From: Tepidimonas fonticaldi
GTDB lineage: Bacteria; Pseudomonadota; Gammaproteobacteria; Burkholderiales; Burkholderiaceae_C
Direction: 5' to 3'
DNA: 55,704 nucleotides
Assembly (NCBI RefSeq): GCF_007556755.1
Contig: NZ_VJOO01000021.1
Span: 1-55,704, forward strand
In this document: piece by piece, positions 1 through 55,704 of the stretch
Position numbering within the stretch: the stretch's first letter is position 1
Layout of the letters: each line of letters opens with the position of its first letter
Notes under the pieces: generated by a model
The model's database searches: none
What the model was told of the DNA's origin: nothing
What the model saw: only the letters and a program-made list of their open reading frames with translations
Made by a program: the position numbers and the translations under genes

Positions 1-1
1 T

Positions 2-18
2 CCCCCCCCCCCCCCCCC
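2..18. repeat. Homopolymeric C tract (C17)
   Basis: Seventeen consecutive C bases sit at the extreme left edge of the window, immediately upstream of an A+T-rich promoter-like stretch. A run this long can slip during replication, and it can also break an assembly, so its position at the edge is ambiguous. Confidence 0.8.
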
Positions 19-19
19 A

Positions 20-50
20 CTTTTTCTAGAGCTATTACATGTTATATATT
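20..50 (+). promoter_or_regulatory. Putative promoter of the aer-like gene
   Basis: The stretch is strikingly A+T-rich for this genome. An extended -10 element, TGT followed by TATATA at 43-48, is visible, with a weak T-rich -35 region at about 20-26 directly after the C17 tract. A G7 run (66-72) lies just before the start codon at 77. Element assignment is by eye only. Confidence 0.4.
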
Positions 51-76
51 TGGGTATTTCAAACCGGGGGGGTTCC

Positions 77-1648
77 ATGCGCCAAAATCTGCCTGTCACC
101 CAACGTGAATACAGCTTCGACGGCCGTCAGACCCTGCTGTCCACCACCGACCCGAAGGGCCGCATCACCTACGCCAACAGCGCGTTCGTGGCGGTCAGTG
201 GTTTCACGGCCGAGGAGCTGCAGGGCCAGCCGCACAACATCGTGCGCCATCCGGACATGCCGCCCGAGGCCTTTGCCGACATGTGGAAGACCATCCAGTC
301 GGGGGTGTCCTGGACGGCGTTGGTCAAAAACCGCCGCAAAAATGGCGACCACTACTGGGTGCGGGCCAACGCCGCGCCCATGGTGCGCGACGGACAACTG
401 GTGGGCTATCTGTCGGTGCGCACCGCGCCCGAGCGGGCCGAGATCGACGCTGCCGAGCGCCTGTACGCCGCCTTCCGTGAGGGGCGCGCGCGGGGCTGGG
501 CCTTCCACCGCGGGCTGGTGGTGCGCACCGGTTGGCTGTCTGCGGGGCGCCGCCTGTTGCAATGCGCCAGCACGGCCACCCGCATGCGGCTGGCGGTCTG
601 GGGCGCGGCGCTGCTGCCCGCGGGGGGTGCCGCAGCCTGGGCGGCCCTGGGCGCGGGCGGCTGGCCGGCGTGGGCACTGGGCGGCGCCGCGGTGGCCGGT
701 GCCGCGCTGGCCGATGTCTTTCTGTCGTGGCAGATGGTGCGTCCGCTGCATGCCATCCGCTGCCACGCTCAGGCGGTGGCGGCCGGCAATCTCTACACCA
801 CCCCACCCTTCGACCGGGTGGACGACATCGGTCTGCTGGCGCGCTCCGTCAACCAAGCGGGCCTGAACCTGCGCGCCCTGGTCGATGACGTCGCGGCCCA
901 GGTGGCGGGCGTGAGCGCGGCCAGCGAGCAGATTGCCCAGGGCAACGACGATCTGTCCCGGCGCACGGAGCAGTCCGCCGCCAGTCTGGAGGAGACGGCA
1001 GCTTCCATGGAGCAGATCACCTCCACCGTCCAGCAAAACGCCGACCATGCCCGGTCGGCCAGCGACCTGGCGCGCCGCACCATGGAGGCGGCGGAGGCCG
1101 GTGGCCGCGAAATGACCGACGTGGCACAGACCATGGACCGCATTGCGGCCGGTTCGCAGCGCATCGCGGACATCACGGCGGTCATCGACTCGATCGCCTT
1201 CCAGACCAACATCCTGGCGCTCAACGCCGCCGTGGAGGCGGCCCGCGCGGGCGAGGCCGGGCGGGGCTTTGCCGTGGTCGCCGGGGAGGTCCGGGCGCTC
1301 GCCCAGCGCAGCGCCGAGGCGGCCAAAGAGATCAAGGCCCTCATCCAGGGCAGCGTGCAGCAGGTGGGCGACGGTGTGGCCCAGGCCCAGCAGGCGGGCG
1401 CGCGCATCGCCGCCATCGTGGAACAGATCAAGGGAGTGACGCAGCTCATCAACGACATTTCGGCCGCGAGCGCCGAGCAGTCGGCCGGCGTCGGCCAGAT
1501 CGGCGAAGCCGTGGCCATGCTGGACCAGGGCACGCAGCAGAATGCCGCGCTGGTGGAGGAGCTCTCCGGCGCCGCACGCAGCCTGCACGCGCAGGCGGAG
1601 CGACTGGCCGGTGCCGTGTCCGTGTGGCGCACCGGCGCCCGTGGCTGA
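77..1648 (+). CDS. aer: Aer-type aerotaxis receptor / methyl-accepting chemotaxis protein
   Basis: The 523-residue product senses redox or oxygen state and signals to the chemotaxis kinase CheA. Residues 1-110 form a PAS domain whose text ([12 protein letters not shown], then [15 protein letters not shown]) is very close to what I recall of E. coli Aer, the FAD-binding aerotaxis sensor. Two hydrophobic segments follow at about 180-220, then a HAMP-like linker, then the signalling helical hairpin at about 370-420 ([20 protein letters not shown]). There is no CheR-binding pentapeptide at the C terminus, as expected for Aer. ATG 77 is chosen over an upstream in-frame start because the PAS begins right after it. 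The gene fits with flhDC further along in indicating motility. Confidence 0.9.
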
Positions 1649-3462
1649 TCGGGGAGCGGCGCCATGTCGATGCCCGCTTATGCGAATTCGGCGCACGATC
1701 CGGGCTCCCCGCGGTCTTGATCGAACAGGCGGAACACGCCCTGCGACAGGAGCTCGGCCCCCTGGAGCGGGCGGTGTTCGATGCCGCGCCGGATGGCATT
1801 CTGGTCGTCGATCGCCAAGGCATCATCGTTGGCGCCAACCCGGCCCTGCTGCGCCTGACGGGTTATACCGAGGCCAGCTTGCTGGAGCGTCCGCTCGACA
1901 TCCTGTTGCCGGAGTCGGCGCGCGGCAGCCACGGCCGGCGGCTGCAGCAGTTTTTCGCGCATCCCCACGAGCGGCCCATGGGCCGCATCGATGACCTGAC
2001 CCTGCGCCGTGCCGATGGCTGTCTGGTACCGGTGGACATCGCGCTGGGCTTGGGCACCTGGCGCGACGGACCGTGCGTGGTGGCCTTCGTGCGCGACGTG
2101 ACCGAGACGCGCCGCCTGACCGAACGGCTGCGCCACCTGGCCGCGCACGACGTGCTGACCGGGCTGGCCAACCGCGGGCACCTGATGCTGCAGTTGCGCG
2201 AGGCGGCGGCGGCCGCGGTGCGCCACGGCCACACGGCGGCGCTGCTGCTGCTGGATCTGGACGACTTCAAGGGCATCAACGACACCCACTGCCACCCGGT
2301 GGGCGACCGCGTGCTGCAGCAGGTGGCGCAGCGCCTGCGCGAGACCGTGCGCACCGACGACGTGGTCGCGCGGCTGGGGGGCGACGAATTTGCCGTGCTG
2401 CTGCCGCGCGTGGACTCGCCCCCCGATGCCCTGCGCGTGGCCGACAAGCTGCTGCTGGCGCTGGGGCGACCGATGCGCATCGACGGTTTGCAGTTGACCG
2501 TCGGCGGGTCGATCGGCGTGGCCTGCTGCCCCCAGGACGCCCACGATGCCGATGCGCTGATGCGCGACGCCGATCTGGCCCTCTACGCAGCCAAGGCCGA
2601 CGGTCGCCAGCAGCCCGCGCGCTATGCGCCGGCGCTGTCACAGGCCATGGACGAGCGCGCGCGGTTGACGGATCGCCTGCAGCGCGCCCTGCGCTACGGG
2701 GGACTGGCGCTGCATTACCAGCCCCAGGTGGATGTGCGCAACGGCGCGGTGGTGGGGGTGGAGGCCCTGCTGCGCTGGACCGATCCCGAGCTGGGCGCGA
2801 TCCCCCCGGCGCGCTTCATCCCCGTGGCCGAAGCCACCGGCCTGATCCTGCCACTGGGGGACTGGGTGTTGCACGAGGCCTGCCGCCAACTGCGCGCCTG
2901 GGTCGATCAGGGGCTGCACCTGCGCGTGGCGGTCAATCTGTCGCCGCAGCAGTTTCGCCAGCCGGGCCTGGCGGCGCAGGTGCGCGACGTGCTGCAGGGG
3001 CACGGGGTGGCGCCCGCGCTGCTGGAGCTGGAAATCACCGAATCCCAGGCCATGATCGATGCTCAACAGGCGCGCCGCACGCTCACCGCGCTGGCCGACG
3101 AAGGGGTGACCATCGCCCTGGACGATTTCGGCACCGGACACTCGTCGCTGGCGGTGCTCAAGCAGTTGTCGGTGCAGCGGCTCAAGATCGACCGCACCTT
3201 CCTGCAGAACGTTCCCGAGGACACCACCGACGGCGTGCTGGTGCGCGGCGTGCTGGCGCTGGCGCGCACCCTACGGCGGGACGTGGTCGCCGAAGGCGTG
3301 GAGAACCCCGCCCAACTGGACTTTCTGCGCCGCTGCCGCTGCCCCGCGTATCAGGGCTGGCTGTTTGCCCCGGCGTTGCCGCCGGATGCGCTGGCCGCCC
3401 GGTTGTCGGTCGGGGTGGCAGGCGGGTCGGCGGCCGGGGCGGTGGGCTGCCATTCGGCGTAG
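1624..3462 (+). CDS. PAS-GGDEF-EAL cyclic-di-GMP turnover protein
   Basis: The product is about 612 residues. A PAS domain (about 45-160) is followed by a GGDEF domain with an intact RLGGDEF active site near residue 250 and an EAL domain with EALLRW near 380 and DDFGTG near 500. Both diguanylate cyclase and phosphodiesterase activity are therefore possible, and the net direction cannot be read from sequence. No membrane segment is present, so it is probably cytoplasmic. The start is uncertain: GTG 1624 lies inside the end of aer. An ATG at 1664 with a good ribosome site (GGGGAG) is in another frame and stops at 1720, overlapping an in-frame TTG at 1717. The 3' end overlaps the convergent gene by 112 bases. 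Confidence 0.85.
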
Positions 3463-4691
3463 CGGTTGCGCCCGGCGCGTTTGGCGGTGTACATCGCTTC
3501 GTCGGCCTGATGCAGCAGGGCGTTGCCGTCCACCGGTGCTGCCTGAGGGTAATACGTGACCCCGATGCTGGCGGAGACTTGCAGCGGCCCGACCGGGTCA
3601 TCGATGGGACGCGACGCGGCGTCCAGCAGCCGCTGCACGAGCGCAACCGCATCCGCTCGTTGCGCCAAATCGACCATCAGCACCACGAACTCGTCGCCGC
3701 CCAACCGAACGACCGTATCCGCTTCGCGCACGGCCCTTCGCAACCGCTGCGCCAGCGCGACCAGCAGCCGGTCCCCCGTGGCATGGCCGTGCGTGTCATT
3801 GATGGCCTTGAAGCCGTCCAGGTCCAGCATCGCCACGGCCACGAAGGTGCCATGGCGCTCGCTGCGTGCCAGCGCCTGTTCTAGCCGATCCTGCAGCAAC
3901 ACGCGATTGCCCACCCCCGTCAGGGCGTCGTAGAGCGCCGCGCGCCGCAACTCGGCTTCGTTGCGCTTGTGCGCGGTGATGTCGTGGAACATGCCCACGT
4001 AGGCCTGCACGCTGCCATCCGACCCCCGCACCGTGCTGATCATCATCCAGTTGGCCATCAGCGAACCGTCACGGCGGCGGTTCCAGATTTCCCCGCTCCA
4101 CGAGCCATTTGCCTGCAACGCCTGCCACATCGCTGCGAAGAACGCCGCATCGTGTCGACCCGATGCCAGAATCGTTGGCGTTTGGCCGAGTACCTCGTCG
4201 CTCGCGTAGCCGGTCAGACGGCAGAAGGCCTCGTTGACGCGCACGATGCGCCTCTGCGGGTCCGTGATCAGAATCGCCTCGTGCGAGTGGATGATCACCA
4301 GCTCCGCCAAGGCCTGCGCCTGCTGTTGCTGGCGCAGGGCGCTCACGTCGAGCCAGACGCCCGTGGCCCGCAGCGGAATACCGTCCGCGTCGCGGTCCAC
4401 GACCTGGCCGAGCAGCAGCACCGTCACCCAATGGCCCGCTCGGTGCTGCAGACGCAGCTCACATTCCACCTGCGGCCGCTGACCGGAAAGATGTCGTGCC
4501 CATGCGTGTTCGAACAACGTCCGGTCGGTCGGGTGTAGCAATGCGTTCCAGCCCGTCGTGTCCAGCGTGGGCAGGCTGGCGGGGCTGTGGCCCAGGAGCG
4601 CGAGCCCGTGCTCATTGATGTTCAACTTGTCCGGCCGCAGATCCCAAGTCCAGGTTGCGAGTGCCGTGCTTTGCATGATCTGGTCGAGCAT
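3351..4691 (-). CDS. PAS-PAS-GGDEF diguanylate cyclase
   Basis: The 446-residue protein has two PAS-type sensor domains (about 1-125 and 130-250; the second contains FHDITAHKRNEAEL, typical of a PAS/PAC boundary). A GGDEF domain follows with an intact RLGGDEF near residue 328. It should make cyclic-di-GMP from two GTP. There is no EAL domain and no membrane segment. ATG 4691, preceded by AGGCGG, is preferred; an in-frame TTG at 4709 would add six residues. The last ~37 residues are low-complexity (Pro/Ala/Thr/Asn) and are encoded opposite the 3' end of the neighbouring GGDEF-EAL gene, which suggests this tail arose by stop-codon readthrough into the neighbour. Confidence 0.85.
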   Translation of the reverse strand: MLDQIMQSTALATWTWDLRPDKLNINEHGLALLGHSPASLPTLDTTGWNALLHPTDRTLFEHAWARHLSGQRPQVECELRLQHRAGHWVTVLLLGQVVDRDADGIPLRATGVWLDVSALRQQQQAQALAELVIIHSHEAILITDPQRRIVRVNEAFCRLTGYASDEVLGQTPTILASGRHDAAFFAAMWQALQANGSWSGEIWNRRRDGSLMANWMMISTVRGSDGSVQAYVGMFHDITAHKRNEAELRRAALYDALTGVGNRVLLQDRLEQALARSERHGTFVAVAMLDLDGFKAINDTHGHATGDRLLVALAQRLRRAVREADTVVRLGGDEFVVLMVDLAQRADAVALVQRLLDAASRPIDDPVGPLQVSASIGVTYYPQAAPVDGNALLHQADEAMYTAKRAGRNRYAEWQPTAPAADPPATPTDNRAASASGGNAGANSQP

Positions 4692-4834
4692 TTGTGCCGC
4701 CTGTGTCAACGGGCCCTGCGCCTAGCGGTCGCGCCCCTTCGCCGACTACCCAGTTCCGCCCGGCGAGGGCGAGCGGGATCTTACTCCGGGCCATCCGCCA
4801 GAGCGGAGCCCGTTTTCGCGGCGTATCCGCCGCG

Positions 4835-5029
4835 TCAATCGGTCCGGGTCTTGCAGGTGTTGATGCCAAAGATGGCGTAGGGCGGGCACCAGCCGATCAA
4901 GCCGGTGGCCAGCGGCACCACGCCGATCCAGCCCCAAAGGCCGACGGTGTCGGTGGCGGCCAGCGCGATGAGCGCCAGGCCGATCACGATCCGTAGGACG
5001 CGGTCAATGCCGCCAACGTTGCGGGTCAT
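4835..5029 (-). CDS. DUF2892 (YgaP-like) small inner-membrane protein
   Basis: This is a 64-residue protein of two closely spaced hydrophobic helices (about 11-27 and 30-45) starting MTRNVGGIDRVLRIVIG, a pattern I recognise as DUF2892. The family often sits beside rhodanese or sulfur and redox genes; its biochemical role is unclear. The start is supported by a GGAGG ribosome site 8-12 bases upstream. The gene is divergent from the cytochrome b561 gene, and the gap between them holds a palindrome. Confidence 0.8.
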   Translation of the reverse strand: MTRNVGGIDRVLRIVIGLALIALAATDTVGLWGWIGVVPLATGLIGWCPPYAIFGINTCKTRTD

Positions 5030-5075
5030 GGTGAAACCTCCAGTGGGATTGCCGAGACCATCCACGATACCCCGG

Positions 5076-5106
5076 ACTGTACGACGGTATCTTGACATAT
5101 GGCAAG
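5076..5106 (-). promoter_or_regulatory. Putative promoter and palindromic operator upstream of the DUF2892 gene
   Basis: On the minus strand TTGCCA (5105-5100) and TACAGT (5081-5076) are separated by 18 bases, a plausible sigma-70 promoter with a ~40-base leader. The -35 region is covered by the near-perfect palindrome CTTGACATATGGCAAG (5091-5106). It resembles a degenerate FNR/Anr-type TTGAT-N4-ATCAA site, which would suit a redox protein gene. The regulator assignment is a guess. Confidence 0.35.
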
Positions 5107-5203
5107 CGGGGCGTGGGGCGGTCGTGCAACGGTCAAAATCCTTGAATATCGGGTTCATTGTTTTTGCTGAATGGGCGAGGGCCCGGCGCCTACACTGCCC
5201 CCC

Positions 5204-5758
5204 ATGTCGTCGCCCCTGTCCACCCCTGCCCAGACCTACCACCCGGTCGCGGTCGGCCTGCACTGGCTGCTGGCCGTGGCGCTCATCGGTCTGTTGGTCA
5301 TGGGCGTGGTCATGACCGGTCTGCCGTTTTCCCCGCTGCGCCTGAAGCTGTACAACTGGCACAAATGGATCGCCATCGCGGTGCTGGCGCTGTCGGTGCT
5401 GCGCTGGCTGTGGCGGTTGACGCACCGGCCGCCACCCCTGCCGGCGGCCATGGCGGGTGCCATGCCCGCCTGGCAGCGCGCGGCGCACCGAGCGGTGCAT
5501 GCCGGGCTGTATGGCCTGTTCTTTGCCGTTCCGCTGCTGGGGTGGGCCTACAGCTCGGCTGCGGGGTTTCCGGTGGTCTGGCTGGGGGTGCTGCCGCTGC
5601 CGGACTTCGTGCCCGTCGATCCCGCGTTGGCCCAGGCGCTCAAACCGTGGCACCGCTGGAGCGCCTATGCCCTGGCCGCCTTGATCGCGCTGCACGTCGC
5701 GGGGGCGCTCAAACACGCCCTCGTCGATCGCGATGGGCTGCTGGGTCGCATGGCGTGA
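5204..5758 (+). CDS. Cytochrome b561 family protein
   Basis: The 184-residue protein has four predicted membrane helices. Paired histidines lie in helices 1 (VGLHWLL), 2 (NWHKW), 3 (AAHRAVHAGLYG) and 4 (LIALHVAG), the pattern of a diheme b561 that moves electrons across the inner membrane. It is followed 47 bases downstream by two YceI genes. The b561-YceI pairing is frequent in proteobacteria, where YceI binds isoprenoid or quinone-like lipids. ATG 5204 has no clear ribosome site, and a TACACT box ends 7 bases before it, so a leaderless transcript is possible. An upstream ATG at 5171 would add 11 residues. Confidence 0.85.
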   Translation: MSSPLSTPAQTYHPVAVGLHWLLAVALIGLLVMGVVMTGLPFSPLRLKLYNWHKWIAIAVLALSVLRWLWRLTHRPPPLPAAMAGAMPAWQRAAHRAVHAGLYGLFFAVPLLGWAYSSAAGFPVVWLGVLPLPDFVPVDPALAQALKPWHRWSAYALAALIALHVAGALKHALVDRDGLLGRMA

Positions 5759-5797
5759 CGCGCATCGACCGACTGAATCCCCCTGACTTTTTCGGAG

Positions 5798-5813
5798 CGT
5801 TCCACGTGAAACC
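5798..5813. promoter_or_regulatory. Degenerate parS-like site
   Basis: CGTTCCACGTGAAACC matches 13 of 16 positions of the TGTTTCACGTGAAACA parS consensus. It lies across the start codon of the first YceI gene, about 8 kb from the closest of three better sites. It may be chance; ParB binding is unproven. Confidence 0.25.
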
Positions 5814-6384
5814 CCGTCCCCTGTTCGCCGCGTTGGCTCTGCTCGGCTTGGGCTGGGCCGGCGCCACCCAGGCTCAGCCCAAGCTGGTGCCCGCCCAGAG
5901 CGAAATCGTCTTTGTCAGTCGCCAGATGGGTGTGCCGGTGGAGGGGCGCTTTCGCCAGTTTGATGCGCAGATCGCCTTCGATCCGGCCCGGCCCGCCGCG
6001 GGGCAGGTGGCCTTCGCCATCGACGTCGGCAGCGCGACCCTCGGCGTGCGCGAGACCGACGCCGAGCTGCCCAAGCCCGTGTGGTTTCACGCCGCGCGGT
6101 TCCCACAGGCCACTTTCCAGTCCACGGCCATCCGCGCCACCGGCCCCGCGCAGTACGAGGTGGCCGGCCGCCTCACGATCAAGGGCGTGGCCAGCGACGT
6201 GGTGGTGCCGGTGCGGTTGAGCCAGCCACAAGGCCCGGGCGGCGTGACCGTGGCCACCGGTCAGTTCCCGATCCAGCGCCTGACCTTCAAGGTCGGCGAA
6301 AACGAATGGGCCGACACCTCGATGGTTGCCAACGAGGTCCAGGTCCGCTTCCGCCTTGCGCTCACCGGCGTCGGCAAGCTGTAA
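5806..6384 (+). CDS. YceI family periplasmic protein
   Basis: The 192-residue product starts with a classical signal peptide ending near residue 24 (TQAQ). It then has the lipocalin-like beta-barrel pattern of YceI (AQSEIVFVSRQMGVPVEG, later RLTIKGVASDVVVPV). YceI proteins bind amphiphilic or polyisoprenoid ligands in the periplasm. GTG 5806 is preceded by GGAG and is the only start that gives the signal peptide. This copy is divergent in sequence from the adjacent YceI paralogue. The two follow the b561 gene on the same strand and are probably co-transcribed. Confidence 0.88.
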   Translation: MKPRPLFAALALLGLGWAGATQAQPKLVPAQSEIVFVSRQMGVPVEGRFRQFDAQIAFDPARPAAGQVAFAIDVGSATLGVRETDAELPKPVWFHAARFPQATFQSTAIRATGPAQYEVAGRLTIKGVASDVVVPVRLSQPQGPGGVTVATGQFPIQRLTFKVGENEWADTSMVANEVQVRFRLALTGVGKL

Positions 6385-6424
6385 CCCTTTGCTTCACCCC
6401 ACCCCACTCCAGGAGATGAATCTC

Positions 6425-6991
6425 ATGCGTCACCCCCTCACCGCCCTGACCGCTGCCGCCCTGCTGGTCGGCACCGCCCACGCCGCCGACTATGCCATCG
6501 ATCCGACCCACACCTTCGTGACGTTCGAGATCGGTCACTTCGCCACCTCCACCAACCGCGGCCGCTTCGACCGCAAGGAGGGCTCGGTTCAGTTCGACCG
6601 CGCGGCCCGGACCGGCAAGGTCGACATCACCATCGACGTCGCTTCCGTCAACACCGGCACCGCCGCCTTCGACAAGCATCTGCAGAGCGCGGACCTGTTC
6701 AACGTCGCCCAGCATCCCAAGGCCCGCTTCGTGTCAGATCGCTTCGTCTTCAACGGCGACAAGGTAGCGGAAGTGACCGGCCAGCTCACCCTCATGGGCA
6801 AGACGCTGCCGGTCACCCTCAAGGCCACGCAGTTCAACTGCTACGACAACCCCATCGTCAAGCGCGAGGTCTGCGGCGGTGATTTCGAAACCACCATCGA
6901 CCGCACCGCCTACGGCATCCACTACGGCGTGGACTGGGGTTTCCCCAAGGCCGTTCGGCTGGTGATCCAGGTCGAGGCGGTCAAGCAGTAA
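6425..6991 (+). CDS. YceI family periplasmic protein (second copy)
   Basis: The 188-residue protein has a signal peptide ending at AHA (about residue 20) followed by canonical YceI text (YAIDPTHTFVTFEIGHFATS; SADLFNVAQHPKARFVSD). It is closer to E. coli YceI than the preceding copy. ATG 6425 is preferred over ATG 6416 because the AGGAG at 6411-6415 directly abuts the earlier ATG, leaving no spacer. The gene is 40 bases after the first YceI gene and probably ends the b561-yceI-yceI operon. An inverted-repeat region follows at 7014-7050. Confidence 0.9.
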   Translation: MRHPLTALTAAALLVGTAHAADYAIDPTHTFVTFEIGHFATSTNRGRFDRKEGSVQFDRAARTGKVDITIDVASVNTGTAAFDKHLQSADLFNVAQHPKARFVSDRFVFNGDKVAEVTGQLTLMGKTLPVTLKATQFNCYDNPIVKREVCGGDFETTIDRTAYGIHYGVDWGFPKAVRLVIQVEAVKQ

Positions 6992-7013
6992 GCGCGGATT
7001 CAAAAGCCCGGGT

Positions 7014-7050
7014 GGCGGTTGCAGGGACGGTCGAACCGCCGTTTCCCTGC
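7014..7050. repeat. Interlocking inverted repeats upstream of the restriction-modification gene
   Basis: Two inverted repeats share the same 37 bases: GGCGGTT (7014-7020) with AACCGCC (7034-7040), and GCAGGGA (7021-7027) with TCCCTGC (7044-7050). Because the arms interleave, the two stems cannot form together. A TATCAT box (7052-7057) and the ATG at 7064 follow at once. The element could be an operator for a restriction-modification controller, an attenuator switch, or the end of the upstream operon. Confidence 0.5.
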
Positions 7051-7063
7051 TTATCATGGGCAC

Positions 7064-10000
7064 ATGGACACAAGAACAACATCTGTCCATGCGTTCATTG
7101 AACGATGGCAGGGGGTGACGGCCAGCGAACTGGCCACCGCGCAAACCTTTGTCATGGACCTGTGCGAACTGCTGGGCGTGCCCAAGCCGTATCCCACCCC
7201 CGCACAGGACTACATGTTTGAGCGCCCCGTGACCTTCACGCATGGCGATGGGTCCAGCAGTGCCGGGCGCATCGATTGCTACAAGCGCGGACACTTCGTG
7301 CTCGAGGCCAAGAAGCTCAAGGCCGGCGCCCATACCAAGGGCTTTGACGATGGTCTGCTGCGTGCCCGCAGCCAGGGTGAAAGCTACGCCCGCGCGCTAC
7401 CGCCCGAGGAGGGCCGTCCCCCCTTTGTGCTGGTGGTGGATGTCGGCACCGTTATCGAGGTCTACGCCGAATTCAGCCGCAGCGGCGGCACCTACACACC
7501 ATTTCCCGACCCGCGCAGCCACCGGATTTTGCTGGCTGACCTGGCCCGGCCCGAGGTTTTGGACCGGCTGCGTAAGATATGGACCCGGCCCGACGAGCTG
7601 AACCCTGCGCTCGCATCCGCCAAGGTTACGCGAGAGGTCTCGGACCAACTGGCGCGTCTGGCCCGCTCGCTGGAGCAGGCCGGGCACCCACCCCAGACGG
7701 TGGCAGCCTACCTCTCACGCTGCCTGTTCAGCATGTTTGCGGAGGACGTTGAGCTGCTCCCGAAGGGTTCCTTCCAAACCCTGTTACAGCAGTATCGGGA
7801 TGACCCGGCGACACTGCAAATGATGCTGCGCAGCCTCTGGTCCGACATGGACCGTGGTGGGTTTTCGGCCGCGCTGGCCAAATCGGTGCTCAAGTTCAAT
7901 GGCAAGCTGTTCAAGGGCGCCGCGGCGGACGACTACAGCCTGCTGCTCACCCCGGCACAAATCGACCTTCTGGTGCAGGCCGCCCGCGCCAACTGGCGCG
8001 AGGTGGAGCCCGCCATCTTCGGTACCCTGCTGGAACGCGCGCTCGATCCCAACGAGCGCCACGCCTTGGGCGCCCACTACACCCCGCGCGCCTATGTGGA
8101 ACGGCTGGTGCTTCCCACCGTCATCGAGCCCTTGCGCGCCGAGTGGGCCAACGCCCAGGCCGCCGCGCTGCTGCTGGCGCACGAGGCCGCCGAGCTGGAG
8201 GCCCACCCGCCCGAGGTGAAAACCAAGAAGGACTTTGCCGCGTTGGACCGGCACCACGCAGCCGTGCGCGCCAAGTGGGACGAGGCGCGGCGGCACGTCA
8301 AGGAGTTCCTACACCGTCTCTGCTCGGTTCGGGTGCTGGACCCGGCGTGTGGCAGTGCCAACTTCCTGTACGTGACGCTGGAGCACCTCAAGCGTCTGGA
8401 GGGCGAGGTGCTGAACCAGCTCAGCGCCTTGGGCGACACCCAAGACGCGCTGGACCTGGCCGGCGAGACCGTGACCCTGCAGCAGCTTCGCGGCATCGAG
8501 CTCAACGAACGCGCCGCCGCCCTGGCCGAACTGGTGCTGTGGATTGGCTACCTGCAGTGGCACATCCGCACCCAAGGACGCGCCAACGTGGCCGAGCCCG
8601 TCGTGCACGACTACGGCAACATCGAACACCGGGACGCCGTGCTGGCCTACGACCGCCAGGAGCCGATGCTAGACGCCACCGGCAAGGCGCTGACCCGCTG
8701 GGACGGCGAGACCTTCAAGCCGCATCCCGTGACGGGCCAACCTGTGCCCGACGAGGCCGCCCAGGTGGTGCGGTGGCGCTACGTCAACCCCCGGCAGGCC
8801 GAATGGCCCCAGGCCGACTTCATCGTCGGCAATCCGCCCTTCATCGGCAACAAGCGCATGCGGGTGGCCCTGGGTGATGGCTACGTCGACGCCCTGCGCG
8901 CCGCCTGGCCCGAGGTGCCCGAGAGCGCCGACTTCGTCATGTACTGGTGGCACAAGGCCGCCGAGACGGTGCGCAGGGGCGAGGCCGAGCGATTCGGCCT
9001 CATCACCACCAACAGCCTGACGATGATTTTCAACAGGCGGGTGATTGAGGCGCACCAGACCGCCACCCCGCCGCTGAGCCTGGCCTACGCCGTGCCCGAC
9101 CACCCCTGGGTGGACAGCACCGACGGCGCGGCGGTGCGCATTGCCATGTCCGTGGGCGTGCGCGGCACCGCGGAGGGCAGGCTGCAGACGGTCACCCAGG
9201 AGCGGGAGGCTGAAGGCGGCGAGGTGGACGTCGAGTTCGCGACAAGGCAGGGAATGATTCACTCCGACCTGAGGGTCGGTGCCAACCTCACGCGCTGCGT
9301 GAAGTTGGCGGCGAACTCCAGGTTGTCGTACATGGGGATGATTCCTCTCGGTGCGGGCTTCTGGGTCGACCAGCAACGGGCAGAGGCCCTTGGTCTGGGG
9401 ACCGTGCCCGGCCTTGAACAACATGTGCGCCGGTACGTGAACGGCAAGGACCTGACAGGCACTCCGCGCGGGATTCTGGCGCTGGACTTCTATGGGCTAA
9501 CCGAGGCCCAGCTGCGAGAGCGATTCCCAGCGGCCTGGCAGTGGCTGCATGACGAGGTGAAGCCGAAACGCGACCAGGACAAGCGACCGTCGCGCCGTCG
9601 CAACTGGTGGCTCTGGGGGGAATCGGTGCCCAAGTTCCGTGAGGCGGTCCGAGGGCTGCGCCGCTACATCGGGACGGCCGAGACTGCCAAACATCGTACC
9701 TTCGTTTTCATCGACGGCGATGTTCTGCCGGACCAGAAGGTTCGGGCCATTGCCAGCGACGACGCTTGGGTTCTTGGCGTACTTTCTAGTCAAGCCCATG
9801 TCCGCTGGGCGCTTGCCACGGGTGGAACGCTTGAGGACAGGCCGGTTTACAACACCACGACATGCTTTGAACCCTTCCCGTTCCCAGAATTGGACCGGGC
9901 GGGAGCGCTTGCCCAGCGCATCCGCACGCTGGCCGAGCGGATCGACGCTCACCGCAAAGCCCGGCTCGCGGCCCACCCGGATGCCACGATCACGGCCACG

Positions 10001-10597
10001 TACAATGTGCTGGAGAAGCTGCGCAGCGGCGAGGCGCTGACCGCCAAGGAGAAGGTCATCCACGAACACGGCCTGGTGGGCGTGCTCAAGAGCCTGCACG
10101 ACGAGCTGGACGTCGCGGTGCTGCAAGCCTACGGATGGGCCGACCTGGCGGCAGGACTGGCCGCTGCTCCGGGCAGTGCCGAACACGCGGCGGCGGTTGA
10201 TACCTTGCTGCACCGCCTGGTGGCGCTCAACGCCCAGCGTGCCGCCGAGGAAGCGGCGGGCACCGTGCGCTGGTTGCGGCCGGACTTCCAGCAGTCAGGA
10301 CAAGGCCAGCAGGTGGAAATGGACGCCTCTGCGGACGACGAGGGCGAGGACGCGACCGCCGAGGCGAAGCCGACCAAGGCGGCTGTGGCGCAGCGCCCAT
10401 GGCCCACGGGGTTGACCGAACAAATCAGGGCGGTGGCCGAGGTGTTGGCGGCTGCGGGACGTGGTTTGGACCATGACGGCGTGGCCGCGCACTTTCAAGG
10501 CCGGGGCCGATGGCGCGACCGTCTGCCCACGCTGCTGGACACCCTGGTGGCATTGGGTCGAGTACGGGTGGTGGATGGCCGGTGGGTGTATCTCTAG
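7064..10597 (+). CDS. MmeI-like (type IIL) bifunctional restriction-modification enzyme
   Basis: This 1177-residue single-chain protein should both methylate adenine in its recognition site and cleave at a distance. The N terminus carries a PD-(D/E)XK signature, D71-X9-E81-A-K83, the same spacing as published for MmeI. A gamma-class N6-adenine methyltransferase follows: motif X region ([14 protein letters not shown], about 335), motif I ([12 protein letters not shown], about 426) and motif IV NPPF (about 589). The region about 725-960 is the probable target-recognition domain. A charged helical insert of ~80 residues sits between motifs X and I, and an acidic linker plus a winged-helix-like tail make it longer than MmeI (919 residues). 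No separate methylase or specificity gene is present. The stop codon shares CTAG with the convergent ykgJ-like gene. Confidence 0.88.
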
Positions 10598-10923
10598 CGC
10601 AGCTCAGTTGCGTCAGGCCCCGATGCACCACGAACCGGCACGGGCAGGGTCGCCTGCTCCAGCCGCTCCAGGTAGACCATCGCATGCTCGCGCGTGTCGC
10701 CACACATCGCGACGCTGGGTGTCAGCGAGGAGCATACGGCGGGTCGCTCGGGGCGACCAAACAGACGGCAACGCAGTGCCTCGTCGAGATTTGGGCAGGC
10801 CATACCCGCCGGCTTTCCGTCGGGAAGGCCCGGCATCGGGCTGCTGATCGACGGGGCGATGCAGCAGGCGCCGCAGCCGGGGCGGCATGGTATCGGGGCG
10901 GGCAGGTGTCGTGCCGAGTCCAT
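10594..10923 (-). CDS. YkgJ family cysteine-cluster protein
   Basis: The 109-residue product has the cysteine pattern of YkgJ: CRPGCGACC near residue 14, then CPNL, CRLFGRPERPAVC and MCGD. Such proteins are thought to bind zinc or an iron-sulfur cluster; their function is not established. ATG 10923 gives the usual family length; a longer reading to 11028 would run into the promoter of the divergent NYN gene and is not favoured. The gene ends in CTAG, where both convergent stop codons overlap by four bases with the restriction-modification gene. Confidence 0.85.
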   Translation of the reverse strand: MDSARHLPAPIPCRPGCGACCIAPSISSPMPGLPDGKPAGMACPNLDEALRCRLFGRPERPAVCSSLTPSVAMCGDTREHAMVYLERLEQATLPVPVRGASGPDATELR

Positions 10924-10974
10924 GGCTGGTCGCTGTATTGTCGTCGTCACGCGACATCGGCCTGTCCCTAAAAA

Positions 10975-10983
10975 TGTTAAACT
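10975..10983 (+). promoter_or_regulatory. Extended -10 promoter for the NYN leader RNA
   Basis: TG-T-TAAACT is a good extended -10 element in an A-rich patch of an otherwise G+C-rich genome. No convincing -35 is seen, which extended -10 promoters can tolerate. Transcription would start near 10990, giving a ~77-base leader before the NYN start codon. Confidence 0.45.
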
Positions 10984-10989
10984 GGTTCT

Positions 10990-11050
10990 ATGTATCCGCC
11001 GGCAGCGTGCTGTCGGCTCAAAGGCCACCTCGTGTGGCCTTTGCTCTTTC
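10990..11050 (+). ncRNA. Candidate two-hairpin leader RNA upstream of the NYN gene
   Basis: Two stem-loops are readable. The first is 10998-11017, a 9-base inverted repeat with one G-U pair (GCCGGCAGC / GCTGTCGGC). The second is 11019-11043, a perfect 10-base-pair stem CAAAGGCCAC / GTGGCCTTTG with loop CTCGT. The second is followed by CTCTTTCC and looks like an intrinsic terminator placed 15-20 bases before the ribosome site of the NYN gene. The segment could be a short independent RNA, an attenuator, or a processing target of the downstream nuclease. No known RNA family was recognised. Confidence 0.45.
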
Positions 11051-11066
11051 CGGGGGAGGCAAGGGC

Positions 11067-11867
11067 GTGAAGACCTATGTTTACATAGACGGCTTCAATC
11101 TCTATTACGCGATCAAGGATATGGGCTGCAAGTGGCTCGACCCCAAGCGTATGACAGAGCAAGTGGTGCCATCGGCTCGGATTGAGAAGGTCCGGTATTT
11201 CACCGCGCGTGTTTCGGGTGCGGTCGATGCCGGTGCACCAGGCCGCCAGCAGATATTTTTCAAGGCGCTGGCGACTGTGCCTGAAGTCCAGATTCACCTG
11301 GGAACGTTCTTGGCCAAGTCGAACTGGCGTCCCGTGATGCTGCTTCCGGTCGCCCATCGCGCGCTCACGGATACTGCGGGTAGCCGAGCGACGTTTGTGC
11401 CTGGCAATTTGGTTGTGGATGTTGACGCCGGGTTGGCGACCAGCCGTCCAGAACGGCTGCCTGTTGGCCGCTACGGAAAAGGAAGCGCGGGCGGGAGACC
11501 GGCTGCGCTGCCAGACGCGGTGAAGGCACAGGTTTTCACGATGGAAGAAAAGGGTTCCGACGTCAACCTTGCAGTCCACTTGGTGAATGATGCGTGGGCC
11601 GGGCGATTCGATGCGGCTGTCGTGGTATCGAACGATACAGACTTGGTCGAGCCCATTCGCATCGTTGCTCAGGAGCTTGGCAAGTCTGTCTATCTCCTCA
11701 CGCCGCCTGGAAAATTCGGCGCTGCGAGTCCCCTCGTTCGGGTCGCAACGCATCAGCGGCACATTCGTCCGTCGCACTTGCGGGCGTCGCACTTGCGGGC
11801 GTCGCAGTTTCCGGACCCCGTCTGGGGCCCAGATGGGCAACCGATTGCCAAACCCGCTGGTTGGTAA
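11067..11867 (+). CDS. NYN-domain (PIN-like) predicted ribonuclease
   Basis: The 266-residue protein begins MKTYVYIDGFNLYYAI, the hallmark of NYN/LabA-like nucleases. Conserved acidic residues lie at D8, about D164 (EKGSDVNLAVHL) and about D190/D192 (VVSNDTDLVEP), a plausible metal-binding active site of the PIN-like fold. The target is unknown. GTG 11067 is chosen because of the strong GGGGGAGG ribosome site and because the domain starts at residue 3. G+C is visibly lower here (sample lines about 53-62%) than in mnmG, suggesting transfer. The last ~35 residues hold a repeated SHLRA motif from a 15-base tandem repeat. The gene stands alone behind a structured leader. Confidence 0.85.
   Translation: MKTYVYIDGFNLYYAIKDMGCKWLDPKRMTEQVVPSARIEKVRYFTARVSGAVDAGAPGRQQIFFKALATVPEVQIHLGTFLAKSNWRPVMLLPVAHRALTDTAGSRATFVPGNLVVDVDAGLATSRPERLPVGRYGKGSAGGRPAALPDAVKAQVFTMEEKGSDVNLAVHLVNDAWAGRFDAAVVVSNDTDLVEPIRIVAQELGKSVYLLTPPGKFGAASPLVRVATHQRHIRPSHLRASHLRASQFPDPVWGPDGQPIAKPAGW
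11771..11806 (+). repeat. 15-base tandem repeat in the NYN gene 3' end
   Basis: The unit GTCGCACTTGCGGGC occurs at 11771-11785 and 11786-11800, and a partial third copy starts at 11801. It is in frame, adds five residues (SHLRA) per unit, and could vary in copy number without shifting the frame. Confidence 0.85.
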
Positions 11868-11871
11868 GTCG

Positions 11872-11890
11872 TCCCCCGTCCAGAGGGGGA
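11872..11890 (+). terminator. Weak stem-loop after the NYN gene
   Basis: TCCCCC (11872-11877) pairs with GGGGGA (11885-11890) across a 7-base loop just after the stop codon. No T-run follows, so termination would be inefficient or Rho-aided. Confidence 0.3.
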
Positions 11891-11940
11891 GTACAGTTTG
11901 GCGCTGCTGCAGCCCAACGTGGCGACGTTGTGCATGGCGT

Positions 11941-11970
11941 TCGCAGGGTTGGGCCGAACGTGGGACAATC
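11941..11970 (+). promoter_or_regulatory. Putative mnmG promoter
   Basis: TTCGCA (11941-11946) and GACAAT (11965-11970) are separated by 18 bases and lie ~70 bases upstream of mnmG. The assignment is tentative; the rest of the 174-base gap shows nothing else recognisable apart from the stem-loop at 11872-11890. Confidence 0.35.
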
Positions 11971-12041
11971 CGGGCCTTTGCCGATTCTAGGGGCCGGGCC
12001 TGTGGTGGGTCGCGGCCCGCTGTCGCTGGAGCCTTCGGTCC

Positions 12042-14045
12042 ATGCTGTATCCCCAAGAGTTCGATGTCATCGTCGTCGGCGGCGGCCACGCCGGGACCGA
12101 GGCCGCGCTGGCCGCGGCACGCATGGGCTGTCGCACGCTGCTGCTGACCCACAACATCGAGACGCTGGGCCAGATGAGCTGCAACCCCAGCATCGGCGGC
12201 ATCGGCAAGGGGCACTTGGTCAAGGAGGTGGACGCCCTGGGCGGCGCGATGGCCATCGCGACCGACGAAGGGGGGATCCAGTTTCGCATCCTCAACGCGA
12301 GCAAGGGGCCGGCGGTGCGCGCCACGCGCGCGCAGGCCGACCGCAAGCTGTACAAGGCCGCGATCCGCCGCCGGCTGGAAAACCAGCCCAATCTGTGGCT
12401 GTTCCAGCAGGCCGTGGACGACCTGATGGTGGAAGGCGACCGCGTGGTCGGGGCGGTAACGCAGATCGGGTTGCGCTTTCGCGCCCGCGCCGTCGTGTTG
12501 ACCGCCGGCACCTTTTTGGATGGCAAGATTCACATCGGCCTGCAGCACTACAGCGCGGGCCGCGCGGGCGATCCGCCGGCCATCAGTCTGTCCGCGCGCC
12601 TCAAGGAGCTGCAACTGCCCCAGGGGCGGCTCAAGACGGGCACGCCGCCGCGGCTGGATGGCCGCACCATCGATTGGTCGCGCTGCACGGTGCAGCCCGG
12701 CGACGGCATGCCGGGTTCCGACACCGAGGGCCAACCGGTGCCGGTGTTCAGCTTCCTGGGCCGGCCCGAGATGCACCCCGCGCAGGTGCCGTGCTGGGTG
12801 ACGCACACCAATGCGCGCACGCACGAGATCATTCGCAGCGGCTTTGACCGCAGCCCGATGTTCACCGGCAAGATCGAGGGCGTCGGGCCGCGCTACTGCC
12901 CCAGCGTGGAGGACAAGATCAACCGCTTTGCGGACAAGGACAGCCACCAGATCTTTCTGGAGCCGGAGGGGCTGGACACGCACGAGGTGTACCCCAACGG
13001 CATTTCCACCAGTCTGCCGTTCGACATTCAGTATGCGCTCGTGCGCTCCATCGCGGGGCTGGAGAACGCGCACATCCTGCGCCCCGGCTACGCGATCGAG
13101 TACGACTATTTCGATCCGCGCGCGCTGCGCTCGACCTTCGAGACCAAGGCCATCCGGGGGTTGTTTTTTGCCGGGCAGATCAACGGCACCACCGGTTACG
13201 AGGAGGCCGCCGCGCAGGGTCTGTTTGCCGGCGTGAACGCCGCGCTGCAGGTGCAGGACCGCGACCCATGGGTGCCCGGGCGCGACGAGGCCTACCTGGG
13301 TGTGCTGGTGGACGACCTGATCACCAAGGGCGTGACCGAGCCGTACCGCATGTTCACCAGCCGGGCCGAGTTCCGGCTGCAACTGCGCGAGGACAATGCC
13401 GACCTGCGCCTGACCGAGACGGGGCGCCGCCTGGGGCTGGTGGACGATGCGCGGTGGGACGCTTTTTGCCGCAAGCGCGATGCGGTTTCACGTGAAACCG
13501 AGCGGCTGAAGTCCACCTGGGTCAACCCGCGCATCGTCTCCGTGGCGGAGGCCGAGCGCGTGTTGGGTAAGGGTATCGATCACGAGTACAACCTGTTCGA
13601 CCTGCTGCGCCGACCGGGGGTGAGTTACGCCGCGCTGATGTCGTTGGAGGGCGGGCGGTTTGCCGATGGCGGTGTTTCACGTGAAACGCTGGCCGAGCTG
13701 TATGCCCCAGTGGTGGAGCAGGTGGAGATCGGTGCCAAGTACGCCGGCTACATCGAGCGCCAGCGCGACGAGGTGCAGCGCGCCGCCGCCTACGAGCATC
13801 TGAAGCTGCCGGCCGACCTGGACTATATGCAGGTGGCGGCGCTGAGCATCGAGGTGCGGCAAAAGCTGCAGAAGCATCGGCCGGAGACCCTGGGGCAGGC
13901 GGCGCGCATTTCGGGCATTACGCCGGCGGCGATTTCGCTGCTGTTGATCCATTTGAAGCGCGGCCGCTTCAAGGGTTTTGAGGGGGCGATCGCCGGGGGG
14001 CAGGACGTCCCCGAGGCAGCACCCGGCGAGGCGCGCGCCGCATGA
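12042..14045 (+). CDS. mnmG: tRNA uridine-5-carboxymethylaminomethyl modification enzyme MnmG (GidA)
   Basis: The 667-residue FAD protein works with MnmE to install cmnm5 at the wobble uridine of certain tRNAs. The FAD-binding motif [19 protein letters not shown] is at residues 8-26, followed by the family-specific [22 protein letters not shown]. The C-terminal helical domain ([17 protein letters not shown]) is present and the length is slightly above the usual ~630. The gene overlaps rsmG by ATGA, indicating translational coupling. It lies in the classic origin-proximal order mnmG-rsmG-parA-parB and carries two parS palindromes inside its coding sequence, read as V-S-R-E-T. mnmE is not next to it here; the upstream neighbours are accessory genes. 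Confidence 0.97.
13483..13500. promoter_or_regulatory. parS: parS centromere-like site 1
   Basis: CGGTTTCACGTGAAACCG is a perfect 18-base palindrome. Its 14-base core GTTTCACGTGAAAC is the parS core bound by chromosomal ParB. It lies in mnmG, 3.3 kb from parB. Confidence 0.85.
13673..13688. promoter_or_regulatory. parS: parS centromere-like site 2
   Basis: TGTTTCACGTGAAACG matches 15 of 16 positions of the parS consensus TGTTTCACGTGAAACA. It lies in mnmG, about 190 bases after site 1. Confidence 0.88.
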
Positions 14046-14740
14046 CGACGGACGCGCTGGAGACCGCCCTGCGGCAGGGGTTGGCGGCATTGGATCTGGC
14101 CCTGCCGGACGCGGCCGTGCGCCAGTTGCTGGACTATATGGCGGCCCTGGAGCGGTGGAACCGGGTGTACAACCTGACCGCCGTGCGTGCGCCGGCCGAG
14201 ATGCTGACCCACCACCTGTTGGACAGCTTGGCGGTGGTCGCGCCGTTGCGTCGCCATCTGGGCCTGCCGCCGGTGCCCGCCCAGGCGCCCGGGGGATCGT
14301 CGGCGGCGCCGGTTCGCGTGCTGGACGTCGGCTCGGGCGGCGGGCTGCCGGGCGTCGTGCTGGCCATCGCCTGCCCCGATCTGCAGGTGACCTGTGTGGA
14401 CGCCGTGGCCAAGAAGGCGGCATTCGTCGGTCAGGTGGCGGCCAGCTTGCGCCTGCCCCAGCTGCACGGGGTACATGCCCGCGTCGAGTCGTTGGTGGGG
14501 CCGTTCGACCTGATCTGCTCGCGCGCGTTTGCGTCGTTGGCCGATTTTGCGACCTGGTCGCGCGCGGCGCTGGCCCCGCATGGGGTGTGGATGGCGATGA
14601 AGGGGCGCGTCCCCCGCGACGAGATGGCGGCTCTGCCCCCCGATGTCGAAGTGTTTCACGTGGAACCGCTGACCGTGCCGGGGCTGGATGCCGAGCGTTG
14701 TCTGGTCTGGATGCGGCCCGTGCGCACGGAATCCCCGTAA
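14042..14740 (+). CDS. rsmG: 16S rRNA (guanine-527-N7)-methyltransferase RsmG
   Basis: The 232-residue SAM-dependent enzyme methylates G527 of 16S rRNA. The SAM-binding glycine loop [15 protein letters not shown] is near residue 95, followed by [11 protein letters not shown] and the [10 protein letters not shown] segment typical of RsmG/GidB. The start overlaps the mnmG stop (ATGA). A third parS-like palindrome lies near its 3' end. Loss of rsmG gives low-level streptomycin resistance in other bacteria. Confidence 0.95.
14652..14667. promoter_or_regulatory. parS: parS centromere-like site 3
   Basis: TGTTTCACGTGGAACC matches 14 of 16 positions of the parS consensus. It lies in rsmG, ~800 bases upstream of parA. 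Confidence 0.75.
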
Positions 14741-14806
14741 ACTCCGACCCTCCGGCGCGGTGCGTGTGGTGCCGCTGCCTTTCCTGTTCAGCCTGCGGGA
14801 TCAGCC

Positions 14807-15421
14807 ATGTTCGGTATTGCCGATTACGGTGCCTTCGTCGTCGCCATTTTGGTGTTTCTGGCCATCCCGGGGCCCGGCAATCTGGCGCTCGTCACCGCCA
14901 CCGGCAAAGGGGGCGTTCGTGGCGGGCTGGCCGCCACCCTTGGCGTCATCGCCGGGGACCAGGTGCTCATGTGGCTGGCCGTGGCGGGGGTGGCGGCGCT
15001 GCTGCTGGCCTACCCGGCGGCGTTTGCGGCCGTGCAGTGGCTGGGGGCGGCCTATCTGGCCTGGCTGGGGGTGCGCATGCTGCGGGCGCGCCCGGGTGCG
15101 GCGCCGGTGCTGCATCTGCGCGCCGGGCAGTACTTTCGGCAAAGCCTGATGATCACCCTGCTCAACCCCAAGGCAATCGTGTTCTACATGGCCTTTTTTC
15201 CGCTGTTCGTCGATCCGGCGCGGCACCAGGGGCTGGTGACCTTTGGCGTCATGGCGGCCACCATCGCGGCGCTGACCTTTGCCTATGGCGTGGTCGTGGT
15301 CGGTTTGACGCACCGGCTGGCCGAACGGCTGCGCGCCAGCCCGCGGCTGACCACGTGGCTCAATCGGGTGGCGGGCACGCTGCTCGTGGGCTTTGGTTTG
15401 AAGCTGGCGCTGTCCAAATGA
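14807..15421 (+). CDS. LysE/RhtB family amino acid exporter
   Basis: The 204-residue inner-membrane protein has about six hydrophobic segments and the family signature PGPGNLALVTATGKGGVRGGL near the N terminus, then LNPKAIVFYMAFFP in the middle. Members export amino acids such as lysine, threonine or homoserine; the substrate here is unknown. It is inserted between rsmG and parA, a position often held by a LysE gene in Burkholderiales. It ends 31 bases before parA and is probably co-transcribed with it. Confidence 0.85.
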   Translation: MFGIADYGAFVVAILVFLAIPGPGNLALVTATGKGGVRGGLAATLGVIAGDQVLMWLAVAGVAALLLAYPAAFAAVQWLGAAYLAWLGVRMLRARPGAAPVLHLRAGQYFRQSLMITLLNPKAIVFYMAFFPLFVDPARHQGLVTFGVMAATIAALTFAYGVVVVGLTHRLAERLRASPRLTTWLNRVAGTLLVGFGLKLALSK

Positions 15422-15452
15422 GCCACGAACGGATGGGGGAGGAGGGCTGAGC

Positions 15453-16223
15453 ATGGCGCGTGTGTTCTGTATTGCCAACCAGAAAGGCGGGGTGGGCAAA
15501 ACGACGACCACGGTCAATCTGGCGGCGGGGCTGGCCCAAGTGGGCCAGCGGGTGCTGATGGTGGATTTGGACCCGCAGGGCAACGCCACCATGGGTTCGG
15601 GCGTGGACAAACGCACCCTGGTCCCGACCGTGTACGAGGTGCTGCTGGGCACCGCCGCCGTGCGCGAGGCCGCGCGCCGCAGCGAGGCGGCCGGCTACGA
15701 CGTGCTGGGCGCCAACCGCGAACTGGCCGGCGCCGAGGTCGAGCTGGTGGCGCTGGAGCAGCGCGAGCACCGCCTGCGCGACGCCCTGGCGGCGGTGCAA
15801 GGCGACTACGACTTCGTGCTCATCGATTGCCCGCCGTCGCTGAGCCTGCTTACCCTCAACGGCCTGTGCGCGGCGCACGGCGTCATCGTGCCCATGCAGT
15901 GCGAATACTTCGCGCTGGAGGGGCTGTCCGATCTGGTCAACAGCATCAAGCAGGTGCATGCCAACCTGAACCGCGACCTCAAGCTGATCGGTCTGCTGCG
16001 GGTGATGTTCGATGCGCGTATCACGCTGCAGCAGCAGGTCAGCGAACAGCTCAAGGGGCACTTTGGCGACAAGGTGTTCGACACCGTCATCCCGCGCAAT
16101 GTGCGGTTGGCCGAGGCGCCGAGCTACGGACTGCCCGGCGTGGTGTTCGACCCGTCGGCCCGCGGCTCCAAGGCCTTCGTCGACTTTGCGCGCGAGATGG
16201 TGGCGCGGGTCGAGCGGTTCTGA
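15453..16223 (+). CDS. parA: Chromosome partitioning ATPase ParA
   Basis: The 256-residue Walker-type ATPase moves ParB-parS complexes and so segregates the replication origin. The deviant Walker A NQKGGVGKTTTTVNLAAGLA starts at residue 8; Walker A' VDLDPQGNATMG and Walker B LIDCPPSL follow. There is no N-terminal HTH, so this is a type Ib or chromosomal Soj-like protein. The ribosome site GGGGAGGAGG is strong. parB is separated from it by one short hydrolase gene. Confidence 0.96.
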   Translation: MARVFCIANQKGGVGKTTTTVNLAAGLAQVGQRVLMVDLDPQGNATMGSGVDKRTLVPTVYEVLLGTAAVREAARRSEAAGYDVLGANRELAGAEVELVALEQREHRLRDALAAVQGDYDFVLIDCPPSLSLLTLNGLCAAHGVIVPMQCEYFALEGLSDLVNSIKQVHANLNRDLKLIGLLRVMFDARITLQQQVSEQLKGHFGDKVFDTVIPRNVRLAEAPSYGLPGVVFDPSARGSKAFVDFAREMVARVERF

Positions 16224-16236
16224 CCGGGGGGCGAAT

Positions 16237-16785
16237 ATGGCGGTGCAGGTGCTGACCTTGCCGGGCTGGCTGAGCAGCGGCCCGCAACACTGGCAGACCC
16301 GCTGGGAGCAGCGATACGGCTTTGTGCGGGTGGAGCAGCACGACTGGCTGACGCCCCGGCGCGGCGACTGGATGGCGCGCTTGGAGGATGTGGTGGGCGA
16401 TGCCGCTGGGCCGGTGGTGCTGGTGGCGCACAGTCTGGGCTGCATCCTGACGGCGGCGTGGGCGGTGCATTCGCGCCACGCCGGCCGCGTTCGCGGCGCG
16501 CTGCTGGTGGCGCCCGGGGATGTGGAGCAGCCCGATTTGGCCGCGCACCTGCCGGGCTGGGCGCCGATCGTACGTCGCGCGTTGCCGTTTTCCAGCGTCC
16601 TGGTGGCCAGCCGCGACGATCCCTACTGCCGCTTCGCGCGTGCGCAGGCGCTGGCCGCGGACTGGGGCAGCCGCTTCATCGACGCCGGCGCGCGTGGCCA
16701 CCTGAACGCCGAATCCGGTCTGGGCGACTGGCCCGAGGCCCTGGACTGGATTGCCCCGTGGCGCGATGCCGCGCCCGGGGTCTGA
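16237..16785 (+). CDS. RBBP9/YdeN-like alpha/beta hydrolase
   Basis: The 182-residue serine hydrolase has the nucleophile elbow AHSLGC around residue 70, a late Asp in SRDDPY and a His in GARGHLNAESGLGDWPEAL. These complete the catalytic triad and give the DUF1234/RBBP9 signature. The substrate is unknown. It lies between parA (13 bases upstream) and parB (28 bases downstream) in the same orientation, so it belongs to the par operon physically. A role in partitioning is not implied by the family. Confidence 0.85.
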   Translation: MAVQVLTLPGWLSSGPQHWQTRWEQRYGFVRVEQHDWLTPRRGDWMARLEDVVGDAAGPVVLVAHSLGCILTAAWAVHSRHAGRVRGALLVAPGDVEQPDLAAHLPGWAPIVRRALPFSSVLVASRDDPYCRFARAQALAADWGSRFIDAGARGHLNAESGLGDWPEALDWIAPWRDAAPGV

Positions 16786-16813
16786 CACCCTGCACGACAC
16801 GGACACGAGAACC

Positions 16814-17797
16814 ATGGTGAACAAAAAACCCAAAGGACTGGGTCGCGGCCTGGAGGCACTGCTCGGCCCCACGGTCGAGGCCGAGGCCCCGGGCGCCGAC
16901 ACGCCCCGCCAATTGCGCCTGAGCGATCTGGTGCCTGGCGCGTACCAGCCCCGCACGCGCATGGACGAGGGCGCACTGTACGAACTGGCCGAAAGCATCC
17001 GCGCCCAGGGCGTGATGCAGCCGGTGCTGGTGCGCCGACTTGCCGACGACGTGGGGGCGCAGCGGCTGGCGGCGTGGCACGCCAGCGCGGCCGGGCAGCC
17101 CTTCGCGGAGGACGGCACGCGCGGCGCGCGGCCGGTGTACGAGATCATCGCCGGCGAGCGGCGCTTTCGGGCCGCGCGGCTGGCGGGGCTGGAGGAGGTG
17201 CCCGTTCTGGTGCGCGAGGTGCCCGACGAGGCTGCCGCGGCGATGGCGCTCATCGAAAACATCCAGCGCGAGGATCTCAATCCGCTGGAAGAGGCACAGG
17301 GCCTGCAGCGCCTGATCAAGGAGTTTGGCCTGACGCACGAGCAGGCGGCGCAGGCCGTCGGCCGCTCGCGCAGCGCGGCCACCAACCTGCTGCGCCTGCT
17401 GCAGTTGACCGAGCCGGTGCAGACCATGCTGATGGCCGGGGATCTGGACATGGGCCATGCGCGCGCCCTTCTGAGCCTGGACCGCGCGACGCAGATCACG
17501 GCAGCGCACCAGATCGCCGCCAAGGGCCTGTCGGTGCGCGAGGCCGAGTCGCTGGTCAAGCGCCTGGCGGCGGAGTTTGCGCTGACGCCCCCGCGCCCCA
17601 AGGCCGAGAAATCGCGCGACGTGCGCCGGGTGGAGGAGGAGCTGTCCGAACTGCTCGCCGCCGAGGTCGAGGTCCGGGTGAAAAAGCGCGTCAAGCGCGG
17701 CGGCCGCGTGCAGGAGCAGGGCGAGCTGGCGATTGCCTTTGGCTCGCTCGACGAGCTCAATGGCCTGATCGAGCGACTGCGCGGGCTGCACGGGTGA
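16814..17797 (+). CDS. parB: Chromosome partitioning protein ParB
   Basis: The 327-residue CTP-dependent clamp loads at parS. It starts with the typical MVNKKPKGLGRGLEALLG. It then has the N-terminal CTPase domain with GERRFRAARLAGL near residue 114, ENIQREDLNPLEEAQGLQ, and the central HTH (LTHEQAAQAVGRSRSAATNLLRL). The C-terminal dimerisation domain is complete. Odd feature: about 25-30 extra residues (near 76-108) sit between LVRRL and YEIIAGERR, where most chromosomal ParB proteins have a short turn. The three parS sites lie 2-3.3 kb upstream. The stop overlaps the start of the next gene (GTGA). Confidence 0.96.
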   Translation: MVNKKPKGLGRGLEALLGPTVEAEAPGADTPRQLRLSDLVPGAYQPRTRMDEGALYELAESIRAQGVMQPVLVRRLADDVGAQRLAAWHASAAGQPFAEDGTRGARPVYEIIAGERRFRAARLAGLEEVPVLVREVPDEAAAAMALIENIQREDLNPLEEAQGLQRLIKEFGLTHEQAAQAVGRSRSAATNLLRLLQLTEPVQTMLMAGDLDMGHARALLSLDRATQITAAHQIAAKGLSVREAESLVKRLAAEFALTPPRPKAEKSRDVRRVEEELSELLAAEVEVRVKKRVKRGGRVQEQGELAIAFGSLDELNGLIERLRGLHG

Positions 17798-18576
17798 AAC
17801 CGCGCCGCGCCACGCCCGCGCCCGACCGCTGGCCCTTGCCGGCACTGGTGCTGTGGCTGGCGGCCTGGGCTGGTTTTGCCGCCCTGCGCGTGGGCTTGCA
17901 GCGCCCCGTGGCCGAAGCCTTCGGCATCGCCGCCCTGCTGGCTATGCTGTGGGCGGTGCGGCATGGGGGCACCCCCATGCGGCGCATGGTCATGGCGCTG
18001 GGGTTTCCGCTGTCGTGGGTGCTGTCGGCCGGCGTGCTGCCGCTGCCGCCGGCCTGGGTGTGGGCATTGCTGCTGCTGGCGGCACTGGCGCTCTACCCCT
18101 GGCGGGCGTGGCGCGATGCGCCCCTGTACCCGACCCCGCCAGGGGCCTTGGACGGGCTGCGCGAGGCCATCTGGCTGCCCCCGCGCGCCCGTATCCTGGA
18201 CGCGGGCTGCGGCTTGGGCGACGGCCTGCTGGCGCTGGAGCGTGCCTACCCGGACGCGCGGCTAACCGGCATCGAGCGCGCCTGGGTGCTGCGCCTGCTG
18301 GCGGGCGTGCGCTGCCCGGCCGCGCAGGTGCGCCATGGCGACTTTTGGGCGGCGGACTGGTCGGCCTACGACATGGTGTACCTGTTCCAGCGCCCCGAGA
18401 CCATGCCGCGGGCCGCCGCCAAGGCCCTGGCCGAGTTGAAGCCTGGCGCCTGGCTGGTGAGTCTGGAGTTCGACGTGCCGGGCTGGACCCCGGCCGTGTG
18501 CTGGCGCTGCCCGGACGGGCGACCGGTCTGGGGCTACGCCATGCCCCCCGCGCCGGCGGCCGGTTCGCCTGTCTGA
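17794..18576 (+). CDS. Membrane-anchored class I SAM-dependent methyltransferase
   Basis: The 260-residue product has three to four hydrophobic segments in its first ~110 residues. A soluble Rossmann methyltransferase domain follows, with ILDAGCGLGDGLLALE near residue 133 and the acidic strand-2 residue in GIERAW. The substrate is unknown. GTG 17794 overlaps the parB stop, which suggests translational coupling to the par operon. The last 43 bases overlap the 3' end of the convergent GGDEF-EAL gene. Confidence 0.75.
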   Translation: MKPRRATPAPDRWPLPALVLWLAAWAGFAALRVGLQRPVAEAFGIAALLAMLWAVRHGGTPMRRMVMALGFPLSWVLSAGVLPLPPAWVWALLLLAALALYPWRAWRDAPLYPTPPGALDGLREAIWLPPRARILDAGCGLGDGLLALERAYPDARLTGIERAWVLRLLAGVRCPAAQVRHGDFWAADWSAYDMVYLFQRPETMPRAAAKALAELKPGAWLVSLEFDVPGWTPAVCWRCPDGRPVWGYAMPPAPAAGSPV

Positions 18577-21500
18577 GACGCGCGCCAGCGCGCCAACACC
18601 ACCTCGGCCGCGTCGGGCCGGCCGTGCAGATAGCCCTGCTGCAGGACGTGGGGCCAGCGGCCAAAGAATGCGGCCTGCTCGGCCGTTTCCACCCCCTCGG
18701 CCACCACCCGCAGCCGCAGCCGCTCGGCCACGGCGATGATGGCCTCGACCAGCGCGGCGTCGTCCGGATCGGTCGGGGCGTCGCGCACGAAGCTGCGGTC
18801 GATTTTGATTTCCTGGATGGGCAGCCGCTTCAGGTAGGACAGTGACGAATAGCCGGTACCGAAGTCGTCGATCGAGAAGCGCACCCCTTCCCGCGTGAGG
18901 GCCAGCATGCGCTCGATGACGGCGTCGATGTCCTCCACGACCACGCCCTCGGTCACCTCCAGCACCAGATCGGCCGCCGCGGCCCCGTGGGTGCGCAGCG
19001 CGTCCAGCACCTCCTGCACGAAGTGCGGGCGGTGGAACTGGCGCGGGCTGACGTTGACGGCGATGGGCAGGCGGGTGCCGGCGCGGGCCAGTTGGCCCAA
19101 GTGCGCGCAGGCGGCCTGCAGCACCCAATGGCCCAGCGGCTCGATCAGGTCGCAGCCTTCGGCCACGGGCACGAACTCGGCCGGCGGCACCAGCCCGCGC
19201 ACCGGGTGCTGCCAGCGCACCAGGGCTTCGGCCGCGCGCCAGTGGCCCTGGGCATCGGCCTGCGGCTGCAGGTACAGCCGCAGCTCGTCGGCAGCCAGGG
19301 CGCGGCGCAGCTCTTGCTCGATGGTGAAGCGCCGCGCCACCGCCGCCCCCATGGCGTCGTCGAAAAACACGCTCTGATGGCCGCCGCGTTCCTTGGCCCG
19401 GCGCAGGGCCGTGTCGGCGCGCCGCAGCACATCCAGCGGGGTGTCGTCGCCATCGGTGGGCAGCACGGCGATCCCGATGCTCAGCGTGATGTTGACCGGC
19501 GCGTCGCCGCCGTCGGGCCCCGTACCGCCCCCGGCCTGCGCGCCGTCCAGGACGAAGGCGTCCTGCAGCGCGGCGTGGATGTGCTCCGAAACATCCTGCG
19601 CGGCGCGCGATGCCGCCAGCGGCCCGCCCTCCATGCCCGGGGTGAGCAGGGCGAACTCGTCCCCGCCCAAGCGGGCCAGCAGATCGGCGCGCGGGGCCGC
19701 CGCCCGCAGCCGCTGGGCCAGTTGCTGCAGCAGCACGTCGCCGCTGGCGTGGCCCAGGGCCTCGTTGAAGGTCTTGAAGCGGTCGATGTTGAGCAGCAGC
19801 AGGGCGCGATGCCGGCGGTGCCGGCGATCCCCGGCCAACACCTGCTCCAGCCGGTCAAGCGTGCGGGCGCGGTTGGGCAGGCCCGTCAGCGGGTCGAACC
19901 ACGCGAGCTGGTGGGCCTTGGTCTCGGCGTCGCGCTGGGCGGAGATGTCCAGTTGCACCGAGACGTAGTGGGTGATGTGGCGGTGCGGATCGACCACGGG
20001 GGCGATGGTGACCGCCTGCAGGTATTCGCTGCCGTCGGGGCGGCGGTTGACCACCTCGCCCGTCCAGGGGCGGCCGTCGCGCAGTGCGCGCCAGGCCTGC
20101 TGCCACGTCTCGGCCGGCATGCGCCCCGACGACAACAGGCGCGGGTTGTGTCCCCGCACCTGGGCCAGCGTGTAGCCGCTGATGCGCTCGAACGCCGGGT
20201 TGACGTATTCGATGCGCGCCTGCGCGTCGGTGATCAGCACCGCGGCCGGGCTTTGCTCGACGGCCTGCGACAGCAGGCGGATGTGGGTTTCGGCCTCGCG
20301 CCGCGCCGTCAGGTCGCGCGTGACGCCCTGCAATTGCACCACGCGGCCATCCGGCCCGGTGATCAGGGTCGACACCGTCTCGGTGTGGACCGTGCGGCCG
20401 TCCAGGTGCAGCAGGTCCAGCTCGGTGGTCTCGGTCAGGGCCGAGGTCTGTCCGCGGGCCAGTTCGTCCAGCCGCTGGGGCAAGCGTTCGCGCACCTGGG
20501 CCAGGGACACCGATGTCAGCACGGTGTCGAACGAGCGGCCGACGATGTCCTGGGCGCCGTGGCCGATGAGCCGCTGCACCGAGGGGCTGACGTACAGAAA
20601 GCGATCCTGCTGCAGGTCATAGAGCCACACCACGTCGGCGCTGTGTTCGGCCAGCAGGCGGTAGCGCCGCTCGCTGTCGGCCAGCCGGTCGCCCACCTCG
20701 CGCAGCGCCGCGGCATGGGCCTGCACCTGGGCCAGCCGCGCGCGCTCGTCGAACAGGCGCACGCCCACCACGGTGCCAAAGATGGCCAGCAGCGCGGCCA
20801 GCAGCGTCGTCTCGGCCCCCTGCAGCGCCGCGGCGCGGATCTGCGCCACGGGTTGCCAGATCAGCAGCTGCCACGTGCCGTCCAGCACGGGTTGCCCGAC
20901 GACCGCCACCTCGCCTGCGGCCGGGTCCCGGGCGGGCAGCGGCCGCTCGGGCGGCGCCGTGCGCAGCACCATGCGCACGGCGGGGTGGTCGGCCGCCTCC
21001 AGCGGGACGACGGCGCTGGCCTTGGGCTGGGTCACGTCCAGCACCAGCACGCGGTCGCCATCGCGCCGCGCCAGGGCGGTGGCGATGTCGCCGGTCGGGG
21101 CGGCATGCCACGGCTGCAGGGCGGGCAGGGTGCTGACATCGTCGAGGGCCAGCACCAGCGCGGCTGGATAGGCCATGCCCGGTAAGTTGGCCACGAAGAT
21201 CCACTGCCAGCGACTGTCTGCATCGATCCAGGCGCGCGCCGTCGAGGTGGTGTCGAGCACACGCGTGGCGGCCTGGGGGATGAGACCCTGCGGATCGGGC
21301 GGGACGGCACCGACCCAGAAGGCGTGGCCCTGTCCGTCGACGATCCCCGCGGCGCGGTAGCGGCCCAGCTCCAGCGCTTGCTCGAGGGCATGCCGCATCG
21401 CCGGGGGCGGGGGGGCATCCGGGGCTTCGCGCCAGGCGTCCCAGCCCTCCCGCAGCCCCCGGCGCTGCGACAGCAGCCGCGCGTCGTTCAGGCGTTCCTC

Positions 21501-21935
21501 GTGCCAATCGGTCAACTGCGCCTGCTTGGCCTGCAGCATCAGCCCCAGGTGGATGGCGGCATGGTGCTGGGCCTGCTGGTAGCGCTGCGCCAGCGTGATG
21601 CCGGTGACCCCGAGCACCGTGCCGATCAGCAGCCCAACGCCCCAGCGGGGGATGACGCCCGCCAGCGGCCCGCCGTTCGGCGCACCGTCGGCGCTGGCGG
21701 TGGACCAGCGGTACAGCAGCGCATACAGGGCCACCGAGGTCAGCGCGACGAACGCCCACCCCTTGAGCAGACTGGCCCGCGCCAGGGTTTCGGTGTCCGG
21801 AATCCACCACGACAGCAGCGTGTCCGACAGCGTGATCCACAGGGCTGACAGCGTCGCGTACAGCGCCACCACCCACAGCGCCAGCCGCTGCCGGCGCACG
21901 GTGCCATCGGACGCGGGGGAGGGCGGGGGCCGCAT
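18534..21935 (-). CDS. Membrane sensor with PAS-PAS-GGDEF-EAL (c-di-GMP turnover)
   Basis: The 1133-residue protein starts with membrane helices near 16-38, 55-75 and 97-115. A ~250-residue extracytoplasmic sensor region and a further helix near 375-395 follow. Then come two PAS domains (about 425-545 and 555-670), a GGDEF domain with intact RLGGDEF near 753, and an EAL domain with EALVRW near 901 and DDFGTG near 1040. Both catalytic signatures are intact. It is probably co-transcribed with the upstream FAD dehydrogenase gene, 16 bases away. Its C terminus overlaps the convergent methyltransferase gene by 43 bases. The ligand of the sensor region is not identifiable. Confidence 0.88.
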   Translation of the reverse strand: MRPPPSPASDGTVRRQRLALWVVALYATLSALWITLSDTLLSWWIPDTETLARASLLKGWAFVALTSVALYALLYRWSTASADGAPNGGPLAGVIPRWGVGLLIGTVLGVTGITLAQRYQQAQHHAAIHLGLMLQAKQAQLTDWHEERLNDARLLSQRRGLREGWDAWREAPDAPPPPAMRHALEQALELGRYRAAGIVDGQGHAFWVGAVPPDPQGLIPQAATRVLDTTSTARAWIDADSRWQWIFVANLPGMAYPAALVLALDDVSTLPALQPWHAAPTGDIATALARRDGDRVLVLDVTQPKASAVVPLEAADHPAVRMVLRTAPPERPLPARDPAAGEVAVVGQPVLDGTWQLLIWQPVAQIRAAALQGAETTLLAALLAIFGTVVGVRLFDERARLAQVQAHAAALREVGDRLADSERRYRLLAEHSADVVWLYDLQQDRFLYVSPSVQRLIGHGAQDIVGRSFDTVLTSVSLAQVRERLPQRLDELARGQTSALTETTELDLLHLDGRTVHTETVSTLITGPDGRVVQLQGVTRDLTARREAETHIRLLSQAVEQSPAAVLITDAQARIEYVNPAFERISGYTLAQVRGHNPRLLSSGRMPAETWQQAWRALRDGRPWTGEVVNRRPDGSEYLQAVTIAPVVDPHRHITHYVSVQLDISAQRDAETKAHQLAWFDPLTGLPNRARTLDRLEQVLAGDRRHRRHRALLLLNIDRFKTFNEALGHASGDVLLQQLAQRLRAAAPRADLLARLGGDEFALLTPGMEGGPLAASRAAQDVSEHIHAALQDAFVLDGAQAGGGTGPDGGDAPVNITLSIGIAVLPTDGDDTPLDVLRRADTALRRAKERGGHQSVFFDDAMGAAVARRFTIEQELRRALAADELRLYLQPQADAQGHWRAAEALVRWQHPVRGLVPPAEFVPVAEGCDLIEPLGHWVLQAACAHLGQLARAGTRLPIAVNVSPRQFHRPHFVQEVLDALRTHGAAAADLVLEVTEGVVVEDIDAVIERMLALTREGVRFSIDDFGTGYSSLSYLKRLPIQEIKIDRSFVRDAPTDPDDAALVEAIIAVAERLRLRVVAEGVETAEQAAFFGRWPHVLQQGYLHGRPDAAEVVLARWRASQTGEPAAGAGGMA

Positions 21936-21951
21936 GGCAAAGCGCGTGCGG

Positions 21952-23376
21952 TCAGCGCGCGACGATCTTGCCGGGGTTGAGGATGTCGTGCGGGTCCAGC
22001 GCCGCCTTGATCGCGCGCATCAGCGCCAGCGCGCCGTCGCCGGCCTCGGCCCGCAGGAAGTCCATCTTGTGCAGGCCGACGCCATGCTCGCCCGTGCAGG
22101 TGCCGCCGCTGGCCAGGGCGCGCTCGACCAGCGCCTGGTTCAGCCGCTCGGCGGCGGCGCGCTCGGCCATGTCGTCCGGGTCGATCAGATAGCCCATGTG
22201 GAAGTTGCCGTCCCCCACATGCCCGACCATGAAATAGGGGATGCCCGCCGCGTCCGCTTCGGCCACGGCGGCCAGCACATTGTCGGCCAGCCGGCTGATC
22301 GGCACACAGGCGTCGGTGGTGATGGCGCGGCAGCCCGGGCGGCTTTGCACGCCGGCAAAGTAGGCGTTGTGGCGCGCCGTCCACAGGCGCGTGCGCTCCT
22401 CGGGCGTGGTGGCCCACTCGAAGGCCTGGCCGCCGTGCTCGTCGGCGATGGCCTGCACCATCTCGGCCTGCTCCTGCACGCCGCTGGGCGAGCCGTGGAA
22501 CTCCATCAGCAGCATGGGCTCCTCGCGCAGGCCCAGCTTGCTGTGGGCGTTGACGGCACGCACGGTGCGCGCATCCAGCAGCTCGCAGCGCGCGATGGGG
22601 ATGCCCATCTGGATGACGGCGATGGTGGTGCGCACCGCCGCCTCCACGCTGGGGAAGGAGCAAATGGCGGCCGAAATCGCCTCCGGCAGCGGGTACAGGC
22701 GCACGGTGATTTCGGTCATCACGCCCAGCGTGCCTTCGCTGCCCACGAACAGGCGCGTCAGGTCGTAGCCGGCGCTGCTCTTGCGCGCGTGCGTGCCCGT
22801 GCGCAGCACCTCGCCGCCGGCGGTCACCACCTCCAGGGCCAGCACGTTCTCGCGCATGGTGCCGTAGCGCACGGCGTTGGTGCCGCTGGCGCGCGTGGCG
22901 GCCATGCCGCCGATGGAGGCATCCGCGCCCGGATCGATGGGGAAGAACAGGCCCAGGTGTTTGATGGCCTCGTTGAGCTGCTTGCGCGTCACCCCGGGCT
23001 GCACGGTGGCGATCAGGTCCTCCGGGCGCACGGCCAGCACCTGGTTCATGCGGCTGACGTCCAGGCTGATGCCGCCCTGCACGGCCAGCAGATGCCCCTC
23101 CAGCGACGAGCCGACGCCAAACGGAATCACCGGCACGCGCCACTGCGCGGCGATGCGCAGGGCATCGGCCACGTCGGCCGTCGATTCGGCAAACACCACC
23201 GCGGCCGGCGGCGGGATGTGGGTGTAGGCCGACTCGTCGCGGCCGTGCTGCTCGCGCACGGCCAGCGCCGTCGAGCAGCGCGCCTGAAACCGGGCCTGCA
23301 GGGCGGCCAGGGCGTCGGCCGGCAGCGGCCGCGGCTGCACGTCGGGCAGCAGGGGGGCGGACAAGGGGGCGTTCAT
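21952..23376 (-). CDS. FAD-linked D-lactate dehydrogenase / glycolate oxidase subunit D-like protein
   Basis: The 474-residue flavoprotein belongs to the GlcD/D-LDH family. It has the PP-loop FAD-binding region PVIPFGVGSSLEGH near residue 85, DPGADASIGGMAATRASGTNAVRYG near 150 and the C-terminal GTCTGEHGVGLHKM and LDPHDILNPGKI. It most likely oxidises D-lactate, passing electrons to cytochrome c or quinone. No GlcE or GlcF partner is adjacent, which favours the single-subunit cytochrome-type D-LDH. The start has a GGAG site. The upstream gap holds an 8-base palindrome shared with the divergent cobalamin gene. Confidence 0.87.
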   Translation of the reverse strand: MNAPLSAPLLPDVQPRPLPADALAALQARFQARCSTALAVREQHGRDESAYTHIPPPAAVVFAESTADVADALRIAAQWRVPVIPFGVGSSLEGHLLAVQGGISLDVSRMNQVLAVRPEDLIATVQPGVTRKQLNEAIKHLGLFFPIDPGADASIGGMAATRASGTNAVRYGTMRENVLALEVVTAGGEVLRTGTHARKSSAGYDLTRLFVGSEGTLGVMTEITVRLYPLPEAISAAICSFPSVEAAVRTTIAVIQMGIPIARCELLDARTVRAVNAHSKLGLREEPMLLMEFHGSPSGVQEQAEMVQAIADEHGGQAFEWATTPEERTRLWTARHNAYFAGVQSRPGCRAITTDACVPISRLADNVLAAVAEADAAGIPYFMVGHVGDGNFHMGYLIDPDDMAERAAAERLNQALVERALASGGTCTGEHGVGLHKMDFLRAEAGDGALALMRAIKAALDPHDILNPGKIVAR

Positions 23377-23415
23377 GGGCTCTCCAGAGGCGGTCGGATG
23401 GCACCGGGCGGGTTT

Positions 23416-23437
23416 CCGATAATGCCGGGATTATCGG
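23416..23437. promoter_or_regulatory. Symmetric dyad in the divergent D-LDH / cobalamin adenosyltransferase gap
   Basis: CCGATAAT (23416-23423) and ATTATCGG (23430-23437) form a perfect 8-base inverted repeat. Each arm contains GATAAT, a good -10 hexamer, one facing each way, so the dyad may be a pair of back-to-back promoters, an operator, or both. No clear -35 boxes were seen. Confidence 0.4.
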
Positions 23438-23466
23438 CTTGGACCGTGCACGAAGGGGCAACAACC

Positions 23467-24033
23467 ATGGGCAATCGACTCACGCAAATCGCCACCCGCA
23501 CCGGCGACGGGGGCACCACGGGGCTGGGCAACAATCAGCGCGTCAGCAAAAACAGCCTGCGCGTGCACGCCATGGGGGATGTGGACGAGCTCAACTCCCA
23601 CATCGGCCTGCTGCTGTGCGAGGACATGCCGGCCGATGTGCGCGCGGTGCTGGTGGAGATCCAGCACCAGCTCTTCAACCTGGGCGGCGAGCTGAGCGTG
23701 CCGGGCTTCGAGCTGCTCAAGCCCGAGGCGGTGCTCGCCCTGGACGAGGCGCTGGAGCGCTACAACGCCCAACTGCCGCGGCTGCAGGAGTTCATCCTGC
23801 CCGCGGGGACCCGCGCCGCCGCGCAGGCGCATGTGTGCCGCACCGTCGCCCGCCGCGCCGAGCGCAGCGTGGTCGCCCTGGGGCAGGAGGAGGCCATCCA
23901 CGACGCGCCGCGGCAGTACCTCAACCGCCTGAGCGACCTGATGTTCGTGTTGGCGCGGGTGCTCAACCGCATGCATGGGGGCGACGACGTGTACTGGAAG
24001 AGCGAGCGCATGCAGCGCGGGGAGCCGGGCTGA
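23467..24033 (+). CDS. ATP:cob(I)alamin adenosyltransferase, PduO type
   Basis: The 188-residue trimeric enzyme transfers the adenosyl group of ATP to cob(I)alamin. The N-terminal TRTGDGGTTGLG binds ATP and the VCRTVARRAERS segment holds the conserved RRxER arginines; NRLSDLMFVLAR is typical of the C-terminal helix. AAGGGG precedes ATG 23467. No cobalamin riboswitch or other B12 gene is nearby. The gene ends 19 bases before the remains of a mazF-like gene on the other strand. Confidence 0.93.
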   Translation: MGNRLTQIATRTGDGGTTGLGNNQRVSKNSLRVHAMGDVDELNSHIGLLLCEDMPADVRAVLVEIQHQLFNLGGELSVPGFELLKPEAVLALDEALERYNAQLPRLQEFILPAGTRAAAQAHVCRTVARRAERSVVALGQEEAIHDAPRQYLNRLSDLMFVLARVLNRMHGGDDVYWKSERMQRGEPG

Positions 24034-24051
24034 CGGATCGTGCTCACGCCA

Positions 24052-24198
24052 GCAGAGCGACGTGCGGTCATTGAACGCCGCGGGTGACAGCACCAGAAAC
24101 GGGTGCCGGATGCGTATTTCGCGCTCGGCCTACGGGTTGCAGTCGATCCAGATGACGTCCTGCCGCTGCGGCACCCAGCGGCGGGGCGTCGTCACCAC
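24052..24198 (-). pseudogene. Decayed mazF-like toxin gene
   Basis: Directly after the antitoxin, a GTG (24198 or 24195) overlaps its stop and opens VVTTPRRWVPQRQDVIWIDC, matching the MazF/PemK/ChpB N terminus. An in-frame TAG lies at 24132-24130. Beyond it the same frame continues with AEREIRIRHPFLVLSPAAFN, the next conserved MazF block. Similarity stops near 24052, about 20 bases from the adenosyltransferase stop, so roughly the C-terminal half is deleted. With one nonsense codon and one deletion the toxin should be inactive. Confidence 0.75.
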
Positions 24199-24440
24199 CG
24201 CTCGGCCCCCAGCGGGGGCGCCGCCATCGCCTCGCCGCCGTGCCGCGCCGGGTCGTAGCGCGCCAGTCGCTCTTCCAGCGTTGGCTCCGCCGGCAACGGT
24301 TCGATGACCACCCGCCCCTGTTCCACCGCCACGCGCACGCGCTGGTCGACGTGCAGCCGCGCCGCCCGCGCCACCGCTGCCGGCAGCCGCACGCCCAGGC
24401 TGTGTCCCCAAGCCTTGATCGATAGCACCGCTTCCACCAT
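24192..24440 (-). CDS. MazE-like antitoxin (AbrB/SpoVT fold), orphaned
   Basis: The 82-residue product has the MazE DNA-binding pattern (LSIKAWGHSLGVRLPAAVAR, then VDQRVRVAVEQGRVVIEPL) and a charged C-terminal tail (LEERLARYDPARHGGEAM) that would wrap the toxin. ATG 24440 is chosen because AGGA lies 7 bases upstream. The toxin partner is degraded, so the gene may persist as an autorepressor, as protection against a related toxin, or as a relic. Confidence 0.82.
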   Translation of the reverse strand: MVEAVLSIKAWGHSLGVRLPAAVARAARLHVDQRVRVAVEQGRVVIEPLPAEPTLEERLARYDPARHGGEAMAAPPLGAERW

Positions 24441-24528
24441 GGCATGTTCCTGCAAAGTTACAGTGTCGAAACCATAGAGCCAATCCCCGGGGTGTCAAGC
24501 GCCCCATGCCCGTCGGCGGATGGGCGCG

Positions 24529-24547
24529 TGTCGGAATTTTTCCGACA
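24529..24547. promoter_or_regulatory. Perfect palindrome upstream of flhDC
   Basis: TGTCGGAA (24529-24536) and TTCCGACA (24540-24547) flank TTT, ~155 bases upstream of flhD, in a 261-base gap between divergent genes. It may be a regulator site for flhDC or mazE, or a hairpin. A TG-T-TAAACC extended -10-like element lies at 24651-24659 and would give a ~36-base leader. Confidence 0.45.
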
Positions 24548-24701
24548 AGGGGCCTGACGGAGGCCGACACGCCGAACAGACACCTTCCGATTCAAGCAAA
24601 GGTGGCCGGTTTTCACAATCCTTTTCAACGAACCGACGCTTTTCGGGCTGTGTTAAACCCCCTGGCCCGGGGCGCGCCAACCGACGAAAAGGAGTGCTGC
24701 C

Positions 24702-25055
24702 ATGACCGCCACCGCCGCCCTGAACGAGACCGACCGCGAGCAACTGCTGGCTGAGATCCGCGAGGCCAATCTGACCTACCTGATGCTCGCGCAGCGCCTG
24801 ATCCGCGCCGACAAGGCCGAGGCCACCTTCCGCCTGGGCTTGAGCGAGGAATCGGCTGATCTGCTCGCCGCCCTGTCGCCGGCGCAGATCGTCAAGCTGG
24901 CCAGCCACAACACGCTGCTGTGCCGCTTCCAGGCGGACGACGACATGGTCTGGAAGCTGCTGACCAGCAGCCACGCCCCCCAGCGCTCGGTGGGCGAGGC
25001 CGCACAGCGCCTGCACGCCAGCATCCTGATGGCCGGCCGCCTCGCCAACGTCTGA
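24702..25055 (+). CDS. flhD: Flagellar master regulator subunit FlhD
   Basis: The 117-residue protein matches beta-proteobacterial FlhD: ANLTYLMLAQRLIRADKAEATFRLGLSEE, then SPAQIVKLASHNTLLCRF. FlhD with FlhC forms the heterohexameric activator of class II flagellar promoters. The ribosome site AAAAGGAG is strong. flhC follows 49 bases later. The rest of the flagellar and chemotaxis regulon is not in the window, so the pair is transcribed on its own here. Confidence 0.93.
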   Translation: MTATAALNETDREQLLAEIREANLTYLMLAQRLIRADKAEATFRLGLSEESADLLAALSPAQIVKLASHNTLLCRFQADDDMVWKLLTSSHAPQRSVGEAAQRLHASILMAGRLANV

Positions 25056-25104
25056 CCGCCGCCCGCTCACGCCCTTGACCCCCTTGCCCGTCCGGAGTCC
25101 CGCC

Positions 25105-25665
25105 ATGACCACCGCCGTCCGCAAGTCGCCCGCCCGCAGCATCGTCCACGAAAGCCGCGACATCGAGCGCGCCGTCGCCCTCATCGGTCTGGGCGCGCGC
25201 CTGCAGGTGCTGGAGAGCGAGACCAACCTGTCGTACGAGAAGCTGCTGCGGCTGTACAAGGAGGTCACCGGCCGCTCGCCGAGCAAGGGGCAGCTGCCGT
25301 TTTCCACGGACTGGTTTTTGGCCTGGCAGCCCAACATCCACGCCTCGCTGTTCGAGAACATCCGCCAGTCGCTGCTCAAGACCGTGGCGCTGGAGGACAT
25401 CGACGCCATCATGAAGGCCTACCGCCTGTACGAGGAGCAGATGCAGGTCTGCGGCATCGAGCCGCTGCTGAGCTTCACCCGCGCCTGGCGGCTGAGCCGG
25501 TTCATGGACGCGGGCATGCTGGTGCGCACGCGCTGCACCTGCTGCGGCGGGCACTTCGTCGCCGACCCCTACGTCAACGCCCGCCACTATGTGTGCGGCC
25601 TGTGCAAGCCGCCGGCGCGTGCCGGCAAGGGCCGCGCCGAAGGGGCGCTGCGCGTCGACGCCTGA
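25105..25665 (+). CDS. flhC: Flagellar master regulator subunit FlhC
   Basis: The 186-residue DNA-binding partner of FlhD contains ERAVALIGLGARLQVLESET near the N terminus and SPSKGQLPFSTDWFL in the centre. The zinc-binding cysteine cluster (CTCCGGHF, then YVCGLCKPP) is at the C terminus. ATG 25105 is preceded by CGGAG. The protein completes an flhDC operon whose presence, with the aer-like gene, indicates flagellar motility. Confidence 0.94.
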   Translation: MTTAVRKSPARSIVHESRDIERAVALIGLGARLQVLESETNLSYEKLLRLYKEVTGRSPSKGQLPFSTDWFLAWQPNIHASLFENIRQSLLKTVALEDIDAIMKAYRLYEEQMQVCGIEPLLSFTRAWRLSRFMDAGMLVRTRCTCCGGHFVADPYVNARHYVCGLCKPPARAGKGRAEGALRVDA

Positions 25666-25695
25666 CGCCCGCGGGCCGGCGCTACCATCGCGGGC

Positions 25696-26706
25696 ATGTC
25701 CCGCTCCCGTTCCGCGGCGGCGCCGGCCGCGCCCGCTTTGCCCGTCCCCGATGCGCTGCAGGCGCGCATCGAGTCCTTCGCCCGCCTGGACCGCGTTCAC
25801 GCGGGCTCGCTGATCATCTCGGTCTTTGGCGACGCGGTGCTGCCGCGCGGCGCGCGCTTGTGGCTGGGCAGCCTGATCCAATTGCTGGAGCCGCTGGGCA
25901 TCAACGAGCGCCTGGTGCGCACGGCCGTCTACCGGCTGGTGCAGGACGGCTGGCTGGTCAACCAGGCCTGCGGCCGGCGCACCGACTACATGCTCACCGC
26001 CGCCGGGCGCGCCCGCTTCGAGGAAGCCTCGCGCCAGATCTATGCCGCGCGCGCCCCGCGCTGGGATCTGCACTGGCGGCTGTTGCTGGTCACGGGTGCG
26101 CTGTCGCCGCGCGACCGCGAGCGCCTGCGCCGGTCGCTGTTCTGGCAGGGCTATGGCGAGCTGCCGGGGGGCATCTTCGTCCACCCCAGTGCGGACGTGG
26201 GCGCGACCTTCGAGGCCTTGCAGGCCGACGGGCTGGGCGAACGCCGCGCCGACCTGTTGCCCCTGCGCGCCGAGCGCCTGCCGCTGCGCGGCACCGCCCC
26301 CGACCGCGACCTGGTGCGGCAGGCGTGGAATCTGGAGGCGCTGGCGGGCGACTATGCGGCCTTCGTGGCGCGGTATGCCCCGCTGGTGGCGGAGCTGGAG
26401 GCGCACGGCCCCCCCGCGCCCGCGCCGGCGTTTCTGGGGCGCACGCTGCTCATCCACGACTGGCGGCGCCTGCTGCTGCGCGACCCGCAGTTGCCCGAGG
26501 AACTGCTGCCGCGCGACTGGCCGGGCGAGCGCGCGCGCCACGTCTGCCGGCGCCTGTACCGGCTGCTGCTCGCCCCGGCCGAGCAGCACCTGGACGAGCG
26601 GCTGCACCTGGCCGACGGCCACGTGCCGGGCGCGGCCAACTGGCTGTGGCAGCGCTTCGAGCCCATGGATGACGAGTGCTCCCTGGGCACGCCGCGTCTG
26701 GCCTGA
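25696..26706 (+). CDS. paaX: PaaX-type repressor of phenylacetate degradation
   Basis: The 336-residue regulator has an N-terminal winged helix (ISVFGDAVLPRGARLWLGSL, then INERLVRTAVYRLVQDGWL) and the PaaX effector region. In E. coli and Pseudomonas PaaX represses paa genes and is released by phenylacetyl-CoA. It lies directly upstream of paaI-paaK-paaABCDE in the same direction, separated by 131 bases that hold an operator-like dyad. A TACCAT box ends ~8 bases before the ATG and no ribosome site is visible, so the transcript may be leaderless. Confidence 0.9.
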   Translation: MSRSRSAAAPAAPALPVPDALQARIESFARLDRVHAGSLIISVFGDAVLPRGARLWLGSLIQLLEPLGINERLVRTAVYRLVQDGWLVNQACGRRTDYMLTAAGRARFEEASRQIYAARAPRWDLHWRLLLVTGALSPRDRERLRRSLFWQGYGELPGGIFVHPSADVGATFEALQADGLGERRADLLPLRAERLPLRGTAPDRDLVRQAWNLEALAGDYAAFVARYAPLVAELEAHGPPAPAPAFLGRTLLIHDWRRLLLRDPQLPEELLPRDWPGERARHVCRRLYRLLLAPAEQHLDERLHLADGHVPGAANWLWQRFEPMDDECSLGTPRLA

Positions 26707-26730
26707 GGGCGTGACCCCACTGCGGTGAGC

Positions 26731-26772
26731 GCCGCAGGGTTTTGAGGGCCGCAGGGTTTCGGGTAAACCCTG
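26731..26772. repeat. Direct repeats and stem-loop in the paaX-paaI gap
   Basis: GCCGCAGGGTTT occurs at 26731-26742 and 26748-26759. The second copy runs into a perfect 8-base stem CAGGGTTT / AAACCCTG (26752-26759 / 26765-26772, loop CGGGT). No T-run follows. The element may end paaX transcription or bind a protein. Confidence 0.4.
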
Positions 26773-26794
26773 ATGCGCATCGGGCCGGCTTTCA

Positions 26795-26835
26795 TTGATA
26801 CTGAATCGCAAACGCGCATTACGATTTTTGTATCA
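26795..26835 (+). promoter_or_regulatory. paaI-paaK-paaABCDE promoter with PaaX-operator-like dyad
   Basis: TTGATA (26795-26800) is a good -35 and TACGAT (26820-26825) a fair -10, with a 19-base spacer. The same bases form a long dyad: TGATAC near the left end with AATCGCAA inside, mirrored by AATCGTAA and TGATAC on the opposite strand (GTATCA at 26830-26835). The dyad ends two bases before the paaI ATG. A repressor bound here would block the promoter. Confidence 0.55.
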
Positions 26836-26837
26836 CG

Positions 26838-27329
26838 ATGACCGCCGACGCCGCCCCTCCCCCCACCGACCCGCAGGCCCTGGCCGAAGCGGTCGGGGCC
26901 GCCATGTGGTCCCGCGACCACGCCACCCAGGCGCTGGGCATGCGCCTGGACGCCATCGCGCCGGGGCGGGCCGTGCTGTCCATGCCCGTGCGGCGCGACA
27001 TGGTCAACGGCCACGCCATCTGCCACGGCGGCCTGATCTTCACGCTGGCCGACAGCGCCTTTGCCTACGCCTGCAACAGCTACAACCACAACACGGTGGC
27101 GTCGGCCTGCCACATCGACTTTCTGGCGCCGGCGCGCGAGGGCGACGTGCTGGAGGCCGAGGCCGTCGAACGCTCGCTGGCGGGCCGCACGGGGGTGTAC
27201 GACATCACCGTGCGCGTGCGGGGCGGGCGCACCGTGGCCCTGTTCCGCGGCAAAAGCTACCGGCTCAGCGGCGAGGTGATCGCCGGGCTGGCCCAGGCGG
27301 CCGACGGTGCCGCATCCCGATCGCGCTGA
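26838..27329 (+). CDS. paaI: Hydroxyphenylacetyl-CoA thioesterase PaaI
   Basis: The 163-residue hotdog-fold thioesterase carries the family motif NGHAICHGGLIFTLADSAFAYACNSYN. It hydrolyses stalled ring-hydroxylated phenylacetyl-CoA intermediates and so rescues CoA. It is the first gene of the paa operon and starts only two bases after the operator dyad, so the transcript is leaderless or has a very short leader. paaK follows after 44 bases. Confidence 0.92.
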   Translation: MTADAAPPPTDPQALAEAVGAAMWSRDHATQALGMRLDAIAPGRAVLSMPVRRDMVNGHAICHGGLIFTLADSAFAYACNSYNHNTVASACHIDFLAPAREGDVLEAEAVERSLAGRTGVYDITVRVRGGRTVALFRGKSYRLSGEVIAGLAQAADGAASRSR

Positions 27330-27373
27330 TGCGGCGCGGCCTTTTCCCGAGATTTCCCCCCCTGGAGACCCCG

Positions 27374-28699
27374 ATGCCCGTCAAAGCCCCGCGCCCCGGC
27401 GATCTGGAGCCGATCGAGACCGCCAGCCGTGACGAGGTGGCGGCGCTGCAGCTCGAGCGCCTGAAGTGGAGCGTGCGCCACGCCTACGACAACGTGCCGC
27501 ACTACCGCGCCAAGTTCGACTCCGCCGGGGTGCACCCGGACGACCTGAAGACGCTGGCGGACCTGGCCAAGTTTCCGTTCACCACCAAGGCCGACCTGCG
27601 CGACAACTACCCGTTCGGGATGTTTGCCGTGCCGCGCGAGCGCGTGGCGCGTGTGCATGCCTCGTCGGGCACCACGGGCAAGCCCACCGTGGTGGGCTAC
27701 ACCCAGCGCGACATCGACACCTGGGCCAATCTGGTGGCGCGCTCCATCCGCGCCGCCGGCGGCCGTGCCGGCGACATCGTGCACGTGGCCTACGGCTACG
27801 GGCTGTTCACCGGCGGGCTGGGCGCCCACTACGGCGCCGAGCGCCTGGGCTGCACCGTGATTCCGATGTCCGGCGGGCAAACCGAGCGTCAAGTCCAGCT
27901 CATCATGGACTTCAAGCCCGACATCATCATGGTCACGCCGTCGTACTCCCTGGTGATCGCCGAGGAGTTCGAGCGGCTGGGCATCGCGCCGGATCAGATT
28001 CCGCTGAAGGTCGGCATCTTTGGCGCCGAGCCGTGGGGCGAGGGCATGCGCGCCGAAATCGAGCGCAAGCTGGGGCTGGATGCGGTGGACATCTACGGCC
28101 TGTCCGAGGTGATGGGGCCGGGCGTGGCCAACGAGTGCATCGAGACAAAGGACGGCCCAGTGATCTGGGAGGACCACTTCTACCCCGAGATCATCGACCC
28201 CGACACCGGCGAAGTCCTGCCCGACGGCGAGGAGGGCGAGCTGGTCTTCACCTCGCTGTCCAAGGAGGCGATGCCCATCATCCGCTACCGCACGCGCGAC
28301 CGCACGCGGCTGCTGCCGCCCACGTCGCGGGCCTTCCGCCGCATGGGCCGCATCACCGGCCGCACCGACGACATGCTGATCCTGCGCGGGGTCAACGTGT
28401 TTCCGACGCAGATCGAGGAGCAGATCCTGCGCGTCGCGCAGCTGTCGGGCAACTACCTGCTGGTGCTCACGCGCGACGGCCATCTGGATCAGCTGGAGGT
28501 GCGCTGCGAGCTGCAGCGCCACCTGAGCGGGCGCCTGTCCGACGCCGAGCGCGCCGCGATCGGCCGCGAGCTGCAGCACCGCATCAAGACCTTCATCGGC
28601 GTCAGCACCCGCGTCACGGTGCTGGACGCCGACGCGCTGCCGCGCACCCAGACCGGCAAGGCCAAGCGGGTGCAGGACGACCGCCCCCGCACCGCCTGA
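27374..28699 (+). CDS. paaK: Phenylacetate-CoA ligase PaaK
   Basis: The 441-residue AMP-forming ligase activates phenylacetate to phenylacetyl-CoA, the first committed step and the source of the PaaX inducer. The P-loop-like [17 protein letters not shown] is near residue 97, [18 protein letters not shown] near 140, and the C-terminal [18 protein letters not shown] and QTGKAKRV complete the adenylating enzyme fold. The usual PaaK length is ~435. CTGGAG precedes ATG 27374. Confidence 0.96.
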
Positions 28700-28734
28700 C
28701 GCCACCGCCCCTTCCGAGCCACCGGAGACCCACC

Positions 28735-29742
28735 ATGTACACCCAAGCGCTGAGCATCCCCGACCCCGCCGGCAAGGTCCAGCCGATCCAGCCGGACGAG
28801 CCGGCCGACAAGCTGGACGCCTTCCAGGCGCGCATCGACGCCGACGGCCGCATCGAGCCGCAGGACTGGATGCCCGAGGCCTACCGCAAGACCCTGGTGC
28901 GCCAGATCAGCCAGCACGCGCACAGCGAGGTGGTCGGCATGCTGCCGGAGGGCAACTGGATCACCCGCGCGCCCAGCCTCAAGCGCAAGGCCATCCTGCT
29001 GGCCAAGGTGCAGGACGAGGGCGGCCACGGCCTGTACCTGTACTCGGCGGCCGAGACGCTGGGCGTCAGCCGCGCCGAGCTGATCGAGCAGCTGCTCACG
29101 GGCCGCGCCAAGTACAGCTCCATCTTCAACTACCCGACGCTGAACTGGGCCGACGTCGGCGTCATCGGCTGGCTGGTGGACGGCGCGGCGATCATGAACC
29201 AGATCCCGCTGTGCCGCTGCAGCTACGGGCCGTACGCGCGCGCGATGATCCGCATCTGTAAGGAAGAAAGCTTCCACCAGCGCCAGGGCTACGAGCTGCT
29301 GCTGACCATGATGCGCGGCACCGAGGCGCAGCGCCGCATGGTGCAGGACGCCGTCGACCGCTGGTGGTGGAAGTGCCTGGCGATGTTCGGCCCGCCCGAC
29401 AGCGCCAGCGTGCACAGCGAGCAGAGCATGCGCTGGGGCATCAAGCGCATCAGCAACGACGAGCTGCGCCAGAAGTTCGTCGACGCTACCGTGCCGCAGG
29501 CCGAGGTGCTGGGCGTGACGTTGCCCGACCCGAAGCTGAAGTGGAACCCCGAGCGCGGCCACTACGACTTCGGCGAGATCGACTGGGAAGAGTTCTGGCA
29601 GACCGTCAACGGCCACGGCCCCTGCAACAAGGAGCGCCTGGCCACCCGCGTCAAGGCGCACGAGGACGGTGCCTGGGTGCGCGAAGGCGCCCTGGCCCAC
29701 GCCCGCAAGCGCCGCGAGCGCGATCTGAAGGCCGCCGCCTGA
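28735..29742 (+). CDS. paaA: Phenylacetyl-CoA 1,2-epoxidase subunit PaaA
   Basis: The 335-residue catalytic subunit of the multicomponent monooxygenase carries the di-iron ligands, seen as two E-x-x-H helices ([13 protein letters not shown] and [13 protein letters not shown]). With PaaB, C, D and E it forms the ring 1,2-epoxide of phenylacetyl-CoA using O2 and NADPH. ACCGGAG precedes ATG 28735. The gene order paaA-B-C-D-E is complete and in the same direction. Confidence 0.97.
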
Positions 29743-29788
29743 GCGCCGCCAGCCCGTCATCGACCCGAGCGACACAAGGAGTCCCCCG

Positions 29789-30127
29789 ATGAGCCAATCC
29801 GTCACCCCCGCGGGCGCGGACGCGTCCGCCAAAGCCACCCCGGCCCTCAAAGACTGGCCGCTGTGGGAAGTCTTCGTGCGCAGCAAGCAAGGCCTGGAGC
29901 ACAAGCACTGCGGCAGCCTGCACGCCGCCGACGCCGAGCACGCGCTGCAGATGGCGCGCGACATCTACACCCGCCGCCAGGAAGGCGTCAGCATCTGGGT
30001 CGTGCCCTCGGCGGCGATCGTCGCCAGCCGGCCCTCGGACAAGGGCGAGTTCTTCGAGCCCTCGGCCGACAAGATCTACCGCCACCCGACCTTCTACGAG
30101 ATCCCCGAAGAAGTGGGGCACATGTGA
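29789..30127 (+). CDS. paaB: Phenylacetyl-CoA epoxidase subunit PaaB
   Basis: The 112-residue small subunit has the conserved WEVFVRSKQGLEHKHCGSLHAAD and the YRHPTFYEIPEEVGHM C terminus. It bridges PaaAC heterodimers in the epoxidase. It starts 46 bases after paaA with AAGGAG upstream and shares its stop with the paaC start (TGATG). Confidence 0.96.
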   Translation: MSQSVTPAGADASAKATPALKDWPLWEVFVRSKQGLEHKHCGSLHAADAEHALQMARDIYTRRQEGVSIWVVPSAAIVASRPSDKGEFFEPSADKIYRHPTFYEIPEEVGHM

Positions 30128-30930
30128 TGGACGCCGTGGCCACCGACACGACCGTGCTGGTCGACTATCTGCTGCACCTGGGCGACAACGCCCTGGTGCT
30201 GGGCCAACGCAACAGCCAGTGGTGCGGCGTCGGGCCGGTGCTGGAGGAGGATCTGGCGCTGGCCAACCAGACGCTGGACCTGATCGGCCAGGCCCGCCTG
30301 CTGTACCAGGAGGTCGCCCGCCTGCAGGGGGGCGATGTCACCGAGGACACGCTGGCCTACTTCCGCGACGCGCACCAGTTCCGCAACTACGTGCTGCTGG
30401 AGCTGCCGGCCAGCCTGGCGCGCGTCGGCTATGCGCAGGGCGACATGGACTGGGGCGTGACGCTGGCGCGCAACTTCCTGTACAGCGCGCTGATGGTGCC
30501 GCTGTGGGACGCGCTGCAGGGCAGCCGCCACGAGCCGCTGGCCGCGATAGCCGCCAAGTCGCTCAAGGAGGCGCGCTACCACCTGCGCCATGCCAGCGAC
30601 TGGGTGGTGCGGCTGGGCGACGGCACCGACACCTCGCACGCGCGCATGCAAGCCGCCTTCGACCACCTGATGCCGTACACGCAGGAGTTCTGGACGGCAA
30701 GCGACTTCGAGCGCGCGGCGGTGGAGGCCGGCATCGGCGTGGACGTGGCCGGTCTGCGCGACGTCTGGCGCGCCACGGTCTCTGCCACCCTGCAAGAGGC
30801 CACGCTGCGCGTCCCGTCCGATCAGGGGTATGTGCCCCAGGGCAAGAACGGCCTGCACTCCGAGCACCTGAGCTACCTGCTCGGCGAGATGCAGTCGGTC
30901 GCGCGGGCCCACCCCGGCGCGGTTTGGTGA
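30127..30930 (+). CDS. paaC: Phenylacetyl-CoA epoxidase subunit PaaC
   Basis: The 267-residue structural subunit is a non-catalytic ferritin-like paralogue of PaaA. Recognisable text includes YLLHLGDNALVLGQRNSQWC, LANQTLDLIGQARLLY and KEARYHLRHASDWVVRLGDG. It overlaps paaB by one base (TGATG), which implies coupled translation, and ends in a GTGA that may also start paaD. Confidence 0.96.
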   Translation: MDAVATDTTVLVDYLLHLGDNALVLGQRNSQWCGVGPVLEEDLALANQTLDLIGQARLLYQEVARLQGGDVTEDTLAYFRDAHQFRNYVLLELPASLARVGYAQGDMDWGVTLARNFLYSALMVPLWDALQGSRHEPLAAIAAKSLKEARYHLRHASDWVVRLGDGTDTSHARMQAAFDHLMPYTQEFWTASDFERAAVEAGIGVDVAGLRDVWRATVSATLQEATLRVPSDQGYVPQGKNGLHSEHLSYLLGEMQSVARAHPGAVW

Positions 30931-30944
30931 GTCCGGCCCCGGCC

Positions 30945-31490
30945 ATGTCCACCGCCGCCGCCCTGCCCGTGACCGCCGAGTCGATTGCGCGCGTGCGCGC
31001 CGCCCTCGACGGCCTGACGGACCCGGAAATCCCCGTCGTCACCCTGGCGGAGATGGGCATCCTGCGCGATGTGCGCCCGGCCACCGACGATCCGGCGCTG
31101 GTCGAGGTGGTCATCACGCCCACCTACAGCGGCTGCCCGGCCATGGGGCAGATCGAGGACGACGTGCGCGCCACCCTGCAGCGGCTGGGCGTGCCGGTCC
31201 GCGTGACCACGCAGCTCGCCCCCGCCTGGACCACGGACTGGATGACCGAGGCGGCGCGCGACAAGCTGCGCGCCTACGGCATCGCCCCGCCGGGCCGCTG
31301 CAGCGCCGAGGGCACCGGCCCCGGCGAGCGCATCGTGCGCTTCGTGCCGCGCGCGCCCGAGCCGGTCGCCTGCCCGCGCTGCGGCTCCACCCACACCCGC
31401 GAGGTGTCGCACTTCGGCTCCACCGCCTGCAAAGCGCTGTGGCAGTGCCTGGACTGCCGCGAGCCGTTCGACCACTTCAAGCCCCATTGA
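30945..31490 (+). CDS. paaD: Phenylacetate degradation protein PaaD
   Basis: The 181-residue protein has a MIP18/DUF59 domain (LTDPEIPVVTLAEMGILRDV, then TYSGCPAMG) and a C-terminal zinc-ribbon-like segment (CPRCGSTHTREVSHFGSTACKALWQCLDC). PaaD is needed for epoxidase activity, probably for metal-cluster assembly. ATG 30945 is listed; an in-frame GTG at 30927 overlapping the paaC stop would add six residues and is equally possible. Confidence 0.94.
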   Translation: MSTAAALPVTAESIARVRAALDGLTDPEIPVVTLAEMGILRDVRPATDDPALVEVVITPTYSGCPAMGQIEDDVRATLQRLGVPVRVTTQLAPAWTTDWMTEAARDKLRAYGIAPPGRCSAEGTGPGERIVRFVPRAPEPVACPRCGSTHTREVSHFGSTACKALWQCLDCREPFDHFKPH

Positions 31491-31515
31491 TCACCCACCG
31501 ACCGTCGAGGGTTCC

Positions 31516-32613
31516 ATGAGCGTTCCCCATTTCCACGAACTCACCGTCAAGCGCGTCAGCCCCGAGGCCGCCGGCTCCGTGGCCGTCACCTTCGACATCC
31601 CGGGCCCGCTGCGCGACACCTTCCGCTTCGAGCCCGGGCAGTACCTGACCCTGCGCACCCGCCTGGACGGGCAGGAGCTGCGCCGCAACTACTCCATCTG
31701 CAGCCCGCGCTCGCGCCTGGAGTGCCAGGGCGAGCTGGAGATCGGCATCCGGCCCGTCCAGGGCGGGCGCTTTTCCAACTGGGCGTCCACCGCGCTGCGG
31801 CCCGGCCAGCGGCTGGAGGTGATGCCGCCCGAAGGGCGCTTCACGGTCCAGCGCCCGCGCGCCCTGCACCGCGTGGGCTTTGCCGCCGGCTCGGGCATCA
31901 CGCCCATCCTGTCCATCGCCGCCAGCACGCTCGAGGAGCAGCCCGAGTCCAAGTTCACCCTGGTCTACGGCAACCGGCGCACGGCGACCATCATGTTCAA
32001 CGAGGCGCTGCAAGACCTCAAAGACCGCTACCCGGACCGCTTCACCATGATCCATGTGCTGTCGCGCCAGGCGCAGGAGGTGGACCTGCTGCAGGGCCGG
32101 CTGGACGAGGCCAAGGTGCGCGCCATCATGGACGCGCTGCTGCCGCCGGCCAGCATGGACGAGGTGTTCATCTGCGGGCCGGAGGCCATGATCCAGGCCA
32201 CCGAGCAGGCGCTGCTGGCCGCGGGCGTGCCCGCTCAGCGCATCCGCACCGAGCGCTTCACCACCGGTGCCGCGCAGGCTGCCAAAGTACAGGCCGACGT
32301 CGATGCCGCGGGCGAGCGCCGGCCGGCGCAGGCCGCCGCCCAGGCCATCGTGGTGCTGGACGGCAAGCAGCACGAGGTGCCCATCGGCGCCGGCGAAGCG
32401 GTGCTGGATGCGGCGCTGGAGGCTGGGTTGGACCTGCCCTACTCCTGCAAGGGCGGGGTGTGCAGCACCTGCCGCGCCAAGGTGCTGGAAGGCCGCGTGA
32501 CGATGGAGCGCAACTTTGGCCTGACCGACGACGAGGTGGCACGCGGCTTCGTGCTCACCTGCCAATCGCACCCGGTGACCGAGCGCCTGGTGCTGAGTTT
32601 CGACGAGCGTTGA
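31516..32613 (+). CDS. paaE: Phenylacetyl-CoA epoxidase reductase PaaE
   Basis: The 365-residue electron-transfer subunit has an N-terminal FAD/NADPH-binding FNR-like module (RRNYSICSPRS near 55, then AGSGITPILSIAASTL near 125). A C-terminal plant-type 2Fe-2S ferredoxin follows (CKGGVCSTC near 311, with the last Cys in LTCQSHP). It delivers electrons to PaaA. It is the last gene of the paaI-K-ABCDE run; a separate promoter for the transporter starts within its final codons. Confidence 0.96.
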   Translation: MSVPHFHELTVKRVSPEAAGSVAVTFDIPGPLRDTFRFEPGQYLTLRTRLDGQELRRNYSICSPRSRLECQGELEIGIRPVQGGRFSNWASTALRPGQRLEVMPPEGRFTVQRPRALHRVGFAAGSGITPILSIAASTLEEQPESKFTLVYGNRRTATIMFNEALQDLKDRYPDRFTMIHVLSRQAQEVDLLQGRLDEAKVRAIMDALLPPASMDEVFICGPEAMIQATEQALLAAGVPAQRIRTERFTTGAAQAAKVQADVDAAGERRPAQAAAQAIVVLDGKQHEVPIGAGEAVLDAALEAGLDLPYSCKGGVCSTCRAKVLEGRVTMERNFGLTDDEVARGFVLTCQSHPVTERLVLSFDER

Positions 32614-32638
32614 CATGCACGATAGTGCATGTTACAAC
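32610..32638 (+). promoter_or_regulatory. Promoter with TGCA-N6-TGCA operator for the ABC transporter
   Basis: A perfect -35 TTGACA (32610-32615) and TACAAC (32633-32638) are separated by exactly 17 bases. The spacer is filled by the palindrome ACATGCAC-GATA-GTGCATGT (32613-32632). Its core TGCACGATAGTGCA fits the TGCA-N6-TGCA operator described for the benzoyl-CoA-responsive regulators BzdR and BoxR. The regulator gene is not in the window. Confidence 0.65.
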
Positions 32639-32700
32639 GAGCAACCGCTGACAGGCCCGCACCGCCGGCCAATTTCCCCACCCACCCGAGGAGACTTTTC

Positions 32701-33849
32701 ATGACCCTGCGCAAACGCTTGCTCGCTTTGGTCGCCGTCGCCGGCCTGACCGGCGCCGCCTGGGCCGACATCACGGTCGGCGTCACCGTCTCGGCCACCG
32801 GACCCGCGGCCTCGCTCGGCATCCCGGAGAAGAACACCATCGCCCTCATGCCCAAGACCATCGGCGGCGAGAAGGTCAACTACATCGTGCTCGACGACGC
32901 CAGCGACACCACCGCGGCCGTCACCAACACGCGCAAGCTGATCAGCGAAAACAAGGTCGACATCGTCATCGGCTCCACCACCACGCCCAACTCGCTGGCC
33001 ATGATCGACGTCGTGGTCCAGGCACAGGTGCCCATGATCTCCATGGCCGCCTCGGCGCGCATCGTCGAGCCGGTGGATGCCAAGAAGCGCTGGGTGTTCA
33101 AGACGCCCCAGGACGACATCATGATGGCGCTGGCGATCGCCACCCACATGGCCGACAACGGGGTACGCAACGTCGCCTTCATCGGCTTTGCCGACGCCTA
33201 CGGCGAGGGCTGGTTCCAGGAATTCACCAAGGCCGCTGGCCTGAAGCGGCTGCAGATCGTGGCCAACGAACGCTACAACCGCACCGACACCTCGGTCACC
33301 GGGCAGGTGCTCAAGATCGTCTCGGCACGCCCCGACGCGGTGCTGATCGCGGGCTCCGGCACGCCGGCGGCGCTGCCGCAAAAGACGCTGAAAGAGCGCG
33401 GCTACACCGGCAAGATCTACCAAACGCACGGTGTGGCCAACAACGACTTCCTGCGCGTGTGCGGGCGTGATTGCGAGGGCACCTTCCTGCCCGCCGGGCC
33501 GATGCTGGTGGCCGAGCAGCTACCCAACAACCACCCGGTGAAGAAATCCGCTCTGGCCTATGTACAAGCGTACGAGGCGGCACACGGCAAGGGGTCGGTG
33601 GCCACCTTCGGCGGCCACGCTTGGGATGCGGGCATGCTGCTGGCGGCCGCGGCGCCCGAGGCGCTGAAGAAGGCCAAGCCGGGCACCGTCGAATTTCGCG
33701 TCGCCCTGCGCGATGCGCTGGAAAACGTGAAGAACGTGGCGGGCGCGCATGGCATCTTCAACATGTCGCCCACCGACCACCTGGGACTGGACCAGCGCGC
33801 GCGCGTGATGGTCAAGATCGAAAACGGCACCTGGAAGTACGCGCCATGA
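32701..33849 (+). CDS. Branched-chain-amino-acid-type ABC transporter substrate-binding protein (probable aromatic acid uptake)
   Basis: The 382-residue periplasmic protein has a signal peptide ending near residue 22 (GAAWA) and the LivK-type fold (ITVGVTVSATGPAASLGIPEKN; IGFADAYGEGWFQEF). Family members of this subgroup take up aromatic acids such as benzoate or phenylacetate-type compounds. That substrate is inferred from its place between paaE and paaZ and from its promoter. GAGGAG precedes ATG 32701. Permease and ATPase genes follow. Confidence 0.88.
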   Translation: MTLRKRLLALVAVAGLTGAAWADITVGVTVSATGPAASLGIPEKNTIALMPKTIGGEKVNYIVLDDASDTTAAVTNTRKLISENKVDIVIGSTTTPNSLAMIDVVVQAQVPMISMAASARIVEPVDAKKRWVFKTPQDDIMMALAIATHMADNGVRNVAFIGFADAYGEGWFQEFTKAAGLKRLQIVANERYNRTDTSVTGQVLKIVSARPDAVLIAGSGTPAALPQKTLKERGYTGKIYQTHGVANNDFLRVCGRDCEGTFLPAGPMLVAEQLPNNHPVKKSALAYVQAYEAAHGKGSVATFGGHAWDAGMLLAAAAPEALKKAKPGTVEFRVALRDALENVKNVAGAHGIFNMSPTDHLGLDQRARVMVKIENGTWKYAP

Positions 33850-33855
33850 CACCGT

Positions 33856-33926
33856 GCACGCGGGTGAACTCCGCGTGCTGGTCGTGACTTCGGTTGCTGG
33901 CAGCGCCGCCGACGTGGCGGCGTGCC
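33856..33926 (+). repeat. Tandem hairpins between the binding-protein and permease genes
   Basis: GCACGCGG / CCGCGTGC (33856-33863 / 33871-33878) is a perfect 8-base stem. A second GC-rich stem lies at 33899-33926 (GGCAGCGCCGCC with GGCGGCGTGCC, one bulge). Such intercistronic hairpins commonly protect the binding-protein mRNA and lower permease expression. Confidence 0.5.
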
Positions 33927-33969
33927 GGTTCCTCACCCGGCGGCCGTCGGCGCCGCCCAAGGGTTTCGC

Positions 33970-34995
33970 ATGGATGGGCAAATCGCACTGTTTCTGGCGC
34001 AGGATGGCCTGATCAACGGCGCCATCTACGCGCTGATGGCGCTGGCGCTGGTGTTGGTGTTCTCGGTGACGCGCGTGATCTTCGTGCCGCAAGGCGAGCT
34101 GGTGGCGTACGGTGCGCTGACCATGGCCGTGCTGCAAGCCGGGGGCGTGCCGGCTACGCTGTGGCTGCTGTTGGCGCTGGCGGTGGCGACGTTGGCGCTG
34201 GAAGGCTGGCGCCAGCTGCGCGGCGGCCTGGTCGATTGGTGGTCGACCGCGCTGTGGTGCGTGGCCGCGCCCGCGCTGGCCGCGTTGGCCGTGTGGTGGC
34301 AGCCGCAAGACCTGCTGGCGCAGGCGCTGGTGGTGGTGCTGGTGGTCACGCCGCTGGGGCCGCTGATCTACCGGCTGGCGTTTCGCCCGTTGTCGCACGC
34401 CACCGTGCTGGTGCTGCTGATCGTCTCGGTGGCGCTGCACGGCGTGCTGATGGGGCTGGGCCTGTGGTTCTTTGGTGCCGAGGGCGCGCGCACCCCGCCG
34501 TTTTCCGAGGCGCGCTTCGACTGGGGCGGGTTGCCGGTGAGCGGCCAGTCGCTGGTGGTGCTGGCGGCCACCGGGGTACTGGTGCTGGCCATGTTCGCCT
34601 TTTTCGAGCGCACCGTGCTGGGCAAGGCGCTGCGCGCCACCGCCATCAACCGTGTCGGTGCGCGGCTGATGGGCATCCCCACCGAGCTCTCCGGCGACGT
34701 CAGTTTTGCACTGGCGGCGTTCATCGGCGCCGTCTGCGGCCTGCTGATCGCGCCCATCACCACAATCTACTATGACACGGGCTTTCTGATCGGCCTCAAA
34801 GGCTTCGTGGCCGCCATCATCGGCGGGCTGTCCAGCTACCCGGTGGCGCTGCTGGGCGCGCTGCTGGTGGGGCAGCTGGAGGCGTTTGCGTCCTTCTGGG
34901 CCAGTGCCTTCAAGGAGGTGCTGGTGTTTACGTTGATCATCCCCGTGCTGCTGTGGCGCTCGCTGCGCAGCCACCACGTGGAGGACGAGGAATGA
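33970..34995 (+). CDS. ABC transporter permease, LivH type
   Basis: The 341-residue inner-membrane protein has many hydrophobic helices and the LivH signature (LINGAIYALMALALVLVFSVTRVI, then ALRATAINRVGARLMGIP). It pairs with the LivM-like part of the next gene. It is slightly longer than typical LivH (~300) because of an extra segment near residues 75-120. The stop overlaps the next start (ATGA). Confidence 0.9.
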   Translation: MDGQIALFLAQDGLINGAIYALMALALVLVFSVTRVIFVPQGELVAYGALTMAVLQAGGVPATLWLLLALAVATLALEGWRQLRGGLVDWWSTALWCVAAPALAALAVWWQPQDLLAQALVVVLVVTPLGPLIYRLAFRPLSHATVLVLLIVSVALHGVLMGLGLWFFGAEGARTPPFSEARFDWGGLPVSGQSLVVLAATGVLVLAMFAFFERTVLGKALRATAINRVGARLMGIPTELSGDVSFALAAFIGAVCGLLIAPITTIYYDTGFLIGLKGFVAAIIGGLSSYPVALLGALLVGQLEAFASFWASAFKEVLVFTLIIPVLLWRSLRSHHVEDEE

Positions 34996-36878
34996 GTGAG
35001 CCGATGCGCAACGCGGCTGCGGCGGCCAACACCAGCGCGCCGCCGACGCGCGCGCGCCTGACGCACCGGCAGTTGACGCTGGCGGCGGTGGCGCTGCTGG
35101 CCCTGGCCTGGGGGTGGCTGCCGGACTTCACGGTGACGCTGCTCAACTACATTGGGTTGCATGCGCTGGTGGCGCTGGGGCTGGTGCTGATGACCGGCAT
35201 CGGCGGTATGACCTCATTTGGGCAGGCGGCGTTCGTGGGGCTGGGTGCCTATGCCACGGCCTGGGTGTGTACCGCGCCCGAGGTCGCCGCCGCGCTGCAG
35301 GGCCTGCCCCCGGCGCTGCTGCCTTGGGCGGGGTTGGTGTTGGGCCTGGCCATCACCTTTTTGGTGGCGTGGGGGCTGGGCGCGGTCACGCTGCGCCTGG
35401 GCGGGCATTACCTGCCGCTGGCTACCATCGCCTGGGGCTTGAGCCTGTACTTTTTGTTCGGCAACCTGTCGTTCCTGGGCGGCCACACTGGCCTGACCGG
35501 CGTGCCGCCGCTGTCGCTGCTGGGCTGGACGCTGTCCGACCCGCGCGCGCTCGGCCTGCTCATCTGGGCTGTGCTGTTGCTGGCACTGTGGGCGCTGCAC
35601 AACCTGCTCGACTCGCGCCAGGGCCGTGCCATCCGTGCCCTGAAAAGCGGCCGCGTGATGGCGGAGTCGATGGGGGTAGATACGGCACAGCAGCGCACCC
35701 GCGTGTTCGTGCTGGCCGCGCTGCTGGCGGCGCTGTCGGGCTGGCTGTACGCACACCTGCAGCGTTTCGTCAACCCCACGCCGTTCAACATCAACATCGG
35801 CATCGAATACCTGTTCATGGCGGTGGTGGGGGGGGCGGGCCACCTGTGGGGGGCGGTGCTGGGCGCGACCCTGATCGCGCTGCTGAAGGAGCAGCTGCAG
35901 GACTGGCTGCCCAAGCTGTTCGGCATGAGCGGCAACTTCGAGATCATCGTCTTTGGCCTGCTGATGATGTGGGTGCTGCAGCGCTACGCCGATGGGCTGT
36001 GGCCGACGCTGGCAGGCTGGGCGCGCCGCGCCGGGGTGGTGTCGACGCCGCGCACGCTGCCGGCACCCGCGCCCCTGCCGCAGCGCCCGCTGCCGCCACC
36101 CGGCACCGTGCTGCTCGAGGCGCGCGACGTCACCAAGCGCTTTGGCGGTCTGGTGGCCAATGCCCAGGTGTCGCTGCAGGTGCGCGCTGGCGAGGTGCAT
36201 GCGCTTATCGGTCCCAATGGCGCCGGCAAGAGCACCTTTTTCAATATGGTCTCGGGCGTGGACGACCCCACCGAGGGCGAGGTGCGACTGTTGGGCGAGC
36301 CCATGACCGGCCGCCCGGCGCGCGACTTTGCCGCGCGCGGCCTGGGCCGTACCTTCCAGCACGTGCGACTGCTTGCGCAACGCAGCGTGCTGGACAACGT
36401 GATGCTGGGCGCGCACCTGCGTGGGCGCGGGGGCTGGCTGGCCAGCATGCTGCGCCTGGAGCGCCACGAGGAAGCGGCGCTGCAGGCCGACGCCCTGCGC
36501 CAAATCGAGCGCTGCGGCCTGGTCGAGCACGCCCACAGCCCGGCGGGCGCGCTGGCGCTGGGGCAGCAGCGCATCGTCGAGATTGCCCGTGCGCTGGCCG
36601 CACATCCGGCGCTGCTGCTGCTCGATGAGCCGGCGGCAGGCCTGCGCCACCGCGAAAAGCAGGCGCTCGCGGCGCTGCTCGACCAGCTGCGCCGCGAGGG
36701 GCTGGGCATCCTGATCGTGGAGCACGACATGGAATTCGTGATGAACCTGGCCGACCGCATCACGGTGCTGGACTTCGGCACCGTGATCGCGCACGGCACG
36801 CCGGCCGAAGTGCAACGCGACCCGCGCGTGCTACAGGCCTACCTGGGTGACGATCTGGGCTCGGGAGGTGCCGCATGA
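34992..36878 (+). CDS. Fused LivM-type permease and LivG-type ATPase
   Basis: The 628-residue protein joins a LivM-like membrane domain (about 1-335; GGMTSFGQAAFVGLGAYATA) to an ABC ATPase (about 375-628). The ATPase has Walker A GPNGAGKSTFFN near 407, signature LALGQQRIVEIARAL and Walker B LLLLDEPAAGL. The C terminus AYLGDDL is typical of LivG. The fusion is in frame with a proline-rich linker (about 352-372) and recurs in Burkholderiales. It overlaps both neighbours by ATGA. Confidence 0.92.
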   Translation: MSEPMRNAAAAANTSAPPTRARLTHRQLTLAAVALLALAWGWLPDFTVTLLNYIGLHALVALGLVLMTGIGGMTSFGQAAFVGLGAYATAWVCTAPEVAAALQGLPPALLPWAGLVLGLAITFLVAWGLGAVTLRLGGHYLPLATIAWGLSLYFLFGNLSFLGGHTGLTGVPPLSLLGWTLSDPRALGLLIWAVLLLALWALHNLLDSRQGRAIRALKSGRVMAESMGVDTAQQRTRVFVLAALLAALSGWLYAHLQRFVNPTPFNINIGIEYLFMAVVGGAGHLWGAVLGATLIALLKEQLQDWLPKLFGMSGNFEIIVFGLLMMWVLQRYADGLWPTLAGWARRAGVVSTPRTLPAPAPLPQRPLPPPGTVLLEARDVTKRFGGLVANAQVSLQVRAGEVHALIGPNGAGKSTFFNMVSGVDDPTEGEVRLLGEPMTGRPARDFAARGLGRTFQHVRLLAQRSVLDNVMLGAHLRGRGGWLASMLRLERHEEAALQADALRQIERCGLVEHAHSPAGALALGQQRIVEIARALAAHPALLLLDEPAAGLRHREKQALAALLDQLRREGLGILIVEHDMEFVMNLADRITVLDFGTVIAHGTPAEVQRDPRVLQAYLGDDLGSGGAA

Positions 36879-37648
36879 GCGCCGCGGTCCCACTGCTGCA
36901 ACTGCGCGGCTTCAGCGTCGCCTACGGTGCGGTGGAGGCGCTGCACCAGGTCGATCTGGACGTGCACGAAGGCGAAATCGTCACCGTCATCGGCCCCAAT
37001 GGCGCGGGCAAGACCACGCTGCTCAACGCCGCGATGGGTCTGCTGCCCTCGCGCGGTACGCTGGCGGTGGCGGGCGAGGTGGTGCCCCGGCCGAGCGTGG
37101 AGCGCATGGTGGCACGCCAGGTGGCCCTGGTGCCCGAAAAGCGCGAGCTGTTTGGCGAGATGTCGGTGGAGGACAACCTGCTGCTGGGCGGCTTTGCGCG
37201 CTGGCGGCGTGGCGACCGCACGCAGCGCGAGCGCATGGAGGAGGTGTACGCCATCTTCCCGCGCCTGCGCGAGCGCCGCACGCAGATGGCGGCCACCTTG
37301 TCCGGCGGCGAGCGCCAGATGCTGGCGATCGGCCGCGCGCTGATGGCCAAGCCGCGCCTGCTGATGCTGGACGAGCCGTCGCTGGGCCTGGCGCCGCTGA
37401 TCGTGCGCGAGGTGCTGCAGACCGTGGCGCGGCTGCGAGAGGTCGGCGTGTCGGTGCTGCTGATCGAGCAAAACGCGCGCGCCGCGCTGCAGATCGCCGA
37501 CCGCGGCTACGTGTTGGAGATGGGTGCCATTGCGTTGCACGGATCGGCCGAAGATCTGCTGCACGACCGCCGCATCATCGACACCTACCTGGGGCTGGGC
37601 GGCCACCGGGCTGCCGAGCCGGCTACCCCGTCCACCGCCGCCGCCTGA
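36875..37648 (+). CDS. ABC transporter ATP-binding protein, LivF type
   Basis: The 257-residue ATPase has Walker [13 protein letters not shown] near residue 40, signature LSGGERQMLAIGRAL and Walker B LLMLDEPSLGLAP, followed by LLIEQNARAAL, the usual LivF text. Together with the binding protein, LivH-like permease and LivMG fusion it makes a complete uptake system. It ends 83 bases before paaZ. Confidence 0.93.
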   Translation: MSAAVPLLQLRGFSVAYGAVEALHQVDLDVHEGEIVTVIGPNGAGKTTLLNAAMGLLPSRGTLAVAGEVVPRPSVERMVARQVALVPEKRELFGEMSVEDNLLLGGFARWRRGDRTQRERMEEVYAIFPRLRERRTQMAATLSGGERQMLAIGRALMAKPRLLMLDEPSLGLAPLIVREVLQTVARLREVGVSVLLIEQNARAALQIADRGYVLEMGAIALHGSAEDLLHDRRIIDTYLGLGGHRAAEPATPSTAAA

Positions 37649-37731
37649 CGTCCGGCCCGCTGCCCCCGTGCCGGGCCCGGTGTGGCGCGCTGCCCCGAAT
37701 CTTTCTGTTTTCGAGTGAGAGCACGATCCCG

Positions 37732-39780
37732 ATGAACGACATTCCCGCCCTGCAGAGCTACATCGCCGGCCGCTGGTTTGGCCAGACCCCTGCGCAGACG
37801 CTGCGCAGTGCCGTCAACGGACGCCCGGTGGCGGCCACGCACGCCGAGCCGATCGACTTTGCCGAGGCGCTGGCGCACGCGCGCCGGGCGCAGGCGGCGC
37901 TGCTGCGGCTGGACTTCCAACAGCGCGCCGCGCGCCTGAAGGCGCTGGCCAAGTACTTGATGGAGCGCAAGGAGGCGCTGTACGCCGTCTCCGCCCACAC
38001 CGGCGCCACGCGCCAGGACGGCTGGATCGACATCGAGGGCGGCATCGGCACGCTGTTCGCCTACGCCAGCCTCGGCAGCAACGAACTGCCGAGCGGCAAC
38101 CTGCTGCACGAGGGGCCGGTGGTGCCGCTCGGCAAGCAGGGGCACTTTGCCGGTACGCACATCCTGGTGCCGCGCGCGGGCGTCGCGGTGCACATCAACG
38201 CCTTCAACTTCCCCGTCTGGGGGCTGCTGGAGAAGTTCGCGCCGACCTTCCTGGCCGGCCTGCCGTGCATCGGCAAGCCCGCCACCGCCACCAGCTACCT
38301 GACCGAGGCGCTGGTGCGCCTGATCGTCGAGAGCAACCTGCTGCCCGATGGCAGCCTGCAGCTCGTCATCGGCGGCACCGGCGACCTGCTGGACCGGCTG
38401 GAGGGGCAGGACGTGGTCACCTTCACCGGCAGCGCCGACACCGCGGCCAAGCTGCGCGCGCACCCCAACCTCGTGCGCCAGTCGATCCCGTTCAACGCCG
38501 AGGCCGACTCACTCAACAGCGCCATCCTCGCCCCCGACGTCACGCCGGACGACGAGGAGTTCGACCTCTACGTCAAGGAGGTGGTGCGCGAGATGACCGT
38601 CAAGGCCGGCCAGAAGTGCACCGCGATCCGCCGCGCGATGGTGCCGCGCCGCCACCTGGACGCGGTGGCCGAGCGGCTGCGCGCGCGGCTGGCCAAGGTG
38701 GTGGTGGGTGACCCGGCGCTGGAGGGCGTGCGGATGGGGGCGCTCGCCTCGCACGCGCAGCAGCGCGACGTGGCCGAGCGCGTGGCGCTGCTGCGCGCCG
38801 GCGCCGAGGTGGTGTGGGACGGCGGGCCGGACTTCGCGCCGCTGGGCGACGGCACCGCGCAAGGGGCGTTCTGCGCGCCGACGCTGCTGCTGGCGCGCGA
38901 CCCGCACGGCCACGCCGCCGTGCACGAGGTGGAGGCGTTCGGCCCGGTCAGCACCCTGCTGCCGTACGACGACCTGGACGAGGCGCTGGCCCTGGCCGCG
39001 CGCGGGCGCGGCAGCCTGGTGGCCACGCTCGTGACGCGCGACCCGCAGGTGGCCGCGCGCGCGATTCCGGTGGCGGCCGCGTGGCACGGCCGGCTGCTGG
39101 TGCTGGACCGCGAGGCGGCGGCCGAATCCACCGGCCACGGCTCGCCGTTGCCGCCGCTGAAGCACGGCGGCCCGGGCCGCGCCGGTGGCGGCGAGGAGCT
39201 GGGCGGCCTGCGCGCCGTCAAGCACTACCTGCAGCGCGCCGCGGTGCAGGGTTCGCCGACCATGCTGACGGCCGTCACCGGCGAATACGTGCGCGGCGGC
39301 GCGCGCCTCGAGACCGAGGTGCACCCGTTCCGCCGCCACTTCGAGGATCTGCGCATCGGCGAGAGCCTGCTGACGCACCGCCGCACCGTCACCGAGGCCG
39401 ACATCGTCGCCTTCGGCGGCATCTCCGGCGACTACTTCTACATGCACTTCGACGAGATCGCCGCCAAGGACTCGCCCTTCGGCCGTCGCATCGCGCACGG
39501 CTACTTCGTGCTGTCGGCGGCGGCGGGCCTGTTCGTGTCGCCCGCGCCGGGGCCGGTGCTGGCCAACTACGGGCTGGAGACGCTGCGCTTCGTCAAGCCG
39601 GTGGCCATCGGCGACACCATTCAGGCGCGCCTGACCTGCAAGCGCAAGATCGACCGCGCCAAGACCGACGCCCAGGGCCGCGGCCAGGGCGTGGTGGCGT
39701 GGGACGTGGAGGTCACCAACCAGCACGGCGAGCTGGTGGCCAGCTACGAGATCCTGACGCTGGTGGCCAAGCGCGCCTGA
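37732..39780 (+). CDS. paaZ: Oxepin-CoA hydrolase / 3-oxo-5,6-dehydrosuberyl-CoA semialdehyde dehydrogenase PaaZ
   Basis: The 682-residue bifunctional enzyme opens the oxepin ring and oxidises the resulting aldehyde. Residues 1-520 are an aldehyde dehydrogenase ([21 protein letters not shown]; catalytic Cys in [11 protein letters not shown]). Residues 535-682 are a MaoC-like hydratase ([20 protein letters not shown], with [19 protein letters not shown]). Length equals that of E. coli PaaZ (~681). The isomerase PaaG that supplies oxepin-CoA is not in the window. Confidence 0.96.
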
Positions 39781-39859
39781 GCCTCTTCTACTGCGGGCGT
39801 GCGCCAAGAGGCGCGCCCCGCCCCGTTTCCCTCCCCGAACCCCTCTCCGGACCCTCGCC

Positions 39860-41062
39860 ATGACCCACGCCTTCATCTGCGACGCCATCCGCACCCCCAT
39901 CGGCCGCTACGGCGGCGCCCTGTCCAGCGTGCGCACTGACGACCTGGCCGCCAAGCCGATCGAGGCGCTGATGGCGCGCCACCCGCACGCGGACTGGGGC
40001 GCGCTGGACGACGTGATCCTCGGCTGCGCCAACCAGGCTGGCGAGGACAACCGCAACGTCGCGCGCATGGCCGCGCTGCTCGCCGGGCTGCCGGTGGAGG
40101 TGCCCGGCGCCACCGTCAACCGGCTGTGCGGCTCCGGGCTGGATGCGGTCGGCAGCGCCGCGCGCGCCATCCGCGCCGGCGAGGCCGAGCTGATGATCGC
40201 CGGCGGCGTCGAGAGCATGAGCCGTGCGCCGTTCGTGATGCCGAAGGCCGAAACGGCGTTCGCCCGCACCAACGCGGTCTATGACACGACGATCGGCTGG
40301 CGCTTCGTCAACCCGCGCATGCAGGCGCTGCACGGCACCGACTCGATGCCGGAGACGGCGGAGAACGTCGCCGCGGAGTTCGGCATCGCGCGCGAGGACC
40401 AGGACCGCTTTGCGCTGGCGTCGCAGCGCAAAGCGCTGGCGGCGCAACAGGCCGGCGTGCTGGCGCAGGAGATCGTGCCGGTGACGATCCCTTCCCGCAA
40501 GGGCGAGCCGACCGTGGTGGCGCACGACGAGCACCCGCGCGAGACGACGCTGGAGGCGCTGGCCAAGCTCAAGGGCGTGGTGCGGCTCGACGGCACCGTC
40601 ACCGCCGGCAACGCCAGCGGCGTCAACGACGGCGCCTGCGCGCTGATCGTGGCCAGCGAAGCCGCCGCGGCGCGCCACGGCCTGACCCCGCGCGCGCGCG
40701 TGGTCGGCATGGCGGTGGCGGGCGTGCCGCCGCGCATCATGGGCATCGGCCCGGCGCCGGCCACGCGCAAGGTGCTGGCGCGCGCGGGCCTTGCGCTCGA
40801 GCAGATGGACGTGATCGAGTTGAACGAGGCGTTCGCCGCCCAGGCGCTGGCGGTGCTGCGGCTGCTGGGCCTGCCGGACGACGACGCGCGCGTCAACCCC
40901 AACGGCGGCGCGATTGCGCTCGGCCATCCGCTCGGCGCCAGCGGCGCGCGGCTGGTGACGACCGCCGTCAACCAGCTGCACCGCAGCGGCGGGCGCTACG
41001 CGCTGTGCACGATGTGCATCGGCGTCGGGCAGGGCATCGCGCTGGTGCTGGAGCGGGTCTGA
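39860..41062 (+). CDS. 3-oxoadipyl-CoA / 3-oxo-5,6-dehydrosuberyl-CoA thiolase
   Basis: The 400-residue thiolase has the nucleophilic Cys in [12 protein letters not shown] near residue 90, the catalytic His in [16 protein letters not shown] and the second Cys in [10 protein letters not shown]. The sequence type ([27 protein letters not shown]) is that of PcaF/PaaJ. Beside paaZ it should do the thiolysis steps of phenylacetate breakdown and may also serve the beta-ketoadipate pathway. It ends just before the terminator of the convergent small RNA candidate. Confidence 0.93.
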
Positions 41063-41083
41063 GCGGCGGGGCGCGGCGCCCGC

Positions 41084-41116
41084 AAAAAAAGAACCCCGAC
41101 CTAAAGGGCCGGGGTT
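41084..41116 (-). terminator. Intrinsic terminator
   Basis: On the minus strand a 10-pair stem with one G-U pair (arms at 41116-41107 and 41101-41092, loop CTTTA) is followed by C and then a run of seven T (41090-41084). It would end minus-strand transcripts from the small RNA candidate and from the methyltransferase gene. Read on the plus strand it lacks a T-run. Confidence 0.85.
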
Positions 41117-41187
41117 GCAAGCCTTTTGCTGTCACACACAAAGGCACCCGCTCAGGGAGGAAAAGCGGGGAGCCGCGCGAACGGCTC
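41084..41187 (-). ncRNA. Candidate ~104-nt small RNA with anti-Shine-Dalgarno loop
   Basis: Between a good minus-strand promoter and the terminator lie three further stem-loops. They are GAGCCG/CGGCTC (41187-41170), CCCGCT/AGCGGG as read on the minus strand (41169-41147) with loop TTTCCTCCCTG, and GCCTTT/AAAGGC (41145-41121). No open reading frame of note is present. The CCTCCC loop is complementary to ribosome-binding sites, as in several known riboregulators. I could not match it to a named family; it is not 4.5S RNA, tmRNA, 6S or RNase P RNA as I know them. Confidence 0.6.
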
Positions 41188-41194
41188 AAGACGA

Positions 41195-41223
41195 AATTTA
41201 CCACAAGCTGACAGCGAATCCAA
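41195..41223 (-). promoter_or_regulatory. Promoter of the candidate small RNA
   Basis: Reading the minus strand: TTGGAT (41223-41218), a 17-base spacer, and TAAATT (41200-41195) preceded by TGG, an extended -10. This is one of the best sigma-70 promoters in the window and lies downstream of the methyltransferase stop (41265), not in front of any protein gene. Confidence 0.65.
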
Positions 41224-41264
41224 CACAAAGTCGTAAAAAAGCCACTCGAAAGCCGACGGGTGGA

Positions 41265-42470
41265 CTAACTATCACTGTTGTCATTTCTGGTTTGGAGCTC
41301 GAAGCGCAGCAGCCGGCATTCGATGGGGCCGTTGAAGAGCGGCACGCGCCGGCTGGCCTGCAGCCGTAGGCGGCGGGGCAGGTCCCGGTCGGGGGTCAGC
41401 ACCCAGGCGGTCCAGCCGCCAAAATGCGTTTTCCAATGGGCGGCCAGCCGCTCGTAGAACACGTCGGCACCCAGCCCGCCCGCGACCCCCGCGGCCTCGA
41501 TGCGTTCGCCATACGGCGGGTTGAGCAGCAGCACCCCGGGGCGGGCCGTGGGTGGCAGGCGCTGCAGAGCGTCGCCCCCGCGGAACTCCACCGCCGCCCC
41601 GACGCCGGCGCGCTCGGCGTTGCGGCGCGCAAAATCGACCATGCGAAACGCCACATCGCTGCCGTAGGCCAGCGGCGGATGACCGGCGGGCCAGGGGCGC
41701 TCGTGTGCGCGCGCCTGCTCGCGCAGCGCCGCCCAGCGGGCGGCATCGTGGGGCAGCAGCCGCTCGAACGCAAAGCGCCGTTGCCGCCCCGGGGCCTGCC
41801 GCAGCGCGATCTGCGCGGCCTCGATGACCAGCGTGCCGCTGCCGCAACAGGGGTCGAACAGCGGCACCGGCTCGCCGTTGGCGTCGGCGCCGGTCCAGCC
41901 GGTGGCGGCAATCATGGCCGCGGCCAGCGTTTCCTTGAGGGGGGCGTCGCCTTTGTCGGTGCGCCAGCCGCGTTTGAACAACGGCTCGCCGCTGGTGTCC
42001 AGCGCCAGGGTCAGCCGATCGGCGGTCAGGTGGGCGTACAGACGCACATCCGGGTGCGCGGTGTCCACGCTGGGCCGCGCACCGCAGCGCGCGCGCAGCC
42101 GGTCGCAGACGGCGTCCTTGACGCGCAAGGCGGCGAAGTTGAGGCTGCGCAGCGGGCTGCGCTGGGCGGTCACCTCGACTTTGATGGTGCGCGCGGGGGT
42201 GAACCACGCCTCCCACGGCACGTCGGAAGCGGCGGCGTACAGGTCGTCCTCGTGGCGGTAGGGGCCCTCCCACAGGCGCACCAGCACGCGCTGGGCGATG
42301 CGGCTGTGCAGGTTGAGGCGCAGCACCGTGTCCCAGTCGCCGCGCAGGCCGACGCCCGTGCGGCCCACGTGCAGGGCGTCGGTGGCCTGGCCGGTCAAGC
42401 GGGCGACCTCGTCGGCCAAGAACGGAGCGCTGCCGCCGGCGCAGGGCAGAAACAGATCGAATACGGGCAT
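41265..42470 (-). CDS. THUMP-domain class I SAM-dependent rRNA (guanine-N2) methyltransferase, RlmL-like
   Basis: The 401-residue protein has a THUMP RNA-binding domain (about 50-165) followed by a methyltransferase with LFDPCCGSGTLVIEAA near 207 and the catalytic NPPYGERI near 310. This matches the N-terminal half of E. coli RlmL (G2445 of 23S rRNA); the RlmK half is absent. It starts 4 bases after rpoN and is probably in its operon. In many relatives a ribosome hibernation factor gene follows rpoN instead. Confidence 0.87.
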   Translation of the reverse strand: MPVFDLFLPCAGGSAPFLADEVARLTGQATDALHVGRTGVGLRGDWDTVLRLNLHSRIAQRVLVRLWEGPYRHEDDLYAAASDVPWEAWFTPARTIKVEVTAQRSPLRSLNFAALRVKDAVCDRLRARCGARPSVDTAHPDVRLYAHLTADRLTLALDTSGEPLFKRGWRTDKGDAPLKETLAAAMIAATGWTGADANGEPVPLFDPCCGSGTLVIEAAQIALRQAPGRQRRFAFERLLPHDAARWAALREQARAHERPWPAGHPPLAYGSDVAFRMVDFARRNAERAGVGAAVEFRGGDALQRLPPTARPGVLLLNPPYGERIEAAGVAGGLGADVFYERLAAHWKTHFGGWTAWVLTPDRDLPRRLRLQASRRVPLFNGPIECRLLRFELQTRNDNSDS

Positions 42471-42474
42471 GGGG

Positions 42475-44070
42475 TTACAGGGTTTTGCGCAGGCTGGCGG
42501 TGGGGATGCGCAGGGCCTCGCGGTATTTGGCGACGGTGCGCCGCGCGCACTCGATGCCCTGCTCCTTGAGCAAATCCGCGAGCTGGCTGTCGCTCAGCGG
42601 CTTGCGCGGATCCTCGGCGGCGATCATTTGCTTGATGAGGGCACGCACGGCCGTGCTGGACGCGTTGCCGCCGGCGTCCGTGCCCAGGCTGGAGCCGAAA
42701 AAGTACTTCAGCTCGAAGGTGCCAAATGGGGTGGCCATGTACTTGGCCGTGGTGACGCGGCTGATGGTGGACTCGTGCAGGCCGAGTTCGTCGGCAATGT
42801 CGCGCAGCACCAGCGGCCGCATGCCCACCTCGCCGTGCAGGAAGAAGCTGCGCTGCCGCTCGACGATGGCGCGTGCCACGCGCAAGATGGTGTCGAAGCG
42901 CTGCTGCAGGTTTTTGATGAACCAGCGGGCCTCCTGCAGCCGCTGTTGCAGGTCGCCGCCGCGCAGGCCCCGCAAGGCCTGCGCATACAGGTCCGACACG
43001 CGCAGCCGTGGCAGCACGGCGGGGTTGAGCTGCACGTCGAACTGCGCCCCCTGCACGGTGACGATGACGTCGGGCACGATGATTTGTCGCTCCGCGTCGG
43101 CGAAGCGCCGGCCGGGCTTGGGCTCCAGGCGGGTCAGCAGCGCCAATCCCGCGCGCAGGGCCGCGTCGTCCAAGCCCGTCGCCTGGGCCAGCCGACGCAT
43201 GTCGCGCCGGGCGATCCATTCGATGGGCTGCTCGCACAGGGCCAGCGCGGCGCGCGCCTCGGGCGTGTTGGGCTGCTCCAGGATCTGCAGGCGCAGGCAT
43301 TCGGCCAGATGGCGCGCGCCCACGCCTGCGGGTTCCATCGCCTGCAACCAGCCGAGCGCGCGCCGCATCAGCGAGGCGACTTCCTCCTGCCGTGCTTCGC
43401 CGGCCGTCGGGTCGGCCGCCTGCACATGCCGCCACAGCGCCGCCGTCAGGTCCTCGAGCGAGTCGCTCAGGTAGCCGTCGTCGTCCAGCGACTCGATCAA
43501 AAAATACAGCGCCGCGCGCTCGTCGTCGTCCAGATGCAGGGCGAGGGCCTGCCGGTGCAGGTGGTCTTGCAGGCGCTCGGTGCTGCGCGCCAGCTCGGCG
43601 GCGCTGCCGTGTTCCTCGTCCGCCTGGCGGCCATCCCGATCGACCCCCGGTCCGTCCCACGACCAGTCGGTGTCGTCCGGGACGAAGGCGTCGTCGGCGC
43701 CCCCGGTGCCCGCATCCGCGTCCGCCGGCGTGGGCCAGTCGTCGGGCGCCGCGGGGGTGGCGCTCTCCAGCAACGCCACCGTGTCGGGCACGGCCGGCTC
43801 GTCGCCGCCGTGGGCGGGGGTGGTCAGGGCCGGATCGTCCGCCCCATCTTCGGTGTCGCCATCCGCCCCGGCCTGCGCCGCCCGCTCCCCCGCACCGTCG
43901 GTCGTCGCGTCCTCGTCGTCCGCGCGCTCGAGAAAGGGGTTGTCGGCCAGCATCTGCTCGACTTCCTGCGCCATCTCCAGGGTGGAGAGCTGCAGCAGCC
44001 GGATCGACTGCTGCAACTGGGGCGTCAGGGTCAGGTGCTGCGAGACGCGCAGCGCGAGGCCGGGCTTCAT
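42475..44070 (-). CDS. rpoN: RNA polymerase sigma-54 factor RpoN
   Basis: The 531-residue sigma factor has the N-terminal activator-interacting region (LALRVSQHLTLTPQLQQSIRLLQLS), a long acidic linker (about 50-150), and core-binding and HTH regions. The C-terminal RpoN box ARRTVAKYRE is near residue 508, followed by LRIPTASLRK. ATG 44070 gives the normal start. It directly follows lptB (5 bases), the conserved lptAB-rpoN arrangement. Sigma-54 may control flagellar or nitrogen genes; targets are not deducible here. Confidence 0.97.
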   Translation of the reverse strand: MKPGLALRVSQHLTLTPQLQQSIRLLQLSTLEMAQEVEQMLADNPFLERADDEDATTDGAGERAAQAGADGDTEDGADDPALTTPAHGGDEPAVPDTVALLESATPAAPDDWPTPADADAGTGGADDAFVPDDTDWSWDGPGVDRDGRQADEEHGSAAELARSTERLQDHLHRQALALHLDDDERAALYFLIESLDDDGYLSDSLEDLTAALWRHVQAADPTAGEARQEEVASLMRRALGWLQAMEPAGVGARHLAECLRLQILEQPNTPEARAALALCEQPIEWIARRDMRRLAQATGLDDAALRAGLALLTRLEPKPGRRFADAERQIIVPDVIVTVQGAQFDVQLNPAVLPRLRVSDLYAQALRGLRGGDLQQRLQEARWFIKNLQQRFDTILRVARAIVERQRSFFLHGEVGMRPLVLRDIADELGLHESTISRVTTAKYMATPFGTFELKYFFGSSLGTDAGGNASSTAVRALIKQMIAAEDPRKPLSDSQLADLLKEQGIECARRTVAKYREALRIPTASLRKTL

Positions 44071-44075
44071 GCGCG

Positions 44076-44831
44076 CTACAGTCGGAAGTGTTCGCCCAGG
44101 TAAACCCGGCGCACATCGGCGTTGTCCACGATCTCGGCGGGTGTGCCGCGGGCGAGCACCCGCCCTTCGCTGATGATGTACGCCTGGTCGCAAATGCCGA
44201 GCGTCTCGCGCACGTTGTGGTCGGTGATCAGCACCCCAATGCCGCGCGCTTTCAGAAAACCGATGATGCGCTGGATTTCGATGACCGCGATCGGGTCGAT
44301 GCCGGCAAAGGGCTCGTCCAGCAGGATGAAGCGCGGTTGCGCGGCCAGGGCGCGCGCGATCTCGACGCGTCGCCGCTCACCGCCCGACAGCGCGGGGGCG
44401 GGCGCGCCGCGCAGATGATCGACGTGCAGTTCTTCCAGCAGGGCGTCCAGGCGCGCGCGCAGCACGGGCTCCGGCAGGGGGCGGCCTGCCTCGTCGTGTT
44501 GCAGCTCCAGCACGGCGCGGATGTTCTGTTCGACCGTCAGCTTGCGAAAGATCGACGCTTCCTGCGGCAGATAGCCCAAGCCCAGCCGCGCACGGCGGTG
44601 GATGGGCAGGTGCTCCACCCGCTGTTCGTCGATCCACAGCCGCCCTGCGTCGGCCCGCACCAGGCCGACGATCATGTAAAACGACGTCGTCTTGCCCGCT
44701 CCGTTGGGCCCCAGCAGCCCCACCACCTCGCCGCTGTGCACCTGCAGCGACACGTCATGCACGACGGTGCGGCGGCCGTAGCGCTTGTGCAGGCCCTCGG
44801 CACGCAGGCAGGTGGCGGGCGTCGCGGTCAC
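44076..44831 (-). CDS. lptB: Lipopolysaccharide export ATPase LptB
   Basis: The 251-residue ATPase powers LPS extraction through LptFG. Walker [15 protein letters not shown] is near residue 36, [15 protein letters not shown] near 145 and Walker [14 protein letters not shown] near 165. The start is GTG 44831, overlapping the lptA stop (GTGA), so translation is coupled. The text [14 protein letters not shown] is characteristic of LptB and not of amino acid importers. Confidence 0.95.
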
Positions 44832-45475
44832 GGGCGGCGCTCCAGGCGGTCGCTCGGGGTCAGGGTGGGGGCGGGGGTGTCCGGTGCGGGCTGGGTGGTC
44901 GCGGGGTCGGCGCCGCGCGGCGTCAGCAGCGCGCGCACCCGGCCGCCCGGGTTGTCGGGGGTGGACTGCCCGCGATCGCCGTCCACGGTGAAGGTGTCGT
45001 TGCGGTTGTCGTACACGATGACGGCGCCGCTGGTGCGGTCGTTCAGCACCGCGCCGCGGTAGCGGCGCAGCTCGGCACGGCCGCGGAAGGTCACGCGGTC
45101 GGCCTGCCCGTCGTATTCGATGCGCTCGGCCTCGCCTTCGATGTACTCGTCCAGCCCGTCGCGCTTTTGGCGGTAAAAGGCGCGCTGCGAGGCGTCGCCC
45201 AGCGCGATGCCGAACTGTTGCCCCTGATCGTTCTGGCGCACCTCGACCTGGTGGCCGCGGATGCGGATCGTGCCCTTGGTGATGACCACCCGGCCGGTAA
45301 AGACGCTGACCTGGCGGGCGTCGTCGTAGCGCAGCGCATCCGCCTCCACGTTCATGGGGGCGCTGCGGTCGGCGCGCTCGGCATGCACCGGCGCCCCCAG
45401 GCCGAGCAGGGCGGCGGCGATCAGGGTGGCGACAGGGGCAGCCCAGGGGCGCGGCGGTGGGGATGCGGCAGGCAC
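44828..45475 (-). CDS. lptA: Periplasmic LPS transport protein LptA
   Basis: The 215-residue protein has a signal peptide ending near residue 32 (PVHA) and the OstA-like beta-jellyroll ([34 protein letters not shown]). It bridges LptC and LptD in the periplasm. The start is GTG 45475 with AAGGAG upstream. The last ~30 residues are a Pro/Thr-rich tail beyond the usual core. lptC, normally just upstream, is missing here and dsbA takes that position. Confidence 0.92.
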
Positions 45476-45542
45476 GGAATTTGCTCCTTGCGGTGCACCG
45501 ATTGTGCCACGACTGGCCCCGCCCCCCGCGGTGGCGGGCGGT

Positions 45543-46175
45543 TTACGCTTGGCGCACGCGCGCGATCAAGGCATCGGCCACGACCAGCGTGCGGGCCGCC
45601 TGACCCGGCACGATGAAACGGCCCGCAATGCCCAGCGACGGGGTGGCCTCGACCTCGTACGCATCTTGCAGCTGCAGGGCGCGCTTGACCTTGCCGCTCA
45701 CGCCAAAGGACTGGTAGGTTTGTGTGAACGCCTGCCGGTCCAGCCCCTGTTTGGCGGCCCAGGCCGCCACGGCGTCGAGCGAGTTGAAGCGCTCGCGCTC
45801 CTCGTGGATGGCTTTGAAGGCCTTCTCGTGCAGATCGCCCAGGCGGCCCATGGCCTCGAGCGTGAAATACAGCCGCTGCATCGGCTCGAACGCGGCGTTG
45901 AAGCCGACCGGCACCCGGCGCATGACGATTTCCTTGGGCAGCTTGCGCATCCAGGCGGTCATCAGCGGCTCAAAGCGGAAGCAATGGATGCAGCTGTAGG
46001 CAAAGAACTCCAGCACCTCGACCTGACCGGGGCCGGTGTCCACCGGGGCCGGCTTGTTCAGGCGCCGGTAGTCGGTGCCTTCGCGCAGGCCGTCCTGGGC
46101 TTGGGCGAAGGCGGCGGGCAGGGTGGCGGCGGCACCAAGGCCGAGCAGGGTGGCGTGGAAGTGACGGCGTTGCAT
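45543..46175 (-). CDS. dsbA: Thiol:disulfide interchange protein DsbA, variant active site CIHC
   Basis: The 210-residue periplasmic oxidase has a signal peptide ending near residue 26 and the thioredoxin/DsbA fold. The active site is FFAYSCIHCFRFEP, so the usual CPHC is CIHC; the cis-proline loop is EATPSLGIAG. It introduces disulfides into secreted proteins, including flagellar ones. The dipeptide between the cysteines sets redox potential, so the Ile replacement may alter oxidising strength. It is third in an argS-SPOR-dsbA run. Confidence 0.92.
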   Translation of the reverse strand: MQRRHFHATLLGLGAAATLPAAFAQAQDGLREGTDYRRLNKPAPVDTGPGQVEVLEFFAYSCIHCFRFEPLMTAWMRKLPKEIVMRRVPVGFNAAFEPMQRLYFTLEAMGRLGDLHEKAFKAIHEERERFNSLDAVAAWAAKQGLDRQAFTQTYQSFGVSGKVKRALQLQDAYEVEATPSLGIAGRFIVPGQAARTLVVADALIARVRQA

Positions 46176-46245
46176 GGGCGTCTGACGGTGACGGGTGTTG
46201 CGATGACCGTTGGATGGGCGCGCGCGGCGGCAGTTCCTGGGCGCG

Positions 46246-46947
46246 TCAGCGCTGCACGCGCACCAGGGCGGTGTCGATCTGCTTGGCGCGCAAGCGCTCC
46301 TGCATCACCTCGGCTTCCACCTTGTTGCCAAACGGCCCCAGCCGCACGCGGTAAATGCGCTGGCCGGCCTGCTCGCGCTCGCTGACCTTGGCGTCGAAAC
46401 CGAGCAGCGCCAGGCGCGCGCGCTGGGCCTCGGCCTCCTCCGCGTTGCGGAAGGCCCCGGCCTGCACGAAGTAGTTGAAGGGATCGGCCGCGGCCGCCGT
46501 GGCGTCAGACTCGCCCGCCGCCGGCTGGGGCGTGCCGGCCCGCTGCCGGATCAGGTCCGCGATCGGGTCGCGCCCAGACTCGCCCTTGGCAGCCTCGCCC
46601 TTGCCCGTTTCGGCCTTGGCATTGCCGCCGGGGGCCTCGTCCTGCGGGGCCTCGGCCGCGGGGGGCGCGTCGGTGGCGGTGCCGGCCGCTTCGCCGCGGC
46701 CCGAGGGCTTGGCCGACGACAGGCCGGCGTTCGGGTTCCAGCTCTTGAGCCGCTCGGCCTCGGTCTCGGGGTGGGTGGGTTTGCGCTGGATTTCGCGGTC
46801 CACCAGGGGGATGGGCACTTTGGTGACGTACACGGCCACCGCCAGGGCGATGCCGATACCGATCACCAGCCCCAGCACGAAGCCCAACAACGTGCCGCCC
46901 CGCTGGCCGGCGGAAGGATGGCGCGAGAAAGCGGTGAGGGACGCCAT
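46246..46947 (-). CDS. SPOR-domain cell division-type protein
   Basis: The 233-residue protein has a short cytoplasmic start, one membrane helix (about residues 20-42), a Pro/Ala/Glu-rich linker and a C-terminal SPOR domain (about 155-233; YFVQAGAFRNAEEAEAQRA, then YRVRLGPFGNKVEAEVM). SPOR domains bind denuded peptidoglycan at the septum, so a FtsN-like role is likely. ATG 46947 is chosen for the GGAG upstream. It lies between argS and dsbA, the usual Burkholderiales order. Confidence 0.9.
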   Translation of the reverse strand: MASLTAFSRHPSAGQRGGTLLGFVLGLVIGIGIALAVAVYVTKVPIPLVDREIQRKPTHPETEAERLKSWNPNAGLSSAKPSGRGEAAGTATDAPPAAEAPQDEAPGGNAKAETGKGEAAKGESGRDPIADLIRQRAGTPQPAAGESDATAAAADPFNYFVQAGAFRNAEEAEAQRARLALLGFDAKVSEREQAGQRIYRVRLGPFGNKVEAEVMQERLRAKQIDTALVRVQR

Positions 46948-46979
46948 GGGCGCGGACTCCAAGGGGATGGGCGGCGAGC

Positions 46980-48662
46980 TTACATCGACTCGGGCGCATC
47001 CACGCCCAGCACGCGCAGCCCGCTGCGCAGCACCTGCGCCGTGGCGGCCACCAGCGCCAGCCGGGCGCGCTTGACGGCCTCGTCATCGACCAGGATGCGC
47101 TCGGCGTCGTAGTAGCTGTGGTAGGCGGCGGCCAGCTCGCGCAGGTAGAAGGTGATGTCGTGCGGTGCGAAGTCGGCGGCGGCGGCCGTCAGCACCTCGG
47201 GGTAGCGGCCCAGTTGCAGCATCAGCGCCTGGGCGGCCGGGGTGTCCAGCGGCGCCAGGTCGGCCTCGACCAGTGCGGCCGGGTCGCCCCCCTGGCCGCG
47301 CCACTGCGCCAGCACCGAGCAGATGCGCGCATGGGCGTACTGCACGTAATACACCGGGTTGTCGTTGTTTTGCTGGATGGCCAGATCGACGTCGAAGGTG
47401 TACTCGGTGTCGGGCTTGCGGCTGAGCAGGAAGAAGCGCACCGCGTCCTTGCTGGTCCACTCGATCAGGTCGCGCAGCGTGACGTAGCTGCCGGCGCGCT
47501 TGCTGATCTTGACCTCCTGCCCGCCGCGCATGACGCGCACCATGGTGTGCAGCACATAGTCGGGGTAGCCGGGCGGAATGCCGACGCCCGCAGCCTGCAG
47601 GCCGGCGCGCACGCGGGCGATGGTGCCGTGGTGGTCGGTGCCCTGGATGTTGATGACCTTGGTGAAGCCGCGCTCCCACTTGGTGATGTGGTAGGCCACG
47701 TCCGGCACGAAGTAGGTGTACGTGCCGTCGGACTTGCGCATCACGCGGTCCTTGTCGTCACCGTAGTCGGTGGTGCGCAGCCACAGCGCGCCGTCGCGTT
47801 CGTAGGTCTTGCCGGCGTCGATCAGGCGCTGCACGGTCTGCGCCACGCGGCCGCTGCTGTACAGGCTGGACTCCAGGTAGTACTGGTCGAAGCGCACCTG
47901 GAAGGCCTGCAGGTCCAGGTCCTGCTCGTGCCGCAGGTAGGCGACCGCAAACTGGCGGATGCCGTCCAGGTCTTCCACGTCGCCGCTGGCGGTGAAAGCC
48001 CGGTCGTCGGCCTGGACGGTCTTGCGCGCCAGAAAATCGTCGGCGATGTCTTGAATGTAGTCGCCGTTGTAGGCGGCTTCGGGCCACTGCGGATCGCCGG
48101 GGCGGATGCCCTTGGCGCGCAACTGCACCGAGCGCGCCAGCGTCTCGATCTGCACCCCGGCATCGTTGTAGTAGAACTCGCGGTGCACCTGCCAGCCCTG
48201 GGTCTGGAACAGGTTGCAGATGGCATCGCCCAGGGCGGCCTGCCGGCCGTGGCCCACGTGCAGCGGCCCCGTCGGGTTGGCCGAGACGAACTCCACCATC
48301 AGCCGCTGCCCGTTGGGTGGGCGGTGCCCGTAGCGCTCGCCCGCCGCGAGCACCTCGCGCACCACCGATTGCTTGGCGGCGGGTTTCAGGCGCAGGTTGA
48401 TGAAGCCGGGGCCGGCGATCTCCAGCGCGGCCACCCAGCGCTCGAACGCGGGCTGGGCCTGCAGGCGCTCCACCAGGGTCTGCGCGACGGCGCGCGGGTT
48501 GGTGCCCAGCGGCTTGGCCAGTTGCAGGGCGGCCGTGATGGCCAGGTCGCCATGGGCGGCGGCCTTGGGTTGCTCGAAGACGGCGCGCGCCGATGCGCCG
48601 GGGAGCAACGCCTCCAGCTCGGTCGCCAGCGCGCCGAGCAACTCGGTCTTGACGGTTTGCAT
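46980..48662 (-). CDS. argS: Arginyl-tRNA synthetase
   Basis: The 560-residue class I synthetase has the N-terminal Add1 domain ([18 protein letters not shown]). The HIGH-type motif HVGHGRQA is near residue 134 after [12 protein letters not shown], and the DALR anticodon-binding domain ends the protein. Length is normal. A tract with TACCGTCAA repeated twice lies upstream (about 48698-48715), between argS and the speB-like stop. Confidence 0.97.
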
Positions 48663-48711
48663 GGGGGGGATTGTAGGATCCCGGGGTGCGCCCTCAGTAC
48701 CGTCAATACCG

Positions 48712-49695
48712 TCAACGCCGCGCTCCCCGCTGCGCCGCCAGCACGCACAGCAGGTCGCAGGCCACGTGGGCGGCGGCCAGCGCCGTCAGGTCGGCGTGGT
48801 CGTACGGGGGGCTGACCTCCACCACGTCCATGCCAATCAGGTTCAGCGGCACGAGGCCCCGCACGATCTGCAGCGCCTGCGCGCTGGTGAGTCCCCCGGC
48901 CACCGGCGTGCCGGTGCCGGGCGCGAAGGCCGGGTCCAGGCAGTCGATGTCGAACGTCACGTAGGCCGGCCGCGGCCCGACGATGGCCAGGATCCGCTGC
49001 AGCGCCCAGTCGGCGCCGCGCGCATGCACCGTCGGCGCGTCCAGCACGTGCAGGCCCATGAAGTCGTCGTTCCAGGTGCGGATGCCGATCTGCACCGAGT
49101 GCGCCGGGTCGATCAGCCCTTCGCGCACGGCCTTGTAGAACATCGTGCCGTGGTTGAGCGAGTCCGGCGCGTCGTCCGGCCAAGTGTCGCAGTGGGCGTC
49201 GAAGTGGACCAGCGCCAGCGGTGCGCCGAAGCGCTCGGCGTGGGCCTGCAGCAGCGGGTAGGTCACGTAATGGTCGCCGCCGAAGGTCAGCATGCGCGCG
49301 CCGCTGGCCAGGATGCGCCGCGCGTGGTCGCGGATCGCGCCGGGGATGGTGTGCGGCCGGTGCGCGTCCAGCCAGCAGTCGCCGGCGTCGATCACCGCCA
49401 GCGTCTCGAACGGGTCGAACCCCCACGGGAAGGGCTTGAGCTCCGCGAGCTGGACGCTGGCGGCGCGGATCGCCGCCGGCCCGAGCCGCGCCCCGGGCCG
49501 GTAGGTGGTGGCCAGATCCAGTGGGATGCCGCTGACGACGACGTCGGCGCCGTCCAGCGCCCTCGTGTAGGTGCGGCGCATGAAGCTCAGCACGCCGGCG
49601 TAGGTCATCTCCGGCCAGGAGCCGAGCAGGCCCGGACGGCGGATGGCGCCGTCGCCGGCGGGCGGCGCCTCGGGCGGGGTGGGGCGGGTGTCCAT
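48712..49695 (-). CDS. speB: Ureohydrolase of the agmatinase / guanidinobutyrase family
   Basis: The 327-residue enzyme has all manganese ligands: GGDHYVTYP near residue 140, FDAHCDTW near 165 and [17 protein letters not shown] near 245. It should cleave a guanidino compound to an amine and urea. SpeB is the best family label, but guanidinobutyrase and guanidinopropionase look alike at this level. The nearby 2-monooxygenase and amidase genes make guanidinobutyrate a substrate to consider. It may be co-transcribed with the DUF2237 gene 45 bases upstream. Confidence 0.85.
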
Positions 49696-49740
49696 CGGCG
49701 CGATGCTACCGCGCCGCCCGGCGCGCCGGTGGGGCCACCG

Positions 49741-50109
49741 TCAGGTGCTGGCGGGGTGCCAGGCGTGCGCCTGCAGGTCCGCCAGGCGCACCACGTGCAG
49801 CGCCGCCTCGTGCGTGGCCTCCAGGATCACCGGCGGGGCTACGCCTGCCTCCAGCGCCTCCTTCCAGCGCAGCGCGCACAGGCACCAGCGGTCGCCGGGC
49901 TTCAGGCCCGCGAAGCGCCACTGCGGCCGTGGCGTGACCAGATCGTTGCCGCGCTGCAGCGAAAACGCCAGGAACTCCGCCGTCACCTTGGCACAGACGA
50001 CGTGGCGGCCGACGTCGTGCGGGCCGGTGTGGCAGCAGCCGTCGCGGAAGTAGCCGGTCAGCGGGTCGTACGAGCAGGCCCGCAGCGGGCCGCGGTCGGG
50101 GGCTTGCAC
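49741..50109 (-). CDS. DUF2237 family protein
   Basis: The 122-residue protein matches DUF2237, with conserved CSYDPLTGYFRDGCCHTGP, GRHVVCAKVTAEFLAFS, PGDRWCLCALRWKEA and LEATHEAAL. The function is unknown; several conserved Cys suggest metal or redox chemistry. The start is GTG 50109. It lies 15 bases after the LysR-type regulator gene and may share its transcript. Confidence 0.82.
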   Translation of the reverse strand: MQAPDRGPLRACSYDPLTGYFRDGCCHTGPHDVGRHVVCAKVTAEFLAFSLQRGNDLVTPRPQWRFAGLKPGDRWCLCALRWKEALEAGVAPPVILEATHEAALHVVRLADLQAHAWHPAST

Positions 50110-50124
50110 GCGGCGGCGCCGCTG

Positions 50125-51033
50125 CTACGCCGCCGGCATCGGCTGCAGCGCCGCGCGCGCCGCGTCGCGGATCGCGCGCGTCAGCCGCTGCGCGGTGGGC
50201 GGCTCGCGCTCCCAGTGTTGCCAGTACAGCGCCACGTCCACCACCGCGCCGGGCAGCACCTCGGCCAGCTCCGTCCGCCCGGCGCGCGCCTGCAGGTGCA
50301 TGTCCGGCACCATGCCCCAGCCCAGCCCCAGCTCGATGGCGCGCTCGAAGGCGTCCACCGCAGGCATGAAGTGGCGCGGGTAGCGCGCGCCGCGCAGCCC
50401 GAAGTGCTGCGCCAGCCAGACGTCCTGCAGCGCGTCCTTGCGGTTGAAGATCACCGCCGGCAGCGCCAGCAGCCGGTGCGGCGTCACGCGCCCCTGCGGC
50501 GTGCGCGCGCGCGCAGCCAGCGCCGGCGTGGCCACGCAGCGGTAGCGCATCACGCCCAGCGGCTCGGCCACGCAGCCGCGCATGGCGTCGGCGCGCGTGG
50601 TCACGCAGCCGATCACGCTGCCGTTCTTCAGCAGCTCGTGCGTGTGGTCCTGGTCGTCGATGGTCAGGTCCAGCAGCAGCCGCTGGCGCGCCAGCAGCGG
50701 CGCCACCCCGGGCAGAAACCACGCCGCCGCCGAGTCGGCGTTGATCGCCACCGGCACGCTCTGCCAGCGCTGCCCGGCGCCGCCGGCCAGCCGCTCCAGC
50801 AGGTCGGCCTCCATCAGCTGCACCTGCTTGACGTGCGCCAGCAGCGCCTGCCCGGCCGGCGTGGCGCGCACCGTCTTGCCGCGCACCACCAGCCGCTGGC
50901 CGAGCTGCGCCTCCAGTGCCTTGACGCGCAGCGACACCGCGGCCACCGTCAGCGCCAGCGCCTGCGCGGCGGCGGTGAAGCTGCCGTGCTCGACCACGGC
51001 GGCCAGGGCTTGCAGTTGACGGGCGTCCAGCAT
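50125..51033 (-). CDS. LysR-type regulator, ArgP/LysG (IciA) subfamily
   Basis: The 302-residue regulator has an N-terminal winged HTH (ALAAVVEHGSFTAAAQALALT, then LEAQLGQRLVVRG) and the ArgP-type effector domain. It is divergent from a LysE/ArgO exporter gene; the 150-base gap between them is locally A+T-rich near 51045-51090. In E. coli and Corynebacterium the ArgP/LysG regulator activates this exporter in response to basic amino acids, so the same pairing is expected here. Confidence 0.88.
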   Translation of the reverse strand: MLDARQLQALAAVVEHGSFTAAAQALALTVAAVSLRVKALEAQLGQRLVVRGKTVRATPAGQALLAHVKQVQLMEADLLERLAGGAGQRWQSVPVAINADSAAAWFLPGVAPLLARQRLLLDLTIDDQDHTHELLKNGSVIGCVTTRADAMRGCVAEPLGVMRYRCVATPALAARARTPQGRVTPHRLLALPAVIFNRKDALQDVWLAQHFGLRGARYPRHFMPAVDAFERAIELGLGWGMVPDMHLQARAGRTELAEVLPGAVVDVALYWQHWEREPPTAQRLTRAIRDAARAALQPMPAA

Positions 51034-51183
51034 GGCGCCAGTTTAGCCAAACTTGATGCGCTCGAATTATCGTCAAAACCGTTTAAACCTTCGGCGGCTG
51101 CGGCGACACTGCGTGCATGCCAGCCCGGCCGCCAGGTGACGGCGGGGCACCACGAACATGGACGACGATCGGGAACACGCACG

Positions 51184-51864
51184 ATGACCACCTTCACCGC
51201 CACCCTGCCGGGGCTGGCCGCCCCGGGCTTCACCGCCGGTCTGGTGATGAGCCTGTCGCTCATCATGGCCATCGGCCCGCAGAATGCGCACGTCATCCGC
51301 ACCGGCCTGCAGCGCCAGCACCTGTGGCTGACGGTGCTGACCTGCGCGCTGGCCGACATCGTGCTGATCACGCTGGGCGTGGCGGGGCTCGCCCAGCTCG
51401 GTGGGCTGTCGGACAAGCTGCATGGCGCGCTGATCGGCGCGGGCGTGCTGTTCCTGCTGGTGTACGGCTGGCAGGCGGCGCGGCGTTTCTGGCAGCCGCC
51501 GGCCGCCGCGCTGGCCGGGGCCGGGGCCGGGGCCGCGGCGCCCGCGCAGCCGGGGGCTGCGGCGCCGGTCACGCGCCGCCAGGCCGTGCTGCAGGCGCTG
51601 GCGTTCTCGTGGCTCAACCCGCACGCATGGCTGGACACGGCGGTGCTGATCGGCACCGCGTCGCTGGCCTGGGGGCCGCAGCAGCCGGTGTTCGGGCTGG
51701 GCGCGGCAGCCGGCTCGGTGCTGTGGTTCCTGCTGCTGGGCGGCGCGGCGTTCTGGCTCGGTCGGCGGCTGAACTCGCTGCACGTCTGGCGCGCGCTGGA
51801 CGGGTTGGTGGCGCTGCTGATGTGGGGCACCGCGGCGGCGCTGGTCGCCAGCCTGCTGCGCTGA
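51184..51864 (+). CDS. LysE/ArgO family basic amino acid exporter
   Basis: The 226-residue membrane protein has six predicted helices and the LysE signature LSLIMAIGPQNAHVIRTGLQ, then LNPHAWLDTAVLIG. It should export lysine and/or arginine. A repetitive Ala/Gly stretch (about 108-125) forms the cytoplasmic loop. It is divergent from the ArgP-like gene and 61 bases upstream of the monooxygenase gene. Confidence 0.9.
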   Translation: MTTFTATLPGLAAPGFTAGLVMSLSLIMAIGPQNAHVIRTGLQRQHLWLTVLTCALADIVLITLGVAGLAQLGGLSDKLHGALIGAGVLFLLVYGWQAARRFWQPPAAALAGAGAGAAAPAQPGAAAPVTRRQAVLQALAFSWLNPHAWLDTAVLIGTASLAWGPQQPVFGLGAAAGSVLWFLLLGGAAFWLGRRLNSLHVWRALDGLVALLMWGTAAALVASLLR

Positions 51865-51925
51865 GCCTTGGGCCGTTCCAGCCCCGTTCCCGTCCATCCT
51901 TCGCACAGCGTTCCAGGAGACCCGC

Positions 51926-53611
51926 ATGACCGCCACCTTGACACCCCCCGCGCGTCGCCCCGCCGATGCGCCGATCACCATGTTCGGGCCGGACTTTCCG
52001 TTCGCCTACGACGAGTGGCTGGCGCACCCGGCGGGGCTCGGCACGCTGCCCGCCAGCCGCCGCGGCACCGAGGTGGCCATCGTCGGGGCCGGCATGGCCG
52101 GGCTGACGGCAGCCTACGAGCTGATGAAGCTGGGCTTGAAGCCCGTGGTGTACGAGGCGTCGCGCATGGGCGGGCGGCTGCGCTCGCAGCCGTTCGAAGG
52201 CGGCAGCGGGGCGATTGCGGAACTGGGCGGCATGCGCTTTCCGCTGTCGTCCACGGGCTTTTACCACTACGTCCGCACGCTGGGCCTGCGCAGCCGCCCG
52301 TTCCCCAACCCGCTGACGCCGGCGGCCAACTGCACCGTCATCGACCTGGAGGGGCAGACCCACTGGGCGCGCACGCTGGACGATCTGCCGCCGCTGTTCC
52401 GCGAGGTGGCGCAGGCCTGGAGCGACGCGCTGGAGGAGGGCGCGGGCTTCACCGAGCTGCAGACGGCCATGCGCCAGCGCGACGTCGAGCGCGTCAAGGC
52501 ACTGTGGAACGCGCTGGTGCCGCGCTGGGACGACCGCACGTTTTACGACTTCGTCGCGCAGTCCGGCGCCTTCCAGCGCCTGAGCTTTCACCACCGCGAG
52601 GTGTTCGGGCAGGTGGGCTTTGGCACTGGGGGGTGGGATTCGGACTTTCCCAACTCCATGCTCGAAATCCTGCGCGTCGTGCTCACCGGTTGCGACGAAA
52701 ACCAACACTACATCGTCGGCGGTGTGCAACAGGTGCCCATGGGCCTTTGGCAGCACGCGCCGGCGCGCATCGAGCACTGGCCGCAGGGCACCACGCTGGC
52801 CCGCCTGCACCACGGGGCACCGCGCCCGGGAGTGCGCGCCATCCAGCGTGGGGGCAACGGCCAGCTGGAAGTGACCGACACCTGGGGCACGACGCGCCGC
52901 TACGACGCGGTCTTGGTCACGTGCCAGAGCTGGCTGCTCACGACGCAGATCGCCTGCGAGGAGTCGCTGTTCGCGCAAAAACTGTGGATGGCGCTGGACC
53001 GCACGCGCTACATGCAGTCGTCCAAGACCTTCGTGATGGTGGACCGGCCGTTTTGGAACGACCTGCGCGCCAACGGCTGGCCGGTGATGGGCATGACGCT
53101 GACCGACCGCCTCACGCGCGGCACCTACCTGTTCGACAACGGGCCGGACCAGCCCGGGGTGATCTGCCTGTCCTACGCATGGATGAGCGACGCGCTCAAG
53201 ATGCTGCCCTACGATGCCTCCAAGCGCGTGCAACTGGCGCTGGACGCGCTGCGCAAGGTTTATCCCGACGTGGACATCGCCAGCCACATCATCGGCGACC
53301 CGATCACCATCTCGTGGGAGGCCGACCCCTACTTCCTCGGCGCCTTCAAGGGCGCGCTGCCGGGCCACTACCGCTACAACCACCGCATGTACGGCCACTT
53401 CGTGCAGGACGCGCTGCCGGAGCGCGAGCGCGGCATCTTCCTGGCCGGCGACGACATCTCGTTCACCCCGGCGTGGGTGGAGGGCGCGGTGCAGACGGCG
53501 CTCAACGCCGTGTGGGGCATCGTGCGCCATCTGGGGGGCGCCAGCCACCCGGACAACCCCGGCCCCGGCGACTGGTACCCCCACATCGGCCCGGTGGCGC
53601 TGCCGGATTGA
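51926..53611 (+). CDS. davB: L-lysine 2-monooxygenase (DavB-like flavoprotein)
   Basis: The 561-residue flavoprotein of the amine oxidase family decarboxylates and oxygenates lysine to 5-aminovaleramide. The FAD motif VAIVGAGMAGLTAAYELMKLG is near residue 50 and the C-terminal GIFLAGDDISFTPAWVEGAV near 500. Text such as MFGPDFPFAYDEWL and GQVGFGTGGWDSDFPNSMLE is almost identical to what I recall of Pseudomonas putida DavB (560 residues). Arginine or tryptophan 2-monooxygenases are related alternatives. The amidase gene follows after 10 bases. Confidence 0.85.
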   Translation: MTATLTPPARRPADAPITMFGPDFPFAYDEWLAHPAGLGTLPASRRGTEVAIVGAGMAGLTAAYELMKLGLKPVVYEASRMGGRLRSQPFEGGSGAIAELGGMRFPLSSTGFYHYVRTLGLRSRPFPNPLTPAANCTVIDLEGQTHWARTLDDLPPLFREVAQAWSDALEEGAGFTELQTAMRQRDVERVKALWNALVPRWDDRTFYDFVAQSGAFQRLSFHHREVFGQVGFGTGGWDSDFPNSMLEILRVVLTGCDENQHYIVGGVQQVPMGLWQHAPARIEHWPQGTTLARLHHGAPRPGVRAIQRGGNGQLEVTDTWGTTRRYDAVLVTCQSWLLTTQIACEESLFAQKLWMALDRTRYMQSSKTFVMVDRPFWNDLRANGWPVMGMTLTDRLTRGTYLFDNGPDQPGVICLSYAWMSDALKMLPYDASKRVQLALDALRKVYPDVDIASHIIGDPITISWEADPYFLGAFKGALPGHYRYNHRMYGHFVQDALPERERGIFLAGDDISFTPAWVEGAVQTALNAVWGIVRHLGGASHPDNPGPGDWYPHIGPVALPD

Positions 53612-53621
53612 GGGCCGCCCA

Positions 53622-54347
53622 ATGCGCATCGCCCTCTGGCAAACCCCGCACCCGGCTGCCTGCGACGTGGCCGCGGCGCTGCGCCGGCTGGACGAGGCGG
53701 CGGCGCACGCGGCGGCGCAGGGTGCGCAGTGGCTCGTGACGCCCGAGATGGCGCTGACCGGCTACCTGATCGCCCCTGAGCAGCTGGCCGCGCTGGCCGA
53801 ACCCGCCGACGGGCCGTTGGCGCAGGCGGTGGCCGCCATCGCCCAGCGTCATAGCCTGGGGATCGCCTACGGCTGGCCCGAGCGCCACGCCGATGGTGGC
53901 AAGCCCTACAACGCCGTGCAGGCCATCGGCCCCGATGGCCAGCGGCTGGCCGTGCACCGCAAGGTGCACCTGTTCGGCGCGGGGGACCGGGCGCGCTTCA
54001 CGGCGGGCGAGGCCGTGGCCGCGCCGTTCGAGTGGGGCGGCTGGCGCATCGGCCTGTTGATCTGCTTTGATGTGGAGCAGCCCGCGGCGGTGCGGGCGCT
54101 GGCACGGCAGGGCGCGCGGCTAATCCTGGCCCCCACCGCCAACATGCTGCCGTACGACGACGCGCCGTGCCTGACGCTGCCGCGCTTGGCCGCCGAGTCG
54201 CGCGTGGTCATCGCCTACGCCAACGCCTGCGGCGCGGAAGGCGACACGCGCTACGGGGGGCTCAGCCGCCTGGTGGGGGCGGACGGGCGGGTGGTGGCTG
54301 CGGCGGGGCGCAGCGAGGATATGCTTATTGCCGATAGCCCGGATTGA
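53622..54347 (+). CDS. davA: 5-aminovaleramidase (DavA-like nitrilase-superfamily amidase)
   Basis: The 241-residue carbon-nitrogen hydrolase has the catalytic triad Glu (VTPEMALTGY), Lys (HRKVHLFG) and Cys (LLICFDVEQP). Paired with the 2-monooxygenase it should turn 5-aminovaleramide into 5-aminovalerate. It is ~20-25 residues shorter at the C terminus than P. putida DavA as I recall it, ending right where a degraded aldolase gene begins on the other strand (23-base overlap). The truncation may be linked to rearrangement there. Confidence 0.83.
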   Translation: MRIALWQTPHPAACDVAAALRRLDEAAAHAAAQGAQWLVTPEMALTGYLIAPEQLAALAEPADGPLAQAVAAIAQRHSLGIAYGWPERHADGGKPYNAVQAIGPDGQRLAVHRKVHLFGAGDRARFTAGEAVAAPFEWGGWRIGLLICFDVEQPAAVRALARQGARLILAPTANMLPYDDAPCLTLPRLAAESRVVIAYANACGAEGDTRYGGLSRLVGADGRVVAAAGRSEDMLIADSPD

Positions 54348-54617
54348 TCCGATCCAGCCGGCGCAACAAGCCCGGCCACGTCAGCGCCCCCGCGCCCTGG
54401 CCGCGCGTCACCTGCCGGGCCTTTTCGTCTTCGCGCAGCGCCACGCCTTCGTAGTCGCGGCAGGCCAGACTGGCCAACACGAAGATCGACTGCTGCGGCA
54501 GCGGCAGCACCCCCTGTTTTTGCGCCGAAACCGCCACGCCGTTGAGCGTGTGCGTATGCAGCACGCACTGCGCATCGTGGCGTGCCGCGTGGATGGCGCT
54601 GTGGATGGTGAGGTAGT
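54325..54617 (-). pseudogene. Class II aldolase/adducin family gene remnant
   Basis: Reading the minus strand, the frame gives LTIHSAIHAARHDAQCVLHT, then LNGVAVSAQKQGVLPLPQQS and ASLACRDYEGVALREDEKA, standard text for the class II aldolase family including the metal-binding His pair. It then jumps to a family-like C terminus, WPGLLRRLDRINPGY. The missing middle (~100 residues) indicates an internal deletion. The 5' part is cut off at the insertion sequence edge near 54617. The gene is therefore doubly disrupted. Confidence 0.72.
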
Positions 54618-55704
54618 CGTCCCTGAAAAATTCATTTTCACGCCGCCCTTAGCCGCAGCTGGGCAGGGTTGGCGCCACTGGACTCGGTTGGCCGCCGCTG
54701 GGCGAGCCACCGGCCGATGAGGCGCACGGCCGCAATGAGGCGCAAAAAAGCTCGCCTCAAGAAGGGCACGCCCTTGTTGGCGATCATGCGCAGCAGCCAG
54801 CGGATGTTGTAGCCCGCCGCGCACAGCACCGCGTGCAGCCGGTCACCCTGCTCGCCCTTGAGGTGGCACCTGTCCATGCGGTGATCCTGCTTCAAGTGCC
54901 CGATGACCGGCTCGATGGCCTGGCGGCGCTTGAGCAGCTTGCGCTCCTGCTGCGTGAGGCGCTTGATCTTGCCGCGGTGCACCAGGCGCACATCCGCAAT
55001 GTCGGCCTCCACCCCGCGGTAGCCCAAGTCGGCATAGGCCGTGCTGGGCTTGATGCCGCTGTCCTGCATCAGGATCGTGGCCTGCTCCAGCTGCGCCCGC
55101 AGCGTGTGCCCGTCGTAGGGGTTGCCATGGAAGGCCCGGGCGCCGACGATCAGGCTGTGCTTCAGGGTGCTGGCAATGCCGACCTTGACGCCGAACTCGT
55201 AAGGGCATCGGGCCTTGCCCTTGTTGATGCACTCCACCTCCGGGGCGTGCCAGGCGTAGAGCTTTCGAGTCCCGTCGGCGGTCTTGCGGTTGGCCGTCTG
55301 CGCCACGAGGCGGGCAGCCTTGCTCAACGCGTCGGCCAAGGTGTTCTGGATGGCCTGCCCCAGGCGAGCGGCCTTGCGCTCGATCTCCCGCTGCAGTCTG
55401 GCCACGATCGTGCGCTGGCGCTTGATGGCGCGGTGCATGCGCGCGAACTGCCGCGCGTGCGCATAGCGTCCTGCCTTGCGGGCCAGCTCCTTGCCTTCCT
55501 TGGCAAAGGTCTGCTTCAAGGCGATGCCGGCGGCCTTGGCCGCCTCCACCAGCTTGGTGCGCGCGGTCTCGAGCAAGCGGCTGTCGGTCGGATGGGCCAC
55601 CGCCTTGGGTTGTACGGTGGTGTCCACCACCACGCGCTTGAGTTCCTGCGGCTTGATGAGTCCGGTTTCCACCGCCACGTTGATCGTCTGCGCCAGGAGT
55701 TCTT
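54618..55704 (-). mobile_element. IS5-family insertion sequence, partial (continues past the window)
   Basis: The element contains a DDE transposase gene and ends near 54618 with a terminal-repeat-like CCCTGAAAAATTCATTTTCA just after the transposase stop. The other end is outside the window, so target duplication cannot be checked. It interrupts the class II aldolase gene. Repeated elements like this commonly end contigs. Confidence 0.75.
54638..55704 (-). CDS. IS5-family transposase (N terminus beyond the window)
   Basis: At least 355 residues are visible. The catalytic DDE triad is seen in VVVDTTVQPKAVAHPT, AYADLGYRGVEADI and QAIEPVIGHLKQDHRMDRCH. The reading frame stays open to the last base, where ELLAQTINVAVETG continues upstream, so the true start lies outside. 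A Lys/Arg-rich region (about 50-110 of the visible part) is typical of this subgroup. No internal stop or frameshift was seen, so the transposase may be functional. Confidence 0.88.
   Translation of the reverse strand, partial: ELLAQTINVAVETGLIKPQELKRVVVDTTVQPKAVAHPTDSRLLETARTKLVEAAKAAGIALKQTFAKEGKELARKAGRYAHARQFARMHRAIKRQRTIVARLQREIERKAARLGQAIQNTLADALSKAARLVAQTANRKTADGTRKLYAWHAPEVECINKGKARCPYEFGVKVGIASTLKHSLIVGARAFHGNPYDGHTLRAQLEQATILMQDSGIKPSTAYADLGYRGVEADIADVRLVHRGKIKRLTQQERKLLKRRQAIEPVIGHLKQDHRMDRCHLKGEQGDRLHAVLCAAGYNIRWLLRMIANKGVPFLRRAFLRLIAAVRLIGRWLAQRRPTESSGANPAQLRLRAA

Follow-up and report, generated by a model that had tools for sequence, protein, structure and literature searches.

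What kind of gene occupies the short interval between a thiolase gene and a methyltransferase gene of Tepidimonas fonticaldi, and how did it come to lie there? We analysed this locus within a stretch of 55,704 nt (contig NZ_VJOO01000021.1), hereafter the window. The original prediction had placed in the interval a minus-strand RNA of four stems that ends in a terminator and is driven by TTGGAT-17-TGG-TAAATT, and each of these parts was found where it had been proposed. The minus strand encodes a four-hairpin RNA of ~105 nt that has an intrinsic terminator and a modest promoter of the extended -10 type; its gene is flanked by the stop codon of a pcaF-type thiolase gene on one side and that of an rlmL-like gene on the other (Table 1).

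Table 1. Coordinates of the small RNA gene, its parts and its neighbours in the window.
Feature	Position	Strand	Basis or remark
3-oxoadipyl-CoA thiolase gene (pcaF), convergent with the RNA	39860..41062	+	model match
anti-hemB small RNA gene	41084..41188	-	Rfam RF02837, fold z -4.65; ~105 nt, both ends predicted
intrinsic terminator H4 (41116-41092) and U tract	41084..41116	-	terminator scan, fold
hairpin H3	41121..41145	-	fold
hairpin H2	41147..41169	-	23/23 nt identical across 12 rlmL-type RNAs
apical loop UUCCUCCCU, anti-Shine-Dalgarno-like	41154..41162	-	unpaired probability 0.98-1.00
hairpin H1	41170..41187	-	sequence variable, pairing retained in most of 12 rlmL-type RNAs
extended -10 TGG-TAAATT, 17 nt from -35	41195..41203	-	promoter scoring
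-35 element TTGGAT (3/6 vs TTGACA)	41218..41223	-	promoter scoring
rlmL-like methyltransferase gene, upstream of the RNA	41265..42470	-	best model RlmK/RlmL, 318.5 bits, below cut-off 466

The window RNA is a member of the catalogued family anti-hemB (RF02837). This Rfam model matched at 41086-41171 with 68.9 bits (E 4.4e-14, cut-off 49.5), the sole above-cut-off Rfam match in the window, and it was aligned end to end, from model position 1 to 81 of 81. The alignment and the folds showed the architecture of the family in the window RNA, namely a hairpin with a CUCCUCCCU-type loop, a second hairpin and a terminator. The small RNA candidate was upheld as an independent gene conserved in relatives, but not as an unknown one, and because the family is already catalogued the window RNA is not new in kind. 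The more interesting part, which goes beyond what is known, is how its place and promoter have changed, together with its possible unity with ErsA and sX13.

The family is widespread. At E <= 0.001, RF02837 was matched in 171 of the 200 genomes of the window's family, 160 of them over the cut-off, and in the order sample 94/120 genomes were matched (82 over the cut-off). Two genomes of the window's family, G078 and G144 (loci L006, L065, L083 and L091), carried six matches each, and in Nitrosospira briensis (L189, 741-886) the loop hairpin was seen twice, 123 bases apart, apparently in tandem RNAs. The window genome contained one copy above the cut-off, that of the window, and one weak match of 35.6 bits at L002 1501-1595 (G000:C53:4307-4401, plus strand). 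At L002, two consecutive UUCCUCCCUG stretches are followed by a terminator, downstream of an ORF that by eye resembles a FAD-linked oxidase; a similar RNA was observed in another genus (L125), and both display a long CCUCCCUG loop. The weaker RF02837 matches in part resemble, by eye, double-hairpin RNAs.

Anti-hemB of Burkholderia cenocepacia is the 105-nt ncS04, for which the accessible part of PMC5688073 gives start-site coverage and a Northern panel, the 3' end having been determined by RACE and dRNA-Seq. Table 2 of that paper shows ncS04 expression without significant change across seven conditions, and Hfq binding is reported there on the authority of its reference 17. Anti-hemB appears as a trans-acting RNA of B. 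pseudomallei in the relevant section of PMC3521395, and the relevant section of PMC6321483 mentions 24 Hfq-copurified RNAs, including Bc7 with the predicted target hemB. From the Rfam title "Burkholderia RNA 7", we infer that Bc7 and ncS04 are the same RNA.

The predicted anatomy was well supported by the fold. The folding of 41086-41193 gave a z-score of -4.65, and equal stability was reached in 0/200 shuffles. The loop of H2, which had been described as exposed and able to pair with ribosome-binding sites, was unpaired almost throughout (Table 1), and TCCTCCCTG occurs once in the window when both strands are counted. On the 3' side of H4, CTTTTTTT runs to 41084. H4 was the only terminator obtained from a scan of 39500-43000, a scan that alone proves nothing because shuffles contained on average 2.0 such sites. 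Many loci of other Burkholderiales families (several of L092-L118) have a second C-rich loop, that of the terminator hairpin, with a conserved CUCCCCUUU; of this motif the window terminator loop retains only CCCUUUAGG.

Conservation in relatives was seen for hairpin H2 with its loop and, for the most part, for the pairing of H1. In an alignment of 12 sequences (A2; 11 rlmL-type RNAs and L014, with L020 and L047 by eye still out of register), H2 was invariant and H1 covaried; 94.7% of the cells of H1 and H2 were paired, versus 33-52% when the alignment was slid. The covariation score was reached in 1/500 shuffles, with two of the five measures not significant (111/500 and 289/500 shuffles). Among 41 dissimilar Burkholderiales RNAs, the H2 loop was mostly invariant, and one pair of its stem changed from C-G to U-A in nine RNAs with zero mismatches. 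RNAalifold on alignment A1 yielded only 15 pairs, because H1 and H3 fail to line up. When the 33-nt stretch bearing H1 was folded alone, the mean z was -2.1 over 110 loci, of which 77 were below -1.5, and that of the window reached only -1.5. Single-sequence folds of 134 RNAs, among them 26 of the 28 from outside the order, placed CCUCC in an apical loop in 113 and not in 21; L002 and L108 were excluded from the promoter and fold counts. These observations bear on the view that the interval is a shared terminator region of rlmL and thiolase with chance hairpins. Such a region would account for the terminator hairpin, but no T run follows this hairpin on the thiolase strand, the Rfam match runs from end to end, the RNA is conserved away from rlmL, and H2 and H1 behave as invariant and covarying elements, all of which make this view highly improbable.

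Comparison of the genomic places indicated that the window copy has an unusual neighbour. Of 120 loci, 110 were oriented by the loop motif, after L065 and nine loci without TCCTCC at the expected place had been dropped. The hemB gene adjoins the RNA on the opposite strand in 89/110 oriented Burkholderiales loci, and an rlmL-like gene adjoins it on the same strand in 11, the window included; the remaining 10 had other or unrecognised neighbours. In the window genome, hemB is located on contig C13, where its upstream region contained no such RNA and none of the listed RF02837 matches fell. The possibility of another strong copy at hemB was rejected, there being none among the listed RF02837 matches of this genome. 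Since the window RNA lies by the rlmL-like gene and the hemB gene on C13 is without such an RNA, we read the RNA gene as relocated, with the rlmL-like gene in place of hemB as its neighbour. L014 had no rlmL within 1.5 kb, and at L245 another ORF was seen by eye between rlmL and the RNA. The thiolase of the window was 98% and 94% identical to those of the same-genus loci L020 and L047, and the rlmL-like protein on the other side of the RNA only 75% and 76%.

The position behind rlmL raises the alternative that the RNA derives from a 3'-UTR: transcription of the rlmL-like gene would continue past its end, and processing of the message would free the stable hairpins, so that the RNA would lack its own promoter. 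The two genes are on the same strand in the window and the 11 counted loci, the window has only 73 nt from the rlmL-like stop to H1, and the promoter is modest. However, hemB stands on the opposite strand in most oriented loci, and the gap between rlmL and H1 is 65-88 nt in six of the 11 rlmL loci but 462-546 nt in the other five, where the intervening stretches by eye look like another gene. Sigma70-type sites lie at a fixed distance in the clade, including TTGACA-16-TATAAT in L010 and L024, and a hairpin with a T run follows rlmL in the window, although it is weak (-6.3 kcal/mol) and was unreported by the terminator scan. Because the genes in front of this RNA differ between relatives, in most of which it diverges from hemB, derivation from a 3'-UTR is quite unlikely, and an independent small RNA gene is the preferred reading.

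The promoter claimed for this gene is plausible but weak. It has 7/12 matches plus the TG extension, and the scan of 39500-43000 revealed zero sigma70 sites of 9/12 or better, so its support comes from the conserved position in relatives. To all loci we applied one scoring scheme to the 80 nt upstream, with composition-preserving shuffles as control. Nine of the 12 rlmL-type loci had a sigma70-type score of 8 or more, compared with 3.82 expected from shuffles.

A different promoter type was found in other lineages. A sigmaE-type promoter (GGAACTT, 14-18 nt, TCNNA; 9 or more of 10) was present in 16/23 loci of other Burkholderiales families (0.26 expected) and in 18/28 loci outside the order (0.34 expected). 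All of these 34 sites had a spacer of 16 or 17, and 32 lay in the same 9-base offset range. This type was rare in the window's family (2/85 loci), with 2/73 among non-rlmL-type loci (0.44 expected) and 0/12 among rlmL-type ones; in the sequence upstream of L001, the window copy, the first filter left no sigmaE-type candidate. Sigma70-type sites dominate in the window's family: scores of at least 9 were reached in 39/73 non-rlmL-type (2.96 expected) and 4/12 rlmL-type loci (0.88 expected), against 1/23 loci of other Burkholderiales families (1.84 expected) and 5/28 outside the order (1.90 expected). Among the 118 named loci both promoter kinds were present, in 32 and 38 (0.80 and 8.20 expected). 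By eye, GGGAAC is kept by a few family members (L003, L004 and L084), and Burkholderia-type loci have an intermediate promoter appearance. Both the place and the promoter type of the RNA differ between lineages. Judged from the upstream sequences, the sigmaE-type and sigma70-type distribution is read as a putative promoter replacement within the window's family, which would make this family a natural case of such a change. As the loci are related, none of these promoter counts represent independent events.

To look beyond the order, we built a covariance model, R1, from the 41 RNAs and a few upstream bases, without the neighbouring gene. A class sample of 140 genomes yielded R1 matches at E <= 0.01 in 68, of which two belong to the window's own family. 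In the other 66 genomes, the ~1.5 kb surroundings of the best R1 match were inspected, and polA, engB or cytochrome c4 adjoined this match in 26/28 of the best-scoring genomes, in 11/20 of the next and in 2/18 of the last; this share falling with the score serves as an internal control. The 28 best genomes come from 26 families and therefore include a few close pairs. Two additional second R1 matches were without polA, engB or cytochrome c4 nearby. With lax cmscan, five of the 28 best were above the RF02837 cut-off (L261, L262, L264, L266 and L274), and at the RNA of the remaining 23 every RNA family stayed below its cut-off. Near the polA-engB locus RNA of L266, a c-di-GMP-I riboswitch was detected at 2037-2121 on the minus strand (77.9 bits).

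The polA-engB-cytochrome c4 locus is the slot of Pseudomonas ErsA, and Xanthomonas sX13 adjoins polA. The accessible part of the sX13 paper describes homologues only in Xanthomonadaceae, names Spot 42 and ar7 as polA-linked RNAs elsewhere, and raises the question of small RNAs at the polA locus of other bacteria (PMC3771888), on which the gradient found here bears directly. In Rfam, anti-hemB, ErsA and sX13 share no common clan, and a literature search that covered few subscription papers returned none joining two of sX13, ErsA, Pseudomon-1 and anti-hemB. In a class sample of the same size, RF01719 (ErsA) and RF02232 (sX13) matched 13 and 11 genomes at E <= 0.01, of which only 1 and 2 were above the cut-off. 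The ErsA matches overlapped R1 matches in 5/13 genomes (G452, G365, G428, G440 and G412) and the sX13 matches in 4/11 (G452, G379, G421 and G368). Four tandem copies near engB and polA were observed in one of these genomes (G452:C33:13149-13914; L277 / L388); all are weak RF02837 matches, and one matched sX13 with 48.3 bits and another ErsA with 37.1 (cut-offs 50), which makes this locus a possible missing link between the families.

Direct similarity between anti-hemB and ErsA or sX13 is weak, because R1 scored only 13.9 bits on the above-cut-off ErsA and 13.2 and 7.7 on the two sX13 copies, and neither RF01719 nor RF02232 was matched in the window genome at E <= 0.01. Common descent is favoured, though not proved, by the locus, the promoter type and the intermediate loci. 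We lean towards the reading that all three descend from a single old small RNA that lay at the polA-engB-cytochrome c4 locus under sigmaE-type control and used a C-rich anti-Shine-Dalgarno loop, with many members in other orders of the class falling below the Rfam cut-offs. Two changes would then have occurred in the lineage of the window: a sigma70-type promoter replaced the sigmaE-type one, and the gene left the ancestral locus for its site by the rlmL-like gene, which would have brought an envelope-stress RNA under a housekeeping promoter. The comparison thus suggests a shared one-locus origin of separately named betaproteobacterial, pseudomonad and xanthomonad RNAs.

For the action of the window RNA, trans-acting translational repression is most likely by analogy with ErsA and sX13. 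Transcription in T. fonticaldi, Hfq binding, base pairing and repression would, we infer, proceed as follows. Transcription would probably be driven by the extended -10 promoter of sigma70 type that separates the RNA from the rlmL-like gene, and would stop at the H4 terminator, with a product of about 105 nt. The exposed H2 loop UUCCUCCCU would mimic the 16S anti-Shine-Dalgarno sequence and pair with the purine-rich ribosome-binding sites (AGGGAGGAA-like) of several mRNAs, repressing their translation, probably with the assistance of Hfq at the U tract. The window genome carries an hfq gene.

The complement of the loop, AGGGAGGAAA, occurs four times in this genome: in the window RNA, in the weak second copy, at glmM (identified via NCBIfam) and at a radC-like gene (by eye). 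Both non-RNA sites end 1-2 nt before the start codon, and that of glmM is a perfect 10-nt loop match at the ribosome-binding site. The ErsA target algC encodes a phosphohexomutase related to the glmM product. Target prediction at Shine-Dalgarno regions had been suggested as a check, and the one target followed up was glmM, on 59 loci: complementarity of at least 8 nt was found in 1/30 family genomes, the window's own, and in 0/29 others, and glmM was dropped as a conserved target. In 12 clade genomes the 10-mer AGGGAGGAAA had 41 sites versus 5 for the reversed pattern. Of the 30 loci returned, 28 were scored; 11 were the RNA itself, and eight of the 17 non-RNA loci lay directly before an ORF of at least 80 aa, with no recurring gene by eye among the eight.

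A loop that is nearly invariant across the order while the glmM site is unconserved would also fit sequestration, with the RNA working mainly as a decoy that captures 30S subunits, Hfq or some other RNA-binding protein instead of pairing with particular mRNAs. This is unlikely, since mRNAs are the targets of both published relatives, sX13 and ErsA, according to the relevant parts of PMC3771888 and PMC6321483, and the pyrimidine loop should be unable to pair with the 16S anti-Shine-Dalgarno itself. As described in the sections concerned, sX13 repression requires its own C-rich loops and G-rich target motifs, is Hfq-independent and was not restored by compensatory changes (PMC3771888), and ErsA acts on the algC ribosome-binding site in an Hfq-dependent manner (review PMC6321483). 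The best overall explanation is that the window encodes a sigma70-type-promoted anti-hemB RNA of ~105 nt whose loop blocks ribosome-binding sites, probably with the help of Hfq, to which we assign a probability of roughly 0.7. The weak promoter, the unconserved glmM site, the sX13 results on Hfq and compensation, the unchanged expression of ncS04 and the two non-significant measures of the 12-sequence alignment are counted against it. For anti-hemB RNAs in general, this gives a testable hypothesis, namely a blocker of ribosome-binding sites that is sigmaE-controlled in some lineages.

Comparisons with known systems place the window RNA as follows. The Betaproteobacteria toxic small RNAs (RF02278; ncS03, ncS05, ncS27 and ncS62) share a CU-rich unpaired stretch and a terminator hairpin, but have two hairpins instead of four, and membership was rejected at 20.2 bits (cut-off 50). 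The link to the alphaproteobacterial CCUCCUCCC family made in the original prediction was not borne out. Although ar14 / NfeR1 (RF02344) has a CCUCCC-containing unpaired motif and the same anti-Shine-Dalgarno idea, it carries CCUCCUCCC in each of three hairpins according to the accessible part of PMC10746234, whereas the window RNA has one CCUCCC loop, and RF02344 was unmatched at E <= 1. sX13 is polA-linked, and its C-rich loops are thought, in the part of PMC3771888 concerned, to act on G-rich motifs near starts; it has three such loops and does not need Hfq, and with RF02232 unmatched, membership was rejected. Other-order relatives of the window RNA resemble ErsA / Pseudomon-1 in lying at the polA-engB locus, many with a GAACTT-type promoter, and pairing with a ribosome-binding site is reported for ErsA in the relevant part of PMC6321483. 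The window copy differs from ErsA in having neither the polA-engB locus nor a sigmaE/sigma22-type promoter, and membership was likewise rejected with RF01719 unmatched. With anti-hemB / ncS04 it shares the whole model, the CCUCCC hairpin, the terminator and the length of about 105 nt. The usual position beside hemB, which is outside Rfam's model, is replaced by the rlmL-like neighbour, and the window RNA differs further in its sigma70-type promoter and in a longer H3 with GUGUGACAGC, as in most of the window's family. The window RNA itself thus adds a relocated member to a family that has been little studied.
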